Positions 1-64,000 of a DNA stretch of 64,000 nucleotides are shown here, one piece after another. The number at the start of each line of letters is the position of its first letter. Positions within the stretch are counted from its first letter, which is position 1. Under the pieces are notes generated by a model that searched no databases, had not been told where the DNA came from, and saw only the letters and a program-made list of their open reading frames with translations. A program made the position numbers and the translations under genes. This DNA comes from an uncultured Monoglobus sp. (GTDB taxonomy: Bacteria > Bacillota > Clostridia > Monoglobales > Monoglobaceae), in the NCBI GenBank assembly GCA_947628795.1, contig CANRBF010000003.1, positions 1 to 64,000 of the forward strand, read 5' to 3'.

Positions 1-931
<931 letters not shown>

Positions 932-1180
932 TATTGTTACGAGCGTGTCTTTCCACGCTTGCGTACATGTTTATCGTTAGTCTCTTAGCTCTAAAAACTA
1001 TTAACCAACGTTTTGATAAGCTTTTCGCTTATCCGTAAAGTTCGCTTTGAACCTTTGGAATTGACAAGTTCTTACCCTAACTTTTACATTAGAATCTTAC
1101 CTTGTGCAATTTCGTCGTAACAGTGTGTTTTCCTTCATAGAAAACATCTACCGTTACCGCTTTTCCACTATTTATTTTTC

Positions 1181-1227
1181 AAACACCAGCGTGACGCTGG
1201 ACCCTGTCCTGTGTCACGCTGGTGTTT
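1181..1227. repeat. Perfect 15-bp inverted repeat in rRNA leader
   Basis: Arms AAACACCAGCGTGAC (1181-1195) and its complement (1213-1227) flank a 17-nt loop. In the rRNA transcript the hairpin lies about 85-130 nt downstream of the predicted start and about 250 nt before the mature 16S end. It is followed by TTTGAAAAAT rather than a U tract, so it is not an ordinary terminator. It may be a processing or antitermination element. Confidence 0.75.
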
Positions 1228-1312
1228 CGCTTCCCTTCGTGTTTCACAGTCATGTCCGTCTCACGCTCAACTGCTAAATCAAACATCACATGTCATCATC
1301 AGCAACTTTTTA

Positions 1313-1372
1313 AGTTTACCACATCTTTTTGACCTTGTCAAGAACTTTTTTTAAATTTTTTTAAAAATTTTC
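1313..1372 (-). promoter_or_regulatory. rRNA operon promoter with UP-like element
   Basis: On the minus strand TTGACA (1336-1341) and TAAACT (1313-1318) are separated by 17 bp. The 30 bp upstream of the -35 box (1342-1372) are almost pure A and T in tracts, as in UP elements of strong rRNA promoters. It points at the 16S gene. Confidence 0.8.
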
Positions 1373-1422
1373 TCGCGAACAATATATGGTCTTTAGCGGG
1401 CGATATTATCCACACATACATT

Positions 1423-1468
1423 CCCACCTCCGTCAGGCTGCGCCTGACACCTCCTCCCCGGAGGAGGC
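1423..1468. repeat. Dispersed double-hairpin element, copy 1
   Basis: The element consists of CCCACCTCC, then a hairpin GTCAGGC-TGC-GCCTGAC, then a CCTCC/GGAGG hairpin ending in GAGGAGGC. Close relatives lie at 48646-48692 (inverted) and 62747-62794, and diverged ones at 48591-48638 and 48729-48782. Here it sits between the nucleotidase gene and the rRNA promoter, where it could also act as a weak terminator. Confidence 0.7.
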
Positions 1469-1543
1469 AAAGCGGGCGAAGAACTTTGCCGCCCGCTATA
1501 AAACGAGCGTGGGTAAACGCAAACTCTTTTCGCCATGCTCTCT

Positions 1544-1579
1544 CCGCGTATTCGCTATTCGCTAATTGCTAATCGCTAC
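1544..1579 (+). repeat. Four-heptamer dispersed repeat, copy 1
   Basis: CCGCGT is followed by four 7-bp units (ATTCGCT, ATTCGCT, AATTGCT, AATCGCT) and AC. The copy at 51082-51117 has the same layout, and inverted copies lie at 48557-48588 and 48695-48725. This copy overlaps the 3' end of the nucleotidase gene and supplies its stop codon. Confidence 0.65.
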
Positions 1580-3697
1580 TTTCGGATAGCCGCCATTCCA
1601 TTCGCCGAGCGCCTCTACTATTCCGGCGCCGCTGTAATTGTTCACATAGCCCTCGGCGCCGCTCTCTGACAGTTTGACCGCATGAGGGCCGTCGCCGACA
1701 GTAAACTCAAGCAGTCCGTCCGCTCCGACTTTCAACTTGCCGTCATTCTTCACTCCGTCGATATACAGCTCCACTTCCGTTCCTTCGGGAACATAAGCGC
1801 CGTCCGAGGTCACGGCTCTGATGTGGGCGGTATAATCCTTGGGGGCGTACGCTCCGACTGTTTTGATCCTGCCCTGCGTCACCGGTATATCAAGAGCTTT
1901 TGTTCCGTTCTCGGTGAGAACGCCGATATAATCTATTACCGCCTGAGCCAGGTCTCCGGCCTCGCCGAGTTTAGGTATATCCTTGATCAAATCATTTGTG
2001 AACACATAGTCGTTTGATGCGAGAATTATAACGGATGTATTATCGTTTCTGTCAAGCAAAGCCCCGTCGTCGGTATATATTGCCTTTACCCGGCTTCCCG
2101 ATTCCGCGTTCGGGTCATACTCAAAGCGCATGCCTCCGATTTGCAGGAAGCTTCCGCTATACCCGGCGTCGAGCATACCTGTTTCGGGGTCCTGAGAGTT
2201 TACGGTAGCGGCCGACTGCTCTATCAATTGGTAAATCAAAGACGGAGTAACAGCCTTGTATACGACCGTGTTGTTAAACGGCAGGCTGTTGATAACGCTG
2301 CCCAGCGTTATATCGCCGGCAGGTATAAGCGTTCGGAAGCCTCCGCCGTTTTCCACAGCCACAACGGGCGCATCCTTATACTCTCCTGTCAGATTCTTCT
2401 TTGTGGCATAGAGCATTGAATCCGAGATCAGGTCTCCTTGGTTCGTCTCGTTCGAGCGTGATTCCGCGATCTGATTTATAGAGCCGCCCCAGAGTGTTCC
2501 GACCGTCTCACCTATTTTTTGACCGAGCATTCCTTCATTCTTTTTGCTCAGCTCATCCGCTACGGCTTTAGCGGCGGGATCGGGATCAATATTTGTGAAG
2601 AAATAATATGACAAAGTCGTTTCCTCGGCTTTAACTTCACCGTCAGCGCCGACGGTTATTTCCATTTTACCCACGTTGGCGTCCGCCGTGCCGGTCTGAC
2701 CGATAACGATTCCGTTCACCGTGTCGTTCTCTACCATATGGCTGTGTCCGTCGATTATCGCGTCGAGCTCGGTGCCGCCCATAGCTTCGGCGAGCTGAAC
2801 AGCGGTTATCGGCGCCTGGCCGCTCAGATTGCCCATATGCGTGATTGCTACAATGACATCCGCGCCCATTTGGTCAAGCTCCGCGACCTGCTCCTTGGCG
2901 GTCTCGATCTCATTTTTGAACTCAACGCCGACTATATTATTCGGATTCGTGGATGTGCTTGTGTCGCTCGTCGTCAGCGCGAATAAGCCGACCTTGATGC
3001 CGTTTTCCTCTATAATGACGTTTTCACCGTTCGTCTCCCCGCCGCTGTAGCTGCCCGCAAACAGAGGCTTTCCCTCGTAATAGGTATTGGCGGAAATGAT
3101 CGGGAACTCAGCCGCCCGTCTGTTTTTGGCGAGCTGTTCAAGTCCGTAATCGAACTCATGGTTGCCCGCCGCCATGGCCTTATAACCCGCGGCGTTCATG
3201 AGTGTTATAACATCCTCGCCCTTTGACAGCGACGCGAACGCGACGCCTTGAGTCGCGTCTCCGGCGTCAACCAGAAATGCGCCGTCGGTGGCGTTTCTGA
3301 GCGCCGCTATCTTATCGACGCCGATCGCCGAGCTTGAGTCGATCAGACTGCCGTGCATATCGTTAGTGTGATAGATCGTCACCGTGTTTGAGTTATCCTC
3401 CGTCATGTCATAGCTCAGCACAGCTGACTTGGGCTCAAGATCAGCTGTCCAGTCAAACACCTTGGCCTCCGACGCGCCGTCGGGGCACTCCGCCTCGGCA
3501 AGCGTCTCGATCTCTCCCTCGGTCAGGGTTCCGCCTATTGACTTCACATCGGAAATTATTCCGTCGGCTCCAAAATACGCAATAAAATGATAACCCGCGG
3601 GCTCGGCCTCATCGGCGGCAATAGCGGTACCCGAAAGGCAGGCGAAAGCCGTCATGACAGATAAGAATCCCGCGCAAAACTTCTTTAACTTTAACAT
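1562..3697 (-). CDS. Secreted 5'-nucleotidase / metallophosphoesterase (UshA family)
   Basis: Hydrolyses extracellular nucleotides or related phosphoesters. Residues 1-27 form a signal peptide ending in an alanine-rich cleavage region. The calcineurin-type metallophosphatase domain begins near residue 105 with the metal-binding DMH motif (D113, H115) and continues with GDATQG and GNHEFD. The 5'-nucleotidase C-terminal domain (NGGGFR, SLPFNN) covers roughly 390-600. The last 110 residues are an Ig-like tail typical of secreted clostridial proteins, and no sortase motif is seen. The N-terminal 100 residues before the phosphatase domain are unassigned. The final residues, VAISN, and the stop codon fall inside a dispersed heptamer repeat, so the original C-terminus may have been altered. 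The start is supported by AAAGGAG and a promoter upstream. Confidence 0.85.
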   Translation of the reverse strand: MLKLKKFCAGFLSVMTAFACLSGTAIAADEAEPAGYHFIAYFGADGIISDVKSIGGTLTEGEIETLAEAECPDGASEAKVFDWTADLEPKSAVLSYDMTEDNSNTVTIYHTNDMHGSLIDSSSAIGVDKIAALRNATDGAFLVDAGDATQGVAFASLSKGEDVITLMNAAGYKAMAAGNHEFDYGLEQLAKNRRAAEFPIISANTYYEGKPLFAGSYSGGETNGENVIIEENGIKVGLFALTTSDTSTSTNPNNIVGVEFKNEIETAKEQVAELDQMGADVIVAITHMGNLSGQAPITAVQLAEAMGGTELDAIIDGHSHMVENDTVNGIVIGQTGTADANVGKMEITVGADGEVKAEETTLSYYFFTNIDPDPAAKAVADELSKKNEGMLGQKIGETVGTLWGGSINQIAESRSNETNQGDLISDSMLYATKKNLTGEYKDAPVVAVENGGGFRTLIPAGDITLGSVINSLPFNNTVVYKAVTPSLIYQLIEQSAATVNSQDPETGMLDAGYSGSFLQIGGMRFEYDPNAESGSRVKAIYTDDGALLDRNDNTSVIILASNDYVFTNDLIKDIPKLGEAGDLAQAVIDYIGVLTENGTKALDIPVTQGRIKTVGAYAPKDYTAHIRAVTSDGAYVPEGTEVELYIDGVKNDGKLKVGADGLLEFTVGDGPHAVKLSESGAEGYVNNYSGAGIVEALGEWNGGYPKVAISN

Positions 3698-3732
3698 AAA
3701 ACTGCTCCTTTCTCGGAATATTATTTTAAATA

Positions 3733-3761
3733 ATTATAACACAAATCGGCGTGATTTACAA
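3733..3761 (-). promoter_or_regulatory. Promoter of the 5'-nucleotidase gene
   Basis: TTGTAA (3756-3761) and TATAAT (3733-3738) are separated by 17 bp on the minus strand, about 35 bp before the start codon. Confidence 0.6.
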
Positions 3762-3762
3762 G

Positions 3763-3797
3763 CATAAAAAATGAACAAAGACGAAACGCCTTTGTTC
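3763..3797 (-). terminator. Rho-independent terminator after the efp operon
   Basis: On the minus strand an 8-bp stem (GAACAAAG at 3790-3797 paired with 3773-3780) is followed by ATTTTTTATG. It closes the efp transcription unit. Confidence 0.75.
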
Positions 3798-3813
3798 GTT
3801 TTGATAAATTCGA

Positions 3814-4224
3814 TTATTCGTGATCATGGCCGCAGCCGCAATCGTCGTCCATTGCTGACAGGTCAAGTTCTATAACCTCGCCGCACTCGGGGCACTCAAA
3901 GCTGCCTCCGATAATATCGTCGATGTCGTCACCGGTGAACTCTATCTCGGCCCCGCAGTGCTCGCACTTGATTTGATACAGATCATCGTCAAGCTCGTCA
4001 AAGCCTTCCATTTGCTCGGCGAGGATCTCGATCACATCATCAAGCTCGTCGATCCTGTCGGCCAGAAAACCCTGCTCACTGTCAAGAGCGCTGATCTCCT
4101 CGGCAGACTTTTCCAAATATGAGATAATATGCGATATAATTTTGGTCTCACCCTTTTCGGGATCAAGCTTCATACCATCAAACAAGCCTTTTATGTAAGC
4201 GGCCTCTTTTTTTAATTCAGACAT
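3814..4224 (-). CDS. CD1247 N-terminal-domain protein with zinc ribbon
   Basis: 136 residues. Residues 1-75 are helical and acidic and resemble the N-terminal domain named after Clostridioides difficile CD1247. A zinc ribbon follows, with CxxC pairs at C87/C90 and C111/C114. The tail ends in a cluster of metal-binding residues (C129, C131, H133, H135). The function is unknown. It starts 26 bp after efp and shares its promoter and terminator, so it is probably co-expressed with the translation factor. The family name is from memory, but the domain structure is visible directly. Confidence 0.7.
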   Translation of the reverse strand: MSELKKEAAYIKGLFDGMKLDPEKGETKIISHIISYLEKSAEEISALDSEQGFLADRIDELDDVIEILAEQMEGFDELDDDLYQIKCEHCGAEIEFTGDDIDDIIGGSFECPECGEVIELDLSAMDDDCGCGHDHE

Positions 4225-4250
4225 AATATTTCTCCTTTCGGTATGATCGA

Positions 4251-4808
4251 CTATACGCGCTCCATGTACTCGCCCGTGCGCGTGTCGACTCTGATCATGT
4301 CGCCCTCGTTGATGAACATGGGAACGGTTACGACAGCGCCGGTCTCAAGCGTGGCGGGCTTTGTAACATTGGTGGCGGTGTTGCCCTTAACTCCCGGCTC
4401 GGTATGAGTGATGGCGAGCTCCACAAATGTGGGCGGCTCAACCGAGAAAATGTTGCCCTTGAATGAGAGGAACTTGACCTGCATGTTCTCTTTTACAAAC
4501 TTGAGCGCGTCGCCCAGCTGAGACTCGCTCAGAGGAACCTGCTCGTAGGTCTCGGGGTCCATGAAGTAATACAGATCTCCGTCCTGATACAGATACTCCA
4601 TGTCGCGTCTTTCGATCATGGCCTTTTCAAACTTCTCGGTGGGATTGAACGACTTTTCAACAACCGCTCCGGTAATAACGTTCTTGAATTTTGTTCTTAC
4701 AAACGCGGCGCCTTTGCCGGGCTTTACGTGCTGGAACTCAACGACCTGGCACACGTTGCCGTCATATTCAAAAGTCAATCCGTTTCTGAAATCACCTGCT
4801 GTAATCAT
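4251..4808 (-). CDS. efp: Translation elongation factor P
   Basis: EF-P binds stalled ribosomes between the P and E sites and promotes peptide bond formation at proline runs. The start chosen is the ATG at 4808, giving 185 residues, the normal family length, with AGGAGG 9 bp upstream. A longer frame adds ten residues without a ribosome site. The KOW-like N-terminal domain carries the loop PGKG with Lys32, the residue that is modified in Bacillus EF-P. Two OB-fold domains follow, ending in the conserved [10 protein letters not shown]. It is the first gene of a two-gene unit with the zinc-ribbon protein. Confidence 0.97.
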
Positions 4809-4864
4809 TGGTAAATACCTCCTAAAAAACTTAAACAAATATTGTAGATAATCATATTTACTAA

Positions 4865-4893
4865 AGTATACTTTACTTTAAGTTGTTTGTCAA
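4865..4893 (-). promoter_or_regulatory. efp promoter
   Basis: TTGACA (4888-4893) and TATACT (4865-4870) are separated by 17 bp on the minus strand, about 55 bp before the efp start. Confidence 0.8.
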
Positions 4894-4902
4894 GAGTTTT
4901 TC

Positions 4903-4935
4903 TAAAATAACAAGAAGCCCCAAACGAGGCTTCTT
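4903..4935 (-). terminator. Terminator of the tRNA cluster
   Basis: On the minus strand AAGAAGCC (4928-4935) pairs with 4912-4919 across an 8-nt loop and is followed by GTTATTTT. It ends transcription after tRNA-Cys. Confidence 0.7.
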
Positions 4936-4943
4936 AAAGTTAC

Positions 4944-5018
4944 TGGAGGCGCCACCCAGATTTGAACTGGGGCATAAAGCTGTTGCAGAGCTCTGCCTTA
5001 CCACTTGGCTATGGCGCC
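4944..5018 (-). tRNA. tRNA-Cys (GCA)
   Basis: Acceptor GGCGCCA pairs with TGGCGCC, the discriminator is U as usual for Cys, CCA is encoded, and the anticodon loop CTGCAAC gives GCA. It is the last gene of the cluster and is separated from tRNA-Gly by a strong hairpin. Confidence 0.95.
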
Positions 5019-5032
5019 TTATAATAAAGTAT

Positions 5033-5064
5033 GATAAAAGACGCAAATGTATGCGTCTTTTATC
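5033..5064. terminator. 12-bp hairpin between tRNA-Gly and tRNA-Cys
   Basis: GATAAAAGACGC (5033-5044) and its perfect complement (5053-5064) flank an 8-nt loop. In the direction of the tRNAs the right arm ends in TTTTATC. It could be a partial terminator, a processing hairpin or both. No new promoter is evident before tRNA-Cys. Confidence 0.6.
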
Positions 5065-5067
5065 AAA

Positions 5068-5142
5068 TGGAGCGGAAGACGAGATTCGAACTCGCGACGT
5101 TCACCTTGGCAAGGTGACGCTCTACCACTGAGCCACTCCCGC
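5068..5142 (-). tRNA. tRNA-Gly (GCC)
   Basis: Cloverleaf with acceptor GCGGGAG/CTTCCGC (one G-U pair), anticodon loop TTGCCAA giving GCC, U discriminator and encoded CCA. Confidence 0.95.
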
Positions 5143-5145
5143 AAA

Positions 5146-5221
5146 TGGTGCCTCCGGGCGGAATCGAACCACCGACACGGGGATTTTCAGTCCCCTGCTC
5201 TACCGACTGAGCTACAGAGGC
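5146..5221 (-). tRNA. tRNA-Phe (GAA)
   Basis: Acceptor GCCTCTG/CGGAGGC, anticodon loop CTGAAAA giving GAA, and encoded CCA. It lies 3 bp from tRNA-Gly in the same transcript. Confidence 0.95.
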
Positions 5222-5225
5222 ATGA

Positions 5226-5302
5226 TGGCGATCCGGATGGGGTTCGAACCCACGACCTCCAGCGTGACAGGCTGGCATTCTAACCAACTGAACTACCGGA
5301 CC
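5226..5302 (-). tRNA. tRNA-Asp (GTC)
   Basis: Acceptor GGTCCGG/CCGGATC, anticodon loop CTGTCAC giving GTC, G discriminator and encoded CCA. Confidence 0.95.
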
Positions 5303-5307
5303 GAATA

Positions 5308-5383
5308 TGGTGGGAGTTATAGGGCTCGAACCTATGACCCTCTGCTTGTAAGGCAGATGCTCTCCCAGCTGAGCTAAACTCCC
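5308..5383 (-). tRNA. tRNA-Val (TAC), copy 2
   Basis: Acceptor GGGAGTT/AACTCCC, anticodon loop CTTACAA giving TAC, and encoded CCA. As read here it has the same sequence as the copy at 5400-5475, which suggests a recent tandem duplication. Confidence 0.95.
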
Positions 5384-5399
5384 GCATAAAAAAAGATGT

Positions 5400-5475
5400 T
5401 GGTGGGAGTTATAGGGCTCGAACCTATGACCCTCTGCTTGTAAGGCAGATGCTCTCCCAGCTGAGCTAAACTCCC
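5400..5475 (-). tRNA. tRNA-Val (TAC), copy 1
   Basis: First gene of the six-tRNA transcript and the same sequence as the next copy, from which it is separated by 16 bp. Confidence 0.95.
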
Positions 5476-5518
5476 ACATCTTTCCATCACAGTGCCGCAC
5501 GCGGCGACAACATTGATA

Positions 5519-5547
5519 ATTATACATAGATTAAATGTAAAAGTCAA
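5519..5547 (-). promoter_or_regulatory. tRNA cluster promoter
   Basis: TTGACT (5542-5547) and TATAAT (5519-5524) are separated by 17 bp on the minus strand, about 45 bp before the first tRNA-Val. Confidence 0.8.
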
Positions 5548-5698
5548 AACGGTTCACATTGATTTACGAGTGATTATAAGCGATTATTTAATTAAAATTA
5601 TAAATTTTCTCTTATTTGCTAACTTTATCATATTTTTTAAAATTTATGTATTAATATTTTTTCCGCGAATATACATGTATGAAAGGCAGGTGTTTATT

Positions 5699-6427
5699 AT
5701 GTTTAAAGCGTTTAAAATATCCGGAATTATCTGGGTCATGACCGCAGTTATTCTTACCGCTGCCGCCGTGGTTCTGCTGTTTAAAACGAACGCCGCGGAG
5801 CCGATCAGAACCAACGCCGACAGCCCGACCATGACGGTGGTAATCGACCCCGGCCACGGAGGTCAGGACGGAGGAGCCTCATGCGGGGACGTGCTTGAAA
5901 AGGAGCTTAATTTAAGCGTTTCGCTCAAGCTTAGGGATATTATCACATCAAACGGCGGAGCTGCCGTTATGACGCGCGAAGGCGACGCGCCCGATATCCC
6001 CGGATCCGATGGTAAATTCGTGAAAAAAGACGATCTGCGCTATCGACTTGATGTTCTTGATAAAGCAGACGCGGATCTTTTTATCAGCATACATATGAAC
6101 AAGTTTTCGGAGGCGAAATACAGCGGCGCGCAGGTGTTTTATTCACAAAACGGCGAGGAGAGCAAGGTCTTGGGCGAGCTTATTCAAAAATCGCTCAGAG
6201 AGAATCTTGATCCCGAAAACAATCGCGAGGCAAAGCGGAACGAGTCGGGAATATACATACTCAAAAACGCTAAGGTTCCCGCGGCTCTTGTGGAATGCGG
6301 ATTTCTTTCCAATCCCGCAGAGCTTGAAAAACTCAAAACCGAGGAATATCAGCAATCGCTCGCCGAAGCGATATTCAAAGGGATCGAGGGATTTATGGTG
6401 CAAAACCGCGAGCAGCAGAGCGAATGA
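5699..6427 (+). CDS. cwlD: N-acetylmuramoyl-L-alanine amidase, CwlD type
   Basis: Zn-dependent amidase_3 enzyme that cleaves stem peptides from muramic acid. The CwlD branch does this in spore cortex as a step towards muramic delta-lactam. The chosen ATG (5699) follows AAGGCAGG and gives 242 residues, close to Bacillus CwlD; upstream in-frame starts lack a ribosome site. Residues 8-30 are one membrane anchor. The catalytic domain starts at VVIDPGHGGQDGG with zinc ligand H53, then the conserved E in LEKELN, H in ISIHMN and the catalytic E in ALVECGFLSNP. The short single-domain form without cell-wall repeats and the LVE.GFLSNP ending match CwlD better than vegetative amidases. It is monocistronic with its own terminator. 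Confidence 0.8.
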   Translation: MFKAFKISGIIWVMTAVILTAAAVVLLFKTNAAEPIRTNADSPTMTVVIDPGHGGQDGGASCGDVLEKELNLSVSLKLRDIITSNGGAAVMTREGDAPDIPGSDGKFVKKDDLRYRLDVLDKADADLFISIHMNKFSEAKYSGAQVFYSQNGEESKVLGELIQKSLRENLDPENNREAKRNESGIYILKNAKVPAALVECGFLSNPAELEKLKTEEYQQSLAEAIFKGIEGFMVQNREQQSE

Positions 6428-6450
6428 TAACCAACCAAAAAACCTTAAAG

Positions 6451-6480
6451 GCGGCGAGGAAATCCCCGCCGCTTATTTAT
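6451..6480 (+). terminator. cwlD terminator
   Basis: GCGGCG (6451-6456) pairs with CGCCGC (6467-6472), extended by GG/CC, and is followed by TTATTTAT. It abuts the 3' end of the opposing yoeB-like gene and probably serves both sides. Confidence 0.65.
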
Positions 6481-6736
6481 CCCTATAATGCGAGCCGCAT
6501 TGCACAATTTTTACCGTGTCTCCGTCTATGCGATACACTATTCTGTTTGCATTATCAATGCGTCTGCTCCAATAATTTGACAAATCACCGCTCAACCTTT
6601 CAGGCTTGCCTATTCCGGTATATCCGTTTCGCTCAATGTCTTTCAAAAGCTGCAAAATCCTTCTCAGAGTTTTTTTATCCTGCTTTGTCCAGTATTCAAA
6701 ATCTTCCCATGCCTCATCTGTCCAAGCCTTAATCAT
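6473..6736 (-). CDS. yoeB: YoeB family mRNA-cleaving toxin
   Basis: 87 residues. YoeB enters the ribosomal A site and cuts mRNA when free of its antitoxin. All four catalytic residues known from E. coli YoeB are at the same numbers here (E46, R65, H83, Y84), and the length is typical. The start overlaps the antitoxin gene by 8 bp, so the two are translationally coupled. The antitoxin is of the DinJ/RelB fold, not YefM, so this is a hybrid pair. The toxin appears intact. Confidence 0.88.
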   Translation of the reverse strand: MIKAWTDEAWEDFEYWTKQDKKTLRRILQLLKDIERNGYTGIGKPERLSGDLSNYWSRRIDNANRIVYRIDGDTVKIVQCGSHYRDK

Positions 6737-6986
6737 CGTAATTTACCTCATGCACGGTGCCGCCCGTCGCCTCCATTTGCGCTATTGATTTTCTGAGACG
6801 CGCCATATTTTCATCGGAGTAAAAGGGGTCGATCGAAACCTCAAAGGGCAGGCGATTTTCGCGTGTCATTTTTTTGGCAAGCATAATTATTGCCGCCGAC
6901 ATGGATATGCCCAATTCACCGCACACGTTGTCAAAATCCTTTTTTAAAGCATCATCCATTCTGATGCTGATCGTTGTCTGCGCCAT
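6729..6986 (-). CDS. RelB/DinJ family antitoxin
   Basis: Ribbon-helix-helix antitoxin that binds the adjacent toxin and represses its own promoter. The N-terminus MAQTTISIRMDDALKK is the DNA-binding strand and first helix of the DinJ family, and the acidic C-terminus should wrap the toxin. The ATG at 6986 lies 9 bp from AGGAG and gives 85 residues; a GTG two codons upstream is too close to the site. First gene of a two-gene operon. Confidence 0.85.
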   Translation of the reverse strand: MAQTTISIRMDDALKKDFDNVCGELGISMSAAIIMLAKKMTRENRLPFEVSIDPFYSDENMARLRKSIAQMEATGGTVHEVNYDD

Positions 6987-7009
6987 TTTCACACACTCCT
7001 TTCACCTAA

Positions 7010-7038
7010 ATTATAATATATTGTTCATATAATGTCAA
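7010..7038 (-). promoter_or_regulatory. Toxin-antitoxin promoter
   Basis: TTGACA (7033-7038), 17 bp, TATAAT (7010-7015) on the minus strand. This is a full consensus promoter, expected to be held down by the antitoxin. Confidence 0.8.
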
Positions 7039-7063
7039 TACGTTTGCGAAACAAATTTTTGTT

Positions 7064-7543
7064 TTACCTTGTTATATCGGCGAATTTCGCGCTGATAAGG
7101 TTTTTTAGATCAATTGGACTCATTTTTATTTGAACGCCGCGTTTGCCGCCGCTGAAATAGATTTGTTCGAGCGGCTCCGCGGACTTGTCGATGACCGTCG
7201 GGAACTGCTTTTTCATTCCTATCGGGCTGCATCCGCCTCGGATGTACCCCGTTACACGGGTGATGTCTTTGACATGTATCATTTCAAGCGCCTTTTGTTC
7301 CGCGGCGGCCGCGCACTTTTTGAGGTCAAGCTCCTTTGCCACCGGGACCACAAATACAAAATTTTCATGCGCTTTGTTTTCGGTTACAAGAGTCTTAAAA
7401 ACCGAATCGGGATCAAGACCAAGCTTGCCCGCCACAGTTACGCCGTCGGTAAACTCGCCGCACTCGTAAAACATGGTCTCAAAATCAAGACCGGCCGTTT
7501 CGAGTATGCGCATCGCGTTGGTTTTAACATGTTTTTTCGCCAT
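7064..7543 (-). CDS. ybaK: Cys-tRNA(Pro)/Cys-tRNA deacylase YbaK
   Basis: Trans-editing enzyme that removes cysteine from tRNA(Pro) mischarged by ProRS. The ATG at 7543 follows AAGGTG and gives 159 residues, the same length as E. coli YbaK; an upstream ATG would overlap the preceding gene. Family signatures include KTNAMRILE at the start, TDGVTVAGKLGLDP, FKTLVT and the GGCSPIG loop of the active site. It lies 5 bp downstream of the DUF1015 gene and reads in the same direction as valS, so it may be co-transcribed. Confidence 0.9.
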   Translation of the reverse strand: MAKKHVKTNAMRILETAGLDFETMFYECGEFTDGVTVAGKLGLDPDSVFKTLVTENKAHENFVFVVPVAKELDLKKCAAAAEQKALEMIHVKDITRVTGYIRGGCSPIGMKKQFPTVIDKSAEPLEQIYFSGGKRGVQIKMSPIDLKNLISAKFADITR

Positions 7544-7548
7544 TTTTA

Positions 7549-8808
7549 TCACCTTATCTTCCTGCACTCAAGATAATATCTCTTGTCGGCCGCGACGCCC
7601 ATCGAGAATGTTTTTCGTGGCAGCGAGCCGTCTTTTATAACACATTCAAACAGTTGGCTCTTTTCCATGGGATCGACCATAAATCCTATGGTGTTCTCGG
7701 CATCCGTGAGAGTTTCCACTACCTCGTCGCCGTGAATGTAATCCACGCGGCCGCCGTTTTTTTCGATATACTCATCGAGAAAATCCTGAACGGTGGCGAT
7801 CGCAAGATTTCCCGCACCGTCTTTGATATGGACTTCACCGCGGTTTTTTCCGTATTTATAGCGTATTCTGTGACCGCCGTTACTCTCGGAGGAAGCACGC
7901 GGGTAACGCTTTTGCAGCGCTTTCATCACGTCCTCGGGGTCGACGTCAAACAGCACTCGCTGTATAGGCTCAAACTCCAGCGCTTCGTCGTGGATATTTT
8001 CAAGCTCCACAAGCGCGTATCGCGCGGGGTGATTCTCGGCCTCGGCTTTGGTCAAACTCTTTTTTATCTCATCCCAGCAGGATTTGGCGGTCGCCAGCGA
8101 GTGGTTTCCGTCGCCCACCGCGAACACCATAACGTCTTTATTGAAAACGCCGTATTTTTTCTCAAACTCCGCTTTATTCTCAAGCGCTGTGATCGCGCCC
8201 GTTATTCTCTCGTGCTCGCTCTCGGGCACAAGATATCCGGCAATTCTGCCGCCTCCGAGCATCAAGTCAAAATCATAAAGCTTTTTAAGATCCGACTTGC
8301 GCTCCGTCAAAGGCTCTATCACCGATTTTTCCCGATCGTCGATCAGCATCAGAATATGGGGAAGCTCGAGAGGCGCGTTTATGCGTATCTTCTTGCGGGG
8401 CGGGATACGCTCGACTATCGTGCCCTCGGTGGCGCGTATCTTTGAGTGGGAGCCGCGCCTGAAATCGTATTCCTCAAGGTCGACCATGCCGATCAGACCG
8501 CGCCGCGTCCTGCCGTTTGACTGCGACCGCTCCACATAAACGTACGAGTTTTTGAGTGTCTCGAATATGCCGGTGGCAAGGTATCGGCTCATGGTTTCAT
8601 TGATTTTTTTGATCTGATCAATGCCGCCGGGCTCATCAAGATAAACCTCGGGAAATATTATGTCGAGAGTTGAAGGCGCGCCGCCTGTGATTTTCGCAGC
8701 TTTTTCCCAATACTCGGGCTCGGATGTATACTGGTCGCAGGCCACCACGCTCCATTTTTCATAGTCGATATTTTTCGGTATAAGAATATCCGCGGGTTTA
8801 AAAATCAT
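7549..8808 (-). CDS. DUF1015 family protein
   Basis: 419 residues with the DUF1015 start (PADILIPKN, then VACDQYTSEPEYW) and the central VGDGNHSLATAK motif characteristic of the family. The protein is soluble with no signal peptide. I have an uncertain recollection that some members are free L-serine kinases, and nothing in the sequence proves that here. The gene lies between valS and ybaK on the same strand, 69 bp after valS and 5 bp before ybaK. Confidence 0.85.
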   Translation of the reverse strand: MIFKPADILIPKNIDYEKWSVVACDQYTSEPEYWEKAAKITGGAPSTLDIIFPEVYLDEPGGIDQIKKINETMSRYLATGIFETLKNSYVYVERSQSNGRTRRGLIGMVDLEEYDFRRGSHSKIRATEGTIVERIPPRKKIRINAPLELPHILMLIDDREKSVIEPLTERKSDLKKLYDFDLMLGGGRIAGYLVPESEHERITGAITALENKAEFEKKYGVFNKDVMVFAVGDGNHSLATAKSCWDEIKKSLTKAEAENHPARYALVELENIHDEALEFEPIQRVLFDVDPEDVMKALQKRYPRASSESNGGHRIRYKYGKNRGEVHIKDGAGNLAIATVQDFLDEYIEKNGGRVDYIHGDEVVETLTDAENTIGFMVDPMEKSQLFECVIKDGSLPRKTFSMGVAADKRYYLECRKIR

Positions 8809-8846
8809 GTTTTTCTCCTTATTGATCGTTTTATTAAGTCATTGAA

Positions 8847-8869
8847 TCGGGCGGTTATCCACCGCCCGA
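8847..8869 (-). terminator. Hairpin after valS
   Basis: TCGGGCGG (8847-8854) and its complement (8862-8869) form an 8-bp GC-rich stem with a 7-nt loop. The downstream minus-strand sequence TTCAATGACTT is not U-rich, so termination is probably partial. Confidence 0.5.
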
Positions 8870-8877
8870 AATAATAT

Positions 8878-11508
8878 TTATTTTAATTTCTCTATGCTGT
8901 CAAGCACGGTTTTGAGCATCTCGCTATACTTTTCGGCCTTTTTGCGCTCTTCTTCCACCACTTTGGCGGGGGCCTTTTCGGTAAAGCCCTTGTTGCTCAG
9001 CTTGCCCTCGGCGCGCTTGATCTCGCTCTCAAGGCGTTTCTTCTCTTTGCTCAGGCGGTCAAGCTCCTTTTCCTTGTCCACCAGCTCGTCGACCGGCAGC
9101 AGGATCTCCGCTCCGGGCACAACGACCGAGACCGCGTTTTCGGGAACGCCGCTCTTATCGGCGCAAACGTTGACCTCCGAAGCCGAGGCAAGCTTCTTAA
9201 AGAAGCTGTCGCCTTTCTCAAACGTCGCGCCTTTGTCGGTCACGATATAGAGCGCGGCCTTTTTTGAAGGAGGAACGTTCATCTCATTTCTGATGTTGCG
9301 CACGCCTTTTATCGCGTCCATGATCATACGCATCTCGCTCTCGGCGCTCTCGTCCTTGAGCTCGGGGTCGTATACCGGGAAGCTCGATATCATTATGCTC
9401 TCGCCCTCGTGCGGTAGCGCCTGCCAGATCTCCTCGGTAATAAACGGCATGAACGGGTGCAGCAGCTTGAGCGTGTTGCTCAAAACATACACAAGCACCT
9501 GCTGAGCGGTCGTGTTGCTCTCGCCCTCCTCAAAGAAACGGGGCTTTACAAGCTCGATATACCAGTCGCAGAAGCTGTCCCAGATAAAGTCATAGAGCTT
9601 TGAGACCGCGATGCCCAGCTCGTATTTTTCAAGGTTGTCGGTGACCTCTTTCACCAAATCGTTATACGCCGAGATTATCCACTTGTCGGCGATCGTTAGT
9701 TTTGACCTGTCGGGCAGGGCGCAGGTGTCGATCGAAAGGTTCATCAGCACGAAACGCGACGCGTTCCAGATCTTGTTGGCGAAGTTTCTGCTTGCCTCAA
9801 CACGCTCGATATAAAATCTCATGTCGTTGCCGGGGGAGTTGCCCGTGGCCAGCGTGAAGCGCAGCGCGTCGGCGCCGTACTTGTCGATGATCTCGAGCGG
9901 GTCTATTCCGTTGCCCAGAGACTTGCTCATCTTGCGGCCCCGGGAATCGCGCACGAGGCCGTGGATGTAAACATCCTTAAACGGCACCTCGCCCGTGTGC
10001 TCGAGAGCCGAAAAGATCATTCTGGCGACCCAGAAGAATATTATGTCGTATCCGGTAACCAGCACCGACGTGGGATAGAAATGCTCAAGCTCCTTTGTCT
10101 TTTCGGGCCAGCCCAAAGTTGAGAACGGCCACAGCGCACTCGAGAACCATGTGTCGAGCACGTCCTCGTCCTGCTTCACCTTGCCGCCGCATTTGGGGCA
10201 GACCGTTATATCCTCTTTTGAAACGATAGTCTCGCCGCAATCCTCACAGTAGAACGCGGGGATCCTGTGTCCCCACCAGAGCTGACGGGATATGCACCAA
10301 TCGTGGACGTTTTCCATCCAGTTCATGTATGTCTTGGTGAAGCGCTCGGGAATAAATCTTGTCTCGCCATTCTTCACTGCCTCGATCGCGGGCTCCGCCA
10401 GGGGCTTCATCTTGACGAACCACTGCTTTGAGGTTATCGGCTCCACCGTTGTGCCGCAGCGGTAGCATCCGCCGACGTTGTGGACATGCGGCTCAACTTT
10501 GACGAGCAGTCCCTCTTTTTCAAGGTCCTCAACGATAGCCTTGCGGGCCTCGTATCTGTCCATTCCCTCATATTTTCCGCCGAATTTGTTTATCGTGGCA
10601 TCGTCGTTCATGACCTTGATCTCCTCAAGGTTATGGCGTTTGCCTACCTCAAAGTCGTTGGGGTCGTGGGCGGGCGTTATCTTAACGCAGCCTGTTCCGA
10701 ATTCCTTGTCAACATACTCGTCGGCGATAACGGGTATCTCGCGTCCCACAAGCGGCAGGATCAGCATCTTGCCTATTAAGTCTTTATATCTCTCATCATC
10801 GGGATTGACCGCAACGGCGGTATCACCCAACAGCGTCTCGGGACGGGTGGTGGCTATCTCCACATAGCCCTTTCCGTCCTTGCGCGGGTATTTTATGTGC
10901 CAGAAATTGCCGTCGTGCTCCGAATACTCGACCTCCGCGTCGGACAGCGCGGTCTTGCAGGACGGGCACCAGTTGATTATGCGCGTGCCCTGATATATAA
11001 GGCCTTTGTTATAGAGGTTAACGAACACCTCGCGCACGGCCTTGCTGCAGCCCTCGTCCATCGTGAAACGCTCTCTGTCCCAGTCGCAGGACGAGCCCAG
11101 CTTTTTGAGCTGATTTATAATGCGGCCGCCGAATTTCTCTTTCCAAGCCCATACGCGCTCAAGAAACTTGTCTCTGCCCAGGTCGTATCTGGTCAGGCCG
11201 TTCTCGTTAACGCGCATGTCCTCTTCCACCTTTATCTGGGTGGCTATGCCCGCGTGGTCGGTACCGGGGATCCAAAGGGCATTGTAACCCTGCATGCGTT
11301 TTGTTCTTATAATAATATCCTGAAATGTCTCGTCAAGGGCGTGGCCCATGTGAAGCTGACCCGTTACGTTGGGAGGAGGTATCACCACCGTGAACGGCTT
11401 TTTGCTGTCGTCCGGCTCGGCGTGAAAATATCCGCCGCGTATCCACTCGTTATAGATTTTTTCCTCAACCGCCTTGGGGTCGTAGGTTTTTGAAAGCTCT
11501 TTAGCCAC
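8878..11508 (-). CDS. valS: Valyl-tRNA synthetase
   Basis: Class I synthetase that charges tRNA-Val. 876 residues. The HIGH-type motif HMGHAL is near residue 55 in [15 protein letters not shown], the editing domain is in the middle, and KMSKS ([11 protein letters not shown]) is near 524. An anticodon-binding domain follows, and a coiled-coil arm typical of ValS occupies the last 65 residues. Translation starts at a GTG (11506-11508) preceded by AAGGAGCG. The leader is only about 45 nt long, too short for a T-box. Two tRNA-Val genes lie 6 kb away on the same strand. Confidence 0.97.
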
Positions 11509-11559
11509 AAAAATCGCTCCTTACTGTAAAAAATTTGATTTTTCTGTTCAACTTTTGCC

Positions 11560-11588
11560 ATTGTAACACAAAACCCTTGATAAATCAA
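11560..11588 (-). promoter_or_regulatory. valS promoter
   Basis: TTGATT (11583-11588), 17 bp, TACAAT (11560-11565) on the minus strand. The -35 box lies in an AACCCTTGA/TCAAGGGTT inverted repeat (about 11573-11592) that may also terminate the upstream toxin-antitoxin transcript. Confidence 0.65.
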
Positions 11589-11618
11589 GGGTTATTTTTT
11601 GTATCTTTGTATATACCG

Positions 11619-11685
11619 AAAATACGTTGATTTTGGTGTCCTTTGTAATCATCCAAAATGTATTTACGCCATTTTTACGCCAAAT
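11619..11685. repeat. Two-part dispersed repeat, copy 1
   Basis: AAAATACGTTG (11619-11629) is followed 52 bp on by ATTTTTACGCCAAAT (11671-11685), itself preceded by ATTTACGCC. The same two blocks, 51 bp apart, occur at 36004-36069. Over the second block the two copies match at 22 of 24 positions. The origin is unknown. Confidence 0.45.
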
Positions 11686-11711
11686 GCGCAACAACTCTTT
11701 ACCAGTATTTC

Positions 11712-11960
11712 TTAAAGCCTATTATAAATTTGTCCTCTGCTCACGGCATTGACCACAGCAATAATCAGCTTATCATTATCGATCTTAAACAGGATCCTGT
11801 AATCACCTACTCTGAGTCTGTATTTATCCGTAGTTTCAACACGAACTATATCACCTTTAGGTAATTTTTCAATAGCCTTGATTATTCTTTCCTGCTGGTT
11901 CCGAGGCTGCTGCTGAATAAATTTTAGGGCTTTCTTTTTATATATTATTTTATATTTCAT
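11712..11960 (-). CDS. RelE/ParE superfamily toxin
   Basis: 82 residues. A basic small protein with the RelE-fold pattern: an N-terminal strand KYKIIYKKKA, two helices, the basic strand YRLRVGDYRILF, and a C-terminal SRGQIY strand. These are the usual positions of the catalytic arginines and the tyrosine. It is predicted to cleave mRNA on the ribosome. The start overlaps the upstream antitoxin by 4 bp (ATGA). The subfamily cannot be fixed by eye. Confidence 0.8.
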   Translation of the reverse strand: MKYKIIYKKKALKFIQQQPRNQQERIIKAIEKLPKGDIVRVETTDKYRLRVGDYRILFKIDNDKLIIAVVNAVSRGQIYNRL

Positions 11961-12163
11961 CGTGTTAATCCTAAAATCTGCCGCACTTCTTCGGATGTAT
12001 ATTCCTCGTCATTATCGATCTCGCTGTCTAAAGCAAGTTCCAAATCATATTCATCTGATTTTTCCGTCAGGCCGTTTATCCCTTCAAGAATATTAATAAT
12101 AAACAAGATTTTTTCGTCATCCATTTGATTTATAAGGCTGATTGCCCGTTCTCTGTTTGACAT
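11957..12163 (-). CDS. Antitoxin partner of the RelE-like toxin
   Basis: 68 residues from the ATG at 12163, which has AAGGAG about 10 bp upstream; the longer frame has no ribosome site. The N-terminus MSNRERAISLINQMDD is a short helix pair, and the acidic C-terminal half (runs of D and E) should bind the basic toxin. I do not recognise the antitoxin family. Identification rests on operon position, charge and the 4-bp overlap with the toxin. Confidence 0.7.
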   Translation of the reverse strand: MSNRERAISLINQMDDEKILFIINILEGINGLTEKSDEYDLELALDSEIDNDEEYTSEEVRQILGLTR

Positions 12164-12191
12164 TGTAATCACACTCCTTTGATTTGCTCTT

Positions 12192-12220
12192 ATTATAACA
12201 TAATTCAAATCGAATATCAA
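12192..12220 (-). promoter_or_regulatory. Promoter of the second toxin-antitoxin pair
   Basis: TTGATA (12215-12220), 17 bp, TATAAT (12192-12197) on the minus strand, squeezed into the 70 bp between the antitoxin start and the fbp stop codon. Confidence 0.75.
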
Positions 12221-12233
12221 GCAAGTGTTTTGT

Positions 12234-14204
12234 TTAATTTTTCGGTTTCAGGGTGCCGTCGCGGTAGGCGTTTAATAAAATTTTCAGATCCTCGATGCGG
12301 TCCTTTATGTCGGCGCCTTGGTCGGTGTCGGCAACCATTTTGCGTTTGCCGGCACGCTCAAGCACCACAGTTTTCGAGTGAATGTCGATCTCCTCCCGCA
12401 CCGCTTTTTCCTTGGATTCAAATGGCTCATGGGAAACCAGTATCAGGCCATGGGAATTATAGAGCAGAGTATAACCCGCGATACCGGTCTTTGGCTGATA
12501 CCCCTTGGAAAGGCCGCCGTCTATGACAAACAGCTTGCCTCCCGCCCTGATCGGGCTTTGGCCCTTTCTGATCTCAACGGGCACATGACCGTTTATAATA
12601 TGGGATTTTGCGGGTTTTAAACCGAACTCCTTGAGTATCATAATTGCGGTCTCGCGTTTCGCGGCGTGGCGGTAGTACGGGTTCTTGTTCTCTTTGCGCG
12701 CGTCCTCGTCGGCTATGAAATAGTTTTCAAAAGTAGCGATCCTGTCCTTGCCGTAGAGCGGCGATTTGGCACCGCACCAGAGGTACCACATCAAGTCCTC
12801 GGCGGTTGTGCGCTCCGCGGTGCCGTCCTTGGTCTTTACTCCGCAGCGGACTCTGAAATCTATCTCGTCAAACAACGCCTTGCCGGAAAGGGGCGCGCCG
12901 AAAAGGCTGACCTTTTCAAACTCGCCGTCCTCGGTCATCGGTATGCAGCCGTGGTACATCAGGTTAGAGTTGTATTTGTTATAAAGCGCGCCGCGCTCGA
13001 TCATAAAGCGCATATGCTTTTTCAGCCTGTCGCTGCTGACAAAAGCCTCGCGCAGGCGGTCGATGACCTCTTTTTCCGCGGGCGTCAGCCTGTAAGGATG
13101 TTTGGGATTTATCGTCGGGAAGCTCTTGTCAAGAAGCTCGTATTCATTCCCGTTTATGTTGATCACGCCTTTTCCGTAATCGATCATTTCAAGCAGCAAA
13201 CGGTCGTCCATTCCGTATTCGGAATGACGCTTTATTATCTGCCCCTCAAGCTTAAACTGAATAACGGTGATCGCCTTGTGGATCTTTGAGATCAGCTTCT
13301 CATCGTGCTTGCTGTATTCGGTGACCTCAAGATGTCTCGGCATGAATACCTCGCAGGCGTCGCTTGCGTAAGTCTCCATAGCGAACACCGCCAGAGGACG
13401 TATGCTTATGCCGTAATCGCCCTCGATGGTCTGCATATTGTCATAACGCGAGCACAGACGTATCACGTTGGCTATGCAGGCGCGGCTGCCTATGGCGGCT
13501 CCTATCCACTCGATATCATGGTTGCCCCACTGAATATCAACGCTGTGGTGGCGCATCAAAGTGTCCATGATTATCGGCGCGCCCGGACCGCGGTCATATA
13601 TGTCGCCGATTATGTGCAGACGGGCTATCGCCAGACGCTGGATAAGCTCGGCCATGGCGATGATGAACGCGTCGGCCCTGCCTATCTCGATTATGGTCGA
13701 AACGATCTGCTTATAATACTCGTTTTTGTCGATCTCTATGTCCTGGGTGTGCAGAAGCTCGTCGATTATGTAATCAAAACCCTCGGGCAGCGCCTTTCTC
13801 ACATCCGAACGGGTGTATTTGGACGCGCTTGCCTTGCACACCTCGATCAGCCGGTGCAGGGTCAGCATGTACCATTCGTTTAAGTCGGCGCGCTTTTTGA
13901 TAGAGTTCTTCACAAGCTCCAGCTTTTCCTCGGGATAGTATATGAGCGTCGCCAGAGATTTGCGCTCGCTCTCGGGCAGCGTATTCTCAAACACCATATC
14001 TATTTTGGATTTTATAACGCCCGAGCCGTTTTTGAGAATATGCGTGAACGACTCATACTCGCCGTGAAGATCGCTGAGAAAATGCTCGGTGCCTTTAGGC
14101 AAATTCAGCAAGGCGCTGAGGTTGATGATCGCCTCAGACGCCTTTCTGATATTTCCGTATCTCATGTGAAGAAGATTTAAATATCTTAAGTCTACGTTTT
14201 TCAT
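12234..14204 (-). CDS. fbp: Fructose-1,6-bisphosphatase, class III
   Basis: Gluconeogenic enzyme converting fructose-1,6-bisphosphate to fructose-6-phosphate. The class III type is specific to Firmicutes and relatives. 656 residues, the normal length. Metallophosphoesterase motifs are visible: LSDLHGEYESF near residue 44, GDIYDRGPG, and WGNHDIEW, with a C-terminal INGHVPV. It starts only 9 bp after the last V-ATPase gene with no terminator between them, so it is probably the tenth gene of that operon. Confidence 0.95.
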   Translation of the reverse strand: MKNVDLRYLNLLHMRYGNIRKASEAIINLSALLNLPKGTEHFLSDLHGEYESFTHILKNGSGVIKSKIDMVFENTLPESERKSLATLIYYPEEKLELVKNSIKKRADLNEWYMLTLHRLIEVCKASASKYTRSDVRKALPEGFDYIIDELLHTQDIEIDKNEYYKQIVSTIIEIGRADAFIIAMAELIQRLAIARLHIIGDIYDRGPGAPIIMDTLMRHHSVDIQWGNHDIEWIGAAIGSRACIANVIRLCSRYDNMQTIEGDYGISIRPLAVFAMETYASDACEVFMPRHLEVTEYSKHDEKLISKIHKAITVIQFKLEGQIIKRHSEYGMDDRLLLEMIDYGKGVININGNEYELLDKSFPTINPKHPYRLTPAEKEVIDRLREAFVSSDRLKKHMRFMIERGALYNKYNSNLMYHGCIPMTEDGEFEKVSLFGAPLSGKALFDEIDFRVRCGVKTKDGTAERTTAEDLMWYLWCGAKSPLYGKDRIATFENYFIADEDARKENKNPYYRHAAKRETAIMILKEFGLKPAKSHIINGHVPVEIRKGQSPIRAGGKLFVIDGGLSKGYQPKTGIAGYTLLYNSHGLILVSHEPFESKEKAVREEIDIHSKTVVLERAGKRKMVADTDQGADIKDRIEDLKILLNAYRDGTLKPKN

Positions 14205-14213
14205 AAATAATTC

Positions 14214-14879
14214 CTATGCCATTTTGGCTCGTTTTTGTTCTATGTTTTCTTTTATCATCATGTCCTTGACCTTCATAAGGCGTATCTGGGTAGAACGCTC
14301 GTTCTCGTCAAGCTTCATGGTGATATATTTGATCTGTCTCCGGTACTCGGGTATCATAACATGCTCAAGAGCGTTTACCCTGCGGCGTGTCTTTTCGATC
14401 TCGTCGGCCATCAGCTGACAGGATTTCTCACATTCCGCCAGTTTCAAAAGCTTCGGGAAAATATCGCTGAGCGCGCGCACAGCATCGTCGAGATCGCCCG
14501 ACGTGAAGGCGAATCCGTATGAGAATATATCGCCCTCGCGCGGGGAGCCGGTTTTGTATTCCATGACCGGTATGTCAACGCTCATGACGTTTTTGTCGGT
14601 GACCTCCACCGACACGCTCTGTTTGGGAGCGAGCAGCGCGGTCTTTAGGGCGGGGTCGTTCATCACTGCCGACGCCAGCACAAAACGGCGGTTCGCGGCC
14701 TTGATGCCTTCCTCTACCTCCTCGCGGAGCTGCTTGTTGACCCTCACCAGATCCAGAAACTGCCGCATAAGCTCATCGCGCTTGTCCTTGAGCAGCTTGT
14801 GGCCGCGCATGGCGGTCACCAGTTTGCCCTTTTGACGGGTGAGTTCCATTCTGGTCGGGTTGACCTGCGTCATTGCCAT
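14214..14879 (-). CDS. atpD: V/A-type ATP synthase subunit D
   Basis: Central rotor shaft of the V1 sector. 221 residues, mostly two long coiled-coil helices. The family start NPTRMELTRQKGKLVTAMRG and the end VMIPEYRRQIKYI are both present. Last ATPase gene in the operon, directly after subunit B. Confidence 0.95.
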   Translation of the reverse strand: MAMTQVNPTRMELTRQKGKLVTAMRGHKLLKDKRDELMRQFLDLVRVNKQLREEVEEGIKAANRRFVLASAVMNDPALKTALLAPKQSVSVEVTDKNVMSVDIPVMEYKTGSPREGDIFSYGFAFTSGDLDDAVRALSDIFPKLLKLAECEKSCQLMADEIEKTRRRVNALEHVMIPEYRRQIKYITMKLDENERSTQIRLMKVKDMMIKENIEQKRAKMA

Positions 14880-14902
14880 TGATTATCACTTCCTTGATAT
14901 AT

Positions 14903-16276
14903 TTACGCCTCTTTGTAGTATTTGTCGAGGTACTCGTCTTTGATACGCTTCAGCTCGCCTCTTGGCAAGATGCCTAAAAGCTCCCAGCCTATCTTCAAGG
15001 TTTCCTCAATATCGCGGCGGGTCTGATAGCCCTGCGAAACGTAGCGCTTTTCGAATTCATCGGCAAAGCGCGCGTACTTCTTGTCTATCTCGGTCAGCGC
15101 CGCCTCGCCCAGTATGACCATAAGCTCTTTGGCGTCCTTGCCTCTGGCGTAGGCCGCGAAAAGCTGGTTCATGGTATCGGCATGGTCAGCTCTGGTCTTG
15201 CCGTCGCCTATGCCCTTGTCCTTAAGTCTTGACAGCGAGGGCAGCACGTCGATAGGCGGCATGATATTCTTTCTGTAAAGCTCACGGGAAAGGATTATCT
15301 GACCCTCGGTGATATACCCCGTAAGGTCGGGTATCGGGTGGGTCTTGTCGTCCTCGGGCATGGTGAGGATCGGGATCATCGTGATCGAGCCCTTCTTGCC
15401 GTGCTGTCTGCCCGCTCTTTCGTAAAGATTGGCAAGGTCGGTGTACATATATCCGGGATAGCCGCGGCGTCCCGGGACCTCCTTGCGCGCCGCCGAGACC
15501 TCGCGCAGCGCGTCGGCGTAGTTTGTAATGTCGGTCAGTATGACCAGAACGTGCATATCCTTTTCAAACGCCAGATATTCCGCAGCCGTCAGCGCCATTC
15601 GCGGCGTGGCGATACGCTCTACAGCGGGGTCATTTGCCAGGTTGACGAACATGACCGTTCTGTCTATGGCTCCGGTTTCCTTAAAGCTCTCAACAAAGAA
15701 ATTGGATTCCTCAAACGTTATTCCCATCGCGGCGAACACAACCGCAAACTGCTCGTTGGTTCCGCGAACGCCCGCCTGTCTGGCGATCTGAGCCGCGAGA
15801 TTCGCATGGGGCAGACCGCTTGCCGAGAATATAGGCAGCTTCTGTCCGCGAACCAGAGTGTTAAGACCGTCGATCGCGGATATGCCTGTCTCGATGAACT
15901 CCTCGGGATAACTTCTCGCCGCGGGATTCATCGGCAGTCCGTCAACATCCAGACGCTTTTCGGGCAGGATCTCGGGGCCGTTGTCTATCGGTCTGCCGAG
16001 GCCGTCGAACACGCGGCCCAGCATGTCGCCCGATACGCCCAGCTCCATGCTTCTGCCTAAGAAACGCACCTTGCTTGTTGAAATATTGATACCGGTCGAG
16101 GGCTCGAACAGCTGAACAAGCGCGTTGCTGCCGTCTATCTCAAGTACCTTGCAGCGGCGCTTTTCGCCGTTTGACAAGATTATCTCGCCCAGGTCGTTGT
16201 AATTCACGTTTTCAACGTTTCTGACCAGCATCAGAGGGCCGGCCACTTCTTCAATCGTTCTGTATTCTTTCGGCAT
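14903..16276 (-). CDS. atpB: V/A-type ATP synthase subunit B
   Basis: Non-catalytic nucleotide-binding subunit of the V1 hexamer. 457 residues. The degenerate P-loop region [20 protein letters not shown] and the [13 protein letters not shown] block are typical of B subunits; the Walker lysine is absent, as expected. It starts 1 bp after the subunit A stop, consistent with tight coupling of A and B synthesis. Confidence 0.97.
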
Positions 16277-16277
16277 A

Positions 16278-18047
16278 TCAGTCAGCCTCCCTTTCGGAAA
16301 GAATTTGAGTTATCTCGCTCTTGATCTCATCGCGCACCTTTTCGTACTCGCCGCTGATGTTGTCCTCGTTATAGTACTTAAAACGTCCGATCTGCTCGCG
16401 CACCGGCATGGCGACCAGCGCCTCAACGTCGGCTCCCACATTCAGAGCCTCGGTGCAGTTTTTGTAGTAGTCCATCATCAGGCGCATCATATAGTACTGC
16501 TTCTCAAGGGGCGAGAAGGTGTCTATCTCATGGAAGGCGTTCTGGTGCAGGAAGTCCTCGCGGACGCTGCGCGCGGCCTCAAGCTTGATCCTGTCGCCGG
16601 GGGACAGCGCGTCCATGCCGACCATCTTCACTATCTCGTCAAGCTCCGACTCCTCCTGAAGCAGGCGCATGAGCTCGTTTCTAAGCTGCATCCAGTCGGA
16701 TTCGACGTTGTTGTTGAACCAACTCTCCATCGTGTCGAGATAGAGAGAATAACTGGTGAGCCAGTTGATCGCCGGGAAGTGTCTCTTGTACGCAAGCCCC
16801 GCGTCCAGACCCCAGAACACCTTTACTATTCTGAGCGTCGCCTGTGAAACCGGCTCGGAAATATCACCGCCGGGAGGCGAAACCGCTCCGATAACCGAAA
16901 GCGCGCCCTCGCGCTTGTCGGAGCCTATCGTTATAACTCTGCCCGCGCGCTCGTAGAACTGCGCCAGACGGCTGCCCAGATATGCGGGATAGCCTTCCTC
17001 GCCGGGCATTTCCTCAAGACGGCCCGACATCTCGCGAAGCGCCTCGGCCCAGCGCGACGTGGAATCCGCCATCAGCGCCACCGAATATCCCATATCGCGG
17101 AAATACTCGGCGATCGTGATTCCCGTATATATCGAAGCCTCGCGGGCCGCAACCGGCATGTCCGAGGTGTTGGCGATAAGCACGGTTCTTTCCATCAGCG
17201 ACTTTCCGGTCTTGGGGTCGACCAGTTCGGGGAACTCATTGAGAACGTCGGTCATCTCGTTGCCGCGCTCGCCGCATCCGATATAAACCACTATGTCGGC
17301 GTCCGCCCACTTCGCAAGCTGGTGCTGAACAACGGTCTTGCCGCTGCCGAACGGGCCGGGAACAGCCGCCACGCCGCCCTTCGCGATTGGGAACATGGTG
17401 TCGATAACTCTCTGACCGGTAACCAGAGGCATCTCGGGCGGCAGCTTTTCGCTGTAGGGTCTGCCGCGGCGCACCGGCCACTTCTGCATCAGCGTGACCT
17501 CTTTGCCGCCGTCCTCGGTCTCTATCACGGCCACGGTCTCGTCGACCTTAAAGCTGCCGGATTTGATCGATTTTATCGTTCCCGAAACATCGGGAGGCAC
17601 CATTATCTTTTGGGTAACGACCTCGGTCTCGGCGACCGTTCCGAGCACGTCTCCGCCCGAAACCTTGTCGCCCTTTTTGGCGCTCGCCTCAAAGCTCCAG
17701 CTTTTGTCTCTTTTAAGAGACGGGACCTCAACTCCGCGGCGCAGGTTGTTGCCCGCGATCTTCATAATATCGTCGAGCGGTCTCTGGATTCCGTCGAAAA
17801 TGCTTCCGATAAGACCGGGGCCCAGCTCAACGCTAAGGGGCATTCCGGTGGTCTCAACGGGAGTGCCGGGGCCCAATCCCGAGGTTTCCTCGTATACCTG
17901 GACCGAGGCGCGGTCGCCGTGCATCTCGATGATCTCGCCGATCAGGTGCTGCTCGCCGACGCGCACAACGTCGTACATATTACACTCGCGCATACCCTCG
18001 GCGATAACCAGAGGTCCCGCGACCTTCTTAATTATTCCTTTCGCCAT
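16278..18047 (-). CDS. atpA: V/A-type ATP synthase subunit A (catalytic)
   Basis: Catalytic subunit that hydrolyses or makes ATP. 589 residues, the usual length. It carries the non-homologous region characteristic of V/A-type A subunits (about 110-200), Walker [10 protein letters not shown] near residue 235, GCGERGNEM, and the SRWAEALRE block. Part of the nine-gene ATPase operon. Confidence 0.98.
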
Positions 18048-18072
18048 ATTTTATCACATCCTAAAAATCTTA

Positions 18073-18393
18073 TTAATTATTGAATATTATATCCGAGCCG
18101 ACGGCCTTTTCGACCGAGCGCTTCACCTGCATGATACCCTCTCCGGTATTGCCCGAAACTCCGGGTATCCTTATCACCGCGGGAAGCATCGCCTCGTTAT
18201 ATTTGTCGATCTCGTCGCCTATCATCGCGGCGGCCTTTTCGGTGATATATATAACCGCGTATCTGCCGCTGGAGGCAAGCTGCCTGAAAACCTTTCTGCA
18301 GCCCGCGGGCTCATCCACAAAGCGAGTCTCAAGGCCCAGAGCGCCGAATCCGGCCACGCTGTCCTTGTCGCCCATAACCGCAATACTATACAT
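18073..18393 (-). CDS. atpF: V/A-type ATP synthase subunit F
   Basis: Small Rossmann-like stalk subunit. The start is the ATG at 18393 (MYSIAVMGDKDSV), giving 106 residues. It overlaps the end of subunit C by 8 bp. The central YAVIYITEKAA is diagnostic. A longer frame upstream lies inside subunit C and is not used. Confidence 0.93.
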   Translation of the reverse strand: MYSIAVMGDKDSVAGFGALGLETRFVDEPAGCRKVFRQLASSGRYAVIYITEKAAAMIGDEIDKYNEAMLPAVIRIPGVSGNTGEGIMQVKRSVEKAVGSDIIFNN

Positions 18394-19354
18394 ATAAATC
18401 ACGTATCCTTTCTCTGACAAGCCCCATATCGAGATCGTTTTTCTTGCCCGAAAGCACGATCCGCACCGCCTTGGTCTCGTTGATCTTCGCCAGAACATAG
18501 GCAAAAACGGGCGCTATTGTAAACGGGTTCGCCTTCTGGCCGCGTATCAGCTCCATAATTTTGTTGTCCGACCACTTTTCAAACTCGGACATCGAAGACT
18601 TGAGCGCATCGACCGCGTCTCTGTAATCGGTGTGCTCAAGGCACTTGTAAACCTCGTCTATGTTTTTCGAGGCCGCGTCCGCCAAAGCCGAGACGTCAAG
18701 CCCCGGGCACGGGACCAGCGCCCTTTCGGCAAAGCCCTTGGTCTTGCCGGTATGCGCCGCCCTGACCGCGATCTTTATATCCGTGAGCGCCGCCAGCAGA
18801 CGCGCGTAGTCGCATATAACTCCGACGCCCGACTCCTCGCCCTCTCTTAAAATAGTCTCAAGGCAGGCTCTGTCAACGGCAATATCGCACTCCTGACCGT
18901 CGCCAGTCTTTAAAAATATTTCCGTTGCGCTCTCGGCCGTTTCCGCCATAAAATCGGGAAGCTCGCCGTAGTTTTTGAGTTTCACGGCCTCGACGATCAG
19001 CTCGGGATCGACGCTTCCTCCAGACTCCAGACAATCGGTCGCCTCCTCGGAGGTATACACCGCCTTTATCGCGGCCTTGAGATTCTGAAAATCGGTCTGA
19101 CGCAGCAGCGTTTCAAAAGGCTCGGTCTCGGGTATGAGCTCCCGGATCAGCGCCCACATCTTGTCGGTCTCGTCCTTGATCATCGGCTCGAAATCGGAAT
19201 ACTCGCCGCCCGCGCCGTAGCCCTTGCCGCGAAGATAGCTCATAGCCTCGCCGTAATCCGCGCTGCTCAGCAGCTGCTCCATATCGGCGGAGCTCAGCAA
19301 GTCGATCTCTCTGGCATGTATCCTCGACACCGCGTACGTGTATTGTTCTGCCAC
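18386..19354 (-). CDS. atpC: V/A-type ATP synthase subunit C
   Basis: Stalk subunit (family of yeast Vma6/d) linking V1 to the membrane rotor. 322 residues, mostly helical, starting MAEQYTYAVSRIHARE from a GTG with GGGAGG upstream. Gene order and length fit the family. Confidence 0.93.
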   Translation of the reverse strand: MAEQYTYAVSRIHAREIDLLSSADMEQLLSSADYGEAMSYLRGKGYGAGGEYSDFEPMIKDETDKMWALIRELIPETEPFETLLRQTDFQNLKAAIKAVYTSEEATDCLESGGSVDPELIVEAVKLKNYGELPDFMAETAESATEIFLKTGDGQECDIAVDRACLETILREGEESGVGVICDYARLLAALTDIKIAVRAAHTGKTKGFAERALVPCPGLDVSALADAASKNIDEVYKCLEHTDYRDAVDALKSSMSEFEKWSDNKIMELIRGQKANPFTIAPVFAYVLAKINETKAVRIVLSGKKNDLDMGLVRERIRDLYV

Positions 19355-19369
19355 AAAATCACCTCCCGA

Positions 19370-19966
19370 TCACTTAAACATAACGCTCTGCACCTTTTCC
19401 TTTATGCCGTCCATTGCCGACTCGGCCAGCTCTGACAGCGTGCAGTTTTCCTCTATGTCAATATCGTCATACACCGCGATAAAGCCCGTCTCGACTTTGT
19501 CCGACGCCTCGGGTCTGAGATTCGGGCAGTTCTCTTTAAGATATTCTTTAAAGTCCGCGGGCATCTCTTTGATGTCCTTTTCGGACATAAGTATTTTTCC
19601 CGAATTTTCTCTGGCGTATCTGCCGAGAAGCGACTTTAAAAAATCGAAATATCTCTTGTCGCGCGAGCCGCCCAATTCCTCTACCGCGGCGGAAATCACG
19701 CCGTCAAGCAGCTTTTGCTTTTCGCGCAGCAGATTTTGGGTGAGGCTGTGCTCCATCGCGTTTTTGTCCCGCTCCAGAGCCGCGCCGTAGGCCTTGTCGG
19801 CAGCAGCCTTCGCCTCGGCGGTGATTTTTTCCGCCTCGGCTTTTGCCGTAGAAATTATCTTATCCGACTCTTGTTTCGCCTTTGACTCGATCTCCGCTAT
19901 CACGGCCTCCGACTCTTTTTCTATCTGACCCAGAATAACACTGAGTCCGCCAACTTGGTTCTGCAT
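19370..19966 (-). CDS. atpE: V/A-type ATP synthase subunit E
   Basis: Peripheral stalk subunit. 198 residues with a long N-terminal coiled coil rich in A, E and K (about 10-90) and a globular C-terminal half containing GFIAVYDDIDIEENCTLSE. AAGGAG lies 7 bp before the start. Confidence 0.93.
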   Translation of the reverse strand: MQNQVGGLSVILGQIEKESEAVIAEIESKAKQESDKIISTAKAEAEKITAEAKAAADKAYGAALERDKNAMEHSLTQNLLREKQKLLDGVISAAVEELGGSRDKRYFDFLKSLLGRYARENSGKILMSEKDIKEMPADFKEYLKENCPNLRPEASDKVETGFIAVYDDIDIEENCTLSELAESAMDGIKEKVQSVMFK

Positions 19967-19987
19967 ATTTAAAACTCCTTTATATGC

Positions 19988-22506
<2,519 letters not shown>

Positions 22507-22518
22507 ATACTCACCTCC

Positions 22519-22827
22519 CTAAATCAGTTCGTCCATAATGATCTTGATCACTTTGTCTTTGACGCCTTTGGCCTTCGCGCCCAAGGCGTCCGTTTCCTTT
22601 TTAAGGCGGGCGTCATACTCGGCTTTGAGCTTGCCCGCGTCCGCCGCGGCTCTCGTTTCGGCGTCAGCCATCATGTGCGCGGCTTCGTTTTTGGCCCTTT
22701 CAATAATCTCGGCCGCGTCCGAACGGGCTTTTTTGACAGCCGCCTCCGCCGCTTTTCGCGCGGCGCTCTCGTTTTCGGCGGCCGCGTTTTCAGCGTCGGT
22801 CAGTTTTTTAACCGTTTCCATCGGCAT
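22519..22827 (-). CDS. V/A-type ATP synthase peripheral stalk subunit H/G
   Basis: 102 residues, almost entirely a charged alanine-rich coiled coil, as expected for the small stalk partner of subunit E (AhaH/NtpF). First gene of the operon, with GGAGG 11 bp before the start. Identification rests on composition, length and operon position. Confidence 0.85.
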   Translation of the reverse strand: MPMETVKKLTDAENAAAENESAARKAAEAAVKKARSDAAEIIERAKNEAAHMMADAETRAAADAGKLKAEYDARLKKETDALGAKAKGVKDKVIKIIMDELI

Positions 22828-22865
22828 AAAATCACCATCCTCCGATCAAATTTTCTTAATTATTT

Positions 22866-22894
22866 ATTATAACCAAACGGACTTCTGTTGTAAA
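22866..22894 (-). promoter_or_regulatory. V-ATPase operon promoter
   Basis: TTTACA (22889-22894), 17 bp, TATAAT (22866-22871) on the minus strand, about 40 bp before the first ATPase gene. Confidence 0.75.
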
Positions 22895-22950
22895 GACCTT
22901 TTTTGGTTTTTTAAACTAATTTTAACATTGGATTATCGTCAATATACAGT

Positions 22951-22978
22951 TATATTCGGGAAACAAAGCTCATATGCT
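22951..22978 (+). promoter_or_regulatory. Candidate sigma-E promoter of spoIIID
   Basis: TATATT (22951-22956) and CATATGCT (22971-22978) are 14 bp apart and resemble the sigma-E pattern ATATT / CATACAAT known for Bacillus spoIIID. The match at -10 is partial, five of eight positions. Confidence 0.4.
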
Positions 22979-23009
22979 TTATAAACAGACGTTATGGGAG
23001 GCGAAAGGC

Positions 23010-23276
23010 TTGAAAAGCTATATTGAGGAAAGAACCGTAAAACTCGGGGAATACATAGCCGAAAACAAATGCACCGTGCGCGAGGCGGCAAAAAAATTCG
23101 GCATTTCAAAGTCGACCGTACATAAGGACGTGACGCAAAGACTGAAAAGATTAAATCCGCGCCTCGCCGCCGACGTCGGCTCCGTGCTGCTTGAAAACAA
23201 AAACGAAAGACACATCAGAGGAGGAAATGCCACCAAAGAAAAATATAAGTCGATAAAAGTTTGCAAAAACACATAG
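23010..23276 (+). CDS. spoIIID: Sporulation transcriptional regulator SpoIIID
   Basis: Small DNA-binding protein that adjusts mother-cell gene expression after sigma-E. The conserved core is clear: YIEERTVKLGEYI, a helix-turn-helix TVREAAKKFGISKSTVHKDV, and the C-terminal HIRGGNATKEKYK. A TTG start at 23010 with GGGAGG 8 bp upstream gives 88 residues, close to Bacillus SpoIIID; the earlier ATG has no ribosome site. It diverges from the V-ATPase operon. Confidence 0.93.
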   Translation: MKSYIEERTVKLGEYIAENKCTVREAAKKFGISKSTVHKDVTQRLKRLNPRLAADVGSVLLENKNERHIRGGNATKEKYKSIKVCKNT

Positions 23277-23311
23277 GGCTCCCAAAAACGCCGGCAGAGC
23301 GCAAAAAAAGG

Positions 23312-23348
23312 CTCCCACAAAACGCCAACGTAGTGCGTTTTGTGGGAG
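23312..23348. terminator. 14-bp hairpin after spoIIID
   Basis: CTCCCACAAAACGC (23312-23325) and its perfect complement (23335-23348) flank a 9-nt loop. It lies 36 bp after the spoIIID stop and has no long U tract, so it may be a terminator or an mRNA end stabiliser. Confidence 0.55.
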
Positions 23349-23374
23349 GTAATGAACAAATTCGCAGCGATGAG

Positions 23375-23396
23375 CAAAAGCCGTATACGGCTTTTG
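23375..23396. repeat. 22-bp perfect palindrome after ileS
   Basis: CAAAAGCCGTATACGGCTTTTG, self-complementary over its full length, lies 20 bp downstream of the ileS stop on the minus strand. It is probably the ileS terminator, with CTTTTG as a short U tract, but it could be an operator. Confidence 0.5.
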
Positions 23397-23415
23397 TGAT
23401 AAAGAGCCGTTATTT

Positions 23416-26400
23416 TTATATTTTCTTAACTTCTATCGTGACTTTTTCGCCGTTGATGTTCCACTCTTTTCCGCTGTTTTCGGCCGATCCTATCGTGTCG
23501 GCCAGAGCCTGAGACTTGATCTCGGCGTCGAACTTGTCGAAGATCGCGGCGATCTTTTCGCTGCCGCTGTAGGCCACGCTGATACGATCCTGGACCTCGA
23601 AGCCCGAATCCTTGCGCATGGTCTGTATCTTGCTGAGTATCTCTCTGAGGAAGCCCTCGTCGATCAGCTCGTCGTTTAAGTTGGTGTCGAGTATCACGGT
23701 AAAGCCGCTGTCGCTGTCGCTGACAAGGCCGTTCATCTGCTCGGTCTCGATCAGCACATCGTCCTTATAAACCTCAACATCGGTATCCTGAACCGTGAGG
23801 CGCAGAGGCTCGCCCGAATTGAGCACAGCCATGACCTCGGCGCCGTCCATCTTTGCGATCTCGTCAAATATGGGACGCATCAGACGTCCGTATTTGGGAC
23901 CCATTGTCCTCATCTGAGGCTTGAACTTGTAGGCGATAAACGCGCTCGCGTCCTCCACAAACTCGACCTCTTTGATATTGAGCTCATCTAAGATTATATA
24001 GATATAATCGGGGTTGATCTCGGTCTTTGACTGGATATAGAGCTTGGGCAGGGGCTGTCTGTTTTTGATATTCGCCTCGTTGCGGCAGGCGCGGCCAAGA
24101 ATAACCACCTTGCGCACCGCGTCCATATCTGTCTCGATCTCGGGGAAGCTGAGTTCCTCGCGAATCTTCGGATAGTCGCACAGGTGCACGCTCTCGGGCG
24201 CGTTTTTGTCGACCGACAGCACCAGATTTTGATATATCTGCTCGGTCATAAACGGGATGAACGGAGCGCAAACCTTCGAGAACTCGACCAGAACGGTATA
24301 GAGCGTCATGTAGGCGCTGATCTTGTCGTCGGTCAGCTCGCTCGCCCAGAAGCGCTCGCGGCTCCTGCGCACGTACCAGTTGGACAGCTCGTCGGTGAAC
24401 TCGGAGATCGCGCGGGTGGCCTCGACGATCTTGTAGTTAAACAGGTTGTCGTCCACCTCTTTGATAACGCCGTTTAATTTTGACAATATCCATTTGTCCA
24501 TAACCGACAGCTTTTCGGGGTCAAGCTCGTGCTTTGTGGGGTCGAACTTGTCGATCTCGGCGTACAGCACATAGAACGCGTATGTGTTCCACAGAGTGCC
24601 CAGGAACTTACGCTGGGACTCGGAAACGTTTCTCGCCGAAAATCTGTTGGGCAGCCACGGCGCGGAGTTTGAGTAGAAGTACCAGCGAACCGCGTCGGCG
24701 CCCTGATCGTTGAGTATGTCCATTGGCGCGATAACGTTGCCAAGATGCTTGCTCATCTTTTTGCCATGCTCGTCCTGCACGTGACCCATAACTATTACGT
24801 TTTTATAGGGCGACTCGTCAAACAGCAGGGTCGATATCGCCATCAGGGTATAGAACCAGCCTCTGGTCTGGTCGATAGCCTCGCTGATGAAGTCGGCGGG
24901 GAAGTGCTTTTCGAACAGTTCCTTGTTCTCAAAGGGATAATGGAGCTGAGCGAAGGGCATCGAGCCCGAGTCGAACCAGCAGTCTATAACCTCGGGAACG
25001 CGCTTCATCTCGCCGCCGCACTCGGGGCAGCGGAGCTTGACCTCGTCGACATACGGCTTGTGCAGCTCAATGTCGTCGGGGCAGTTTATTCCCATTTCTT
25101 TGAGCTCGGCTATCGAGCCGATAACGTGTCTGTGTCCGCAGGAGCACTCCCAAATAGGCAGGGGCGTTCCCCAGTATCTTGAGCGGGAGAGACCCCAGTC
25201 GATTATGTTTTCGAGGAAGTTTCCGAATCTGCCGTGCTTGATGTTGTCCGGCAGCCAGTTTACCGTCTCGTTGTTTTTGAGCAGATTGTCGCGCACGGCG
25301 GTCATCTTGATGAACCACGTGTCGCAGGCGTAGTAGAGCAGCGGCGTGTCGCATCTCCAGCAGAATGGATAGCTGTGCTCGAACGGGATGACCGCGAACG
25401 CCTGACCTCTGTCCTTGAGGTCGCGGATGATCAGCTTGTCGGCGTCTTTTACGAACATGCCCGACCAGTCTCCGCAGCCGTCAACGAACTTGCCCTGCGT
25501 GTTGACAAGATTTATGAATGGCAGGTCGTAGTCCTTGCCGACGCGGTTGTCGTCCTCACCGAAGGCGGGCGCGATATGCACGATTCCGGTACCGTCCTCC
25601 ATGGTGACATAGTTGTCGGCGACTATTCTGTACGCGTCGCCCTCGGGCTTTTCAAAATCATAGAGCGGGTCGTAGTGCATACCCACAAGGTCGGTTCCGA
25701 CGTGCTTTTCAAGCACGGTGTACTCGCCGTCTATAACCTTCTCAAGCAGAGCCTCGGCGAGAATATATTTCTCGCTGCCCGTATCTATCTTGACATAGGT
25801 CTCGTACGGGTTGACGCACAGCGCCACATTGGACGGCAGCGTCCAGGGCGTGGTCGTCCACGCGAGAATGTACTCATTCTCGGGCGCGTCCTTTATATGA
25901 AACTTGGCAATGATCGAGTTTTCCTTAACGTCCTTGTAGCCCTGCGCCACCTCGTGGCTTGAGAGCGCGGTGCCGCAGCGCGGGCAGTAGGGCATGATCT
26001 TGTGGCCCTTATAGAGCAGGCCTTTGTCCCAGATCTGCCTGAGTGCCCACCATACCGACTCGATATAGTCGTTGTGGTAGGTCACGTACGGATTGTCCAT
26101 ATCGGCCCAGAATCCGACGCGGTCGCTCATTTCCTCCCAGTCGCTCTGGTAAACGAAAACGCTGTCCTTACACTTTTTGATAAAGTCCTCAACGCCGTAT
26201 TTTTCGATCTCGGGCTTGCCGCTGATGCCGAGACTCTTCTCGACCTCAAGCTCAACGGGCAGACCATGGGTGTCCCAGCCCGCCTTGCGCTCCACCAGAT
26301 AGCCCTTCATGGTGCGATACCTGGGGATCAGGTCCTTGATCGCGCGGGTTAGCACGTGGCCTATATGGGGCTTGCCGTTGGCAGTGGGCGGTCCGTCAAA

Positions 26401-26529
26401 AAACGTATATATCTCCGCTCCCTCGCGGTTTTTTACACTCTTTTTAAATATATCGTTCTTTTTCCAAAAATCAACTACTTCCTTCTCTCTGTCAACAAAG
26501 GAAAGCTCGGTTGACACCTTACGATACAT
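23416..26529 (-). CDS. ileS: Isoleucyl-tRNA synthetase, long type (IleS2)
   Basis: Charges tRNA-Ile. 1037 residues, longer than the ~930-residue IleS1 common in Bacillus. The HIGH motif is near residue 57 (PHIGHVLTRAIKD), the GWDTHGLPVE block follows, an editing domain is present, and KMSKH near 589 (GKKMSKHLGN) replaces KMSKS. The KMSKH/KMSKR variant and the length mark the eukaryote-like type 2, which is usually insensitive to mupirocin. The leader is too short for a T-box. It lies 51 bp downstream of an ArsR regulator gene in one operon. Confidence 0.95.
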   Translation of the reverse strand: MYRKVSTELSFVDREKEVVDFWKKNDIFKKSVKNREGAEIYTFFDGPPTANGKPHIGHVLTRAIKDLIPRYRTMKGYLVERKAGWDTHGLPVELEVEKSLGISGKPEIEKYGVEDFIKKCKDSVFVYQSDWEEMSDRVGFWADMDNPYVTYHNDYIESVWWALRQIWDKGLLYKGHKIMPYCPRCGTALSSHEVAQGYKDVKENSIIAKFHIKDAPENEYILAWTTTPWTLPSNVALCVNPYETYVKIDTGSEKYILAEALLEKVIDGEYTVLEKHVGTDLVGMHYDPLYDFEKPEGDAYRIVADNYVTMEDGTGIVHIAPAFGEDDNRVGKDYDLPFINLVNTQGKFVDGCGDWSGMFVKDADKLIIRDLKDRGQAFAVIPFEHSYPFCWRCDTPLLYYACDTWFIKMTAVRDNLLKNNETVNWLPDNIKHGRFGNFLENIIDWGLSRSRYWGTPLPIWECSCGHRHVIGSIAELKEMGINCPDDIELHKPYVDEVKLRCPECGGEMKRVPEVIDCWFDSGSMPFAQLHYPFENKELFEKHFPADFISEAIDQTRGWFYTLMAISTLLFDESPYKNVIVMGHVQDEHGKKMSKHLGNVIAPMDILNDQGADAVRWYFYSNSAPWLPNRFSARNVSESQRKFLGTLWNTYAFYVLYAEIDKFDPTKHELDPEKLSVMDKWILSKLNGVIKEVDDNLFNYKIVEATRAISEFTDELSNWYVRRSRERFWASELTDDKISAYMTLYTVLVEFSKVCAPFIPFMTEQIYQNLVLSVDKNAPESVHLCDYPKIREELSFPEIETDMDAVRKVVILGRACRNEANIKNRQPLPKLYIQSKTEINPDYIYIILDELNIKEVEFVEDASAFIAYKFKPQMRTMGPKYGRLMRPIFDEIAKMDGAEVMAVLNSGEPLRLTVQDTDVEVYKDDVLIETEQMNGLVSDSDSGFTVILDTNLNDELIDEGFLREILSKIQTMRKDSGFEVQDRISVAYSGSEKIAAIFDKFDAEIKSQALADTIGSAENSGKEWNINGEKVTIEVKKI

Positions 26530-26580
26530 TTATATCCCTCCAATTCTTAATGTTAGTCTTTTATCTATTGCTATTGTTGT

Positions 26581-26907
26581 TTATTTTTCGTTTGATTTGT
26601 GCTCGACATGGGTCAGAGCCTGGTGTATTATGTCAACAACATGCTCATCGTCCAGCGAGTAAAATATGTTTTTACCCTCGCGGCGCGACTTCACATGCCC
26701 CTCAAGCTTGAGCTGCTTGAGCTGGTGCGACACCGCCGAACCCGAAGCATTCAAAGATTCGGCCAAGTCGGTCACGCACATCTCGCGTCCGTACAGGGCG
26801 TAGAGTATCTTGACCCGGGTCTCGTCGCCCAGAACCTTAAAGAACGAGGTGACGCGCCGAATCAAATCGGGGTCCATGATCTCGCATTTTCGAATATTCT
26901 CACTCAT
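26581..26907 (-). CDS. ArsR/SmtB family metal-sensing repressor
   Basis: Winged-helix repressor, 108 residues. The recognition helix SGSAVSHQLKQLKLEGHV and wing REGKNIFYSL are typical. The last helix carries D87, H89, H100 and H103, the same D-x-H-x10-H-x2-H spacing as the alpha-5 Zn/Co site of CzrA and SmtB, so Zn(II) or a similar ion is the likely signal. It sits between a membrane protein gene and ileS with no exporter nearby, which is unusual for this family. Confidence 0.88.
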   Translation of the reverse strand: MSENIRKCEIMDPDLIRRVTSFFKVLGDETRVKILYALYGREMCVTDLAESLNASGSAVSHQLKQLKLEGHVKSRREGKNIFYSLDDEHVVDIIHQALTHVEHKSNEK

Positions 26908-26920
26908 CTGATATCACCTT

Positions 26921-27559
26921 TTATTCCGCGGCCGGGTCATCATGGGCGATCCCCGCGAGATGCTCGTATATCGCAACCGCATTGTTGTGGGCGGCCCGCT
27001 TGTCAGCCTTGCCCTCATGGGCCGGGTACAGATCGCGGACCAGCAGATAATACTCTCCCGAAAGCCCCATCTTCTCCATAAGCGCGCCGTTTTCGTTCAG
27101 CGGGTACACCTGCGAGAAGCACTCGGCGTAATCGTTGTCCATCAGAAAATCATAGTATTCCTTATCGACAATATAAATGTCGTTGGTTCCGGAATTGAGC
27201 TCGCTCATCAGACGCGTCTCGACCGCCACCGCCTCCTCGCTGCCGTCATCGCGGCTGCCCGACATAGGCGTCACCGAGACCGAAATATTTCCGTCCTGAT
27301 TGACGTCGTTGCAGTATTCGGAAAGCTCGGCCTGTATCTTGCCCGCGACATCCTCGGGCACCGCGTCTCCGCTGTAAACCGCCACAAGGGAATCGTAGGA
27401 CTGAATATTGGTTACCTCGTAGATCGTCAGCGCGATCGTGAGAATAACCAGGATCACTCCCGCAACTATCCATTTGTTGTAAAACCAGAAATTTATAAGC
27501 CGCTTTTTAAAAGGCAGCTGTTTTGTCATCTCTCTGGCCTCTCTGGCCTGACTGTCCAT
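26921..27559 (-). CDS. Single-pass membrane protein, unknown function
   Basis: 212 residues from the ATG at 27559, with AAGAG 9 bp upstream. Residues 1-30 are cytoplasmic and basic, about 31-53 form one membrane helix, and the rest is an acidic extracellular domain. That domain contains YDSLVAVYSGDAVPEDV and an SELNSGTNDIYIVD segment faintly like a periplasmic-binding fold. No family is recognised. It starts a three-gene operon with arsR and ileS. Confidence 0.7.
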   Translation of the reverse strand: MDSQAREAREMTKQLPFKKRLINFWFYNKWIVAGVILVILTIALTIYEVTNIQSYDSLVAVYSGDAVPEDVAGKIQAELSEYCNDVNQDGNISVSVTPMSGSRDDGSEEAVAVETRLMSELNSGTNDIYIVDKEYYDFLMDNDYAECFSQVYPLNENGALMEKMGLSGEYYLLVRDLYPAHEGKADKRAAHNNAVAIYEHLAGIAHDDPAAE

Positions 27560-27656
27560 AAAAATCAACTCTTTTCCGATGATCAGCATTTAATCGAAAT
27601 CTCAAAGCCGCACCGCAGCCGCAATAATTCCGATCATATATTATACATACTTTGCT

Positions 27657-27685
27657 ATTATATCATACCGAATTTTATTTTGCAA
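27657..27685 (-). promoter_or_regulatory. Promoter of the membrane protein-arsR-ileS operon
   Basis: TTGCAA (27680-27685), 17 bp, TATAAT (27657-27662) on the minus strand, about 100 bp before the first start codon. Confidence 0.7.
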
Positions 27686-27998
27686 TACGAATTTGCCAAA
27701 TTGTTCACAAATTTTCAATTTGCCTCTAAGACACGCAGTGCAAATATTTTCCGCGCGTCAAACAACAAAAGTGACTGAGAAAACTCACCTCAATCACTTT
27801 TTACCGCCCGCGGCTATAAACGGTATAAAACACTAAACTTTGTAACGCAAAATCGTCTGCCGATAGAAAGGCTGCTCGCCCCCTATTGGAAACCCCGATC
27901 CGAAAGAGGATGGTATCCTCTTTGGAATCACCCTGTATTTTTTCATAAGTACAGCCTGACAAATTTGTATATACAAATGCTCAAAAATACAAAAAATT

Positions 27999-28041
27999 AC
28001 AACCTGCCGATTTTGAGAAAACGCAAAAATCGGTAGGTTGT
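27999..28041. repeat. 16-bp inverted repeat
   Basis: ACAACCTGCCGATTTT (27999-28014) pairs with 28026-28041, with one G-T pair and an 11-nt loop. No U tract follows on either side. It lies just before a remnant reading frame and may be an end of a lost mobile element. Confidence 0.45.
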
Positions 28042-28043
28042 AA

Positions 28044-28139
28044 GCATACGGTAAAATCGTCCGCACGGAACGCAAAAAATGCTATAACGGCGAAATTACT
28101 CTCGAACAGTTCCAAATCTGGCCCGATGATTTTATATAA
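28044..28139 (+). pseudogene. C-terminal remnant of an unidentified gene
   Basis: 31 codons after an in-frame stop, ending EQFQIWPDDFI and TAA, followed 16 bp later by a perfect terminator. The protein-like composition and the correctly placed terminator suggest the 3' end of a lost gene. The family is not recognised. Confidence 0.4.
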
Positions 28140-28154
28140 TCGAATATATGACAA

Positions 28155-28190
28155 AAGCAGCAGACCGTCGGTCTGCTGCTTACTTTATAT
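28155..28190 (+). terminator. Strong terminator
   Basis: AAGCAGCAGACC (28155-28166) and its perfect complement (28170-28181) form a 12-bp stem with a 3-nt loop, followed by ACTTTATAT. It serves the remnant on the left and, from the other side, the helicase remnant on the right. Confidence 0.75.
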
Positions 28191-28192
28191 TG

Positions 28193-28339
28193 TTAAAAGT
28201 TGTATAAAGACGACATCAATGCTGCATCTCTCCGATAATTCTTTAACTCTAATCCTTCCAAAATCTTTTTTTCAGTTTCGGGAGTCCAATATATTTTCAA
28301 TTTTTCTTTTGCTCGTGTGATAGCCGTATAAAATATATT
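28193..28339 (-). pseudogene. C-terminal fragment of a superfamily I (UvrD/RecD-like) helicase
   Basis: The minus strand encodes 48 residues beginning NIFYTAITRAKEKLKIYW and ending SLYNF. YTAITRAKEKLKIY is motif VI of SF1 helicases such as UvrD, PcrA and RecD2, which normally lies near the C-terminus. All other motifs are missing. The fragment is joined near 28340 to the start of a different gene, indicating an internal deletion. Confidence 0.6.
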
Positions 28340-28406
28340 ATGAGTTATTAATTACTAAATCTGCAATTTTAGGCTCAACCGATTTTATATTTTTCTTAGC
28401 AGCCAT
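28338..28406 (-). pseudogene. Truncated start of an unidentified gene
   Basis: Starts at 28406 with GGAGG 9 bp upstream and encodes MAAKKNIKSVEPKIADLVI before a stop after 22 codons. It sits directly behind the AAA ATPase gene as a second operon gene would. The coding sequence ends at the junction with the helicase fragment, so most of the gene appears deleted. Confidence 0.5.
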
Positions 28407-28407
28407 A

Positions 28408-29802
28408 TTACTTTTCCTCCGTCATTTCTTTATATTCAACCAAGCTCACATTGCCCATCTCGTTCGCTTTGTCAGTACATCCTTTTGCGAAGCCGGATTT
28501 TGAGAACAGGTAGTAATGCTTTGTTTTATAGTTAAACAATTCGCTGCGTTTTACGAGCGTTTCCAAAATGCCGAGGTCAACTTTTTCGTTTGTCCATTTG
28601 CATTCCGCAAACAAAGCGGTATTTTTATCCTGTTCGCCCATAATGTCAATCTCGGCTTGGGCTTTTTCTTTTGGATCGTTGCCCCACCAACGGCCGAGAG
28701 ATTTGAACCCTACCGGACATTTGCCGGAAAGAAGCTGTTTCCAAAGATACTGCTTACAGATTTCTTCAAAAACTTTGCCCATATAGTCTGAAAGCTGAGG
28801 TTCAATTCTTTGATAAACCAAATCCGCGGCCCCGCGCACAATGAGAGAATTATTATCAAGCACAAAACGATACCAAAAACGGAACATGTTATCCTCGATA
28901 GAATAAATCGACCTACGTGAAGCCTTTTCGTCGTAAGGCGTTTCTTTTTGCACAATCCCAAGATTTATAAGATTCTTAAGGTATCTCGTGCATACATTTG
29001 TATCTTCGCCTACCTTGCTTGAAATCTCAGACATTCTTGATGAACCCGTTGCGATAGCCGTAATAATTGCCGTATAAGTGGCAGGCTCACGGACTTCTTG
29101 TTTTAACAGATTGGTCGGCTCTTCATAAAGAAAAGATGTCGGGTTAAGATATGTGTTTTTTATATTATCCTCCACGCTCAATTTGCTGTTCATCTGCAAA
29201 AGATACTGCGGCGTGCCGCCGGCAATACCGTAAATCAGCGCCTGATCCTCGTCTGACATACCTTGAAGGCACTCGCAGGCTTCTTCAAAATCAAACGGTA
29301 AAAGCTTGATTTGAGCCGTTCTTCTGCCGTAGAGAGGCGCTTTATACGCAAGCACATTATCTTCCATATATGACATGGAAGAACCGCAGAGAATAAGCAT
29401 TAGTTTTGATGTGTCTTTGTATTTGTCTATCAAAAGCTGCAATGTGGATGCAAGACTTTTTGATGAACGAGCCACATAAGGATATTCATCAATCGCAAGT
29501 ATTACCCTTTCTTTTTCCGCAAGCTTAAACACGTATTCAATCGCGGCTTGGAATGAAAGAAAAGATGATTCGGTTTCAAAGCCGCTCGCAAACTCCATAA
29601 TGCTTTTCGAAAAGTTTTCAAGATTCTGCTTTGCGTTACTTTCAACACCCATGAAATATATAGCTCTTTTATTTCCGATAAACTGATTTATAAGTGCAGT
29701 TTTGCCGACACGGCGCCTGCCGTAAATAACCGCAAATTCAAATTTATTCGATTTATACAGACCGTCAAGAGTATTAATCTCGCGCTCCCTGCCTATAAAC
29801 AT
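28408..29802 (-). CDS. AAA ATPase of the archaeal ATPase / DUF234 family
   Basis: 464 residues. The N-terminal ATPase starts FIGREREINTL with Walker A YGRRRVGKTALI (about 29-40) and Walker B VILAIDEYPY. Next come an RLLPF-like block and a winged-helix region. The C-terminal DUF234 domain has the nuclease-like motif ECKWTNEKVD. Such proteins are common accessory genes in anaerobes and their role is not established; some resemble defence or mobile-element ATPases. An inverted repeat overlaps its promoter. The neighbouring gene remnants mark this as an unstable region. Confidence 0.85.
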   Translation of the reverse strand: MFIGREREINTLDGLYKSNKFEFAVIYGRRRVGKTALINQFIGNKRAIYFMGVESNAKQNLENFSKSIMEFASGFETESSFLSFQAAIEYVFKLAEKERVILAIDEYPYVARSSKSLASTLQLLIDKYKDTSKLMLILCGSSMSYMEDNVLAYKAPLYGRRTAQIKLLPFDFEEACECLQGMSDEDQALIYGIAGGTPQYLLQMNSKLSVEDNIKNTYLNPTSFLYEEPTNLLKQEVREPATYTAIITAIATGSSRMSEISSKVGEDTNVCTRYLKNLINLGIVQKETPYDEKASRRSIYSIEDNMFRFWYRFVLDNNSLIVRGAADLVYQRIEPQLSDYMGKVFEEICKQYLWKQLLSGKCPVGFKSLGRWWGNDPKEKAQAEIDIMGEQDKNTALFAECKWTNEKVDLGILETLVKRSELFNYKTKHYYLFSKSGFAKGCTDKANEMGNVSLVEYKEMTEEK

Positions 29803-29831
29803 TTACACAACCTCCATCTTAGGTTGAATAA

Positions 29832-29860
29832 ATTATAACACATAAAAACAATTTAGTCAA
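29832..29860 (-). promoter_or_regulatory. Promoter of the AAA ATPase gene
   Basis: TTGACT (29855-29860), 17 bp, TATAAT (29832-29837) on the minus strand. The -35 box lies within the inverted repeat 29853-29889. Confidence 0.75.
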
Positions 29861-29889
29861 GCATAAATGAGTAATTTATACTTGACTAA
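29853..29889. promoter_or_regulatory. Candidate operator: 16-bp inverted repeat over the -35 box
   Basis: TTAGTCAAGCATAAAT (29853-29868) and its complement with one mismatch (29874-29889) are separated by 5 bp. The repeat includes the -35 box of the ATPase promoter and places a second TTGACT on the plus strand. It could bind a dimeric repressor, perhaps the XRE regulator encoded 200 bp away. Confidence 0.5.
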
Positions 29890-30094
29890 TTATGTTTTCA
29901 ATTTCTTTACATCATTATCCCGAATTTATGCTCAATGGCGGCCGCTCTGTTTTCTATGTGAGGAACGGCCGCGGCACATAGCGTAAGCTTTACCGATTTT
30001 GTGTTGTTCCGCGCGCTCTTACCGCCGTATTTACGCCGCTTTAGCCATAAGATAATATGCAAGTATATTCTTTATTGTCCGGCTCTATTACCTT

Positions 30095-30433
30095 TCATTC
30101 ATCTTCTCCCCTAATCAGGCTTGATTTTACGTAACGTCTTGATCTAACGCGCTGTCTTGGTTTGTTCCGCTTAGACAGCGGCTTAAAATCCGGCTGTACT
30201 TCCGGAATCAGTATATCTATATTTTGCCTTAACCGCAATTCTGTCAGTATTTTTATATAATTTGAAAATTTTGAGTCTTCCCCATTTTCAATACGGAATA
30301 CCGTACGGTCTGAAACTCCGCATTTGTCCGCAAGTTCGGCCTGCGTAATATCTAATGATATGCGATGCTGTTTGATTCGGGCGCCAATTTCTTTCAAAAT
30401 AGCCTGTTCATTTTCGTTTTCGGTTATTTTCAT
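30095..30433 (-). CDS. XRE family helix-turn-helix regulator (HipB-like), orphan
   Basis: 112 residues with a classic HTH_3 domain: QHRISLDITQAELADKCGV, then SDRTVFRIENGE. The C-terminal half is basic. HipB-type antitoxins have this shape and are normally followed by hipA. Here the stop codon overlaps an ATG (ATGA at 30095-30098) that opens only an eight-codon frame, MKGNRAGQ, so the expected partner is missing. It may act alone on its own or the ATPase promoter. Confidence 0.85.
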   Translation of the reverse strand: MKITENENEQAILKEIGARIKQHRISLDITQAELADKCGVSDRTVFRIENGEDSKFSNYIKILTELRLRQNIDILIPEVQPDFKPLSKRNKPRQRVRSRRYVKSSLIRGEDE

Positions 30434-30473
30434 ACGATCACCTGATTTCTTAATTTATCAAATTTGCATAATT

Positions 30474-30502
30474 ATAATAGCATAAATCGCTTAACTTGTC
30501 AA
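30474..30502 (-). promoter_or_regulatory. Promoter of the XRE regulator
   Basis: TTGACA (30497-30502), 17 bp, TATTAT (30474-30479) on the minus strand. Confidence 0.65.
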
Positions 30503-30756
30503 TCATGACAAACCCCGATAATCCTGTGTCAGCGGTTCCATTGTGTATATCTCTCCTTCCTGTTGTATTGATAAGACGCAAAAAAGCCGCGGGAATACGT
30601 TCCTGCAGCTGTTTTATGCCTGATTAGTTCGCAAATACGCCTAAATGTTCGCAAATTATGGGCTGTTTTGCGTTTGTGTTGTTTGTGTATAAAAGCCCCA
30701 AAACGGCGTGTTTACGCGCCTTTGGGGCTTTGTCGTCCGTTATGATCGGGACGCGT
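30503..30756. other. Gene-free spacer with terminators and a 20-bp-period repeat
   Basis: Between the XRE promoter and lysS. It holds an imperfect minus-strand hairpin followed by six T (about 30577-30610), a direct repeat GTTCGCAAAT at 30627-30636 and 30647-30656 (20-bp period), and the lysS terminator (30691-30731). No open frame is supported. Confidence 0.6.
30691..30731 (-). terminator. lysS terminator
   Basis: On the minus strand AAAGCCCCAAA and TTTTGGGGCTTTT flank an inner GGCG/CGCC stem, and the 3' side continues into TTTTAT. A strong rho-independent terminator. Confidence 0.85.
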
Positions 30757-32256
30757 TTATTCTTCTATGGGTTTCATGGTGGGGAAGAGCAAAACGTCGC
30801 GGATCGAGCTGCTGTCGGTGAGGAGCATTACCAGACGGTCGACGCCTATGCCGAGGCCGCCGGTGGGGGGCAGGCCATACTCGAGGGCGTTGACGTAGTC
30901 CTCGTCCATCATGTTTGCCTCGTCGTCGCCCGCCTCGCGCTTTTCGACCTGCTTTATGAACCTTTCCTTCTGGTCTATCGGGTCGTTGAGCTCAGAGAAC
31001 GCGTTGCCGAACTCGCGGCGGGTGATGAACACCTCGAACCTCTCGGTGAAGTCGGGGTTATCGGCGTAGCGTTTCGCCAGCGGAGAGATCTCCACCGGAT
31101 ACTCGTATATAAACGTGGGCTGTACCAATTGATCCTCCACCTTTTCCTCAAACACATAGCTGATCACTTCGCCCTTTGACATCTTGGGCGCGTCGTCGTC
31201 AAACTCAACTCCGGCAGCTTTCGCCATATCTATTGCTTCCTCCGCTGTCGCCGCCCCGCGCATGTCGATGCCGACATACTTCTTTATCGCGTCAAGCATG
31301 GTGAGGCGCTCCCACTTTCCGCCCAGGTCGATCTCCTCGCCCTGATAGGTGAGCTTGGTGGTTCCCAAAGCCTTTTCGGCCACATATTTAAACAGATCTT
31401 CGGTAAGGTCCATCATGTCCTCATAATCGGCGTAGGCCTCGTATACCTCCACCGATGTGAACTCCGGGTTGTGCTTCACGTCCATGCCCTCGTTCCTGAA
31501 CAGGCGTCCCATCTCGTAGACTTTTTCAAAGCCGCCCACGATCAGGCGCTTTAAATAAAGCTCGGGCGCGATGCGCATATACATGTCTATGTCGAGCGTG
31601 TTGTGATGGGTGATAAACGGCCTTGCCGCCGCGCCGCCGGGAATCGTGTTGAGTATGGGCGTCTCGACCTCCATAAAACCGCGCTCGTCAAGAAAGCTTC
31701 TGATCGCACGGATAATGACCGAGCGCAGCTCGAACGTTCTGCGCACCTCGTCGTTCATGATAAGATCGACATAGCGCTGCCTGTATCTCAGGTCGGTGTT
31801 CGTCATGCCGTGAAACTTCTCGGGCAGGGGGCGCAGGGATTTTGACAGCAGCTTGATGCTTGACGCGCGAACGGTTATCTCGCCCATTTTGGTCTTGAAA
31901 ACCTCTCCGGTCACGCCGACTATATCGCCGATGTCGTATTTCTTATATATCTTGTATTCGTCGTCGCCAAGCTCGTCCCTCTTTACGCAGAGCTGTATTC
32001 TGCCGCTTCTGTCCGACAAATCGGCGAATGACATTTTGCCCATAACGCGCTTTGCCATCAGCCTGCCGGCTATCGTGACGATCTTTCCCTCGTACTCCTC
32101 ATAGTCGGCCTTTATATCGCCCGCCATGTCCTTGCGGTCAAATGACGTCACCTCAAACGGGTCGCGTCCGCTCTCTCTGAGAACGCCGAGCTTGTCTCTC
32201 CGTATTCTCAAGACCTCGTTAAGTTCCTTTTCTGTCTGCCTGTTATTTTCGCTCAT
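30757..32256 (-). CDS. lysS: Lysyl-tRNA synthetase, class II
   Basis: Charges tRNA-Lys. 499 residues: an N-terminal OB-fold anticodon domain (about 60-150), then the class II core with motif 2 [14 protein letters not shown] and motif 3 [12 protein letters not shown] near the C-terminus. Second gene of the greA-lysS pair common in Firmicutes, 22 bp after greA. Confidence 0.97.
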
Positions 32257-32278
32257 TTTTTCCTCCGTATATTAAATT

Positions 32279-32752
32279 TTAGGAAATTCCCAGAATTTTG
32301 TACTGTATGATCCCCGCGGGAGCTTCAACGTCGATCGTCTCGCCCGTGCTTCTGCCCAGCAGAGCCGCGCCCAAAGGCGACTCGTCCGACAGCTTGCCCT
32401 TGTCGGGATCGGCCTCGGTGGAGCCCACGATCTTATATGTCACTTCCTCGTCAAACTCAATGTCGAGAAGCTTTACCTTCGCGCCGATCTCCACGATCGA
32501 GGTGTCGCGGTCCTCCTCGCTGATAACGACCGCGTTTTTGAGCATGTTCTCAAGAGACACGATGCGCGCCTCGACCTGAGCCTGCTCGTTCTTGGCCTCG
32601 TCATATTCCGAGTTTTCGGAAAGGTCTCCGAAGCCCAGAGCTACCTTTATCTTCTCCGAAACCTCTTTGCGTTTTTTGGTTTTTAAATATTCAAGTTCTT
32701 CCTCAAGCTGCTTTAAACCATCTTCAGTTAACTTAACCTGTTTCTTTTCCAT
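32279..32752 (-). CDS. greA: Transcription elongation factor GreA
   Basis: Rescues backtracked RNA polymerase by stimulating transcript cleavage. 157 residues, the standard length: an N-terminal coiled coil with acidic tip ([18 protein letters not shown]) and a C-terminal FKBP-like domain with [14 protein letters not shown]. First gene of the greA-lysS operon. Confidence 0.97.
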
Positions 32753-32814
32753 TCTTAGTTACCTCCGATATTTTAAAAATTATATACAAATATAAACTTA
32801 TAGTTAACTTATAA

Positions 32815-32843
32815 ATTATACTCTAATATCAAACGATTGTCAA
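32815..32843 (-). promoter_or_regulatory. greA-lysS promoter
   Basis: TTGACA (32838-32843), 17 bp, TATAAT (32815-32820) on the minus strand. The -35 box lies 9 bp after the upstream gene ends. Confidence 0.85.
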
Positions 32844-32851
32844 CACCAATT

Positions 32852-33331
32852 TCAGCCGCGAACCAATTCTCCGCTCTCGTCCGTGCCGACTATGCAAAGA
32901 TCGCGGCCGAGACGCAGCGCGCCGACGCCGATATCCGCCGTCAAGGTTTGGCGGCACCGCGCGAAATCACCAAAACGATAAAGCATTATCGGCAGGCCGA
33001 ATCTGATATAAATGCTGTCGACCATGTCCTCGACGGCCGGATCATCGGTATAGACCGCGACCCGTCTGAATCTCGGGCAGATATAGTCCATAAGGCTCTC
33101 CGCGCCCGTAGGACCGCTTGGCAGCGCGATCCCGATACCCGCGCTGTCCGCGGATATCTCCGCCGCGCTCAGCGCGAACTCTATCGCGGCGGGAAAGCTG
33201 TCTGTATCAAGAGGCTTTATCAAAGGCTTTTTATCCTGTTTTGAGATAGGCGCGGCCGCCGCTCCGCTTTTTGTTTTGAATACACGCCGAATAACGTCTT
33301 TTATCTTTTGCGGGATCTTTGAAAAAATCAT
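32852..33331 (-). CDS. Hypothetical protein downstream of the C-terminal protease
   Basis: 159 residues, AAAGGACG before the ATG. A basic, proline-containing N-terminal 45 residues is followed by an alpha/beta domain with alternating hydrophobic strands (AGIGIALPSGPTGAESLMDY, RRVAVYTDD, LCIVGTDE). It resembles no family I know. It follows the protease gene by 19 bp and probably shares its transcript. Confidence 0.65.
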   Translation of the reverse strand: MIFSKIPQKIKDVIRRVFKTKSGAAAAPISKQDKKPLIKPLDTDSFPAAIEFALSAAEISADSAGIGIALPSGPTGAESLMDYICPRFRRVAVYTDDPAVEDMVDSIYIRFGLPIMLYRFGDFARCRQTLTADIGVGALRLGRDLCIVGTDESGELVRG

Positions 33332-33350
33332 AAAATCCGCGTCCTTTTGC

Positions 33351-34523
33351 TTATTTGTTATTTAAATAATTCACAGCCGCCGACAATTGCTCATCCTCGG
33401 CGAGTGACAGCTCGCTCAAGCGGGCGTATTTGCTGAGCTCCATGGGTATATTTTCGTCGGGCTCGATGCCGATCTCATGGATGCAGGTGCCGCTCGGGGT
33501 ATAATATCTGGCGATCGTTACTGACACTATTCCGTCTATGCCTTCAAATACCTCCTGAACTATGCCCTTGCCGTAGGACTTTTCGCCGATAACATGCGCG
33601 AGCCCGTGGTCCTTGAGCGCTCCGGTCAATATCTCGCTTGACGACGCGGAGCCCTGATTTATCAGCACGACCAGAGGCAAATAATACTGACTGCCGCTTG
33701 ATGTGTAGCTCTCCTTTTCGCCGTGCTTATCGAGAGTGTACACGATCTCCTCTCCGGACTTAACGAAGTTTGACGCCACGTCAACCGCCGCGTCCACATA
33801 GCCGCCCGGGTTGTTGCGCAGGTCTATGACCAGATTCTTCGCGCCCTCGTCTATCAGCTCGACCAGTTGATCGTGAAACTCGTCACCCGTGATCTCGGTG
33901 AACTGCGAGATCGCGATATATCCGGTGCGGGTACCGTCTATCATTTTTGACTCAACGGTCGTCACGTCTATATGCCTGCGCTCTAAGGTCAACGTCACGG
34001 TCTCGCCGCTGTCGGCCTTGAGCACCGTCACGTCCACGGTAGTGCCCGACTGTCCTTTCATGTTTTTGACAGCCTCGTTCATCTGCTCTCCGGTATAGCT
34101 GACGCCCGCCACAGCCAATATCTTATCACCGCTGACTATGCCGGCCTCCTCGGCAGGCGTGTTGGCGATCGCAGAAACGACCGTTATCGTGTTGTCCTCG
34201 GTGTTGTTTTCGATATACACGCCGATACCGTCAAAGCTGCCGCTGATATCCTCCATGTAGGCTTCGGCTTCCTCGCCGTATATAAAGTCGGTATACGGGT
34301 CGCCCGTGCCCTCGGCGAATCCCGATATGGCGCCGTTCACATAATCCTCGATCGGCACGTCGGTATAATATTTGTCCTCAATGGCGTCGGTCAGAACATT
34401 GAATTTCAGGAAACTTAAAAAATGCGTGAACCCGAACGGATTCACAATTCCAATTGTGGTGACCGATGTCGCGACTATCAGCAAAACGGCCAGAAGTATC
34501 AGCGTTTTCTTTTTAATATACAT
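33351..34523 (-). CDS. S41 family C-terminal processing peptidase
   Basis: CtpA/CtpB-like serine protease, 390 residues. An N-terminal membrane anchor (7-29) is followed by a PDZ domain (about 95-180) and the S41 core, with the catalytic serine in NQGSASSSEILTGALKD and the lysine in GEKSYGKGIVQ. Members cut proteins at the cell surface, and CtpB in Bacillus signals during sporulation. The gene follows a 31-residue membrane peptide and precedes an unknown protein, all closely spaced. Confidence 0.92.
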   Translation of the reverse strand: MYIKKKTLILLAVLLIVATSVTTIGIVNPFGFTHFLSFLKFNVLTDAIEDKYYTDVPIEDYVNGAISGFAEGTGDPYTDFIYGEEAEAYMEDISGSFDGIGVYIENNTEDNTITVVSAIANTPAEEAGIVSGDKILAVAGVSYTGEQMNEAVKNMKGQSGTTVDVTVLKADSGETVTLTLERRHIDVTTVESKMIDGTRTGYIAISQFTEITGDEFHDQLVELIDEGAKNLVIDLRNNPGGYVDAAVDVASNFVKSGEEIVYTLDKHGEKESYTSSGSQYYLPLVVLINQGSASSSEILTGALKDHGLAHVIGEKSYGKGIVQEVFEGIDGIVSVTIARYYTPSGTCIHEIGIEPDENIPMELSKYARLSELSLAEDEQLSAAVNYLNNK

Positions 34524-34570
34524 ATTCGTATCCTCCGGGAATTATACTTTTTTAACAGGCTCACTCGGTC

Positions 34571-34666
34571 TCACACAAAAAACATGGCGGAAAGACCCGC
34601 GCATATTCCCAAAAAGAATACGGCCGCTATGACGACAGCTGTAATTTTCACTGCTTTTCTGTTCAT
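34571..34666 (-). CDS. 31-residue single-pass membrane peptide
   Basis: An ATG at 34666 lies 6 bp after AGGAG and opens a 31-codon frame. The product starts MNRKAVKITAVV and continues as one hydrophobic helix to MFFV and a stop. The basic N-terminus predicts the N-in orientation. It lies 47 bp upstream of the S41 protease gene, so the two are probably co-transcribed. I cannot name a family; it could be a partner or substrate of the protease. Confidence 0.6.
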   Translation of the reverse strand: MNRKAVKITAVVIAAVFFLGICAGLSAMFFV

Positions 34667-34692
34667 TTAGATCTCCTCACTGCGCAAAATCA

Positions 34693-34732
34693 CGGGGCGG
34701 ACAGGCAAAACACAGCCGCCTCAGCCGCCCCG
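34693..34732 (-). terminator. GC-rich hairpin after the PucR-type gene
   Basis: CGGGGCGG (34693-34700) and its complement (34725-34732) form an 8-bp stem with a 24-nt loop. In the minus direction it is followed by TGATTTTGCG. It lies between the regulator stop and the small membrane peptide start, acting as a terminator or attenuator. Confidence 0.5.
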
Positions 34733-34784
34733 AATAATCATATTTGAGTTAAAACAAATTTATACCCTTATTTTTCTTATATTT

Positions 34785-35870
34785 TTACAGTCTTGTGGGC
34801 TGCGACGAAAGGTATTTGTTTACCATCATGGCAACCTTAAAGATTATCGCGTCGTCGAACTCTCTGAGATCGAGGCCCGTGAGCTTCTTGATCTTGTCAA
34901 GTCTGTAGACCAGCGTGTTTCTGTGAACAAACAGCTTTCTCGACGTCTCGGAAACATTCAGGTTGTTCTCAAAGAACTTCTGGATGGTGTATATCGTCTC
35001 GCTGTCAAGCACATTGATCGACTCTTTTTTGAAAACCTCGTTGAGGAACAGCTCGCAAAGCGTGGTGGGCAGCTGATAGATCAGGCGGCCGATACCCAGG
35101 TTGTCGTAGCTTATTATGTCTTTCTCGGTGTCAAACACCTTGCCGACCTCGAGGGCTATTCTTGACTCTCTGTAGCACTGAGACAGATCCTGTATCTTCT
35201 CGGCCAGAGTTGAAACTCCGATAAGCGGCGTTATCATGGCCTCGGCGCCCAGCGTGTCAAATATGCTCTGAGCGACATTCAGCACCTCAGCCTTCGCGGG
35301 CTCGGCGCGGAATTCCTTAACCACGACCGCGTCCTTCTCGTCTATGCGGATAACATAGTCGTTGGCTTTATCCGGGAACATATTGTTGAGTATATCGAGA
35401 TAACCCTGATCGGTCTCTTCGGAAACTCGTATCAGATACACTACTCTAAATCCGTCAACGCTGATATGCAGATCCTTTGTGCGGTACAGTATGTCGCCGG
35501 GCAGCACATTGTCAACGATAATATTTTTGATAAAGCTTGACTTGTCATACTTCTCGTCATAATACTGCTTGATAGTGAGGAAGTTCACCGCAAGGAACGA
35601 GCAGGCGTTTCTCGCCACATCGTCGTCGCCCTCGCAGAACACGATATATTCGCACTTGCTGAACGTCTCTATCTTTTTGTAGCACGCGCCGGCTACCGTC
35701 TTAACCTCTCCGGTGGCCGAAAACACGGTGAAAATATTGTCGACCGTATTGCCTATTTTGTCCTCATCGCTGCACGCGATGATCGTGTCGCTGTCGTCGA
35801 TAACTCCCAAGGTCCTCTGGACCTCTCTTTTTAGCTGCACAAGCGTGTTCTGAAATACTCTGCCTTGCAC
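34785..35870 (-). CDS. PucR/CdaR family transcriptional regulator
   Basis: 361 residues from a GTG at 35870 placed 8 bp after AGGGGG; an upstream GTG is too near the site. A long N-terminal ligand or GGDEF-like half is followed by the C-terminal PucR helix-turn-helix (about 295-355): FFENNLNVSETSRKLFVH, then RNTLVYRLDKIKKLTGLDLR. Such proteins activate metabolic operons in response to small molecules. The target is not evident, and the gene stands alone with its own promoter. Confidence 0.88.
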   Translation of the reverse strand: MQGRVFQNTLVQLKREVQRTLGVIDDSDTIIACSDEDKIGNTVDNIFTVFSATGEVKTVAGACYKKIETFSKCEYIVFCEGDDDVARNACSFLAVNFLTIKQYYDEKYDKSSFIKNIIVDNVLPGDILYRTKDLHISVDGFRVVYLIRVSEETDQGYLDILNNMFPDKANDYVIRIDEKDAVVVKEFRAEPAKAEVLNVAQSIFDTLGAEAMITPLIGVSTLAEKIQDLSQCYRESRIALEVGKVFDTEKDIISYDNLGIGRLIYQLPTTLCELFLNEVFKKESINVLDSETIYTIQKFFENNLNVSETSRKLFVHRNTLVYRLDKIKKLTGLDLREFDDAIIFKVAMMVNKYLSSQPTRL

Positions 35871-35915
35871 AAACAACACCCCCTAAACAAAATTTTCTGT
35901 CACTATTCTAATCAT

Positions 35916-35944
35916 ATTATATCTTAAACAAAATAAAAAATCAA
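35916..35944 (-). promoter_or_regulatory. Promoter of the PucR-type gene
   Basis: TTGATT (35939-35944), 17 bp, TATAAT (35916-35921) on the minus strand in a strongly AT-rich stretch. Confidence 0.65.
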
Positions 35945-36003
35945 CAATTTTTGTAAATTTTTAATAAAATTGTCACAAAAGGTTTTTTTGTTCCGCAAAA
36001 AAC

Positions 36004-36069
36004 AAAATACGTTGTTTTTAAGACTTTTATTTTTGTGTTTGTTTAATTTGCGCTATTTTTACGCCAAAT
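36004..36069. repeat. Two-part dispersed repeat, copy 2
   Basis: AAAATACGTTG (36004-36014) is followed 51 bp on by ATTTTTACGCCAAAT (36055-36069). It is the partner of the copy at 11619-11685. Confidence 0.45.
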
Positions 36070-36090
36070 TGAAGTTTTAATATATTATCT

Positions 36091-36124
36091 AAGCGGCATA
36101 TCCTATAAAGGAATTATGCCGCTT
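36091..36124 (-). terminator. Terminator of the 58-residue gene
   Basis: AAGCGGCAT (36091-36099) pairs perfectly with ATGCCGCTT (36116-36124). On the minus strand it is followed by AGATAATATATT. Confidence 0.6.
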
Positions 36125-36129
36125 ATGTT

Positions 36130-36306
36130 TTAATTATCACTATCTAAATCGCTGGTTACAATGCCGCATGATTCAAGCTTGGCTTTAACCAGTTTTAATT
36201 GATATTCGGCTTCTTTTTGGGCGTTCTCGGACTTAATTATTCTTTGCAAACTTGAGTAATTGTCAATTAACATTGTGATTAACTCTTTTTCGGTCATGAC
36301 TTCCAT
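36130..36306 (-). CDS. 58-residue protein, unknown
   Basis: ATG at 36306 directly after AAGGAGGGAGGATA, with a promoter about 45 bp upstream and a terminator 6 bp downstream of the stop. The product starts MEVMTEKELITMLIDNY and is a charged, probably coiled-coil protein (KSENAQKEAEYQLKLVKAKL) with one cysteine near the end. A complete small transcription unit, function unknown. Confidence 0.7.
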   Translation of the reverse strand: MEVMTEKELITMLIDNYSSLQRIIKSENAQKEAEYQLKLVKAKLESCGIVTSDLDSDN

Positions 36307-36349
36307 TATCCTCCCTCCTTTTATAATTAATGTTTGGATTTATACAATA

Positions 36350-36378
36350 ATTATATCAGATATAACAAAAATGTTCAA
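36350..36378 (-). promoter_or_regulatory. Promoter of the 58-residue gene
   Basis: TTGAAC (36373-36378), 17 bp, TATAAT (36350-36355) on the minus strand. Confidence 0.7.
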
Positions 36379-36494
36379 GATATTTTTATAATCATTTTCC
36401 GAACATTTTGTTAAACTTGGCGTTTTGTTTATTTTTCGACACATTTTAAAAATACCGCCTTACGACTCCGTGTCGCTTGCTTTATCTAAAATTG

Positions 36495-38408
36495 TCAAAA
36501 AAGATTTTCCCATTCGTTGTAGTATTCTTCCAGGCTTTCATTCATCTCCCGAAGTTCGTCGGTCAGAGCGTTCATCTGCTCGTAGTCCGAGAATACTTCG
36601 GGCTTTGTCATATCCGCCTCGATCTCTGATACGCGCTCCTCCGCCTCAGCTATCAGATTTTCAAGCTCCGAAACGCGCTGTTTGCGCTGCGCCTCGGCTC
36701 TGCGCTGTTCCTTTGAGCGGTGCCCGCCTTGGGCTTTTGGCGCGGGCTTTATTATTTCCTGCGGCTTTTGCTCCGCCGCCTTCTTTTCAAGAAACAAACG
36801 GCGCTGTTTGTAATACTCAAAATTGCCGTCGTACACGGTGAATCCGTCTTTTGTCATCTCGACGATCTTATCGGGAACGCGATTCAGCAAATATCTGTCA
36901 TGGGACACGAAAAGCAGCGTGCCCTGATAGTCGCGCAGCGCCTGCTCCAGCACCTCTTTCGAGGGCAGATCGAGGTGGTTGGTGGGCTCGTCGAGCAATA
37001 TCACGTTGGACTTTTCGAGCATGATAATACAGAACGCGAGCTTGGCGCGCTCGCCGCCGCTTATTACCCGAACCGGCTTATACACGTCGTCCTTTGTCAG
37101 TCTGACACTGCCAAGCACGCCGCGTATTCTCGCCTCGGGTATGCGCGGAAATCTGTCCCACAGTTCGTCGATGGCGAGCTTGTCGGGATCAAGATTCAGA
37201 TTTTCCTGCTCGTAGTAGCTGACGGTGGTGTTGCGTCCCCAAACGACCTCGCCTTTTTTGTGGGGGATGATCCCCAGCGCGGTCTTTAAAAACGAGGATT
37301 TTCCTATACCGTTGTCGCCGATTATGGCGATCTTCTCGCCGCGCTTTAACGCGAAGTTTATGTTTTCGCACAGCGTTTCGGGCGGGTCGCCCACCGACAC
37401 GTCAAGGTCCGAGACGGTCAGCACGTCTTTAAACGGCTCCTTGGTTATCTCGAATTTGAGCTTTATCGGTTTTATCTCGGCGTCGGGCTTTTCGATTATT
37501 TCCATGTTTTCGAGCGCCTTAACGCGGGATTTCGCCGAGGCCGAGGTGGACGCGCGGGTTATGTTCTTTTCAACATAGGTACGCATCTTTTCTATCTCAA
37601 GCTGCTGCGCCTCGTATTCCTTCTGCCACAGCGCTATTCTCTGCGCCCGAAGCTCGGTGTATTTCGAGTAGTTGCCCTTGTATGAATACAGCTTGCGCCG
37701 CTCCAGCTCGAACATGCCCTCAACGGTCACATCCAGAAAATATCTGTCATGGCTGACGATAAGCAGCGCGCCCTTATAGTCGTTTACCAGATAATTTTCA
37801 AGCCATTCAAGGGTCCTGAAATCCAGATGGTTGGTCGGCTCGTCCAGGATCAGCAGCTTCGGCTCCCGAAGGAGCAGCGCGGCTATGGCGAGCCTTGTCT
37901 TTTCGCCGCCCGAAAGTGTGGCGATCTCGGTGTCGGAATCCTTGTCGGAAAAGCCCATGCCGTTTAAAACAGTCTTGATCTTGACGTCGATATTATATCC
38001 GTCGCGGCTCTCAAAATACGCCTGCTTTTGGGAATACTCGCTCATCAGGCTGCGATACTCGCTTGTGTCGTGCGTGGTTATTCCCTGCATCTTTTCCTCA
38101 AGGCGGCGCATGTCGTCCTCGAGTTTAAGAATATCGGAAAACACGTTCCGCATTTCGCGGATTATGGTGGAGCCGCGGTCGAGACCGCTGTTTTGCTTGA
38201 GGTACCCGATCGTCAGCCCGGGCGCCTTGTAAAGCTCACCCGAATCGTAGTCGAGCTCGCCGGTGATTATCGAGAGCAGGGTCGATTTTCCCGCTCCGTT
38301 AACGCCAATAAGACCATAGCGGCCTCCGTCCTCTATGGTCAAATTGATATCTTTTAGTATTTCGTTTTCGCCGAAGCTTTTGTTAAGATTCGAGATCGAG
38401 ATCAGCAT
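36495..38408 (-). CDS. ABC-F family ATPase
   Basis: 637 residues with two ABC domains in one chain and no membrane segment, as in ABC-F translation factors. Walker A GVNGAGKSTLL (about 35-45) and GDNGIGKSSFL (about 365), signatures LSGGEKTRLA and ISGGERAKLA, an interdomain linker rich in charged helices, and a C-terminal coiled coil (570-635). Members act on stalled or antibiotic-bound ribosomes. It overlaps the last oxidoreductase gene by 7 bp. The subgroup (YdiF/Uup-like) is not certain. Confidence 0.92.
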   Translation of the reverse strand: MLISISNLNKSFGENEILKDINLTIEDGGRYGLIGVNGAGKSTLLSIITGELDYDSGELYKAPGLTIGYLKQNSGLDRGSTIIREMRNVFSDILKLEDDMRRLEEKMQGITTHDTSEYRSLMSEYSQKQAYFESRDGYNIDVKIKTVLNGMGFSDKDSDTEIATLSGGEKTRLAIAALLLREPKLLILDEPTNHLDFRTLEWLENYLVNDYKGALLIVSHDRYFLDVTVEGMFELERRKLYSYKGNYSKYTELRAQRIALWQKEYEAQQLEIEKMRTYVEKNITRASTSASAKSRVKALENMEIIEKPDAEIKPIKLKFEITKEPFKDVLTVSDLDVSVGDPPETLCENINFALKRGEKIAIIGDNGIGKSSFLKTALGIIPHKKGEVVWGRNTTVSYYEQENLNLDPDKLAIDELWDRFPRIPEARIRGVLGSVRLTKDDVYKPVRVISGGERAKLAFCIIMLEKSNVILLDEPTNHLDLPSKEVLEQALRDYQGTLLFVSHDRYLLNRVPDKIVEMTKDGFTVYDGNFEYYKQRRLFLEKKAAEQKPQEIIKPAPKAQGGHRSKEQRRAEAQRKQRVSELENLIAEAEERVSEIEADMTKPEVFSDYEQMNALTDELREMNESLEEYYNEWENLF

Positions 38409-38944
38409 TGCTTATACTCGTATCCCGCCTTTAAAAGCTCGATATTCTTTTCGGCTAGGCCGGCTCTCTTTGCCGGGGTATGCTCGCGCACGCTGCGGTA
38501 GAGGTCCTCGATGTTATACATATCCTCTCTCGCCTTCATGTAGGCGCCCGCCATTACCATGTTTCCGAGCGTTCCCGCGCCCGCGCTCTCGGCGATCTGC
38601 ATAGCCGGGATGTAAACAACGGTCACATCGTCTCTCTCGACCTTTGTGTCGATCAGCGAGCTGTCGAGAACGATCACGCCGCCGGGCTTCACCGCGTCGA
38701 CAAACTTTTCAAGCGAGGGCTTGTTCATAACTATCAGCGCGTCGGGGCGCTGAATGACCGGCGATCCGATCTGCGTGTCGGCGATTATTACGCTGCAGTT
38801 GCAGGTTCCGCCGCGCATCTCGGGGCCGTAGGACGGGAGCCACGACAGCTCCTTGCCCGTGTCCATACCCATATATGCCAATATCTTGCCGGCGAACAGC
38901 ACTCCCTGGCCGCCGAATCCCGCGATCACTATCTGCTCATACAT
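38402..38944 (-). CDS. 2-oxoacid:ferredoxin oxidoreductase, gamma subunit
   Basis: 180 residues of the 2-oxoacid:acceptor oxidoreductase gamma family, starting MYEQIVIAGFGGQGVLFAG with SYGPEMRGGTCNCSV. With the alpha, beta and ferredoxin subunits it oxidatively decarboxylates a 2-oxoacid to acyl-CoA and reduces ferredoxin. Its ATG overlaps the beta subunit stop (TAATG). Confidence 0.93.
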   Translation of the reverse strand: MYEQIVIAGFGGQGVLFAGKILAYMGMDTGKELSWLPSYGPEMRGGTCNCSVIIADTQIGSPVIQRPDALIVMNKPSLEKFVDAVKPGGVIVLDSSLIDTKVERDDVTVVYIPAMQIAESAGAGTLGNMVMAGAYMKAREDMYNIEDLYRSVREHTPAKRAGLAEKNIELLKAGYEYKQC

Positions 38945-39699
38945 TATCTGACACCTCCGGTTTCGGTACAGTCTTTATAAACGCCCAGAGGGAACTCGGG
39001 CATCATTTCGGTGCGTATGCGCTCCAGCGCCTCGACCGGAGACATTCCCCAGTTTGTGGGGCAGCTTGAGAGCACTTCCACAAGTGAAAAGCCCTTGCCC
39101 GCCATCTGGCACTCGAAGGCCTTGCGTATAGCCGCCTTGGTCTTTCTGATGTTCGGCACGCTGTCGACCGACACGCGCTCAACATAGCAGGCGCCCTTTA
39201 AGGTCGACACCATCTCGGAAACGTGTATCGGATAGCCCTGGTTCTCCACCTTTCTGCCGAAGGGCGTGGTCTGGGTCACCTGGTCTATCAGCGAGGTGGG
39301 CGCCATCTGTCCGCCCGTCATGCCGTAGATCGTGTTGTTAACAAAGATTATGCTTATATTTTCGGCTCTGGCCGCCGAGTGTATCGTCTCGGCTGTGCCG
39401 ATGGCCGCCAGGTCGCCGTCGCCCTGATAGGTGAACACCAGCTTGTCGGGGTGCACCCGCTTGATTCCGGTGGCAACAGCCGGGGCTCTGCCGTGAGCCG
39501 CCTCCTGCATGTCGAATTCAAAGAAATTATACGCCGTGACGCTGCATCCCACGGGACACACGCCTATCGTGCTGCCCTCAAGACCCATCTCGTCCACGAC
39601 CTCGGCCACCAGACGGTTTATAACGCCGTGAGTGCAGCCGGGGCAGTATGACAGAACAAAGTCGCTGAGGGAATGAGGTCTTTCAAATATTTTTTCCAT
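38944..39699 (-). CDS. 2-oxoacid:ferredoxin oxidoreductase, TPP-binding beta subunit
   Basis: 251 residues with the thiamine diphosphate motif (GDGDLAAIG, then NNTIYGMTGGQMAPT) and the N-terminal CPGC.HG block (YCPGCTHGVINRL). In VOR/KOR-type complexes this subunit carries the cofactor. The GMTGGQ.APT sequence is shared by VOR and KOR members, so the substrate class cannot be fixed by eye. Confidence 0.93.
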   Translation of the reverse strand: MEKIFERPHSLSDFVLSYCPGCTHGVINRLVAEVVDEMGLEGSTIGVCPVGCSVTAYNFFEFDMQEAAHGRAPAVATGIKRVHPDKLVFTYQGDGDLAAIGTAETIHSAARAENISIIFVNNTIYGMTGGQMAPTSLIDQVTQTTPFGRKVENQGYPIHVSEMVSTLKGACYVERVSVDSVPNIRKTKAAIRKAFECQMAGKGFSLVEVLSSCPTNWGMSPVEALERIRTEMMPEFPLGVYKDCTETGGVR

Positions 39700-39715
39700 T
39701 TATTTATTCATCTCC

Positions 39716-40795
39716 TTAATAATTCATCCCCGCCTGCGAGTTTTTAAGACATTTTTCGATTTCCGCGACGATCGCGTCCTGCTCGGGCACCATGCCGCCG
39801 GTCCTGCCGTAGAAGTAAACGGGCTTTTTGCCGTTTACCGAGAGGCGCACGTCCTCTACCATCTGGCCCATGCTCATCTCAACGCTGAGGAAGCACTTGG
39901 CCGTTTCGGCGCGCTTCGCGAATACCTTTTCGGGGAACGGCCACAGGGTTATGGGGCGTATAAGTCCCGCCTTGATGCCCTTGGCTCTCGCCGCCTCGAC
40001 CGCCGACATCGCCACTCTGGCGATCGTGCCGTAGGCCGCGATTATAACGTCGGCGTCCTCGGTTTGGATCTCCTCGTATAGCGCCTCGGCCGCCCTTATC
40101 TTGTCGTATCTCTTTTCGCGCTCTATGCACAAATTCTCAAGCTCCTCGGGCGTGAGGTAGAGAGAGTTGATTATGTTCTTTTTGCGCTTCATGCCCGTGC
40201 CGGTGGTCGCCCAGGGCTTTTCGGGAAGGGTCGCGGGGTCGATCGGGTCTTTGAACTCAACCGGCTCCATCATCTGGCCCAACATACCGTCGCCCATTAT
40301 CATCGCGGGCATTCTGTACTCGTCCGCCTTATCAAAGGCGCGGGACGTCATATCGGCCAGCTCCTGCACCGACGAGGGCGCGAATACCAGCAGGTGATAG
40401 TCGCCGTGGCCGCCGCCCTTGGTGGCCTGGAAATAGTCGGACTGCGCCGGCTGTATACCGCCGAGACCGGGGCCGCCGCGCACAATGTTTACCACAAGGC
40501 AGGGCAGGTCGGCGCCCGCTATGTATGAGATACCCTCCTGCTTGAGGCTGATTCCGGGGCTTGAGGACGAGGTCATAACTCTCGCTCCCGCTCCCGCGGC
40601 GCCGTATACCATGTTTATCGCGGCGACCTCGCTCTCAGCCTGGAGGAAGGTCCCGCCGTTTTTCTGCATCTTTTTTGCCATATAGGCGGCAAGCTCGGTC
40701 TGGGGAGTTATCGGATAGCCGAAGAAAAATCTGCATCCGCAGCGCATTGCCGCCTCCGCCAAGGCCTCGTTGCCTTTCATCAATACTTTTGCCAT
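39716..40795 (-). CDS. vorB: 2-oxoacid:ferredoxin oxidoreductase, alpha subunit (VorB type)
   Basis: 359 residues, starting LMKGNEALAEAAMRCGC, with YPITPQTEL, a pyrimidine-domain SSSPGISLKQEGISY and NIVRGGPGLGGIQPAQSDY. The length and gene order (delta-alpha-beta-gamma) match the VorB set often annotated as 3-methyl-2-oxobutanoate dehydrogenase, acting on branched-chain 2-oxoacids. KorA of the 2-oxoglutarate enzyme is an alternative. Confidence 0.88.
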   Translation of the reverse strand: MAKVLMKGNEALAEAAMRCGCRFFFGYPITPQTELAAYMAKKMQKNGGTFLQAESEVAAINMVYGAAGAGARVMTSSSSPGISLKQEGISYIAGADLPCLVVNIVRGGPGLGGIQPAQSDYFQATKGGGHGDYHLLVFAPSSVQELADMTSRAFDKADEYRMPAMIMGDGMLGQMMEPVEFKDPIDPATLPEKPWATTGTGMKRKKNIINSLYLTPEELENLCIEREKRYDKIRAAEALYEEIQTEDADVIIAAYGTIARVAMSAVEAARAKGIKAGLIRPITLWPFPEKVFAKRAETAKCFLSVEMSMGQMVEDVRLSVNGKKPVYFYGRTGGMVPEQDAIVAEIEKCLKNSQAGMNY

Positions 40796-40828
40796 TTTTT
40801 GCTTGCTCCTTTCAAAGCCGTATATACT

Positions 40829-41035
40829 CTACTTCTCTATCGTTATAACACAGTCCGGACATATGGTGGCGCAGAACGCGCAGCCTATACACTTGTCCGG
40901 CTCGGTTATTTTGGCGGGGCGGTAGCCCTTGTCGTTAAGGGTCTCGGTGTCCGTCACAATTATTTTCTTGGGACAGACCGACGTGCACAGACCGCAGCCC
41001 TTACACCGCTCCTTGTTTATCGTAACCTTTGCCAT
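40829..41035 (-). CDS. Ferredoxin-like delta subunit (2x[4Fe-4S])
   Basis: 68 residues with two CxxCxxCxxxC clusters (C11, C14, C17, C21 and C49, C52, C55, C59), so two [4Fe-4S] centres. It is the electron-transfer subunit of the adjacent oxidoreductase, located 33 bp before the alpha subunit. Confidence 0.93.
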   Translation of the reverse strand: MAKVTINKERCKGCGLCTSVCPKKIIVTDTETLNDKGYRPAKITEPDKCIGCAFCATICPDCVITIEK

Positions 41036-41077
41036 TTATTCTCCTTCTTTCCGTTTAAATTTGGTTTAGATTTGGTT

Positions 41078-41767
41078 TTATTTGCTGAATCCCGGACCCA
41101 CAAACAAGTCTATCGGGAATACTTCACTTTTTAATTTCGGAGCCTCTCCGATTTTTTCGAGGGTGCCGCGGCTCACGCAGGTGCACACGAGCGGCAGTCC
41201 GACTTTTTTTGAAAACTCCTCGGCCAGCTTCTCTCCGCGCAGGATAACGCCCTCGTCGGTATATCCCATAAGATGCGTGTTGTTGACTACGCCTGTGAAC
41301 TCAAGGCGAGACGCGCCGAGAATATCCGAAAATATCTCAAAGGCTCCGCCGATGTCCTGCGTAAGCATGCGGCGCTCGTTTAGCACGAAAAACATGTCGT
41401 AGTCCTCACGCTCAAAATGCTCACGGTAAACTCCCAGCGGCACAGCGCCGTCGTCGTCTCCGCCCGCGTCGAAAATAATATACTTTGATTTGTCGTCAAA
41501 AGCGCGCATTATCTCGGGCGGCAGCGTTGGCGTCTCGATATTCGAGTTGGCAAAGCCGGGCGCTATTACCTCAATGCCGCGGCTTTTTAAAAACTCCTCC
41601 GCATCCTTTGTGCGGTAGTACGGGTTCACTATATCAAAGTCGATCATCAGCACGTCTTTGCCCGCCTCGCGGAGCTTTAAGGCATAGTTCAGCGCGAACT
41701 CGGTCTTGCCGCTGCCGAAGTGCCCCGTCACTATCGTTATTCTTTTAAGTCCGTCAAGCATGCTCAT
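41078..41767 (-). CDS. P-loop ATPase of the MinD/ParA-like superfamily
   Basis: 229 residues. A Walker A-like loop TGHFGSGKTEFALNYA near the start, switch MIDFDIVNPYYRTKD, and IIFDAGGDDDG as Walker B. No membrane segment. Its function is unknown. The position between rseC and the ferredoxin subunit, with ATGA coupling to rseC, suggests a role in cofactor or Fe-S delivery to the oxidoreductase. That role is inference only. Confidence 0.82.
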   Translation of the reverse strand: MSMLDGLKRITIVTGHFGSGKTEFALNYALKLREAGKDVLMIDFDIVNPYYRTKDAEEFLKSRGIEVIAPGFANSNIETPTLPPEIMRAFDDKSKYIIFDAGGDDDGAVPLGVYREHFEREDYDMFFVLNERRMLTQDIGGAFEIFSDILGASRLEFTGVVNNTHLMGYTDEGVILRGEKLAEEFSKKVGLPLVCTCVSRGTLEKIGEAPKLKSEVFPIDLFVGPGFSK

Positions 41768-42207
41768 ATCGGTTCTCCCGTGTCGTTTTGATCTTTCGGG
41801 TCATCCGCGCGGCTCTTTATCTCGGTCACCGTGAAGGCCGACTGCACGTTTCTGAAAAACAGCTTCACTATCAAAAAGCCTATCAGAAGCGCCGCCGCCG
41901 CGCCGATAAGCGCCATAAAGTCGCGCCGCGTCAGTATGAAGCCGAGCACCGCGCCGACGACCAGCAGCACCGCCATCAGGCCGTAGCCTATCGCGGCGTA
42001 CCGCAGCACTTTTTTGGTGTCCTCGTAAAGCGTCACCACGTCGCCCTTTCTGAGGCCCAAGCCCTCGCCGTCCACGGCGTCGACTATCACGGCGCTCGAG
42101 GGACAGCCCTTGCAGCTGACGCAGTTGCCGCCGCACGCCGACTCGCGGTCGACCCTGACTTTTATGCCCTCCGCTCCCGCGGAAACCACATAACCCGTTT
42201 GCTCCAT
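41764..42207 (-). CDS. RseC/MucC family protein (SoxR-reducing type)
   Basis: 147 residues. The N-terminal soluble part has the family cysteine cluster C25, C29, C32, C35 (ACGGNCVSCKGC), then two membrane helices (about 68-90 and 97-117). RseC domains occur in redox complexes such as Rnf-linked SoxR reduction and are thought to handle Fe-S or electrons at the membrane. First gene of the seven-gene operon ending in the ABC-F ATPase. Confidence 0.85.
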   Translation of the reverse strand: MEQTGYVVSAGAEGIKVRVDRESACGGNCVSCKGCPSSAVIVDAVDGEGLGLRKGDVVTLYEDTKKVLRYAAIGYGLMAVLLVVGAVLGFILTRRDFMALIGAAAALLIGFLIVKLFFRNVQSAFTVTEIKSRADDPKDQNDTGEPI

Positions 42208-42251
42208 AGGTATATTTCACCTCGTAAATTCGGATTTATTCACAATTGATT

Positions 42252-42280
42252 ATTATAATATATTTTTCGATTTATGTCAA
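42252..42280 (-). promoter_or_regulatory. Promoter of the rseC-vor operon
   Basis: TTGACA (42275-42280), 17 bp, TATAAT (42252-42257) on the minus strand, about 45 bp before rseC. Confidence 0.85.
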
Positions 42281-42416
42281 TACAAAAAAGGCTTTTGAGC
42301 GCGAGATAATTTTGGCTTAAAATTGAGCGCGCTGCCCGTCAAATATATTATGTTTCCGCCGAAATGCGCGCCGACGTTTTTTAAAAGCGCCGCGTTTCAA
42401 AAAGCCGCGGCAATCG

Positions 42417-42453
42417 AAAACCCCTCCCGTTTTTAAGTCGGGAGGGGTTTTTT
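42417..42453 (-). terminator. Terminator of the large surface protein gene
   Basis: AAAACCCCTCCCG (42417-42429) pairs with 42439-42451 across a 9-nt loop. It has A/T tracts on both sides and could work in both directions. Confidence 0.85.
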
Positions 42454-42461
42454 AATTTATT

Positions 42462-45400
42462 CTATTTGCCGGGTATCGGAGCTGTGTAGGGCTTCAGCGT
42501 TTTCGCGTCCCACAGATAGAACATCACGTCCACGGCGCTGTCGGCCGAGTAGTCGGCGTTAAACTTCGTGTTTACGGGATTTGTTCCAACCGGAACTTTT
42601 TCTATCTTAACGTCGATCATGGCTTCGTCTCTGTAGGCAGCCGCGATAAACCATACCTCGCCGCCCGTGTTGTTAATGATCGAGGCTCTTATATTCTCCT
42701 TATCCATAACGGGTTTTTCTCCGTATACGGCCGATTTATCGGGCTCGATCGTGGGAACAAGAGTTTCCTCGGGCCCCGATGTCGGCGTGGACGTCGGCGC
42801 GGGTTCGGTCGTCGTTCCGGGAGTCGCGGTGGGATTATCCGTCGTTCCGGGAGTCGCAGTGGGAGCTGTTGTAGTTCCCGGCGTTGCCGTGGGAGTATCC
42901 GTCGTTCCCGGCGTTGCCGTGGGAGTATCCGTTGTTCCGGGCGTCGGCGTGGGAGTATCCGTTGTTCCCGGCGTCGCTGTGGGAGTTGTCGTTCCCGGCG
43001 TTGCCGTGGGAGTATCCGTCTCTCCCGGCGTCGGCGCGGGCTCCTCGGTAAGTTTCACGATCGCCATAGCGATATAGTCGGACGCCTCAGCCTGCGTGGC
43101 TGATTTGTATGTTACCGTATAATTTCCGGGATCAAGGTCTTTCGCGATATATGTGTAAAGATATACGTCCTCGCCTCCGGCTTTTCCAACGGAAGCTTCC
43201 GCATCAAGCTTTTGATTTGTAAAGCCTTCCGCTGCAAGCACGGGCGTAAGCGTGATCACGTTATTATCTTTGTCGCCGACTGCGAGAACTTCGAACTCGT
43301 AGTCGCCCTTTTCCTTGATCGTTACGGGAGCCGTAACCACGCTCTCGTTGTCGATGCCCGTTATCTTGTTATCCGCGACCTCGGCGAAGTTATCACCGAA
43401 CACCGCTTTAACTTCATCATTATATCCGGTTCCGGCCGTAAGATCAACCGGCTCCGCTGTAGTGTCGCCGCTCGATTGAACGTCTGTAACGGGGATCACA
43501 TTAGGCGCGGCCGATGTCTCGGGCTCGGCTGTGGGAGTCGCCGTCGGAACGGGCGCGGAGCCCGTAGTGAACGTCTTAACCTCGGCTTCCGTATCGCTCT
43601 GCGCTCCGAACGCGCGGTAGCAGTACGTGGTGTCCGGCTTCAAGCCGTCGACCGCCACATTGTAATCGCCGCTTTCTCTCAGGATCAGACCCGAGTCGTA
43701 TACAGTCTTTTCGACGCTTCCGTCTTCCCAAAGCTCAAATTTGCACGAGGCAACGGGAGTGATCGTCGAGCCTTCGGGCAGCGTTATGTCAACGCGTCCG
43801 TTAAGGGTTGCGCCCGTGTATGTAATATCCGTCGCGTCATTGGTGGTATAGGTATACTTAGGCGGATCATCCTCCGTCACGTTTACAAGCGCAACGTTTG
43901 TCACGGTCACCATTTTATCACTCATGTTAACATCGGGATGTTTGAATTCCGCTTCCGCTGTCAGTCTCGAGCTTCCGCTTTTAACTCCGGTTATCGAGGC
44001 GCCCGATGTGCTACCGTTGACCTCCGCGATATCGCTCTGGTCCAGTGTCCATTTGATATTTTCGATAACATAAGTCTCGTCGGACGTTTTGACCGTAATA
44101 TTATCGGTGGTACTCGGCTTCAAATACAATTGAGCCGGGTCAAGCATGAATCCGATCTCGGCTTTATACTCTATCGGAGCGACAGAAGTCGAGCCCTCGA
44201 TATTCAGATACAACGTTCCCTTCTGAGTGTTCAGAGCGTCGTCGTCAATATTAACAAGCGTCCATCCGTTCATTTCGTCGGTTATCACGAAACGCTCGCT
44301 CTCGGGATTTGTCATCGCCTGATCACCGTAGAAACGCACCGCATCTCCGACTTTGAAAATGCTTTTATCAACATTCACGTAGGCGTAATCCCCAAGCTCA
44401 TCGTAGTTGGCCGGCAGATTATAGATCACAGCATCAGCTTTACGGGTGTCAACATTGAAACCGATGGTCGTCTTGCCGGTCACAGGCTTATAATTCTTGT
44501 CCTCGGGAACGAATATCCACTCATACTCGGTGTCGGGCGCTACCGGGATCGCGTTGGGCGCAACTCCGTTCTGAGTGTTCCATGTAGCCGCTCCTGCCAG
44601 AGGAGCATTGTCAACTCCGGTAAAGGTTGCTGTGAGCTGCGAATCACCCAGATTAGCACCTTTATCAACGTTTGACGCGGTAACCGAGCCTTTGGGTTCC
44701 GCTTGGAGTATCTCTATTGTTCCGTTCGCAACGTTCTCCGCAAAATCGTCAAAAGCGAATATCGTTCCGCGAACCAAATACGTGCCCGCGTTTACCGGCG
44801 GCACCGGCGTCCATCCGTCTTCAGCGGAAGTGTCATGCAATTCTATATCGGTCTTTTTATACTCAACCGCGGTTTGCGCGTTCGGCGACTCCGCTCTGAT
44901 GGTTGCGATACGCGGCTGTCCGTCATAGGGAGCCGCGGACGGAACGTTCCATTCCGCGATTTTTGCCGCCTCTTTGTCTGTTACAACAACAGTAACGGTT
45001 CCTGTAATTACCTCGTAATTTGTCAAATCTTCGGGTGTGAATCTGTACTCATACTTGCTCTTGTCCGTGCGAAGTACCTCGTCGGGATCTACCCACTCGA
45101 TCTTTCCCTTCACGTCCTCGTGACTATATGGGTTTTGGAACGTGCCGGTAAAATGCTCGTCTTCGAGGCTCTTAAGAGTGTTTCCGGCCTTGCCGTTATC
45201 CGCATTTACCGATATCTCCTGCGGCTGTGTCTTTATTACGCTGAGATTTCCGAGCGTGCCGCCGGTTATCTCATAGTTGTAATTATCGGTTTTGGGCGCC
45301 GACGCGGTCACAGGATATTCGCCGACCTGAGCGTTTGCCGTTGTTCCGTCAACTCCGTTCTTTTCGGCTTTGAGTGTGGCGCGCACGTTTTCAACTGATT

Positions 45401-48296
45401 CACCGGACACAAGTCCGCCTGGAATGGGCTGAGTCGCCGCCGCCTGATAATCATTGGTCGTAAACGTATAGGTCTCGCCGTAATGCTTTTCGATCGTTTT
45501 CTTCAGCTCAAGCTTTATGGGACGCTGTATCGAAATATATCCCGTGGTGCTGAGTTTGGCGGTCGTGAGCGTATAATTCGCCGCGTCTTTGCCCTCAAGA
45601 GCGTTCTCGCCGCTGACGTTAACAGTTACATCCTTGGGGCTGTACGGTTCAACGTACGCCGAGCTGAACGTCGCGGTAAACGCGCTTGCCTTGACAGAAA
45701 CCTCGTCCGAGGCTCCGACTTTTTTCTTGAATCCCACCTTTGACGGGTCTATCTCCGCGGTTGTGGTGCCGTCATACATTTTAGTCTTTACGCTTCCGGA
45801 TTTAAAAGTCAATTCAAGCTTATACGGATTGATCGTCATGATTGCGTTCACAGAGTCCGGAGCGAAATATTGATCGTTATTAGCCAAGGTTTCGGCGTGC
45901 ACCTTATACACGCCCGCGTCTTTGGGCATCTGCTCGGTATATCCGCCTTCCTCGGTGAACTGTTCATCTTCGGTAAAATTCCTGTCGGCGCCGTCCTCAA
46001 GCTTTTTGTAAACAACTTTGACGTTTCTGCCTATATCTATAACGCCTAATCTGTCCCACTTGACGGTCGGCTTCTGAGCGCTGCCATTGTATGTCTTTTC
46101 AAGACTTGACAATGTGAGATTTGAATCTCTTCTTCCCGAAACCGTGATACTTACAGAAGCCTCTTCGGGAGTGTTGTAATTATCCGTATCCTGCGGTTTA
46201 AACTGATATTTTTTTGAAATGGTTCCGGTTGTTCCCACAGGGATATCTTCATCCGGATCTACCCACTCCAGCGATCCTGCTACCTCTTGGTGTGAATACG
46301 GATTCACGTAGAAACCCGAAAGCTTTGACGCCGAAAGCTTAACTCCGTCATTGATCGCGCTCGCTTTTACGTTATTATATTTCGGGGTCGTTTTTTCAAC
46401 GGTTATGCCGTTTTCGCAACCCGCTTTAAGCTTAACGTCATAATTACCGGTGCTCTGTCCTTCACCGACGCTATATTCATAAGGTCCGCCTTTTACTGTC
46501 GCCTCCGTACCCATTCCTACGCTCTGGATAACAACGCCAAGCTCCGCCGCCGTCTTATTGCTTTCAAGCAGTTGTCCGCCTTTTTCGTAAACATTGCAGG
46601 TTATATCCGCCGCCGTAAGCTCCTTGCCGTATGGCTTTGTCGTGGACAGAGGCTCGATATCGACCTCTTTTGGGCTGACCGTGATGTCAATATCATACCT
46701 TTGAGGAACGCGGTAATTGCTGGTTATGTTATAGGAATATATCTGACCGTGATGCGTTCCGACGCTCAAGCCCTTTTTCGGAGTGATCTCCACTATGGCG
46801 TAGTTTTTCCATTCCGAATGACCGTTGTCTATATCGGCCTTGGTCGGAATATAAAACAAAGATTTGCCCGCGTCAAGACCGCCGCTTGAATAATCCTTTT
46901 TAGCTTCATCGTCGGTATTTACATTTATGGTCTTAACCGTGAATACATCGTTTGAGGAATTTGTACTGATGCTCGATCGCTGATTTCCCGTGTTCACAAC
47001 GCGCAGCCTAAGCGGCTCGATCGTCGCCTCGGGCTGATATTCTACCTCTTTCGGCTCCGCGCTTGCGCTCAGCAGCTGATTATACGATGCCGCGGGCGGC
47101 GTGGGTGTCGGACCCTCGGATGCCTCGGGAGGCGCGGTCGGAAAAGCCGCTGTGTTGCTATCGTCATCCAATTGGTATTCGTAGGAATAATCTACGGGCG
47201 CGGTGAGCACAGCCTCAAGTGTTATTTTGTTGTCATTCTCGTCTCCGTCAGCATCGCCGGCGGGAACTTTCGCGCCGGCGCTTTCGGCGGCTTCTCCGTC
47301 TTTGACTATTTTCCAATAGCCTATGACCTTCTTCTTATCATCGTCCGTTCCGTCGCTAACCTGCGAGGTGTCAACGCTCGGATCGATGATCGTTATCCAG
47401 TCGCCGACCATAGCAAGCTCGGTTATGCTTGTTTGATCCTTTTTCTCGGGTTCATTCGCGCAGATAAGCTTGTATCCCTTTGCCGCATCTTCCGTGCTGA
47501 GTTTATATTCGACCTCAACAATATCAAGAGATTTTTCATTAACCAAATCTCTGTTCGCGCAATGCATAAGCTGCTCTTTATTATTTTTTTCGTCATCTGT
47601 CGGATAAAGCCTCATCAGGCTCACGGTATACTTGCCTACCTGATACTCGTTCGTGTCGTCTTTGTCGAACATTGCGTCTGTTCCGAGCTGCCAGCCGTGG
47701 TACCTATGTTCGGTTTCATTATCGGTAAACTCTTCTTTGACTCCGCCCTCAATACCGTTATCGGGGATCATTGTAGCAGCCGGATGAGGAGTTGCATCCG
47801 GACCATCCGGTCCGTGCTGGGGACGCGAAACAACCAGCTGATAATATTTGCCGTCGAGCGTATATGTTCTTGATGCCTCATCAAAATCCGCCACATGATC
47901 AATCCTGTTTGAAAATTCCACCCAAAGCAGTTTTGGGGGAACACTTTGACCCTTAAAAATGCTCGAGGTAGCCGGGTGCTGCCTGAAGTTCGCGTTGATT
48001 ATGTAGACCGCCTCGCCCTTCGGGTCAAGCGTTGGTTTGGGCGACGCGCTTTCTGCCGCAAGCTCTATGCCCGCTTCCGCCGCTTCGATCTCCGCCATTT
48101 CGTCGATCGGCTCAGCCGCGATCGTCTCGGGCTGCGCTGCTTCTTCTGTTTCGATTTGCTCTTGAAGCGCTGCCTCGGCCTGCTCGGCGATTATCGCCTC
48201 GTCCGCGCCCGTCGGCTCGGCTGCCGCTAATGACGGCACCAATGCCAATATCATCGACAGCGCCAGCAGCAATGATAAAAATTTTCTGTTCTTCAT
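42462..48296 (-). CDS. Large secreted repeat protein with MBG-like domains
   Basis: 1944 residues. A signal peptide (1-27) ends in SLAAAEP. The body is a chain of beta-rich repeats with recurring KTYNG, KPYGKEL, KHYGETYTFT and KMYDGTT motifs, typical of MBG/YDG domains of adhesins. A fibronectin-like segment (about 1530-1630) contains TYTGATLNGRVD. A tandem Thr-Pro linker lies at about 1754-1829. The C-terminus ends in a small beta domain with no LPxTG or S-layer repeat, so the mode of attachment is unclear. It is probably a surface adhesin or matrix protein. Monocistronic, with a consensus promoter, a long leader of about 210 nt and a strong terminator. Confidence 0.82.
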   Translation of the reverse strand: MKNRKFLSLLLALSMILALVPSLAAAEPTGADEAIIAEQAEAALQEQIETEEAAQPETIAAEPIDEMAEIEAAEAGIELAAESASPKPTLDPKGEAVYIINANFRQHPATSSIFKGQSVPPKLLWVEFSNRIDHVADFDEASRTYTLDGKYYQLVVSRPQHGPDGPDATPHPAATMIPDNGIEGGVKEEFTDNETEHRYHGWQLGTDAMFDKDDTNEYQVGKYTVSLMRLYPTDDEKNNKEQLMHCANRDLVNEKSLDIVEVEYKLSTEDAAKGYKLICANEPEKKDQTSITELAMVGDWITIIDPSVDTSQVSDGTDDDKKKVIGYWKIVKDGEAAESAGAKVPAGDADGDENDNKITLEAVLTAPVDYSYEYQLDDDSNTAAFPTAPPEASEGPTPTPPAASYNQLLSASAEPKEVEYQPEATIEPLRLRVVNTGNQRSSISTNSSNDVFTVKTINVNTDDEAKKDYSSGGLDAGKSLFYIPTKADIDNGHSEWKNYAIVEITPKKGLSVGTHHGQIYSYNITSNYRVPQRYDIDITVSPKEVDIEPLSTTKPYGKELTAADITCNVYEKGGQLLESNKTAAELGVVIQSVGMGTEATVKGGPYEYSVGEGQSTGNYDVKLKAGCENGITVEKTTPKYNNVKASAINDGVKLSASKLSGFYVNPYSHQEVAGSLEWVDPDEDIPVGTTGTISKKYQFKPQDTDNYNTPEEASVSITVSGRRDSNLTLSSLEKTYNGSAQKPTVKWDRLGVIDIGRNVKVVYKKLEDGADRNFTEDEQFTEEGGYTEQMPKDAGVYKVHAETLANNDQYFAPDSVNAIMTINPYKLELTFKSGSVKTKMYDGTTTAEIDPSKVGFKKKVGASDEVSVKASAFTATFSSAYVEPYSPKDVTVNVSGENALEGKDAANYTLTTAKLSTTGYISIQRPIKLELKKTIEKHYGETYTFTTNDYQAAATQPIPGGLVSGESVENVRATLKAEKNGVDGTTANAQVGEYPVTASAPKTDNYNYEITGGTLGNLSVIKTQPQEISVNADNGKAGNTLKSLEDEHFTGTFQNPYSHEDVKGKIEWVDPDEVLRTDKSKYEYRFTPEDLTNYEVITGTVTVVVTDKEAAKIAEWNVPSAAPYDGQPRIATIRAESPNAQTAVEYKKTDIELHDTSAEDGWTPVPPVNAGTYLVRGTIFAFDDFAENVANGTIEILQAEPKGSVTASNVDKGANLGDSQLTATFTGVDNAPLAGAATWNTQNGVAPNAIPVAPDTEYEWIFVPEDKNYKPVTGKTTIGFNVDTRKADAVIYNLPANYDELGDYAYVNVDKSIFKVGDAVRFYGDQAMTNPESERFVITDEMNGWTLVNIDDDALNTQKGTLYLNIEGSTSVAPIEYKAEIGFMLDPAQLYLKPSTTDNITVKTSDETYVIENIKWTLDQSDIAEVNGSTSGASITGVKSGSSRLTAEAEFKHPDVNMSDKMVTVTNVALVNVTEDDPPKYTYTTNDATDITYTGATLNGRVDITLPEGSTITPVASCKFELWEDGSVEKTVYDSGLILRESGDYNVAVDGLKPDTTYCYRAFGAQSDTEAEVKTFTTGSAPVPTATPTAEPETSAAPNVIPVTDVQSSGDTTAEPVDLTAGTGYNDEVKAVFGDNFAEVADNKITGIDNESVVTAPVTIKEKGDYEFEVLAVGDKDNNVITLTPVLAAEGFTNQKLDAEASVGKAGGEDVYLYTYIAKDLDPGNYTVTYKSATQAEASDYIAMAIVKLTEEPAPTPGETDTPTATPGTTTPTATPGTTDTPTPTPGTTDTPTATPGTTDTPTATPGTTTAPTATPGTTDNPTATPGTTTEPAPTSTPTSGPEETLVPTIEPDKSAVYGEKPVMDKENIRASIINNTGGEVWFIAAAYRDEAMIDVKIEKVPVGTNPVNTKFNADYSADSAVDVMFYLWDAKTLKPYTAPIPGK
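42808..43035. repeat. 27-33-bp tandem repeat encoding Thr-Pro linker
   Basis: About eight imperfect copies of a roughly 30-bp unit, encoding variants of TPTATPGTTD. The repeat lies within the surface protein gene, and copy number may vary between strains. Confidence 0.85.
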
Positions 48297-48514
48297 AATA
48301 CTTCCTCCTTAGCCTTTTCATTGTTGCCTGATTTTTTATTATTCCCTTTACTTACGATCCGAAAATACGAACCTAATTCTCAGCTTATTCTTGCCTGATT
48401 TTTGCCTTAATTCTTACCGTTGTAAATATTTTTATATTGTATCGTTATTTTTTTCACAATTGTCGGATTAAACATCAAATTCAGCCCTGTTTCAGGGTCT
48501 GAAATCCTATAATA

Positions 48515-48543
48515 ATCATACACTATAACGGCCTCTTTGTCAA
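48515..48543 (-). promoter_or_regulatory. Promoter of the surface protein gene
   Basis: TTGACA (48538-48543), 17 bp, TATGAT (48515-48520) on the minus strand. Confidence 0.75.
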
Positions 48544-48556
48544 TAGTAAAAATTAA

Positions 48557-48588
48557 CGTAGGGAATAGGAAAATAGAATCCGGGGACT
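48557..48588 (-). repeat. Four-heptamer dispersed repeat, copy 2
   Basis: Read on the minus strand: AGTCCCC, GGATTCT, ATTTTCCT (one extra base), ATTCCCT, then ACG. Degenerate relative of the copies at 1544 and 51082. Confidence 0.5.
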
Positions 48589-48590
48589 AG

Positions 48591-48638
48591 GGCTCCCCCC
48601 TCAGTCAGCTGCGCTGACAGCTCCCCCGAGGGGGAGCC
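48591..48638. repeat. Dispersed double-hairpin element, copy 2 (CAGCTG variant)
   Basis: GGCTCCCCCC, then GTCAGC-TGC-GCTGAC, then CTCCCCC/GGGGGAG. It has the same layout as the 1423 element with a different hairpin sequence. Confidence 0.65.
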
Positions 48639-48645
48639 AATATTT

Positions 48646-48692
48646 GCCTCCTCCCGGGAGGAGGTGTCAGGCGTAAGCCTGACGGAGGTGGG
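48646..48692. repeat. Dispersed double-hairpin element, copy 3 (inverted)
   Basis: The reverse complement is almost identical to 1423-1468: CCCACCTCC, GTCAGGC-TTAC-GCCTGAC, and a CCTCC/GGAGG hairpin. It lies in opposite orientation between two CAGCTG-type modules. Confidence 0.7.
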
Positions 48693-48694
48693 AA

Positions 48695-48725
48695 CGTAGG
48701 GACTAGGGAATAGAATCTAGGGACT
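48695..48725 (-). repeat. Four-heptamer dispersed repeat, copy 3
   Basis: Read on the minus strand: AGTCCCT, AGATTCT, ATTCCCT, AGTCCCT, then ACG. With copy 2 and the hairpin modules it forms a direct duplication with a period of about 138 bp. Confidence 0.55.
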
Positions 48726-48728
48726 AGA

Positions 48729-48782
48729 GCTCCCCCTCAGTCAGCTGCGCTGACAGCTCCCCCTCCTAAAGGAAGGGGAGCC
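48729..48782. repeat. Dispersed double-hairpin element, copy 4 (CAGCTG variant)
   Basis: GCTCCCCCTCA, GTCAGC-TGC-GCTGAC, CTCCCC...GGGGAGCC. It ends 6 bp before the spoVT stop codon and may help to terminate that gene. Confidence 0.65.
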
Positions 48783-48787
48783 TTATT

Positions 48788-49324
48788 TTATTCAAGAGCT
48801 TTGCTCAAAAAGCCGGCGGCGGTCTCAGCGAGCTTTTGCTCTACCTCGTTCATGCTTTTTTCGGGCTCGGCGATAAATATTACCGTTCCCACGGGGTCGC
48901 CGTCATGTACGATCGGAGCCACAACTCCGGCCTTGTACTTGTCGCTGTCGTCGATTATCTTGATGCTGCCGCCCTCGTCGGTCGAGCAGAACAGCGATTT
49001 TTTCTCCATTATGCGCTCGACCTCGCCCGACACGCGCTTTTCCTTGAGCTCGCGCTTGCCCGTGCCGCTGGCGGCTATAACGCTGTCCTTGTCGGTTATG
49101 CAGGTCAAAAGTCCGGTCGACTTGTTGAGCGTGTCGGCGTACTGCAGCGCGAACTCGCCCAGCTCGCCGATCGGCGAGTATTTTTTAAATATCACCTCGC
49201 CGTCACTCCCGGTAAAAATTTCCAGCGGATCGCCCTCATGGATCCTTAAAGTTCTTCTTATTTCTTTCGGTATTACTATTCTTCCCAGGTCATCTATTCT
49301 TCTGACAATTCCTGTCGCTTTCAT
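48788..49324 (-). CDS. spoVT: Stage V sporulation protein T
   Basis: AbrB-family regulator of forespore genes under sigma-G. 178 residues. The N-terminal swapped-hairpin DNA-binding domain has the near-invariant KATGIVRRIDDLGRIVIPKE and EIFTGSDGEVIFKKYSPI, and a GAF-like C-terminal domain covers about 60-178. AAAGGAG precedes the start. No clear sigma-A promoter is seen, as expected for a forespore gene. Confidence 0.96.
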   Translation of the reverse strand: MKATGIVRRIDDLGRIVIPKEIRRTLRIHEGDPLEIFTGSDGEVIFKKYSPIGELGEFALQYADTLNKSTGLLTCITDKDSVIAASGTGKRELKEKRVSGEVERIMEKKSLFCSTDEGGSIKIIDDSDKYKAGVVAPIVHDGDPVGTVIFIAEPEKSMNEVEQKLAETAAGFLSKALE

Positions 49325-49516
49325 ATATATTATCGCTCCTTTATTCTGAATTTAATAAACAAATTTGGCTTTAAAACAAAATCTGTAACAATATTATCTG
49401 TAAACCGCGGTATTAATATACTCCGATGTTAGGTGGAATAATTTTGAAATATTTTATATTTTAATTAAAATTTATGTAAAAAATCGGAAGGTTATGTAAT
49501 TTTTGAAAATAACATA

Positions 49517-49545
49517 TTGATATTTTATTATTGATATGGTAAAAT
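49517..49545 (+). promoter_or_regulatory. trkA promoter
   Basis: TTGATA (49517-49522), 17 bp, TAAAAT (49540-49545). The leader is about 65 nt long, too short for a c-di-AMP riboswitch. Confidence 0.65.
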
Positions 49546-49616
49546 AAAAATGTTAGGCAATTAACGCTAAGTTATTATTGGCTTTTTTGGATATATCGCT
49601 ATATGGAGGAGTGTTT

Positions 49617-51020
49617 ATGTCTATACTCAGAAAATTTATGCCGAACAAGGGCAAGACCTTGAAGATCATAATCGTCGGCACCGGAAAGGTGGGCTCGACC
49701 CTCGCCGGAAAGCTGGCCGAGGAGGGCTGCGACGTTACGATCGTGGACAAGAACCGCGAAGTTGTGGATAAGCTCGCCGAGGCCTATGACATTATGGGCG
49801 TCGTGGGCAACGGCTCAAGCTACGGCACGCTGATCGAGGCGGGCGTTGAGAGCGCCGATCTGATCATCGCGGTCACCGACAGCGACGAGCTGAATCTGCT
49901 GTGCTGCACGCTCGCGAAAAAGGTGGGCGACTGCACCGCGGTCGCCAGAGTGCGCGACCCCGACTACAGCGACGAGCTGGATTATCTCAGAGACAAGCTG
50001 GGGATCTCTATCATAATCAATCCCGAGCTTGAGGCCGCGAAGGAGATCGCGAGGATCCTGCATTTTCCGCTGGCTATCTCGGTCAACTCGTTCGCCAAGG
50101 GAGCCGCGGAGCTTATCAAGTTCAAGATACCGCCGAACAATTTTCTCGACGGCATGAGGCTTTCGAGCTTTCAGAACAACAGCTCGTTCAATGTTCTGAT
50201 ATGCATCGTGGAAAGGGGCGACTTGGTCTATATCCCCAACGGAACCTTCGAGCTGCGCTCGGGCGATATAATATCGTTTATCGCAACGCCGCACGACTCG
50301 TTTGAATTTTTCAAGCGCATAAATATCGAGACCAGAAACGTCAGCTCGGCTATGATAATCGGAGGCGGAAAGACCTCATTCTATCTGGCGCGGCAGCTTG
50401 TGCGCACCGGTATGGACGTTAAGATAATCGAGGTAAATCCCGCGCGCTGCGAGGAGCTCAGTAATCTTCTGCCCGACGACGTTGTTATCGTGAACGGCAA
50501 CGGAACCGACGAAACGCTGCTCAATCAGGAGGATATCACCCACGCCGGAGCGCTTATCCCGCTCACGGGTATCGACGAGGAAAACGTGCTGCTCTCGCTC
50601 TACGGCATGAAGGTGGCGCCGGGGATAAAGGCTATCACCAAGGTCAACCACATAAACTTTTCCAGCGTTATCAACGAGCTGGAGCTTGGCAGCGTGGTAT
50701 ACCCGAGGCGAATGACCGCCGAGACTATCATAAAATACGTCCGCGCCAGGAAAAACACCATCGGCAGCGATATAGTGACGCTTTATCACCTGTCAAACGA
50801 CAGAGTAGAGGCGATAGAGTTCAACGTCCACGGTGAGCTCAAGCATACCGATAAGCCGCTCAAGGACTTGAAGCTCAAGGACAATCTGCTGATAGCTTGC
50901 ATTTACAGAGACGGCAGAGCGTTTATCCCGGGCGGCGATGACATGCTCAAGGCGGGCGACTCGGTGACGATCGTCACAACTCACAAGGGACTCAGCAGCA
51001 TAGAAGAGATCTTTGACTGA
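49617..51020 (+). CDS. trkA: Trk potassium uptake system, regulatory subunit TrkA
   Basis: Cytoplasmic NAD-binding gating subunit for TrkH. 467 residues from the ATG at 49617 with GGAGG 7 bp upstream. It is a full-length duplicated form: RCK-N domain 1 with GTGKVG at 21-26, RCK-C 1, RCK-N domain 2 with IIGGGKTSFYLA near 243, and RCK-C 2. It is followed 114 bp later by trkH. Confidence 0.95.
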   Translation: MSILRKFMPNKGKTLKIIIVGTGKVGSTLAGKLAEEGCDVTIVDKNREVVDKLAEAYDIMGVVGNGSSYGTLIEAGVESADLIIAVTDSDELNLLCCTLAKKVGDCTAVARVRDPDYSDELDYLRDKLGISIIINPELEAAKEIARILHFPLAISVNSFAKGAAELIKFKIPPNNFLDGMRLSSFQNNSSFNVLICIVERGDLVYIPNGTFELRSGDIISFIATPHDSFEFFKRINIETRNVSSAMIIGGGKTSFYLARQLVRTGMDVKIIEVNPARCEELSNLLPDDVVIVNGNGTDETLLNQEDITHAGALIPLTGIDEENVLLSLYGMKVAPGIKAITKVNHINFSSVINELELGSVVYPRRMTAETIIKYVRARKNTIGSDIVTLYHLSNDRVEAIEFNVHGELKHTDKPLKDLKLKDNLLIACIYRDGRAFIPGGDDMLKAGDSVTIVTTHKGLSSIEEIFD

Positions 51021-51081
51021 TCTCTTAGATCTTAACCGTAACATTCGCGGGATGATATTTAAGATTTTCGCTTAATTATTT

Positions 51082-51117
51082 CCGCGTAATCACTATTCAC
51101 TAATCCCTAATCACTAC
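51082..51117 (+). repeat. Four-heptamer dispersed repeat, copy 4
   Basis: CCGCGT, then AATCACT, ATTCACT, AATCCCT, AATCACT, then AC. Same frame and flanks as the copy at 1544-1579. It sits just upstream of the trkH ribosome site. Confidence 0.65.
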
Positions 51118-51134
51118 GTTGGGAGGTCATAGCT

Positions 51135-52610
51135 TTGAATTTTAAGGCTGTTAGTTATATACTGGGCTGGATATTGAACATTGAGGGCGCGCTGCTGCTC
51201 CTGCCTTTTCTGGTGGGAATAATATACGGCGAGCCTCAGGCCTATTCGTTTTTGATAATGGCGGTCGTGTGCGTGGCGTGCGGCGGTATTTCGATATTCA
51301 AAAAGCCCAAGAACCTGACATTTTATACCCGCGAGGGTTTTGCCGTAACGGCTCTCACCTGGATCGTGATGAGTCTTTTCGGCTGCATGCCGTTTGTGAT
51401 AAACGGCGATATACCCAATTTCACCGACGCGTTTTTCGAGACCGTGTCGGGCTTTACCACCACGGGAGCCAGCATACTCAACGATGTTGAGGCGCTGTCG
51501 CACGCGTCGCTTTTCTGGCGCAGCTTCACCCACTGGATAGGCGGCATGGGCGTTCTGGTGTTCCTGCTGGCGCTGATCCCGATGACGGGCGGCTCGCCAA
51601 TGAACATCATGAAGGCCGAAAGCCCCGGCCCCACGGTAAGCAAGCTGCTGCCCAAGGTGCGCGAGACCGCGGTCGTGCTTTACGCGATATACATAACGCT
51701 GACCGTGGCGGAGTTTTTGTTTTTGATAGCGGGCCGCATGCCCGTGTTTGACGCGGTCACCACCGCCGTGGGCACCGCGGGAACCGGAGGCTTCGGCATA
51801 AAGGGAGACAGCATGGCGAGCTATTCGCCCTATATCCAATGGGTAGTCGGCGTGTTCATGATGCTGTTCGGCGTCAATTTCGCGGTGTACTTTTTGCTGT
51901 ACAGAAGGAAGTTCCGCGCCGCCGCCTCTCACGAGGAAGCCAGATATTACATAATCATAATCCTGCTGGCGGTGGCTCTAATCACCGGTTCTCTGTATGT
52001 CACGGGCTCGATGCCCGAGATGGGATTCGCCGACAAGGTGCGTCACGTGTTCTTCCAGGTGGCGTCTATCATAACCACCACCGGATTTTCGACGATCGAC
52101 TACGAGGCACTGTGGCCGCAGTTCGCGGTGATGATACTGCTCGGTCTGATGTTTATGGGCGCCTGCGCCGGCAGCACGGGCGGCGGAATCAAGGTCTCGA
52201 GGATCGTGACCCTGCACCGCACCGTCAAAAAAGAGATAACTCTGTTTTTCCATCCCAAGCGCGTCATGAGCGTGAGAAGCGAGGGCAAGACCGTTCCCGC
52301 CGAAACGATACGCTCGATAAACGTGTTTATCTGCGCTTATATTTTCGTGTACGTGGCGTCGGTGCTGCTGATCTCGTTTGACGGCTACGACTTTACCACA
52401 AACTTTTCGGCGATAGCTGCGACCATAAACAACATCGGACCCGGTCTCGGAAAGGCGGGCCCGTCCGAGTGCTTCTCGCTGTTCTCCGGCTTTTCGAAAT
52501 ACGTCATGGCGTTTGACATGCTGGCGGGCAGACTTGAGCTTTATCCCATGCTGGTGCTGCTGGCGCCCGAGTTCTGGAAAAGCGTTATCCCTATCCGCAG
52601 AAACAGATAA
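51135..52610 (+). CDS. trkH: Trk potassium uptake system, channel subunit TrkH
   Basis: Membrane K+ channel subunit, 491 residues with ten or more helices and four pore repeats. Selectivity loops are visible as TTTGASIL, GTAGTGGFG, ITTTGFSTID and NNIGPGLG, each with the expected glycine. It starts at a TTG 8 bp after GGGAGG. Works with TrkA, encoded upstream. Confidence 0.95.
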   Translation: MNFKAVSYILGWILNIEGALLLLPFLVGIIYGEPQAYSFLIMAVVCVACGGISIFKKPKNLTFYTREGFAVTALTWIVMSLFGCMPFVINGDIPNFTDAFFETVSGFTTTGASILNDVEALSHASLFWRSFTHWIGGMGVLVFLLALIPMTGGSPMNIMKAESPGPTVSKLLPKVRETAVVLYAIYITLTVAEFLFLIAGRMPVFDAVTTAVGTAGTGGFGIKGDSMASYSPYIQWVVGVFMMLFGVNFAVYFLLYRRKFRAAASHEEARYYIIIILLAVALITGSLYVTGSMPEMGFADKVRHVFFQVASIITTTGFSTIDYEALWPQFAVMILLGLMFMGACAGSTGGGIKVSRIVTLHRTVKKEITLFFHPKRVMSVRSEGKTVPAETIRSINVFICAYIFVYVASVLLISFDGYDFTTNFSAIAATINNIGPGLGKAGPSECFSLFSGFSKYVMAFDMLAGRLELYPMLVLLAPEFWKSVIPIRRNR

Positions 52611-52651
52611 TCAAATAAAAATCATATATACAAAGAAAGGAGACATGAACA

Positions 52652-54019
52652 ATGTCTGAAATTCCCTACAAAATATATCTGAGCGAGAGCGAGATGCCCA
52701 AACAGTGGTACAACCTCCGCGCGGATATGAAAAACAAACCCGCTCCGCTGCTGAATCCCGGCACGCTTCAGCCGATGAAGGCGGAGGAGCTGGAAGGCGT
52801 TTTCTGCGCCGATCTGGTTGCTCAGGAGCTTGACAACGACACAGCGTATTTTGACATTCCCGAGGAGATCCTGAACTTCTACAAGATGTACCGCCCGTCG
52901 CCTTTGGTTCGCGCGTACTGTCTTGAGAAAAAGCTCGGCACCCCCGCAAAGATATATTATAAATTCGAGGGCAACAACACAAGCGGAAGCCATAAGCTGA
53001 ACTCGGCGATCGCTCAGGCCTATTACGCCAAGAAGCAGGGCCTGAAGGGCGTTACCACCGAGACTGGCGCGGGCCAGTGGGGCACGGCTCTCTCTATGGC
53101 GTGCGCGTACTTTGACCTCGACTGCAAGGTTTATATGGTAAAGGTTTCGTACGAGCAAAAGCCGTTCCGCCGCGAGGTCATGAGGACCTACGGCGCGTCG
53201 GTCACACCCTCGCCCTCAACAGAGACCGAGGTCGGCAGAAAGATACTCGCCGAGCATCCCGGAACCACGGGCAGCCTGGGCTGCGCCATTTCCGAGGCGG
53301 TGGAAAAGGCCGTTTCGACCGACGGTTACAGATATGTTCTGGGCAGCGTTCTGAATCAGGTATTGCTGCACCAGTCGATCATCGGCCTTGAGACCAAGAT
53401 AGCTCTTGACAAGGTCGGCGAAAAGGCCGACATCATCGTCGGCTGCGCGGGCGGCGGCTCGAACCTTGGCGGCCTTATCTCGCCGTTTATGGGCGAAAAG
53501 CTGCGCGGTGAGAACGACTACAGAGTTATCGCTATCGAGCCCTCGTCCTGCCCCAGCTTCACGAGAGGCAAGTTCGCTTATGACTTCTGCGACACCGGAA
53601 TGGTTTGCCCCCTGGCAAAGATGTACACTCTGGGCAGCGGTTTTATTCCCGCTCCCAACCATGCGGGCGGACTGCGCTACCACGGCATGAGCTCGATCCT
53701 GTCGCAGCTCTATCACGACGGCCTGATGGAAGCCAGATCGTACAAGCAGACCGAGGTATTCGAGGCGGCCGAGATGTTCGCGCGCTGCGAGGGCATACTG
53801 CCCGCTCCCGAGAGCAGCCACGCCATCAAGGGCGCTATAGACGAGGCCATGAAGTGCAAGGAAAGCGGCGAGGAAAAGACCATCGTGTTCGGCCTCACCG
53901 GCACCGGATATTTCGATATGGTAGCCTACGAGAAGTTCCACGACGGCGAAATGACCGACTATGTCCCCACAGACGAGGAGATCGAGGAATATCTCAAAAA
54001 GCTTCCCAAGACCGAATAA
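52652..54019 (+). CDS. trpB: TrpB-like PLP enzyme (tryptophan synthase beta, TrpB2 type)
   Basis: 455 residues, longer than TrpB1 (~400). PLP-binding lysine in NNTSGSHKLNSA, glycine-rich phosphate loop CAGGGSNLGG, and the TrpB2-type N-terminus (YNLRADM). It makes tryptophan from indole and serine. No trpA or other trp gene is adjacent, so it may salvage free indole. It follows trkH by 41 bp with AAAGGAG and ends in a good terminator. Confidence 0.93.
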   Translation: MSEIPYKIYLSESEMPKQWYNLRADMKNKPAPLLNPGTLQPMKAEELEGVFCADLVAQELDNDTAYFDIPEEILNFYKMYRPSPLVRAYCLEKKLGTPAKIYYKFEGNNTSGSHKLNSAIAQAYYAKKQGLKGVTTETGAGQWGTALSMACAYFDLDCKVYMVKVSYEQKPFRREVMRTYGASVTPSPSTETEVGRKILAEHPGTTGSLGCAISEAVEKAVSTDGYRYVLGSVLNQVLLHQSIIGLETKIALDKVGEKADIIVGCAGGGSNLGGLISPFMGEKLRGENDYRVIAIEPSSCPSFTRGKFAYDFCDTGMVCPLAKMYTLGSGFIPAPNHAGGLRYHGMSSILSQLYHDGLMEARSYKQTEVFEAAEMFARCEGILPAPESSHAIKGAIDEAMKCKESGEEKTIVFGLTGTGYFDMVAYEKFHDGEMTDYVPTDEEIEEYLKKLPKTE

Positions 54020-54036
54020 TCAATAAAAACAAAAGG

Positions 54037-54075
54037 AGCCGCCGTCGGCATAACAGCTGACAGCGGCTTTTATAT
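54037..54075 (+). terminator. trpB terminator
   Basis: AGCCGC (54037-54042) pairs with GCGGCT (54063-54068), with a further GTC/GAC and GC pairing inside, followed by TTTTATATTG. Confidence 0.8.
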
Positions 54076-54083
54076 TGTTTAAT

Positions 54084-55346
54084 CTATTCGGCGGCTTGGG
54101 TCTCGGCCTCTTTTACGCGGTACTCGTCCATGAGCCGCACGCAGCAGTCAACGTCCGTCTTTTTGTCAAACATCATATTGAGCAAGCTTGTCACATCGTC
54201 GGCGCTGTATCCGTTAATGCGGGTCGCCGCGGTGGAGACGCGCTCTTTTTCGGCGATCGACGCCGCCGCGTCGGTGACGATTTTTGACTGTATGTTTGTG
54301 GTCTGGCCCTTAAAGCAGTTGACGGTGGATATCCCGTCAAAGGCCCTGTTGTAGTTCTCGGGCGTCGCGCAGAATTCCAGAAATTCAAGGGCGCTTTTGA
54401 GGTTTTCGCTGTTTTTGTTCACCATCATCATGTTGAGGTTCCCGCCCTCGTATGTGCCGCCGTCCGCCGTGTTCATAAACACGGGCATCAGCGCGAAGTC
54501 GTCGGCCGAGTATTTGCCGCCCGGCTCAAAGTCGGTGTCGAACCAGGTGTCCCAGATAAAGGTCATGACCGCGTCTCCGGAGCCGATCGATGAACTTATG
54601 CCGTCCCAGCCTATCTTTGTGAAGTCGTTCCCGAACCAGCCTTTGTCGGCGGCGTCGGATATCCATTTGACCATATCATGCACCCCGGGTATGTCCGAGT
54701 AGGAGATCTCATTGTTATTGAGCTTTTCGAGCAGCTCGGGGTTATCGGCGAATATCGGATCAAGTCCGAACTGCGGCATCCACGAGCAGCCGTTCGCGGG
54801 CCAGCAGATCGGCGTGTATCCTATGTCGGCAAGCGCCTGGCACAAAACGTCAAACTCGGCTTGAGTCGATGCGGGCTTTAGTCCCAGGCTGTCGAGCAGC
54901 GTCTTGTTGTAGTAGCAGCCCGACACCGAGTTTTCCCAAAACGGCAGTCCCAGCAGATTTCCGTCCGCGTCCGTGCAGTACGCCCGCGCGCCGTCGGTCA
55001 GATCGGATACCCATTTTTCATTGCTCAGGTAATAAAAATTGTCTTTAACGTCAAAGCGGTTCAGGTCCGCGTTATGAAAGTGCATAAATATATCTGGCGC
55101 GTTTCCGCTCTTGAAATCCTTCGACGCGGCCGTTTCATATTCCTCGTCCTCGTAGGCGATGACTTCGATCTTGTTCCCTGTTTTTTCTTCGTACTGCCGA
55201 AAAATACTTGTCATGTAGCTTTTGTTGAGATCGCTCTGCTTGCCCATTATCGACAGAGTGACTTTTTCCGAGTCGCCCGACCCGCACGAGCCGAGCGTCA
55301 GAGCCGCCGCGATCGCCAATATCAGACTTATTATTTTTTTGCGCAT
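54084..55346 (-). CDS. Extracellular solute-binding lipoprotein (family 1)
   Basis: 420 residues. A lipoprotein signal peptide with lipobox LGSC (Cys20) is followed by a family 1 substrate-binding domain typical of sugar or oligosaccharide ABC importers (LLGLPFWENSVSGCYYNKTLL, WPANGCSW). It starts 1 bp after the stop of a hybrid sensor kinase. No permease or ATPase gene lies nearby. It may therefore present the ligand to the kinase sensor domain instead of to a transporter, or use distant permeases. Confidence 0.88.
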   Translation of the reverse strand: MRKKIISLILAIAAALTLGSCGSGDSEKVTLSIMGKQSDLNKSYMTSIFRQYEEKTGNKIEVIAYEDEEYETAASKDFKSGNAPDIFMHFHNADLNRFDVKDNFYYLSNEKWVSDLTDGARAYCTDADGNLLGLPFWENSVSGCYYNKTLLDSLGLKPASTQAEFDVLCQALADIGYTPICWPANGCSWMPQFGLDPIFADNPELLEKLNNNEISYSDIPGVHDMVKWISDAADKGWFGNDFTKIGWDGISSSIGSGDAVMTFIWDTWFDTDFEPGGKYSADDFALMPVFMNTADGGTYEGGNLNMMMVNKNSENLKSALEFLEFCATPENYNRAFDGISTVNCFKGQTTNIQSKIVTDAAASIAEKERVSTAATRINGYSADDVTSLLNMMFDKKTDVDCCVRLMDEYRVKEAETQAAE

Positions 55347-55347
55347 A

Positions 55348-58296
55348 CTATTTGTCTCCTTTTTCGTCCGATTGGTTCGGCGCGCCGTTTTTGTTCACGA
55401 GCTTGCATATCATTTCACGCGCCGCCGCCATGTTGAGCGGTTTTGAAAGGTGGCCGTTCATGCCCGAGTCAAGCGCGTTTTTCACGTCCTCGGCAAAGGT
55501 GTTGGCGGTCATCGCCACGATGGGAATATTCGCCGCCTCCGGATGGTTTGAGGCGCGTATAGCTCTCGTTGCGTCGTAGCCGTTCATGTTCGGCATCTGC
55601 ACATCCATCAGGATCATATCAAAATGTCCCGGCTCGGACTTTTCAAACATGTCCACAGCTTCGCGTCCGTCTGCCGCGCGCTCGCTCGCGGCTCCCTCCA
55701 TACCCAGCATTTCGGTGAGTATCTCCGCGTTTAAGTCGTTGTCCTCGGCGATGAGGAAGTGAAGTCCTTCCATAACGTTCGCATCCGCGCCGTCGGGTTC
55801 GGACTGTTCCGCGTGCTTTATAAACAGCGGCTTGATAGTCTGCCAGAAGGTCGAGGCGAAAAACGGCTTCGGCATAAACGCGTTTATGCCCGCTTCCCGC
55901 GCCTCAAGCTCTATATCGCTCCAATCGTACGAGGTCAGCACCAGAATCGGTACCTCGTCTCCGACCTGTTCGCGTATCCTGCGAGCGGTCTCGACGCCGT
56001 CCAACCCCGGCATTTTCCAATCAAGCAGAATTACGTCAAAGTCCTCGCCCTTTCGGTGCGCCTCAAGCGCGGTCTTTACGGCCGACTCGCCGTCGGTCTC
56101 ATATTCGACCTTCATGCCCGCGTCAAGCATAAGATCGCGGATATTGAGGCAGATCTCCTCCTCGTCGTCGGTGACGAGTATGCGCGAGACCTCCTGTCTT
56201 ATCCAGCTTTCCGCCTCATCCTTTTCGGGATACGCGAATGACAGCTCAACTGTAAAGGTGCTGCCCTTGCCGGGCGCGCTCTCAACGCGGATAATTCCGC
56301 CCATCAGATCAACAAGATTCTTGGTTATCGCCATTCCCAGACCGGTGCCCTGTATCTTGTTTGTGACCGAGCTTATCTCTCTGCTGAACGGGTTGAATAT
56401 CTGCTCCAGAAATTCCTTGCTCATGCCTATTCCGTTGTCTTTGACGACGAACCGAAGCTTGGCGTACTGTTTGACCGGATCGGGAACGTCACACACAAAG
56501 AACTCGATTTTTCCGTTCTCCGGAGTGTATTTTATCGCGTTCGACAGCAGGTTTATCAATATCTGATTGAGGCGCAGCTTGTCGCCGATAAGCTGCTCCG
56601 GCGGCGTGCCCTGCACGTGCATCTTAAAGTCCTGATGCTTCGCCTTCGCCTGGGGCATCAGTATGATATTAAGCTCCTCGAGCATCTCGGGCAGACTGAA
56701 GCAGTCAACATTCAGAGATGTCTTGCCGCTTTCGATCTTGCTCATGTCCAGAACATCGTTGATAAGACTGAGCAGATGATGGCCCGAAGCTGTGATCTTT
56801 CGGGTATATTCCCGAACTTTTTCGGGCTTATCCGCGTCTTTTTCAAGCAGCACCGAAAATCCCACTATCGCGTTCATCGGCGTGCGTATGTCGTGCGACA
56901 TGTTTGACAGGAAGTTGCTCTTGGCCTCATTGGCGCTTCTGGCCGCGGTGAGCGCTTCCTGCAGCTTTTGGTTCATCTGGCGCTCAAGCGTCCTGTCCGA
57001 GAGCACAACGATATATTTTTTTATGCTCTGAATGTCCATATGGTATATGGTCATTCTGTACCAGCGGCGCTCACCGGTGCCCTGATGGGTGTACTCGTAT
57101 TCGCGGTCCCGGCTTTCGTGGATAGGGATCGCCTCAAACTCATCGCGTGGGATAACGACTTCAACTCCGGGCGCGCATCTTTCAAGCACCTTTATGTTTT
57201 CTCTCGCCTCTTTAACCGGGATCCCCAAAAGCCGCTCGATATTCGGGCTTATGTAATCCACGCCGAAATTTTCGGAATCGAGCATTATGAATATATCGTC
57301 AACGTTGTTTGATAGAACGTCAAACATGCGCTCTCTGTATTTGAGTTCGGTCTTATCCTTACGCGACTGATTGCGGGCGCGCAGAATAAGCAGCACAATG
57401 ACCGCCGCGAACACAAGCAAAAATATTATGATAAAAACGTTTATAGTGGTTTTCTGGACCGAGAGGAACCCCGCGCTGATAACGCTCTGAGGCACGGCGC
57501 TGAGCATAATGCAGTCCCGGTAACCGACGGGCTGATACGAAATGCAGTACCGCGTGCCGCCGATCTTGCAGTTGAGCAGCCCCGCTGTGCCGCTTTGCCA
57601 ATCGTTTTGGATCTGCTCAAACTCGCTGTCGTCCAAGTCAGACGCGGCCTTGAGATAGACCAGATAGTTGCCGAATACGTTGCCTCCGGTCTGTGTGGAC
57701 AGAAGCACGTTTCCGTCGCTTTGCACGACAAAGCACCTTGCCTTGCCCGAGAACGCGTCAACTTTCAGAGAGCTCGCCATGTCCGCGTTGGTGTAGCTTA
57801 TCGCCACCGCGTCATATCCGAAACCGTTGTATTCGCCATGGGGCGAGGGCACCGCGAAAACGATGACCTCGCTTCCGTCCTCGAGCGTCTCTCCCGACAT
57901 AATGGGCTCGCTCACGGGAGCGCCGCCGAGGTTCATGGAGCTTTTCGCTCCGTCCAAGGTCATGCATGTCAAATCCCGCGAGATAAAATAAAAGTCGGAA
58001 AATCCCCAGTATGTCTGTTCTTTTCGGATATAATCGGAAACCGCGCCGTTTGCCGCGGCGCTGTTTTCGGAAATATAGTCCTCCCAGCCCTCAAGCAGCC
58101 CCCAATTCCGATCGACAAAAGCGCCGAACGAGCGGTTGACCTGGCTGTATATCTCGGTCAAATGGTCGGTGCTGTCCTCGTATATGCGCTCGGAAATATA
58201 ATTAAAATAAAACGCGCCGATAGTGATGACCGCGATGGCGACCAGGCACATCAGCAGCGGCAGCAGTATTTTTCCGAACCGTTTTTTCTTATACAT
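55348..58296 (-). CDS. Hybrid sensor histidine kinase with two receiver domains
   Basis: 982 residues. TM1 at 9-31, an extracellular dCache-like sensor (32-283) and TM2 (284-306), then PAS (about 322-432), HisKA with H468 in SNMSHDIRTPMNAI, and HATPase (N586, DNGIG at 620-624). REC1 has D759 and K810, and REC2 has D898 and K952. All phospho-acceptor residues are intact. No Hpt domain or output domain is present, so the phosphate must pass to another protein. Co-transcribed with the solute-binding lipoprotein. Confidence 0.93.
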   Translation of the reverse strand: MYKKKRFGKILLPLLMCLVAIAVITIGAFYFNYISERIYEDSTDHLTEIYSQVNRSFGAFVDRNWGLLEGWEDYISENSAAANGAVSDYIRKEQTYWGFSDFYFISRDLTCMTLDGAKSSMNLGGAPVSEPIMSGETLEDGSEVIVFAVPSPHGEYNGFGYDAVAISYTNADMASSLKVDAFSGKARCFVVQSDGNVLLSTQTGGNVFGNYLVYLKAASDLDDSEFEQIQNDWQSGTAGLLNCKIGGTRYCISYQPVGYRDCIMLSAVPQSVISAGFLSVQKTTINVFIIIFLLVFAAVIVLLILRARNQSRKDKTELKYRERMFDVLSNNVDDIFIMLDSENFGVDYISPNIERLLGIPVKEARENIKVLERCAPGVEVVIPRDEFEAIPIHESRDREYEYTHQGTGERRWYRMTIYHMDIQSIKKYIVVLSDRTLERQMNQKLQEALTAARSANEAKSNFLSNMSHDIRTPMNAIVGFSVLLEKDADKPEKVREYTRKITASGHHLLSLINDVLDMSKIESGKTSLNVDCFSLPEMLEELNIILMPQAKAKHQDFKMHVQGTPPEQLIGDKLRLNQILINLLSNAIKYTPENGKIEFFVCDVPDPVKQYAKLRFVVKDNGIGMSKEFLEQIFNPFSREISSVTNKIQGTGLGMAITKNLVDLMGGIIRVESAPGKGSTFTVELSFAYPEKDEAESWIRQEVSRILVTDDEEEICLNIRDLMLDAGMKVEYETDGESAVKTALEAHRKGEDFDVILLDWKMPGLDGVETARRIREQVGDEVPILVLTSYDWSDIELEAREAGINAFMPKPFFASTFWQTIKPLFIKHAEQSEPDGADANVMEGLHFLIAEDNDLNAEILTEMLGMEGAASERAADGREAVDMFEKSEPGHFDMILMDVQMPNMNGYDATRAIRASNHPEAANIPIVAMTANTFAEDVKNALDSGMNGHLSKPLNMAAAREMICKLVNKNGAPNQSDEKGDK

Positions 58297-58346
58297 TTTT
58301 ACGCTCCTTAAAACAGAGATGTGTTTTGCAAATTATCCATTATAAC

Positions 58347-58375
58347 ATTCTATCATGAGCGGGCGAAAAAGTCAA
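58347..58375 (-). promoter_or_regulatory. Promoter of the sensor kinase-lipoprotein operon
   Basis: TTGACT (58370-58375), 17 bp, TAGAAT (58347-58352) on the minus strand. Confidence 0.75.
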
Positions 58376-58391
58376 TTAAAATTAAGCGAAA

Positions 58392-58415
58392 GGCTCCCCG
58401 AATAAACGGGGAGCC
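58392..58415 (-). terminator. xylB terminator
   Basis: GGCTCCCCG (58392-58400) pairs with CGGGGAGCC (58407-58415), loop of 6, followed on the minus strand by TTTCGCTTAATTTT. Confidence 0.8.
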
Positions 58416-58425
58416 CGATATTATA

Positions 58426-59955
58426 CTATCTCAATATTTCCGCTACTTTTGCGAACTGCGGCTTGAGCGCTTGGTAGATGCCGCGATATACGGGGAAGTA
58501 TTTTTTGTAAGTCTCAACGTTTTCGGGGATCGGCTTGATCGTGTCCTTAACGCTGATGACCGCCTCGCAGGCCTCGGGAACGCTCTTATATATTCCCGCT
58601 CCCACCGCCGCCAGCAGCGCCACGCCCAGTGCGGGGCCCTCGGAAACGTTTATCGTGTTGATGTCGCAGTCAAACATGTCGGCCTGCATCTGGCGCCACA
58701 GCTTGCTCTTGCCGCCGCCTCCCGACGCGCGCACCTCCGAGGTGTCAACGCCCATACTTCTGATTATGTCAAGACAGTCGTTCAGGCTGTACGCCACGCC
58801 CTCCATAACGGCGCGCAGCATGTCATACTTGTTGTGGCGCGCCGACAGACCGAAGAACACGCCCTTCGCCGCGGGATCGTTTATCGGGCTTCTCTCGCCC
58901 ATCATGTAGGGCAGATAGATGAGGCCCTCGCAGCCCGGAGCGACCCTCTCGGCCTGCTTATCCATCAGGTAGTACGGGTCGACGCCCATGCCTTTCGCCG
59001 CGTCTGTTTCGGCGTGGCAGAAATTGTCGCGGTACCATTTGAGCGACAGTCCGGCGCCCTGGGTGCAGCCCATAACGTGCCACTTTCCGGGAACGGCGTG
59101 GCACAGAATGTGCATCCTGCCGCCCTTGTCGATCTCAAGATTGTCCATGTGGGCAAAAACAACGCCCGACGTTCCGATAGTGGATGAGATGATGCCGGGC
59201 TTCACTATGCCGTTGCCCACGGCGCCCGCGGCCTGGTCGCCCGCGCCGCCCACAACGATCGTGCCCTCGCTGAGCCCGGTCAGCTCCGCGGCCTCGGCGT
59301 GTACCGTTCCGGTAACCTCGCATGACTCGTACATCTTGCCCAACAGGTTTTTGTCTATATTTAATTTTTCAAGTATCTCGTCCGACCAGCAGCGGCTTTT
59401 GATATCCATCAGCTGCATTCCGCTGGCGTCCGAAACCTCGGTGGCGAACTCGCCGGTCAGCTTGTATCTTATGTAGTCCTTGGGAAGCAGTATTTTTGCG
59501 GCCTTCGCGTACAGCTCGGGCTCGTTTTTCTGCACCCACAGTATTTTCGCCGCCGTGAAGCCCGTGATCGCGGGGCTGCCGGTTATCTCGATCAGCTTGT
59601 CTCTGCCGATCTTTTCGGTCAGCTCGTCGGCCTCGGCGGTGGTTCTCTGGTCGCACCAAATTATTGACTTGCGCAGCACGTTTCCGTCTTTGTCAAGCAT
59701 AACCAGACCGTGCATCTGACCCGACAGTCCGACGCCCTTGATGTCCTTGGGGTCAACTCCCGACATCTCGATAACCGCCTTTACGCTCGAATAGGTGGCG
59801 TGCCACCAGTCCTCGGGGTCCTGCTCGGCCCAGCCGATCTTCGGCTGATAGAGCGGGTATTCCACCAAATAGTCGGCCATAACGGTGCCCTTTTCGTCAA
59901 ACAGCACGGTTTTTGTGCCGCTGGTGCCGATATCAACGCCTACAACATATCTCAT
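58426..59955 (-). CDS. xylB: Xylulokinase
   Basis: FGGY-family sugar kinase, 509 residues. N-terminal phosphate loop DIGTSGTKTVLFD, SGQMHGLVMLD, catalytic-region GAGDQAAGAVGNG, and C-terminal GGGGKSKLWRQMQADM. It phosphorylates D-xylulose for the pentose phosphate pathway. The length and motifs match XylB better than glycerol kinase or rhamnulokinase. xylA is not adjacent. An inverted repeat over the -10 box suggests repressor control. Confidence 0.92.
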   Translation of the reverse strand: MRYVVGVDIGTSGTKTVLFDEKGTVMADYLVEYPLYQPKIGWAEQDPEDWWHATYSSVKAVIEMSGVDPKDIKGVGLSGQMHGLVMLDKDGNVLRKSIIWCDQRTTAEADELTEKIGRDKLIEITGSPAITGFTAAKILWVQKNEPELYAKAAKILLPKDYIRYKLTGEFATEVSDASGMQLMDIKSRCWSDEILEKLNIDKNLLGKMYESCEVTGTVHAEAAELTGLSEGTIVVGGAGDQAAGAVGNGIVKPGIISSTIGTSGVVFAHMDNLEIDKGGRMHILCHAVPGKWHVMGCTQGAGLSLKWYRDNFCHAETDAAKGMGVDPYYLMDKQAERVAPGCEGLIYLPYMMGERSPINDPAAKGVFFGLSARHNKYDMLRAVMEGVAYSLNDCLDIIRSMGVDTSEVRASGGGGKSKLWRQMQADMFDCDINTINVSEGPALGVALLAAVGAGIYKSVPEACEAVISVKDTIKPIPENVETYKKYFPVYRGIYQALKPQFAKVAEILR

Positions 59956-59990
59956 TTTCCAACACTCCTTTATAGTTTAAACTTTATTAT

Positions 59991-60013
59991 CCGATATAAA
60001 TATAACATATCGG
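59991..60013. promoter_or_regulatory. Candidate xylB operator
   Basis: CCGATAT (59991-59997) and ATATCGG (60007-60013) are a perfect 7-bp inverted repeat with 9-bp spacing that spans the -10 box of the xylB promoter. Confidence 0.55.
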
Positions 60014-60027
60014 TTTATGTTTTGCAA
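59999..60027 (-). promoter_or_regulatory. xylB promoter
   Basis: TTGCAA (60022-60027), 17 bp, TATATT (59999-60004) on the minus strand, about 45 bp before the start. Confidence 0.65.
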
Positions 60028-60032
60028 TAATT

Positions 60033-60311
60033 TTAGCAATAAAAGTTGATTTTATCGGTCACAAAAAACCTTTTCCATTCGATGCAAATCAAAAAGAACT
60101 GAGCCGATATAAATTCAAGCAGCTCGTTTAATTCTTTTTGCGGAATATTGCTTCCGTTGCTTGCGAGAACGCAGCCTCCGGTGCTCGTAAGCCATACCTT
60201 TGTGCTGTTAGGTCCGGGTTTGCCTTTTGCAATATGAACATGAATCGGCTCGCCGAATTCGTTAGCCCCAAAAAATATTTTGTAACCGCTTACCGTAAAC
60301 AGATTAGGCAA
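60033..60311 (-). CDS. DUF4160 family protein
   Basis: 92 residues from a TTG at 60311 placed 8 bp after GGAGG. The core FTVSGYKIFFGANEFGEPIHVHIAKGKP is the DUF4160 signature (FxxNE/GEPxHVHV). Function unknown; such genes are usually paired with a small partner and have been suspected to be toxin-antitoxin-like. It overlaps the upstream partner by 8 bp. Confidence 0.82.
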   Translation of the reverse strand: MPNLFTVSGYKIFFGANEFGEPIHVHIAKGKPGPNSTKVWLTSTGGCVLASNGSNIPQKELNELLEFISAQFFLICIEWKRFFVTDKINFYC

Positions 60312-60573
60312 TGTTAATACCTCCGCTCGCTGCGTATTTGTATAACAGATGCGCGTTGCTATGCAGTAAATTTTCAAACATTTCTATTTCGCTGTCCGAA
60401 TATCCGTTTTTGTATATCCAATTGTAATCGGGAAGCTCACATCTGGCGGAGTCAAATCCGTTATCCGTAGGCCGCTCGAAATGCACAAGCACCTTTTTCT
60501 TTCCGCCATCATCAATGATCTGCGAGTGAACGATTTCCGTTTCGTCAGAAAGAGTCATGTAAGGATACATCAT
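60304..60573 (-). CDS. Small partner protein of DUF4160
   Basis: 89 residues from the ATG at 60573, with GGAGG 9 bp upstream. It contains VLVHFERPTDNGFDSARCELP and ends in NAHLLYKYAASGGINIA. I cannot assign a family name, but the overlap with DUF4160 suggests the two act together. The usual DUF2442 partner is not recognisable here. Confidence 0.7.
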   Translation of the reverse strand: MMYPYMTLSDETEIVHSQIIDDGGKKKVLVHFERPTDNGFDSARCELPDYNWIYKNGYSDSEIEMFENLLHSNAHLLYKYAASGGINIA

Positions 60574-60678
60574 AATTATCAACCTCCGTTATGCTTGTAT
60601 TATATCATATTATTTTCACCAAATCAATATCCGAATTAAATTAAATGCGAAAGCATAAATTTAACCGGAGGTGATTTT

Positions 60679-61788
60679 ATGAGATGGCTCAGGGGCGCGG
60701 TTATGCTGTGCCTGTGCTGCATGATCCTGTGTCTGGGGCTTTGGCCCGAGCGCTGCATGAGCGCGGCGGCGGACGCTCTGACGCTGTGCGCGTCGTCGGT
60801 TATCCCGTCGCTGTTCCCGTTTTTTGTCGCCAGCAATCTGCTTGTGGCGCTGGGCGGCGCCGAAATATGCGGAAGAGCGCTGAGCGGCGTCATGCAGCCG
60901 GCGTTCAGGGTCGACGGCAGCGGCGCGCTGGCGGTGGTCCTAGGGGTAGTCAGCGGCTATCCTGTGGGCGCGGGCTGCGCCGCGGAGCTTTACAACTCGG
61001 GCAGAATATCTAAAACCGAGGCGGAGCGTCTGCTGTGCTTCTGCAACAATTCGGGTCCGCTGTTTATAATCGGCACGGTGGGCGCCGCCATGAGCGGCAG
61101 CGCCCGCGTCGGCGGAATATTATATATGATCCACATAGCCGCGGCGCTGCTGGCCGGCTTTGTGACCGCGCGCCTTGTCCGCGGCGATGAGGAAGTGATA
61201 AATCCGAGGCTCGTCAAAAACCGCCATGCGGCCGCGAAGCTGGCGGATGCTCTCGGCGGCTCGGTAGCAAAAAGCGTCACGACGATTTTAAACGTGTGCG
61301 GCTTTGTGGTGTTTTTCGCGGTGGCGGAGAGCATCCTTCCGCGGTTTCGCGGGCACGAGTTTCTAAGCTGTCTGCTCGAGATAACGGGCGGTATCGCCGA
61401 GGTCTCAGAAATGAGCATGGCGCCGGGTATAAAATTCCCGCTCATCTCGATGTTCCTGGCGCTGTCGGGCCTGTCGGTGTTTTTTCAGACCGCGTCGATC
61501 ATCTCAGGCAGCGGCCTTTCGATGAAGTACTACGCCCTCGGCAAGGCGGTCCAGGCGGCGTTCGCCCTCAGCCTGACCTTTGCCGCCTCACCGCTTTTGA
61601 GCGGAGGCTTCGCGGGCGCGTTTCTGGCGGACAGCGGACAGCTTTCGGAATACTCGATGTATCTTTACACCCTGCCGCCCCTTGACATAAAGCGCTATCT
61701 GATCCTGGTTGGCGGCGAGATCCTGTGGTGCGCCCTTATCATCGGGGGGCTGTGGCTCGCCTCAAAGATCCTGCCCGATAAGGATTGA
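60679..61788 (+). CDS. ylbJ: YlbJ-like sporulation integral membrane protein
   Basis: 369 residues, eight or more membrane helices with nucleoside-recognition (Gate) domains. Signatures are the ASSVIPSLFPFFVASNLL and SGYPVGAGCAAELY blocks and CFCNNSGPLFIIGTVG. In Bacillus, YlbJ is a sigma-E protein needed for spore cortex formation. AACCGGAGGTG precedes the ATG. Slightly shorter than Bacillus YlbJ. Confidence 0.82.
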   Translation: MRWLRGAVMLCLCCMILCLGLWPERCMSAAADALTLCASSVIPSLFPFFVASNLLVALGGAEICGRALSGVMQPAFRVDGSGALAVVLGVVSGYPVGAGCAAELYNSGRISKTEAERLLCFCNNSGPLFIIGTVGAAMSGSARVGGILYMIHIAAALLAGFVTARLVRGDEEVINPRLVKNRHAAAKLADALGGSVAKSVTTILNVCGFVVFFAVAESILPRFRGHEFLSCLLEITGGIAEVSEMSMAPGIKFPLISMFLALSGLSVFFQTASIISGSGLSMKYYALGKAVQAAFALSLTFAASPLLSGGFAGAFLADSGQLSEYSMYLYTLPPLDIKRYLILVGGEILWCALIIGGLWLASKILPDKD

Positions 61789-61813
61789 CACTTTTCGGCG
61801 CGTGTGATAAAAT
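61785..61813 (+). promoter_or_regulatory. Promoter of the DUF6472 gene
   Basis: TTGACA (61785-61790), 17 bp, TAAAAT (61808-61813). The -35 box overlaps the stop codon of the ylbJ-like gene. Confidence 0.75.
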
Positions 61814-61845
61814 CGAGGCATAAATCAATGCGGAGGAGCAGACAA

Positions 61846-62022
61846 ATGAACAGCAAATGCGAGGAATGTATATATTATGATTACGATGAGGACTATGATG
61901 AATATGTCTGCCTCGCCAACATGGACGAGGATGACATGGCGAGGATAATGCTCGGGCGGCACAAGGAATGTCCGTTCTACCGTCCCGGAGACGATTACAC
62001 CATCGTCCGCAAACAAAACTGA
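61846..62022 (+). CDS. DUF6472 family small acidic cysteine protein
   Basis: 58 residues from the ATG at 61846 with GGAGG 9 bp upstream. The pattern CEECIYYDYDEDYDEYVC, then CPFYRPGDDYTIVRKQN, is characteristic of a small clostridial family with four cysteines (C5, C8, C22, C42), likely binding a metal. Function unknown. The family number is from memory. Confidence 0.78.
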   Translation: MNSKCEECIYYDYDEDYDEYVCLANMDEDDMARIMLGRHKECPFYRPGDDYTIVRKQN

Positions 62023-62090
62023 TGTTCCGATATCCGCCTTATAAAAATATTTTTTCACTTCGTGCCTGATTCAGCGCGCTTCGTGCCAAA

Positions 62091-62116
62091 GGACGCTTGA
62101 CAGCGTTCTTTTTTTA
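62091..62116 (+). terminator. Terminator after the DUF6472 gene
   Basis: GGACGCT (62091-62097) pairs with AGCGTTC (62102-62108) across a TGAC loop, followed by a run of T. Confidence 0.8.
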
Positions 62117-62181
62117 TTGATATAGTTTTAACGAAATGTTTGGGCGACCGATTTTCGCGTTTTAGGTATTGTAAAATATGC

Positions 62182-62246
62182 AGTTCACGATATAAAACGG
62201 TAGTTCACGATACAGCCGTTGACAAAAAAGCGCAAGGCGCTATACT
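62182..62246 (+). promoter_or_regulatory. Array promoter A with tandem sites
   Basis: AGTTCACGATA occurs at 62182-62192 and 62202-62212 (20-bp period), followed by TTGACA (62219-62224), 16 bp, TATACT (62241-62246). The spacer contains GCGC-AAG-GCGC. Confidence 0.65.
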
Positions 62247-62306
62247 TGAGACATAAGACATTTTTTATATAAAAATGATAACCGCAAAATATAGATCGGC
62301 TTAAAA

Positions 62307-62367
62307 ATTACACGAAACGGCCTAATTATTACATGAAAAAATTTTTCGATTATTTTTGTGTTATAAT
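62307..62367 (+). promoter_or_regulatory. Array promoter B with tandem sites
   Basis: ATTACACGAAA (62307-62317) and ATTACATGAAA (62328-62338), 21-bp period, then TATAAT (62362-62367). No recognisable -35 box; the second repeat lies at that position, as in activator-dependent promoters. Confidence 0.5.
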
Positions 62368-62421
62368 TATTTTATAAAAAAGAAAAATGGAAATTTGTAT
62401 GAATTTAAAACAAATTTGCAG

Positions 62422-62485
62422 CTTACGCAAAGAAACCCGCGACTTACGCAAGGTCGCGTTCATAGAGAAATATTTGTGATATAAT
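62422..62485 (+). promoter_or_regulatory. Array promoter C with tandem sites
   Basis: CTTACGCAA at 62422-62430 and 62443-62451 (21-bp period), then TATAAT (62480-62485) with a poor -35. The predicted transcript would begin with a GTGGGAT/ATCCCAC hairpin (62493-62511). Confidence 0.5.
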
Positions 62486-62509
62486 TTCTTGCGTGGGATA
62501 AAAAATCCC

Positions 62510-62575
62510 ACTTATACATGAATGTTTCACACTTGGACATAAAATATTGACGGCCGAAATCGCGCGCATTATAAT
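62510..62575 (+). promoter_or_regulatory. Array promoter D with tandem sites
   Basis: ACTTATACATGAA (62510-62522) and ACTTGGACATAAA (62531-62543), 21-bp period, then TTGACG (62547-62552), 17 bp, TATAAT (62570-62575). Confidence 0.65.
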
Positions 62576-62636
62576 GAATGAATAAGAGAAAGTCATAAAA
62601 TAAAACGCAGCACAATATCGGGAGAATACATGAATA

Positions 62637-62706
62637 TGACCGATGTTGCAATATATTGACCGATGTTGCAGATGATATTGACAGTCGAAATCACGCGGCA
62701 TATAAT
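62637..62706 (+). promoter_or_regulatory. Array promoter E with tandem sites
   Basis: TGACCGATGTTGCA at 62637-62650 and 62657-62670 (20-bp period), then TTGACA (62678-62683), 17 bp, TATAAT (62701-62706), a full consensus. The promoter core resembles that of D over about 35 bp. Confidence 0.7.
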
Positions 62707-62746
62707 CGAATTTGAAGATGGAACGCTTCAGGCTCGCCTTCCTTAA

Positions 62747-62794
62747 CCCCTCTCCGTCAGGCTTCGCCTGACACCTCTCCCCAAGGGGCGAGGC
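62747..62794. repeat. Dispersed double-hairpin element, copy 5
   Basis: CCCCTCTCC, GTCAGGC-TTC-GCCTGAC, ACCTCTCCCC, GGGGCGAGGC. It has the same layout as 1423-1468 and lies 40 bp downstream of array promoter E. Confidence 0.7.
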
Positions 62795-62988
62795 AAAAAC
62801 GGACAGGCTGCGGCCGGAGCCGCGCAGCGGGTTCGTGGCACTAACGTATTCCGATTGCACAAATAAACGAGGCCACAAATCACTAAATCATCTAGGACAT
62901 GCGAGGTCGTCCGCCCTACGACAATGGGCGAGGCAGGCAGACGGGTGAATATGGCAAATAAATATACAAAAAATATTGAAAAATATAA

Positions 62989-63017
62989 TTGACAATATTA
63001 TATCAATATGATATAAT
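62989..63017 (+). promoter_or_regulatory. Promoter F of the BspA-like gene with palindromic operator
   Basis: TTGACA (62989-62994), 17 bp, TATAAT (63012-63017). A perfect inverted repeat ATTATATCA-ATA-TGATATAAT (62997-63017) fills the spacer and includes the -10 box, a likely repressor site. Confidence 0.8.
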
Positions 63018-63021
63018 TACA

Positions 63022-63157
63022 ATTGCAACACAGGTTAATACTTTGGAACGGCTTTTTATGATGAAAAAGTGCTTTTCTCATGTGACAAAAACGGAATCGG
63101 CGCCGTTTCGGTCATTGCGGCTTGTGTTGCGATGATCGAAGCGGCGCGCTTTTTGTT
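63022..63157 (+). ncRNA. Structured leader RNA candidate
   Basis: ATTGCAACACAGG (63022-63034) can pair with CTTGTGTTGCGAT (63121-63133) over 13 bp including two G-U pairs. Inside lie a CTTTTT/AAAAAG hairpin (63052-63069) and a hairpin with TGAC/GTCA (63083-63086/63111-63114) and AAACGG/CCGTTT (63089-63094/63103-63108), giving a three-way junction. A short AAGCG/CGCTT hairpin with T-rich tail follows (63139-63157). The predicted transcription start (about 63024) is at the foot of the outer helix. It does not match a riboswitch class I know. Confidence 0.5.
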
Positions 63158-63203
63158 TAAAAAACGAAAATAATTATATAAAATATACATAGGAGGTAAG
63201 GTT

Positions 63204-64000
63204 ATGAATATCAAAAAAGTACTGTGTACCGCGGCGCTGTGTCTGGCGTTTTGTTTGACGCTGTGCGGCTCGGCCTTCGCGGCGAAGGAAGCTGACGGCT
63301 GGACCTATACCGAGAACGCGGACGGCACGATAACGCTCAACGCGTATAACGGAAGTGTCACGGCCGTGTTCAACATTCCGTCGGAGCTGGGCGGCATGAC
63401 CGTGACGGGCACCGACGGTCAGCTTTTCAGAGATCCGGAGCAGGCCAATGCCTTGAAAGAGGTCGTTATCCCCGGCTCTGTAAAGACGATCGGCTACGGA
63501 GCGTTTATGAATTGCGCCGAGCTCAGTAAGGTCACCCTGTCCGAGGGAGTGACCGAGATAGGCGAATATGCTTTCAGGTTGTGTACGGCATTGAAAGATA
63601 TAACTCTGCCCGACAGTCTTAAAGTCTTGGGCGGCAACTCATTTATTCGAAGCGGCCTGACATCAGTCACAATTCCCAAAAACACAGAGAGCGTGAGTTC
63701 GACCGCTTTTAACACCTGCTTATCGCTTCCAGAGATAAGCGTCTCGCCCGAGAACACTCACTTCGAGTCTGTCGGAGGCGTTTTGTTTGACGAGGATATA
63801 ACGGAGCTTGTGTGCTATCCCGCGGGAAAAATCGGCAGCGAATACACCATACCCGCAAGCGTCAAAACTATAGGAAACAGAGTATTCACAAATCTTTCGT
63901 CTATCACCGCCCTAAACGCCGAGGCGGGCAGCGAGTATTTTTCATCCGAAAACGGCGTGCTCTTTACCAAAGACGGCTCGGTATTGGTCGTGTATCCGAC
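63204..64000 (+). CDS. BspA-like leucine-rich-repeat surface protein (partial)
   Basis: Runs off the window; 265 codons are visible. The signal peptide (1-26, ending SAFAAK) is followed by LRR_5/BspA-type repeats with the recurring pattern L..V.IP..V..IG..AF..C..L (EVVIPGSVKTIGYGAF, VTLSEGVTEIGEYAF, ITLPDSLKVLGG, VTIPKNTESV, YTIPASVKTIGNRVF). Such proteins are secreted and often mediate adhesion in gut Firmicutes. AGGAGG lies 7 bp before the ATG. Preceded by promoter F and a structured leader. Confidence 0.88.
   Translation, partial: MNIKKVLCTAALCLAFCLTLCGSAFAAKEADGWTYTENADGTITLNAYNGSVTAVFNIPSELGGMTVTGTDGQLFRDPEQANALKEVVIPGSVKTIGYGAFMNCAELSKVTLSEGVTEIGEYAFRLCTALKDITLPDSLKVLGGNSFIRSGLTSVTIPKNTESVSSTAFNTCLSLPEISVSPENTHFESVGGVLFDEDITELVCYPAGKIGSEYTIPASVKTIGNRVFTNLSSITALNAEAGSEYFSSENGVLFTKDGSVLVVYP

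Follow-up and report, generated by a model that had tools for sequence, protein, structure and literature searches.

A promoter-proximal leader RNA of Monoglobus probably represents an undescribed riboswitch-like attenuator class of Clostridia

The leader RNA of a BspA-type gene near the end of the analysed stretch of DNA (the window; 64,000 nt of an uncultured Monoglobus sp.) probably belongs to an undescribed class, absent from Rfam 15, of promoter-proximal, cis-acting, riboswitch-like transcription attenuators in Clostridia, as judged from structural models of the leader and its relatives. More tentatively, and with somewhat less than even confidence, we propose that these RNAs form a widespread new riboswitch class of the Clostridia, with a pseudoknotted aptamer and a fixed transcription start in the closing helix, which would sense a signal and control a large regulon of cell-surface and small proteins. 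Identifying the signal would make the regulation of the surface proteins testable. The sequence-only reading of the locus had suggested a riboswitch or a small regulatory RNA beginning at its own transcription start. The case for a structured cis-acting regulatory leader is supported by the conservation and covariation of the RNA, by its conserved promoter and by the terminator and antiterminator; the ligand-binding part of the suggestion stands as a proposal only.

All features of the window leader lie on the + strand. A sigma-A-type promoter (62989–63017) with a TTGACA −35 element, a 17-nt spacer and an extended −10 element (TGATATAAT, with TG upstream of TATAAT) matched the consensus at 12 of 12 positions, and its position predicts a transcription start at about 63022–63025. 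No more than a few nt from this predicted start lies the 5' strand of helix P1 (63022–63036), which pairs with 63119–63133. P1 comprises 13 bp (63022–63034/63121–63133), extendable to 15 bp (63022–63036/63119–63133). It is the same 13-bp helix that had been noticed by eye between the RNA 5' end and 63121–63133, and it was present in the minimum free energy fold (−36.3 kcal/mol) of the 112-nt nascent transcript. P1 is adjoined by a conserved joining segment, UUAAUA (63035–63040), identical in the three closest homologues and largely retained in 50 members of the family. The sequence-only reading placed two hairpins inside P1. Inner hairpins do occur, and the enclosed part is better described as a second helix, P2 (63043–63052 with 63102–63111 in the fold), bearing weaker hairpins. 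One of the enclosed elements is the P3 hairpin (63069–63094; alignments A3 and A6), whose A-rich 3' strand (63087–63094) doubles as the 5' strand of a pseudoknot. The fold of the 136-nt leader surpassed those of 200 out of 200 shuffled sequences (z = −4.7).

Beyond 63147, the winning fold switched to a 22-bp hairpin (63100–63147; 63100–63121 paired with 63126–63147, loop 63122–63125), which together with the following U tract (TTTTT, 63150–63154) is predicted to be a strong intrinsic terminator. The loop and 3' arm of this hairpin constitute the 3' strand of P1 (63119–63133), so that P1 and the terminator are mutually exclusive. A short T-tailed hairpin had been proposed here as a possible terminator; the T tail and the terminator assignment held, and the hairpin proved to be part of the long stem that competes with P1. 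Between the window genome and a close relative (G010), 5 of 29 terminator pairs differ and all five are still paired. The 22-bp stem is particular to the window copy and this close relative. Downstream, a Shine-Dalgarno sequence (AGGAGG, 63191–63196) precedes a gene starting at 63204, the frame of which (1476 codons) extends beyond the window end. Its 5' part (63204–63998) encodes a secreted BspA-type leucine-rich repeat (LRR) protein; the in-window part matched LRR_5 (PF13306, E 5.5e-29), in agreement with the BspA-like product named before.

Exact and degenerate patterns for the RNA 5' end gave a 25-nt match in only three genomes of the genus, showing that sequence patterns alone miss the RNA family. 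One of these matches, in genome G005, had a diverged interior and a different LRR protein downstream. A first covariance model, built from the window copy and two relatives (three sequences), detected many further matches along its full length in genomes of this genus and family. For a second covariance model, R2, 50 non-redundant copies were aligned (alignment A6). Two loci (L064 and L073) were excluded as probable false matches. With R2, the window genome contained 17 candidate copies at E values up to 0.01, 15 of them below 0.001. The window copy, itself among the 50 sequences of R2 and already a seed of the model with which the others were detected, scored 61 bits (E 4.1e-8 in its own genome), and the best copy in that genome scored 118 bits.

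In R2 searches, three congeners carried 23, 27 and 14 copies and three members of other families 10–12 copies each, most of the genomes compared being draft assemblies. In a sample of the class Clostridia, matches were found in 87 of 391 genomes and 51 of 222 genera, about a fifth, with per-genome copy numbers that are lower bounds since the best eight candidates per genome were scored. In a phylum-wide sample, one of 398 genomes matched, namely the window's own. The presence of 10–27 copies in several genomes, and of the RNA in about a fifth of the genomes of the class, represents control on the scale of a regulon outside the scope of Rfam. A single-contig genome of the same genus, G002, contained no copy, in contrast to 14–27 in three relatives, which suggests it as a natural contrast for tracing the signal or factor involved. 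No copy of the element was found on plasmids, and no viral contig contained two of the 5'-end patterns or encoded a relative of the LRR gene. Copies with 79% identity to locus L159 were seen in two unannotated "Bacteriophage sp." GenBank records from human faeces (MT835845.1, 2076–2235; MT837627.1, 2221–2346); the records may represent bacterial DNA, or the element may truly be carried by phages.

The covariation of the family supported both P1 and a second, interleaved helix. In the 50-member alignment, P1 showed double changes in 11 of 11 counted pairs and 98.4% of cells were paired; the compensatory changes in the outer helix that had been called for among homologues are therefore present. 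Over the whole structure, 97.7% were paired, versus 37–54% in slid registers. The second helix, AAAAAUGC..GCUCU with GGAGC..GCAUUUUU, was 99.5% and 93.1% paired in its two parts and is interleaved with P1, thus forming a pseudoknot. The family architecture is a P1-P2-P3 rod plus this pseudoknot, and it replaces the closed three-way junction of the sequence-only reading. An independent set of 88 matches (87 distinct) from other families, found with a model without the pseudoknot pairing, gave similar values: P1 was 99.5% paired, the two pseudoknot helices were 99.3% and 93.0% paired, and the three variable pairs of the first pseudoknot part showed 33 double changes. The search model did, however, include P3, which shares the A-rich strand of the pseudoknot. 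P2 is long and variable in sequence across the family; its strands paired with their own partners at a mean of −12.5 kcal/mol, compared with −5.0 kcal/mol with the partners of other members. Alignment A6 also contained A5 and U5 strands that hardly vary, along with a P3 5' arm rich in U (columns 72–76, 87–91 and 191–195); together these could give rise to a U-A-U triple helix or to a strand-exchange switch.

This conservation of pairing bears on attenuation by a leader peptide, in which a small frame such as 63069–63176 would be translated and the position of the ribosome would set the fold. The frame is open in the window and in G010, and its indels relative to G005 are multiples of three. 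However, it matched nothing elsewhere in the order, being confined to the window genome and G010, no Shine-Dalgarno site was seen, and the other members of the family keep the RNA pairing rather than any one frame. As a conserved translated ORF, 63069–63176 is largely refuted by this lack of conservation, and we consider leader peptide attenuation extremely improbable.

In canonical copies, P1 is followed by the composite sequence GCAGCAAUCGGAGCUAUGCAUUUUUCGUGCGUGGCUUCGGUUGCGCACUUUUUU, the last part of which is a terminator hairpin. The 5' half and loop of this terminator can alternatively pair with CAAUCGGAGCUAUGC to form an antiterminator, and the antiterminator/terminator pair was present in every canonical copy. 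Because gaps in the MAFFT alignment of the terminator loop precluded a count of antiterminator pairs, own and foreign pairing were compared in a permutation test. The observed sum of own-partner pairing was reached by 0 of 20,000 permutations in the family set and by 0 of 10,000 in the class-wide set. A control region showed no partner specificity in the same test. The pseudoknot shares its GGAG..GCAUUUUU strand with the antiterminator and its AAAAAUGC strand with P3, which implies two states. As isolated duplexes in five copies, P3 had energies of about −6 to −10 kcal/mol, the pseudoknot −11 to −17 kcal/mol and the antiterminator −17 to −22 kcal/mol. Computed folds of canonical copies consisted of the rod plus either the antiterminator or the terminator. 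Established by computation are the helices, which covary and exclude one another, as well as the promoter and how the elements are oriented relative to genes.

We hypothesize that these elements act as a switch. Transcription would begin at the first bases of P1, and the nascent RNA would fold into the P1-P2-P3 rod. In canonical copies, the antiterminator (CAAUCGGAGcuaUGC with gcGUggCUUCGGUUG) would then form and RNA polymerase would enter the gene, so that the first state, P1-P2-P3 plus antiterminator, would correspond to read-through. If instead the P3 3' strand (AAAAAUGC..GCUCU) paired with the 5' half of the antiterminator (GGAGC..GCAUUUUU), the antiterminator would be blocked and the terminator would form, the second state, P1 plus pseudoknot plus terminator, leading to a stop. 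A ligand or protein stabilising the pseudoknot would be expected to turn the gene OFF; we infer both this direction and the signal that would drive the switch. Two hallmarks of riboswitches were found, namely covarying structure in the 5' leaders of genes and, by computation, an expression platform with mutually exclusive structures.

The same switching logic would apply if the leader were controlled by a protein, that is, by an RNA-binding antiterminator or repressor, a sub-case of the attenuator reading that we regard as possible, if on the whole doubtful. The conserved segments UUAAUA, GCUCUAUUUUCGCAU and AGCAAUC remain unpaired in one state, at least in part, and would suit recognition by a protein, and a regulon mixing surface and small proteins is consistent with such control. 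However, an architecture of pseudoknot and antiterminator is equally that of riboswitches.

The window copy has the features of the R2 family: P1, the conserved segments and the promoter at the fixed distance. Its pseudoknot has a degenerate 3' strand (63146–63153, by A6 column mapping), which retains 6 of 8 A-U-rich pairs, and P3 contains a C-C mismatch where G010 has a G-C pair. It lacks the second terminator module found in G005 and elsewhere, and P1 itself would serve as the antiterminator, facing the 22-bp terminator made from the P2/P1 region. The intact P1, the directly competing terminator and the missing second module indicate a derived member with a simplified platform. The window copy is a diverged outlier of the RNA family and not the best one for study.

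The promoter was a constant feature of the family. An extended −10 element (TGnTAnnnT) ended 1–8 nt ahead of the element in 138 of 146 copies (3–5 nt in 136), compared with 2.7% at the same spot in shuffled upstream sequence. With this fixed distance, the RNA would start no more than a few nt from the foot of P1. The promoter directly ahead of the RNA and the start near 63024, both read from the window alone at first, thereby find their counterpart across the family. The next gene was co-directional with the element 152 times and on the opposite strand 38 times, and start codons clustered about 45–57 nt downstream of the modelled core.

Judging from domain matches, the downstream products are mainly secreted and most often BspA-type LRR proteins. 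LRR_5 was found in 40 of 68 distinct downstream proteins of the family set. Class-wide, it occurred in 8 of 46 downstream proteins and Cu_amine_oxidN1 stalk domains in 6 of 46, alongside SLH, CHAP and LytTR domains and several small uncharacterised proteins. In the window genome, 4 of the 17 elements precede one of about 19 LRR_5 genes (probability 1e-5, assuming about 2100 genes). The downstream genes are functionally mixed and point to no metabolite. As targets, BspA-type LRR surface proteins, secreted stalk-domain proteins and small cysteine-rich proteins are plausible host- or community-facing parts of gut bacteria. One such small cysteine-rich protein, of about 60–80 aa with the pattern GKDCxGNG..ECCCDECxYxxCC, was encoded repeatedly behind the element, across several bacterial families (loci L068, L160, L165, L169, L195, L216, L226 and L245).

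The genomic context also bears on whether the RNA could be a stand-alone, trans-acting sRNA, a promoter-RNA-terminator unit of 130–190 nt whose neighbouring gene is incidental or served by read-through. Nearly all copies have a promoter and a terminator of their own, tandem copies occur at 14 loci, and for 38 of the 87 class-wide copies, about 44%, no gene with an evident ribosome site lies within 130 nt. We nevertheless consider this explanation unlikely for the family, given the excess of co-directional genes, the tight start distance and the recurrence of LRR_5 and stalk-domain genes behind the element; a pure sRNA would moreover have no obvious need for a conserved antiterminator able to disrupt its terminator. 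For some copies a trans-acting role is possible, as about two fifths of the class-wide copies have no obvious near gene.

At the 14 loci with two copies of the element, the copies were mostly about 200–300 nt apart, for example at positions 260 and 478 of L100, 3039 and 3249 of L104, 3043 and 3238 of L106, and 1501 and 1726 of L155. Each copy had a separate promoter in the loci read, and the tandem copies could be two switches in series.

The cis-acting attenuator reading was compared with known RNA classes. At the gathering threshold, the 4227 families of Rfam 15 gave no match in the window and 40 related loci, in line with the failure to match the purine, THF, c-di-GMP-I, TPP or 6S consensus by eye; a permissive E value yielded only weak chance matches (in the window region, L015, L146 and six further loci). 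A keyword search of the main texts of openly accessible papers cataloguing bacterial structured RNAs also returned no match. With riboswitch attenuators, the RNA family shares the 5' leader position, a conserved closing helix, a pseudoknot and an exclusive antiterminator/terminator pair, as well as the start-codon distance and the occurrence at several genes per genome. Unlike transcription-attenuating riboswitches, it has a promoter at a fixed distance, begins inside P1 and has no match in Rfam.

T-box leaders use alternative antiterminator and terminator structures and occur in many copies in Bacillota, and the RNA family shares this leader design. A T-box leader was nonetheless rejected as a candidate: the scanned members had no T-box match in Rfam and showed no UGGN consensus, and the Pfam lists of downstream genes contained no synthetase or amino-acid genes. 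The raiA RNA is likewise a structured RNA common in Bacillota, described in PMC11477304 as unclear with respect to trans or cis action. In contrast to raiA, the RNA family is without an Rfam match, sits close to genes that run in the same direction, and includes a promoter and an attenuator.

According to the same paper, the c-di-GMP riboswitches of C. difficile target surface adhesins and small proteins (PMC11477304), and c-di-GMP-I and c-di-GMP-II riboswitches thus resemble the RNA family in their many copies per genome and in the kinds of genes controlled. This resemblance speaks for a riboswitch of an unrecognised type for c-di-GMP or another GGDEF product. However, the Rfam covariance models for c-di-GMP riboswitches matched nothing, and the distribution of GGDEF domains does not follow that of the RNA: no GGDEF domain was detected in G008 (a draft assembly, 94% complete) with its 23 copies, whereas the complete, one-contig genome G002 encodes 14 GGDEF domains and has no copy. 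The window's own genome had three GGDEF matches. A riboswitch for c-di-GMP or a related product is therefore very unlikely.

Some further features were observed close to the window leader. The segment at 62330–62440 has the appearance of a decayed 5' gene end, from a further gene of the BspA type: its promoter region and the sequence ATGAATTTAAAACAAATTTGC are similar to what lies ahead of LRR genes in genomes G004, G006 and G003 (L012, L013 and L014). A promoter-like stretch occurs twice in closely similar form (TTGACGGCCGAAATCGCGCGCATTATAAT and TTGACAGTCGAAATCACGCGGCATATAAT; 62543–62580 and 62674–62711). The intergenic sequence at 62743–62919 is repeated at another place in the genome with 89% identity (L004), and in part near LRR genes of congeners.
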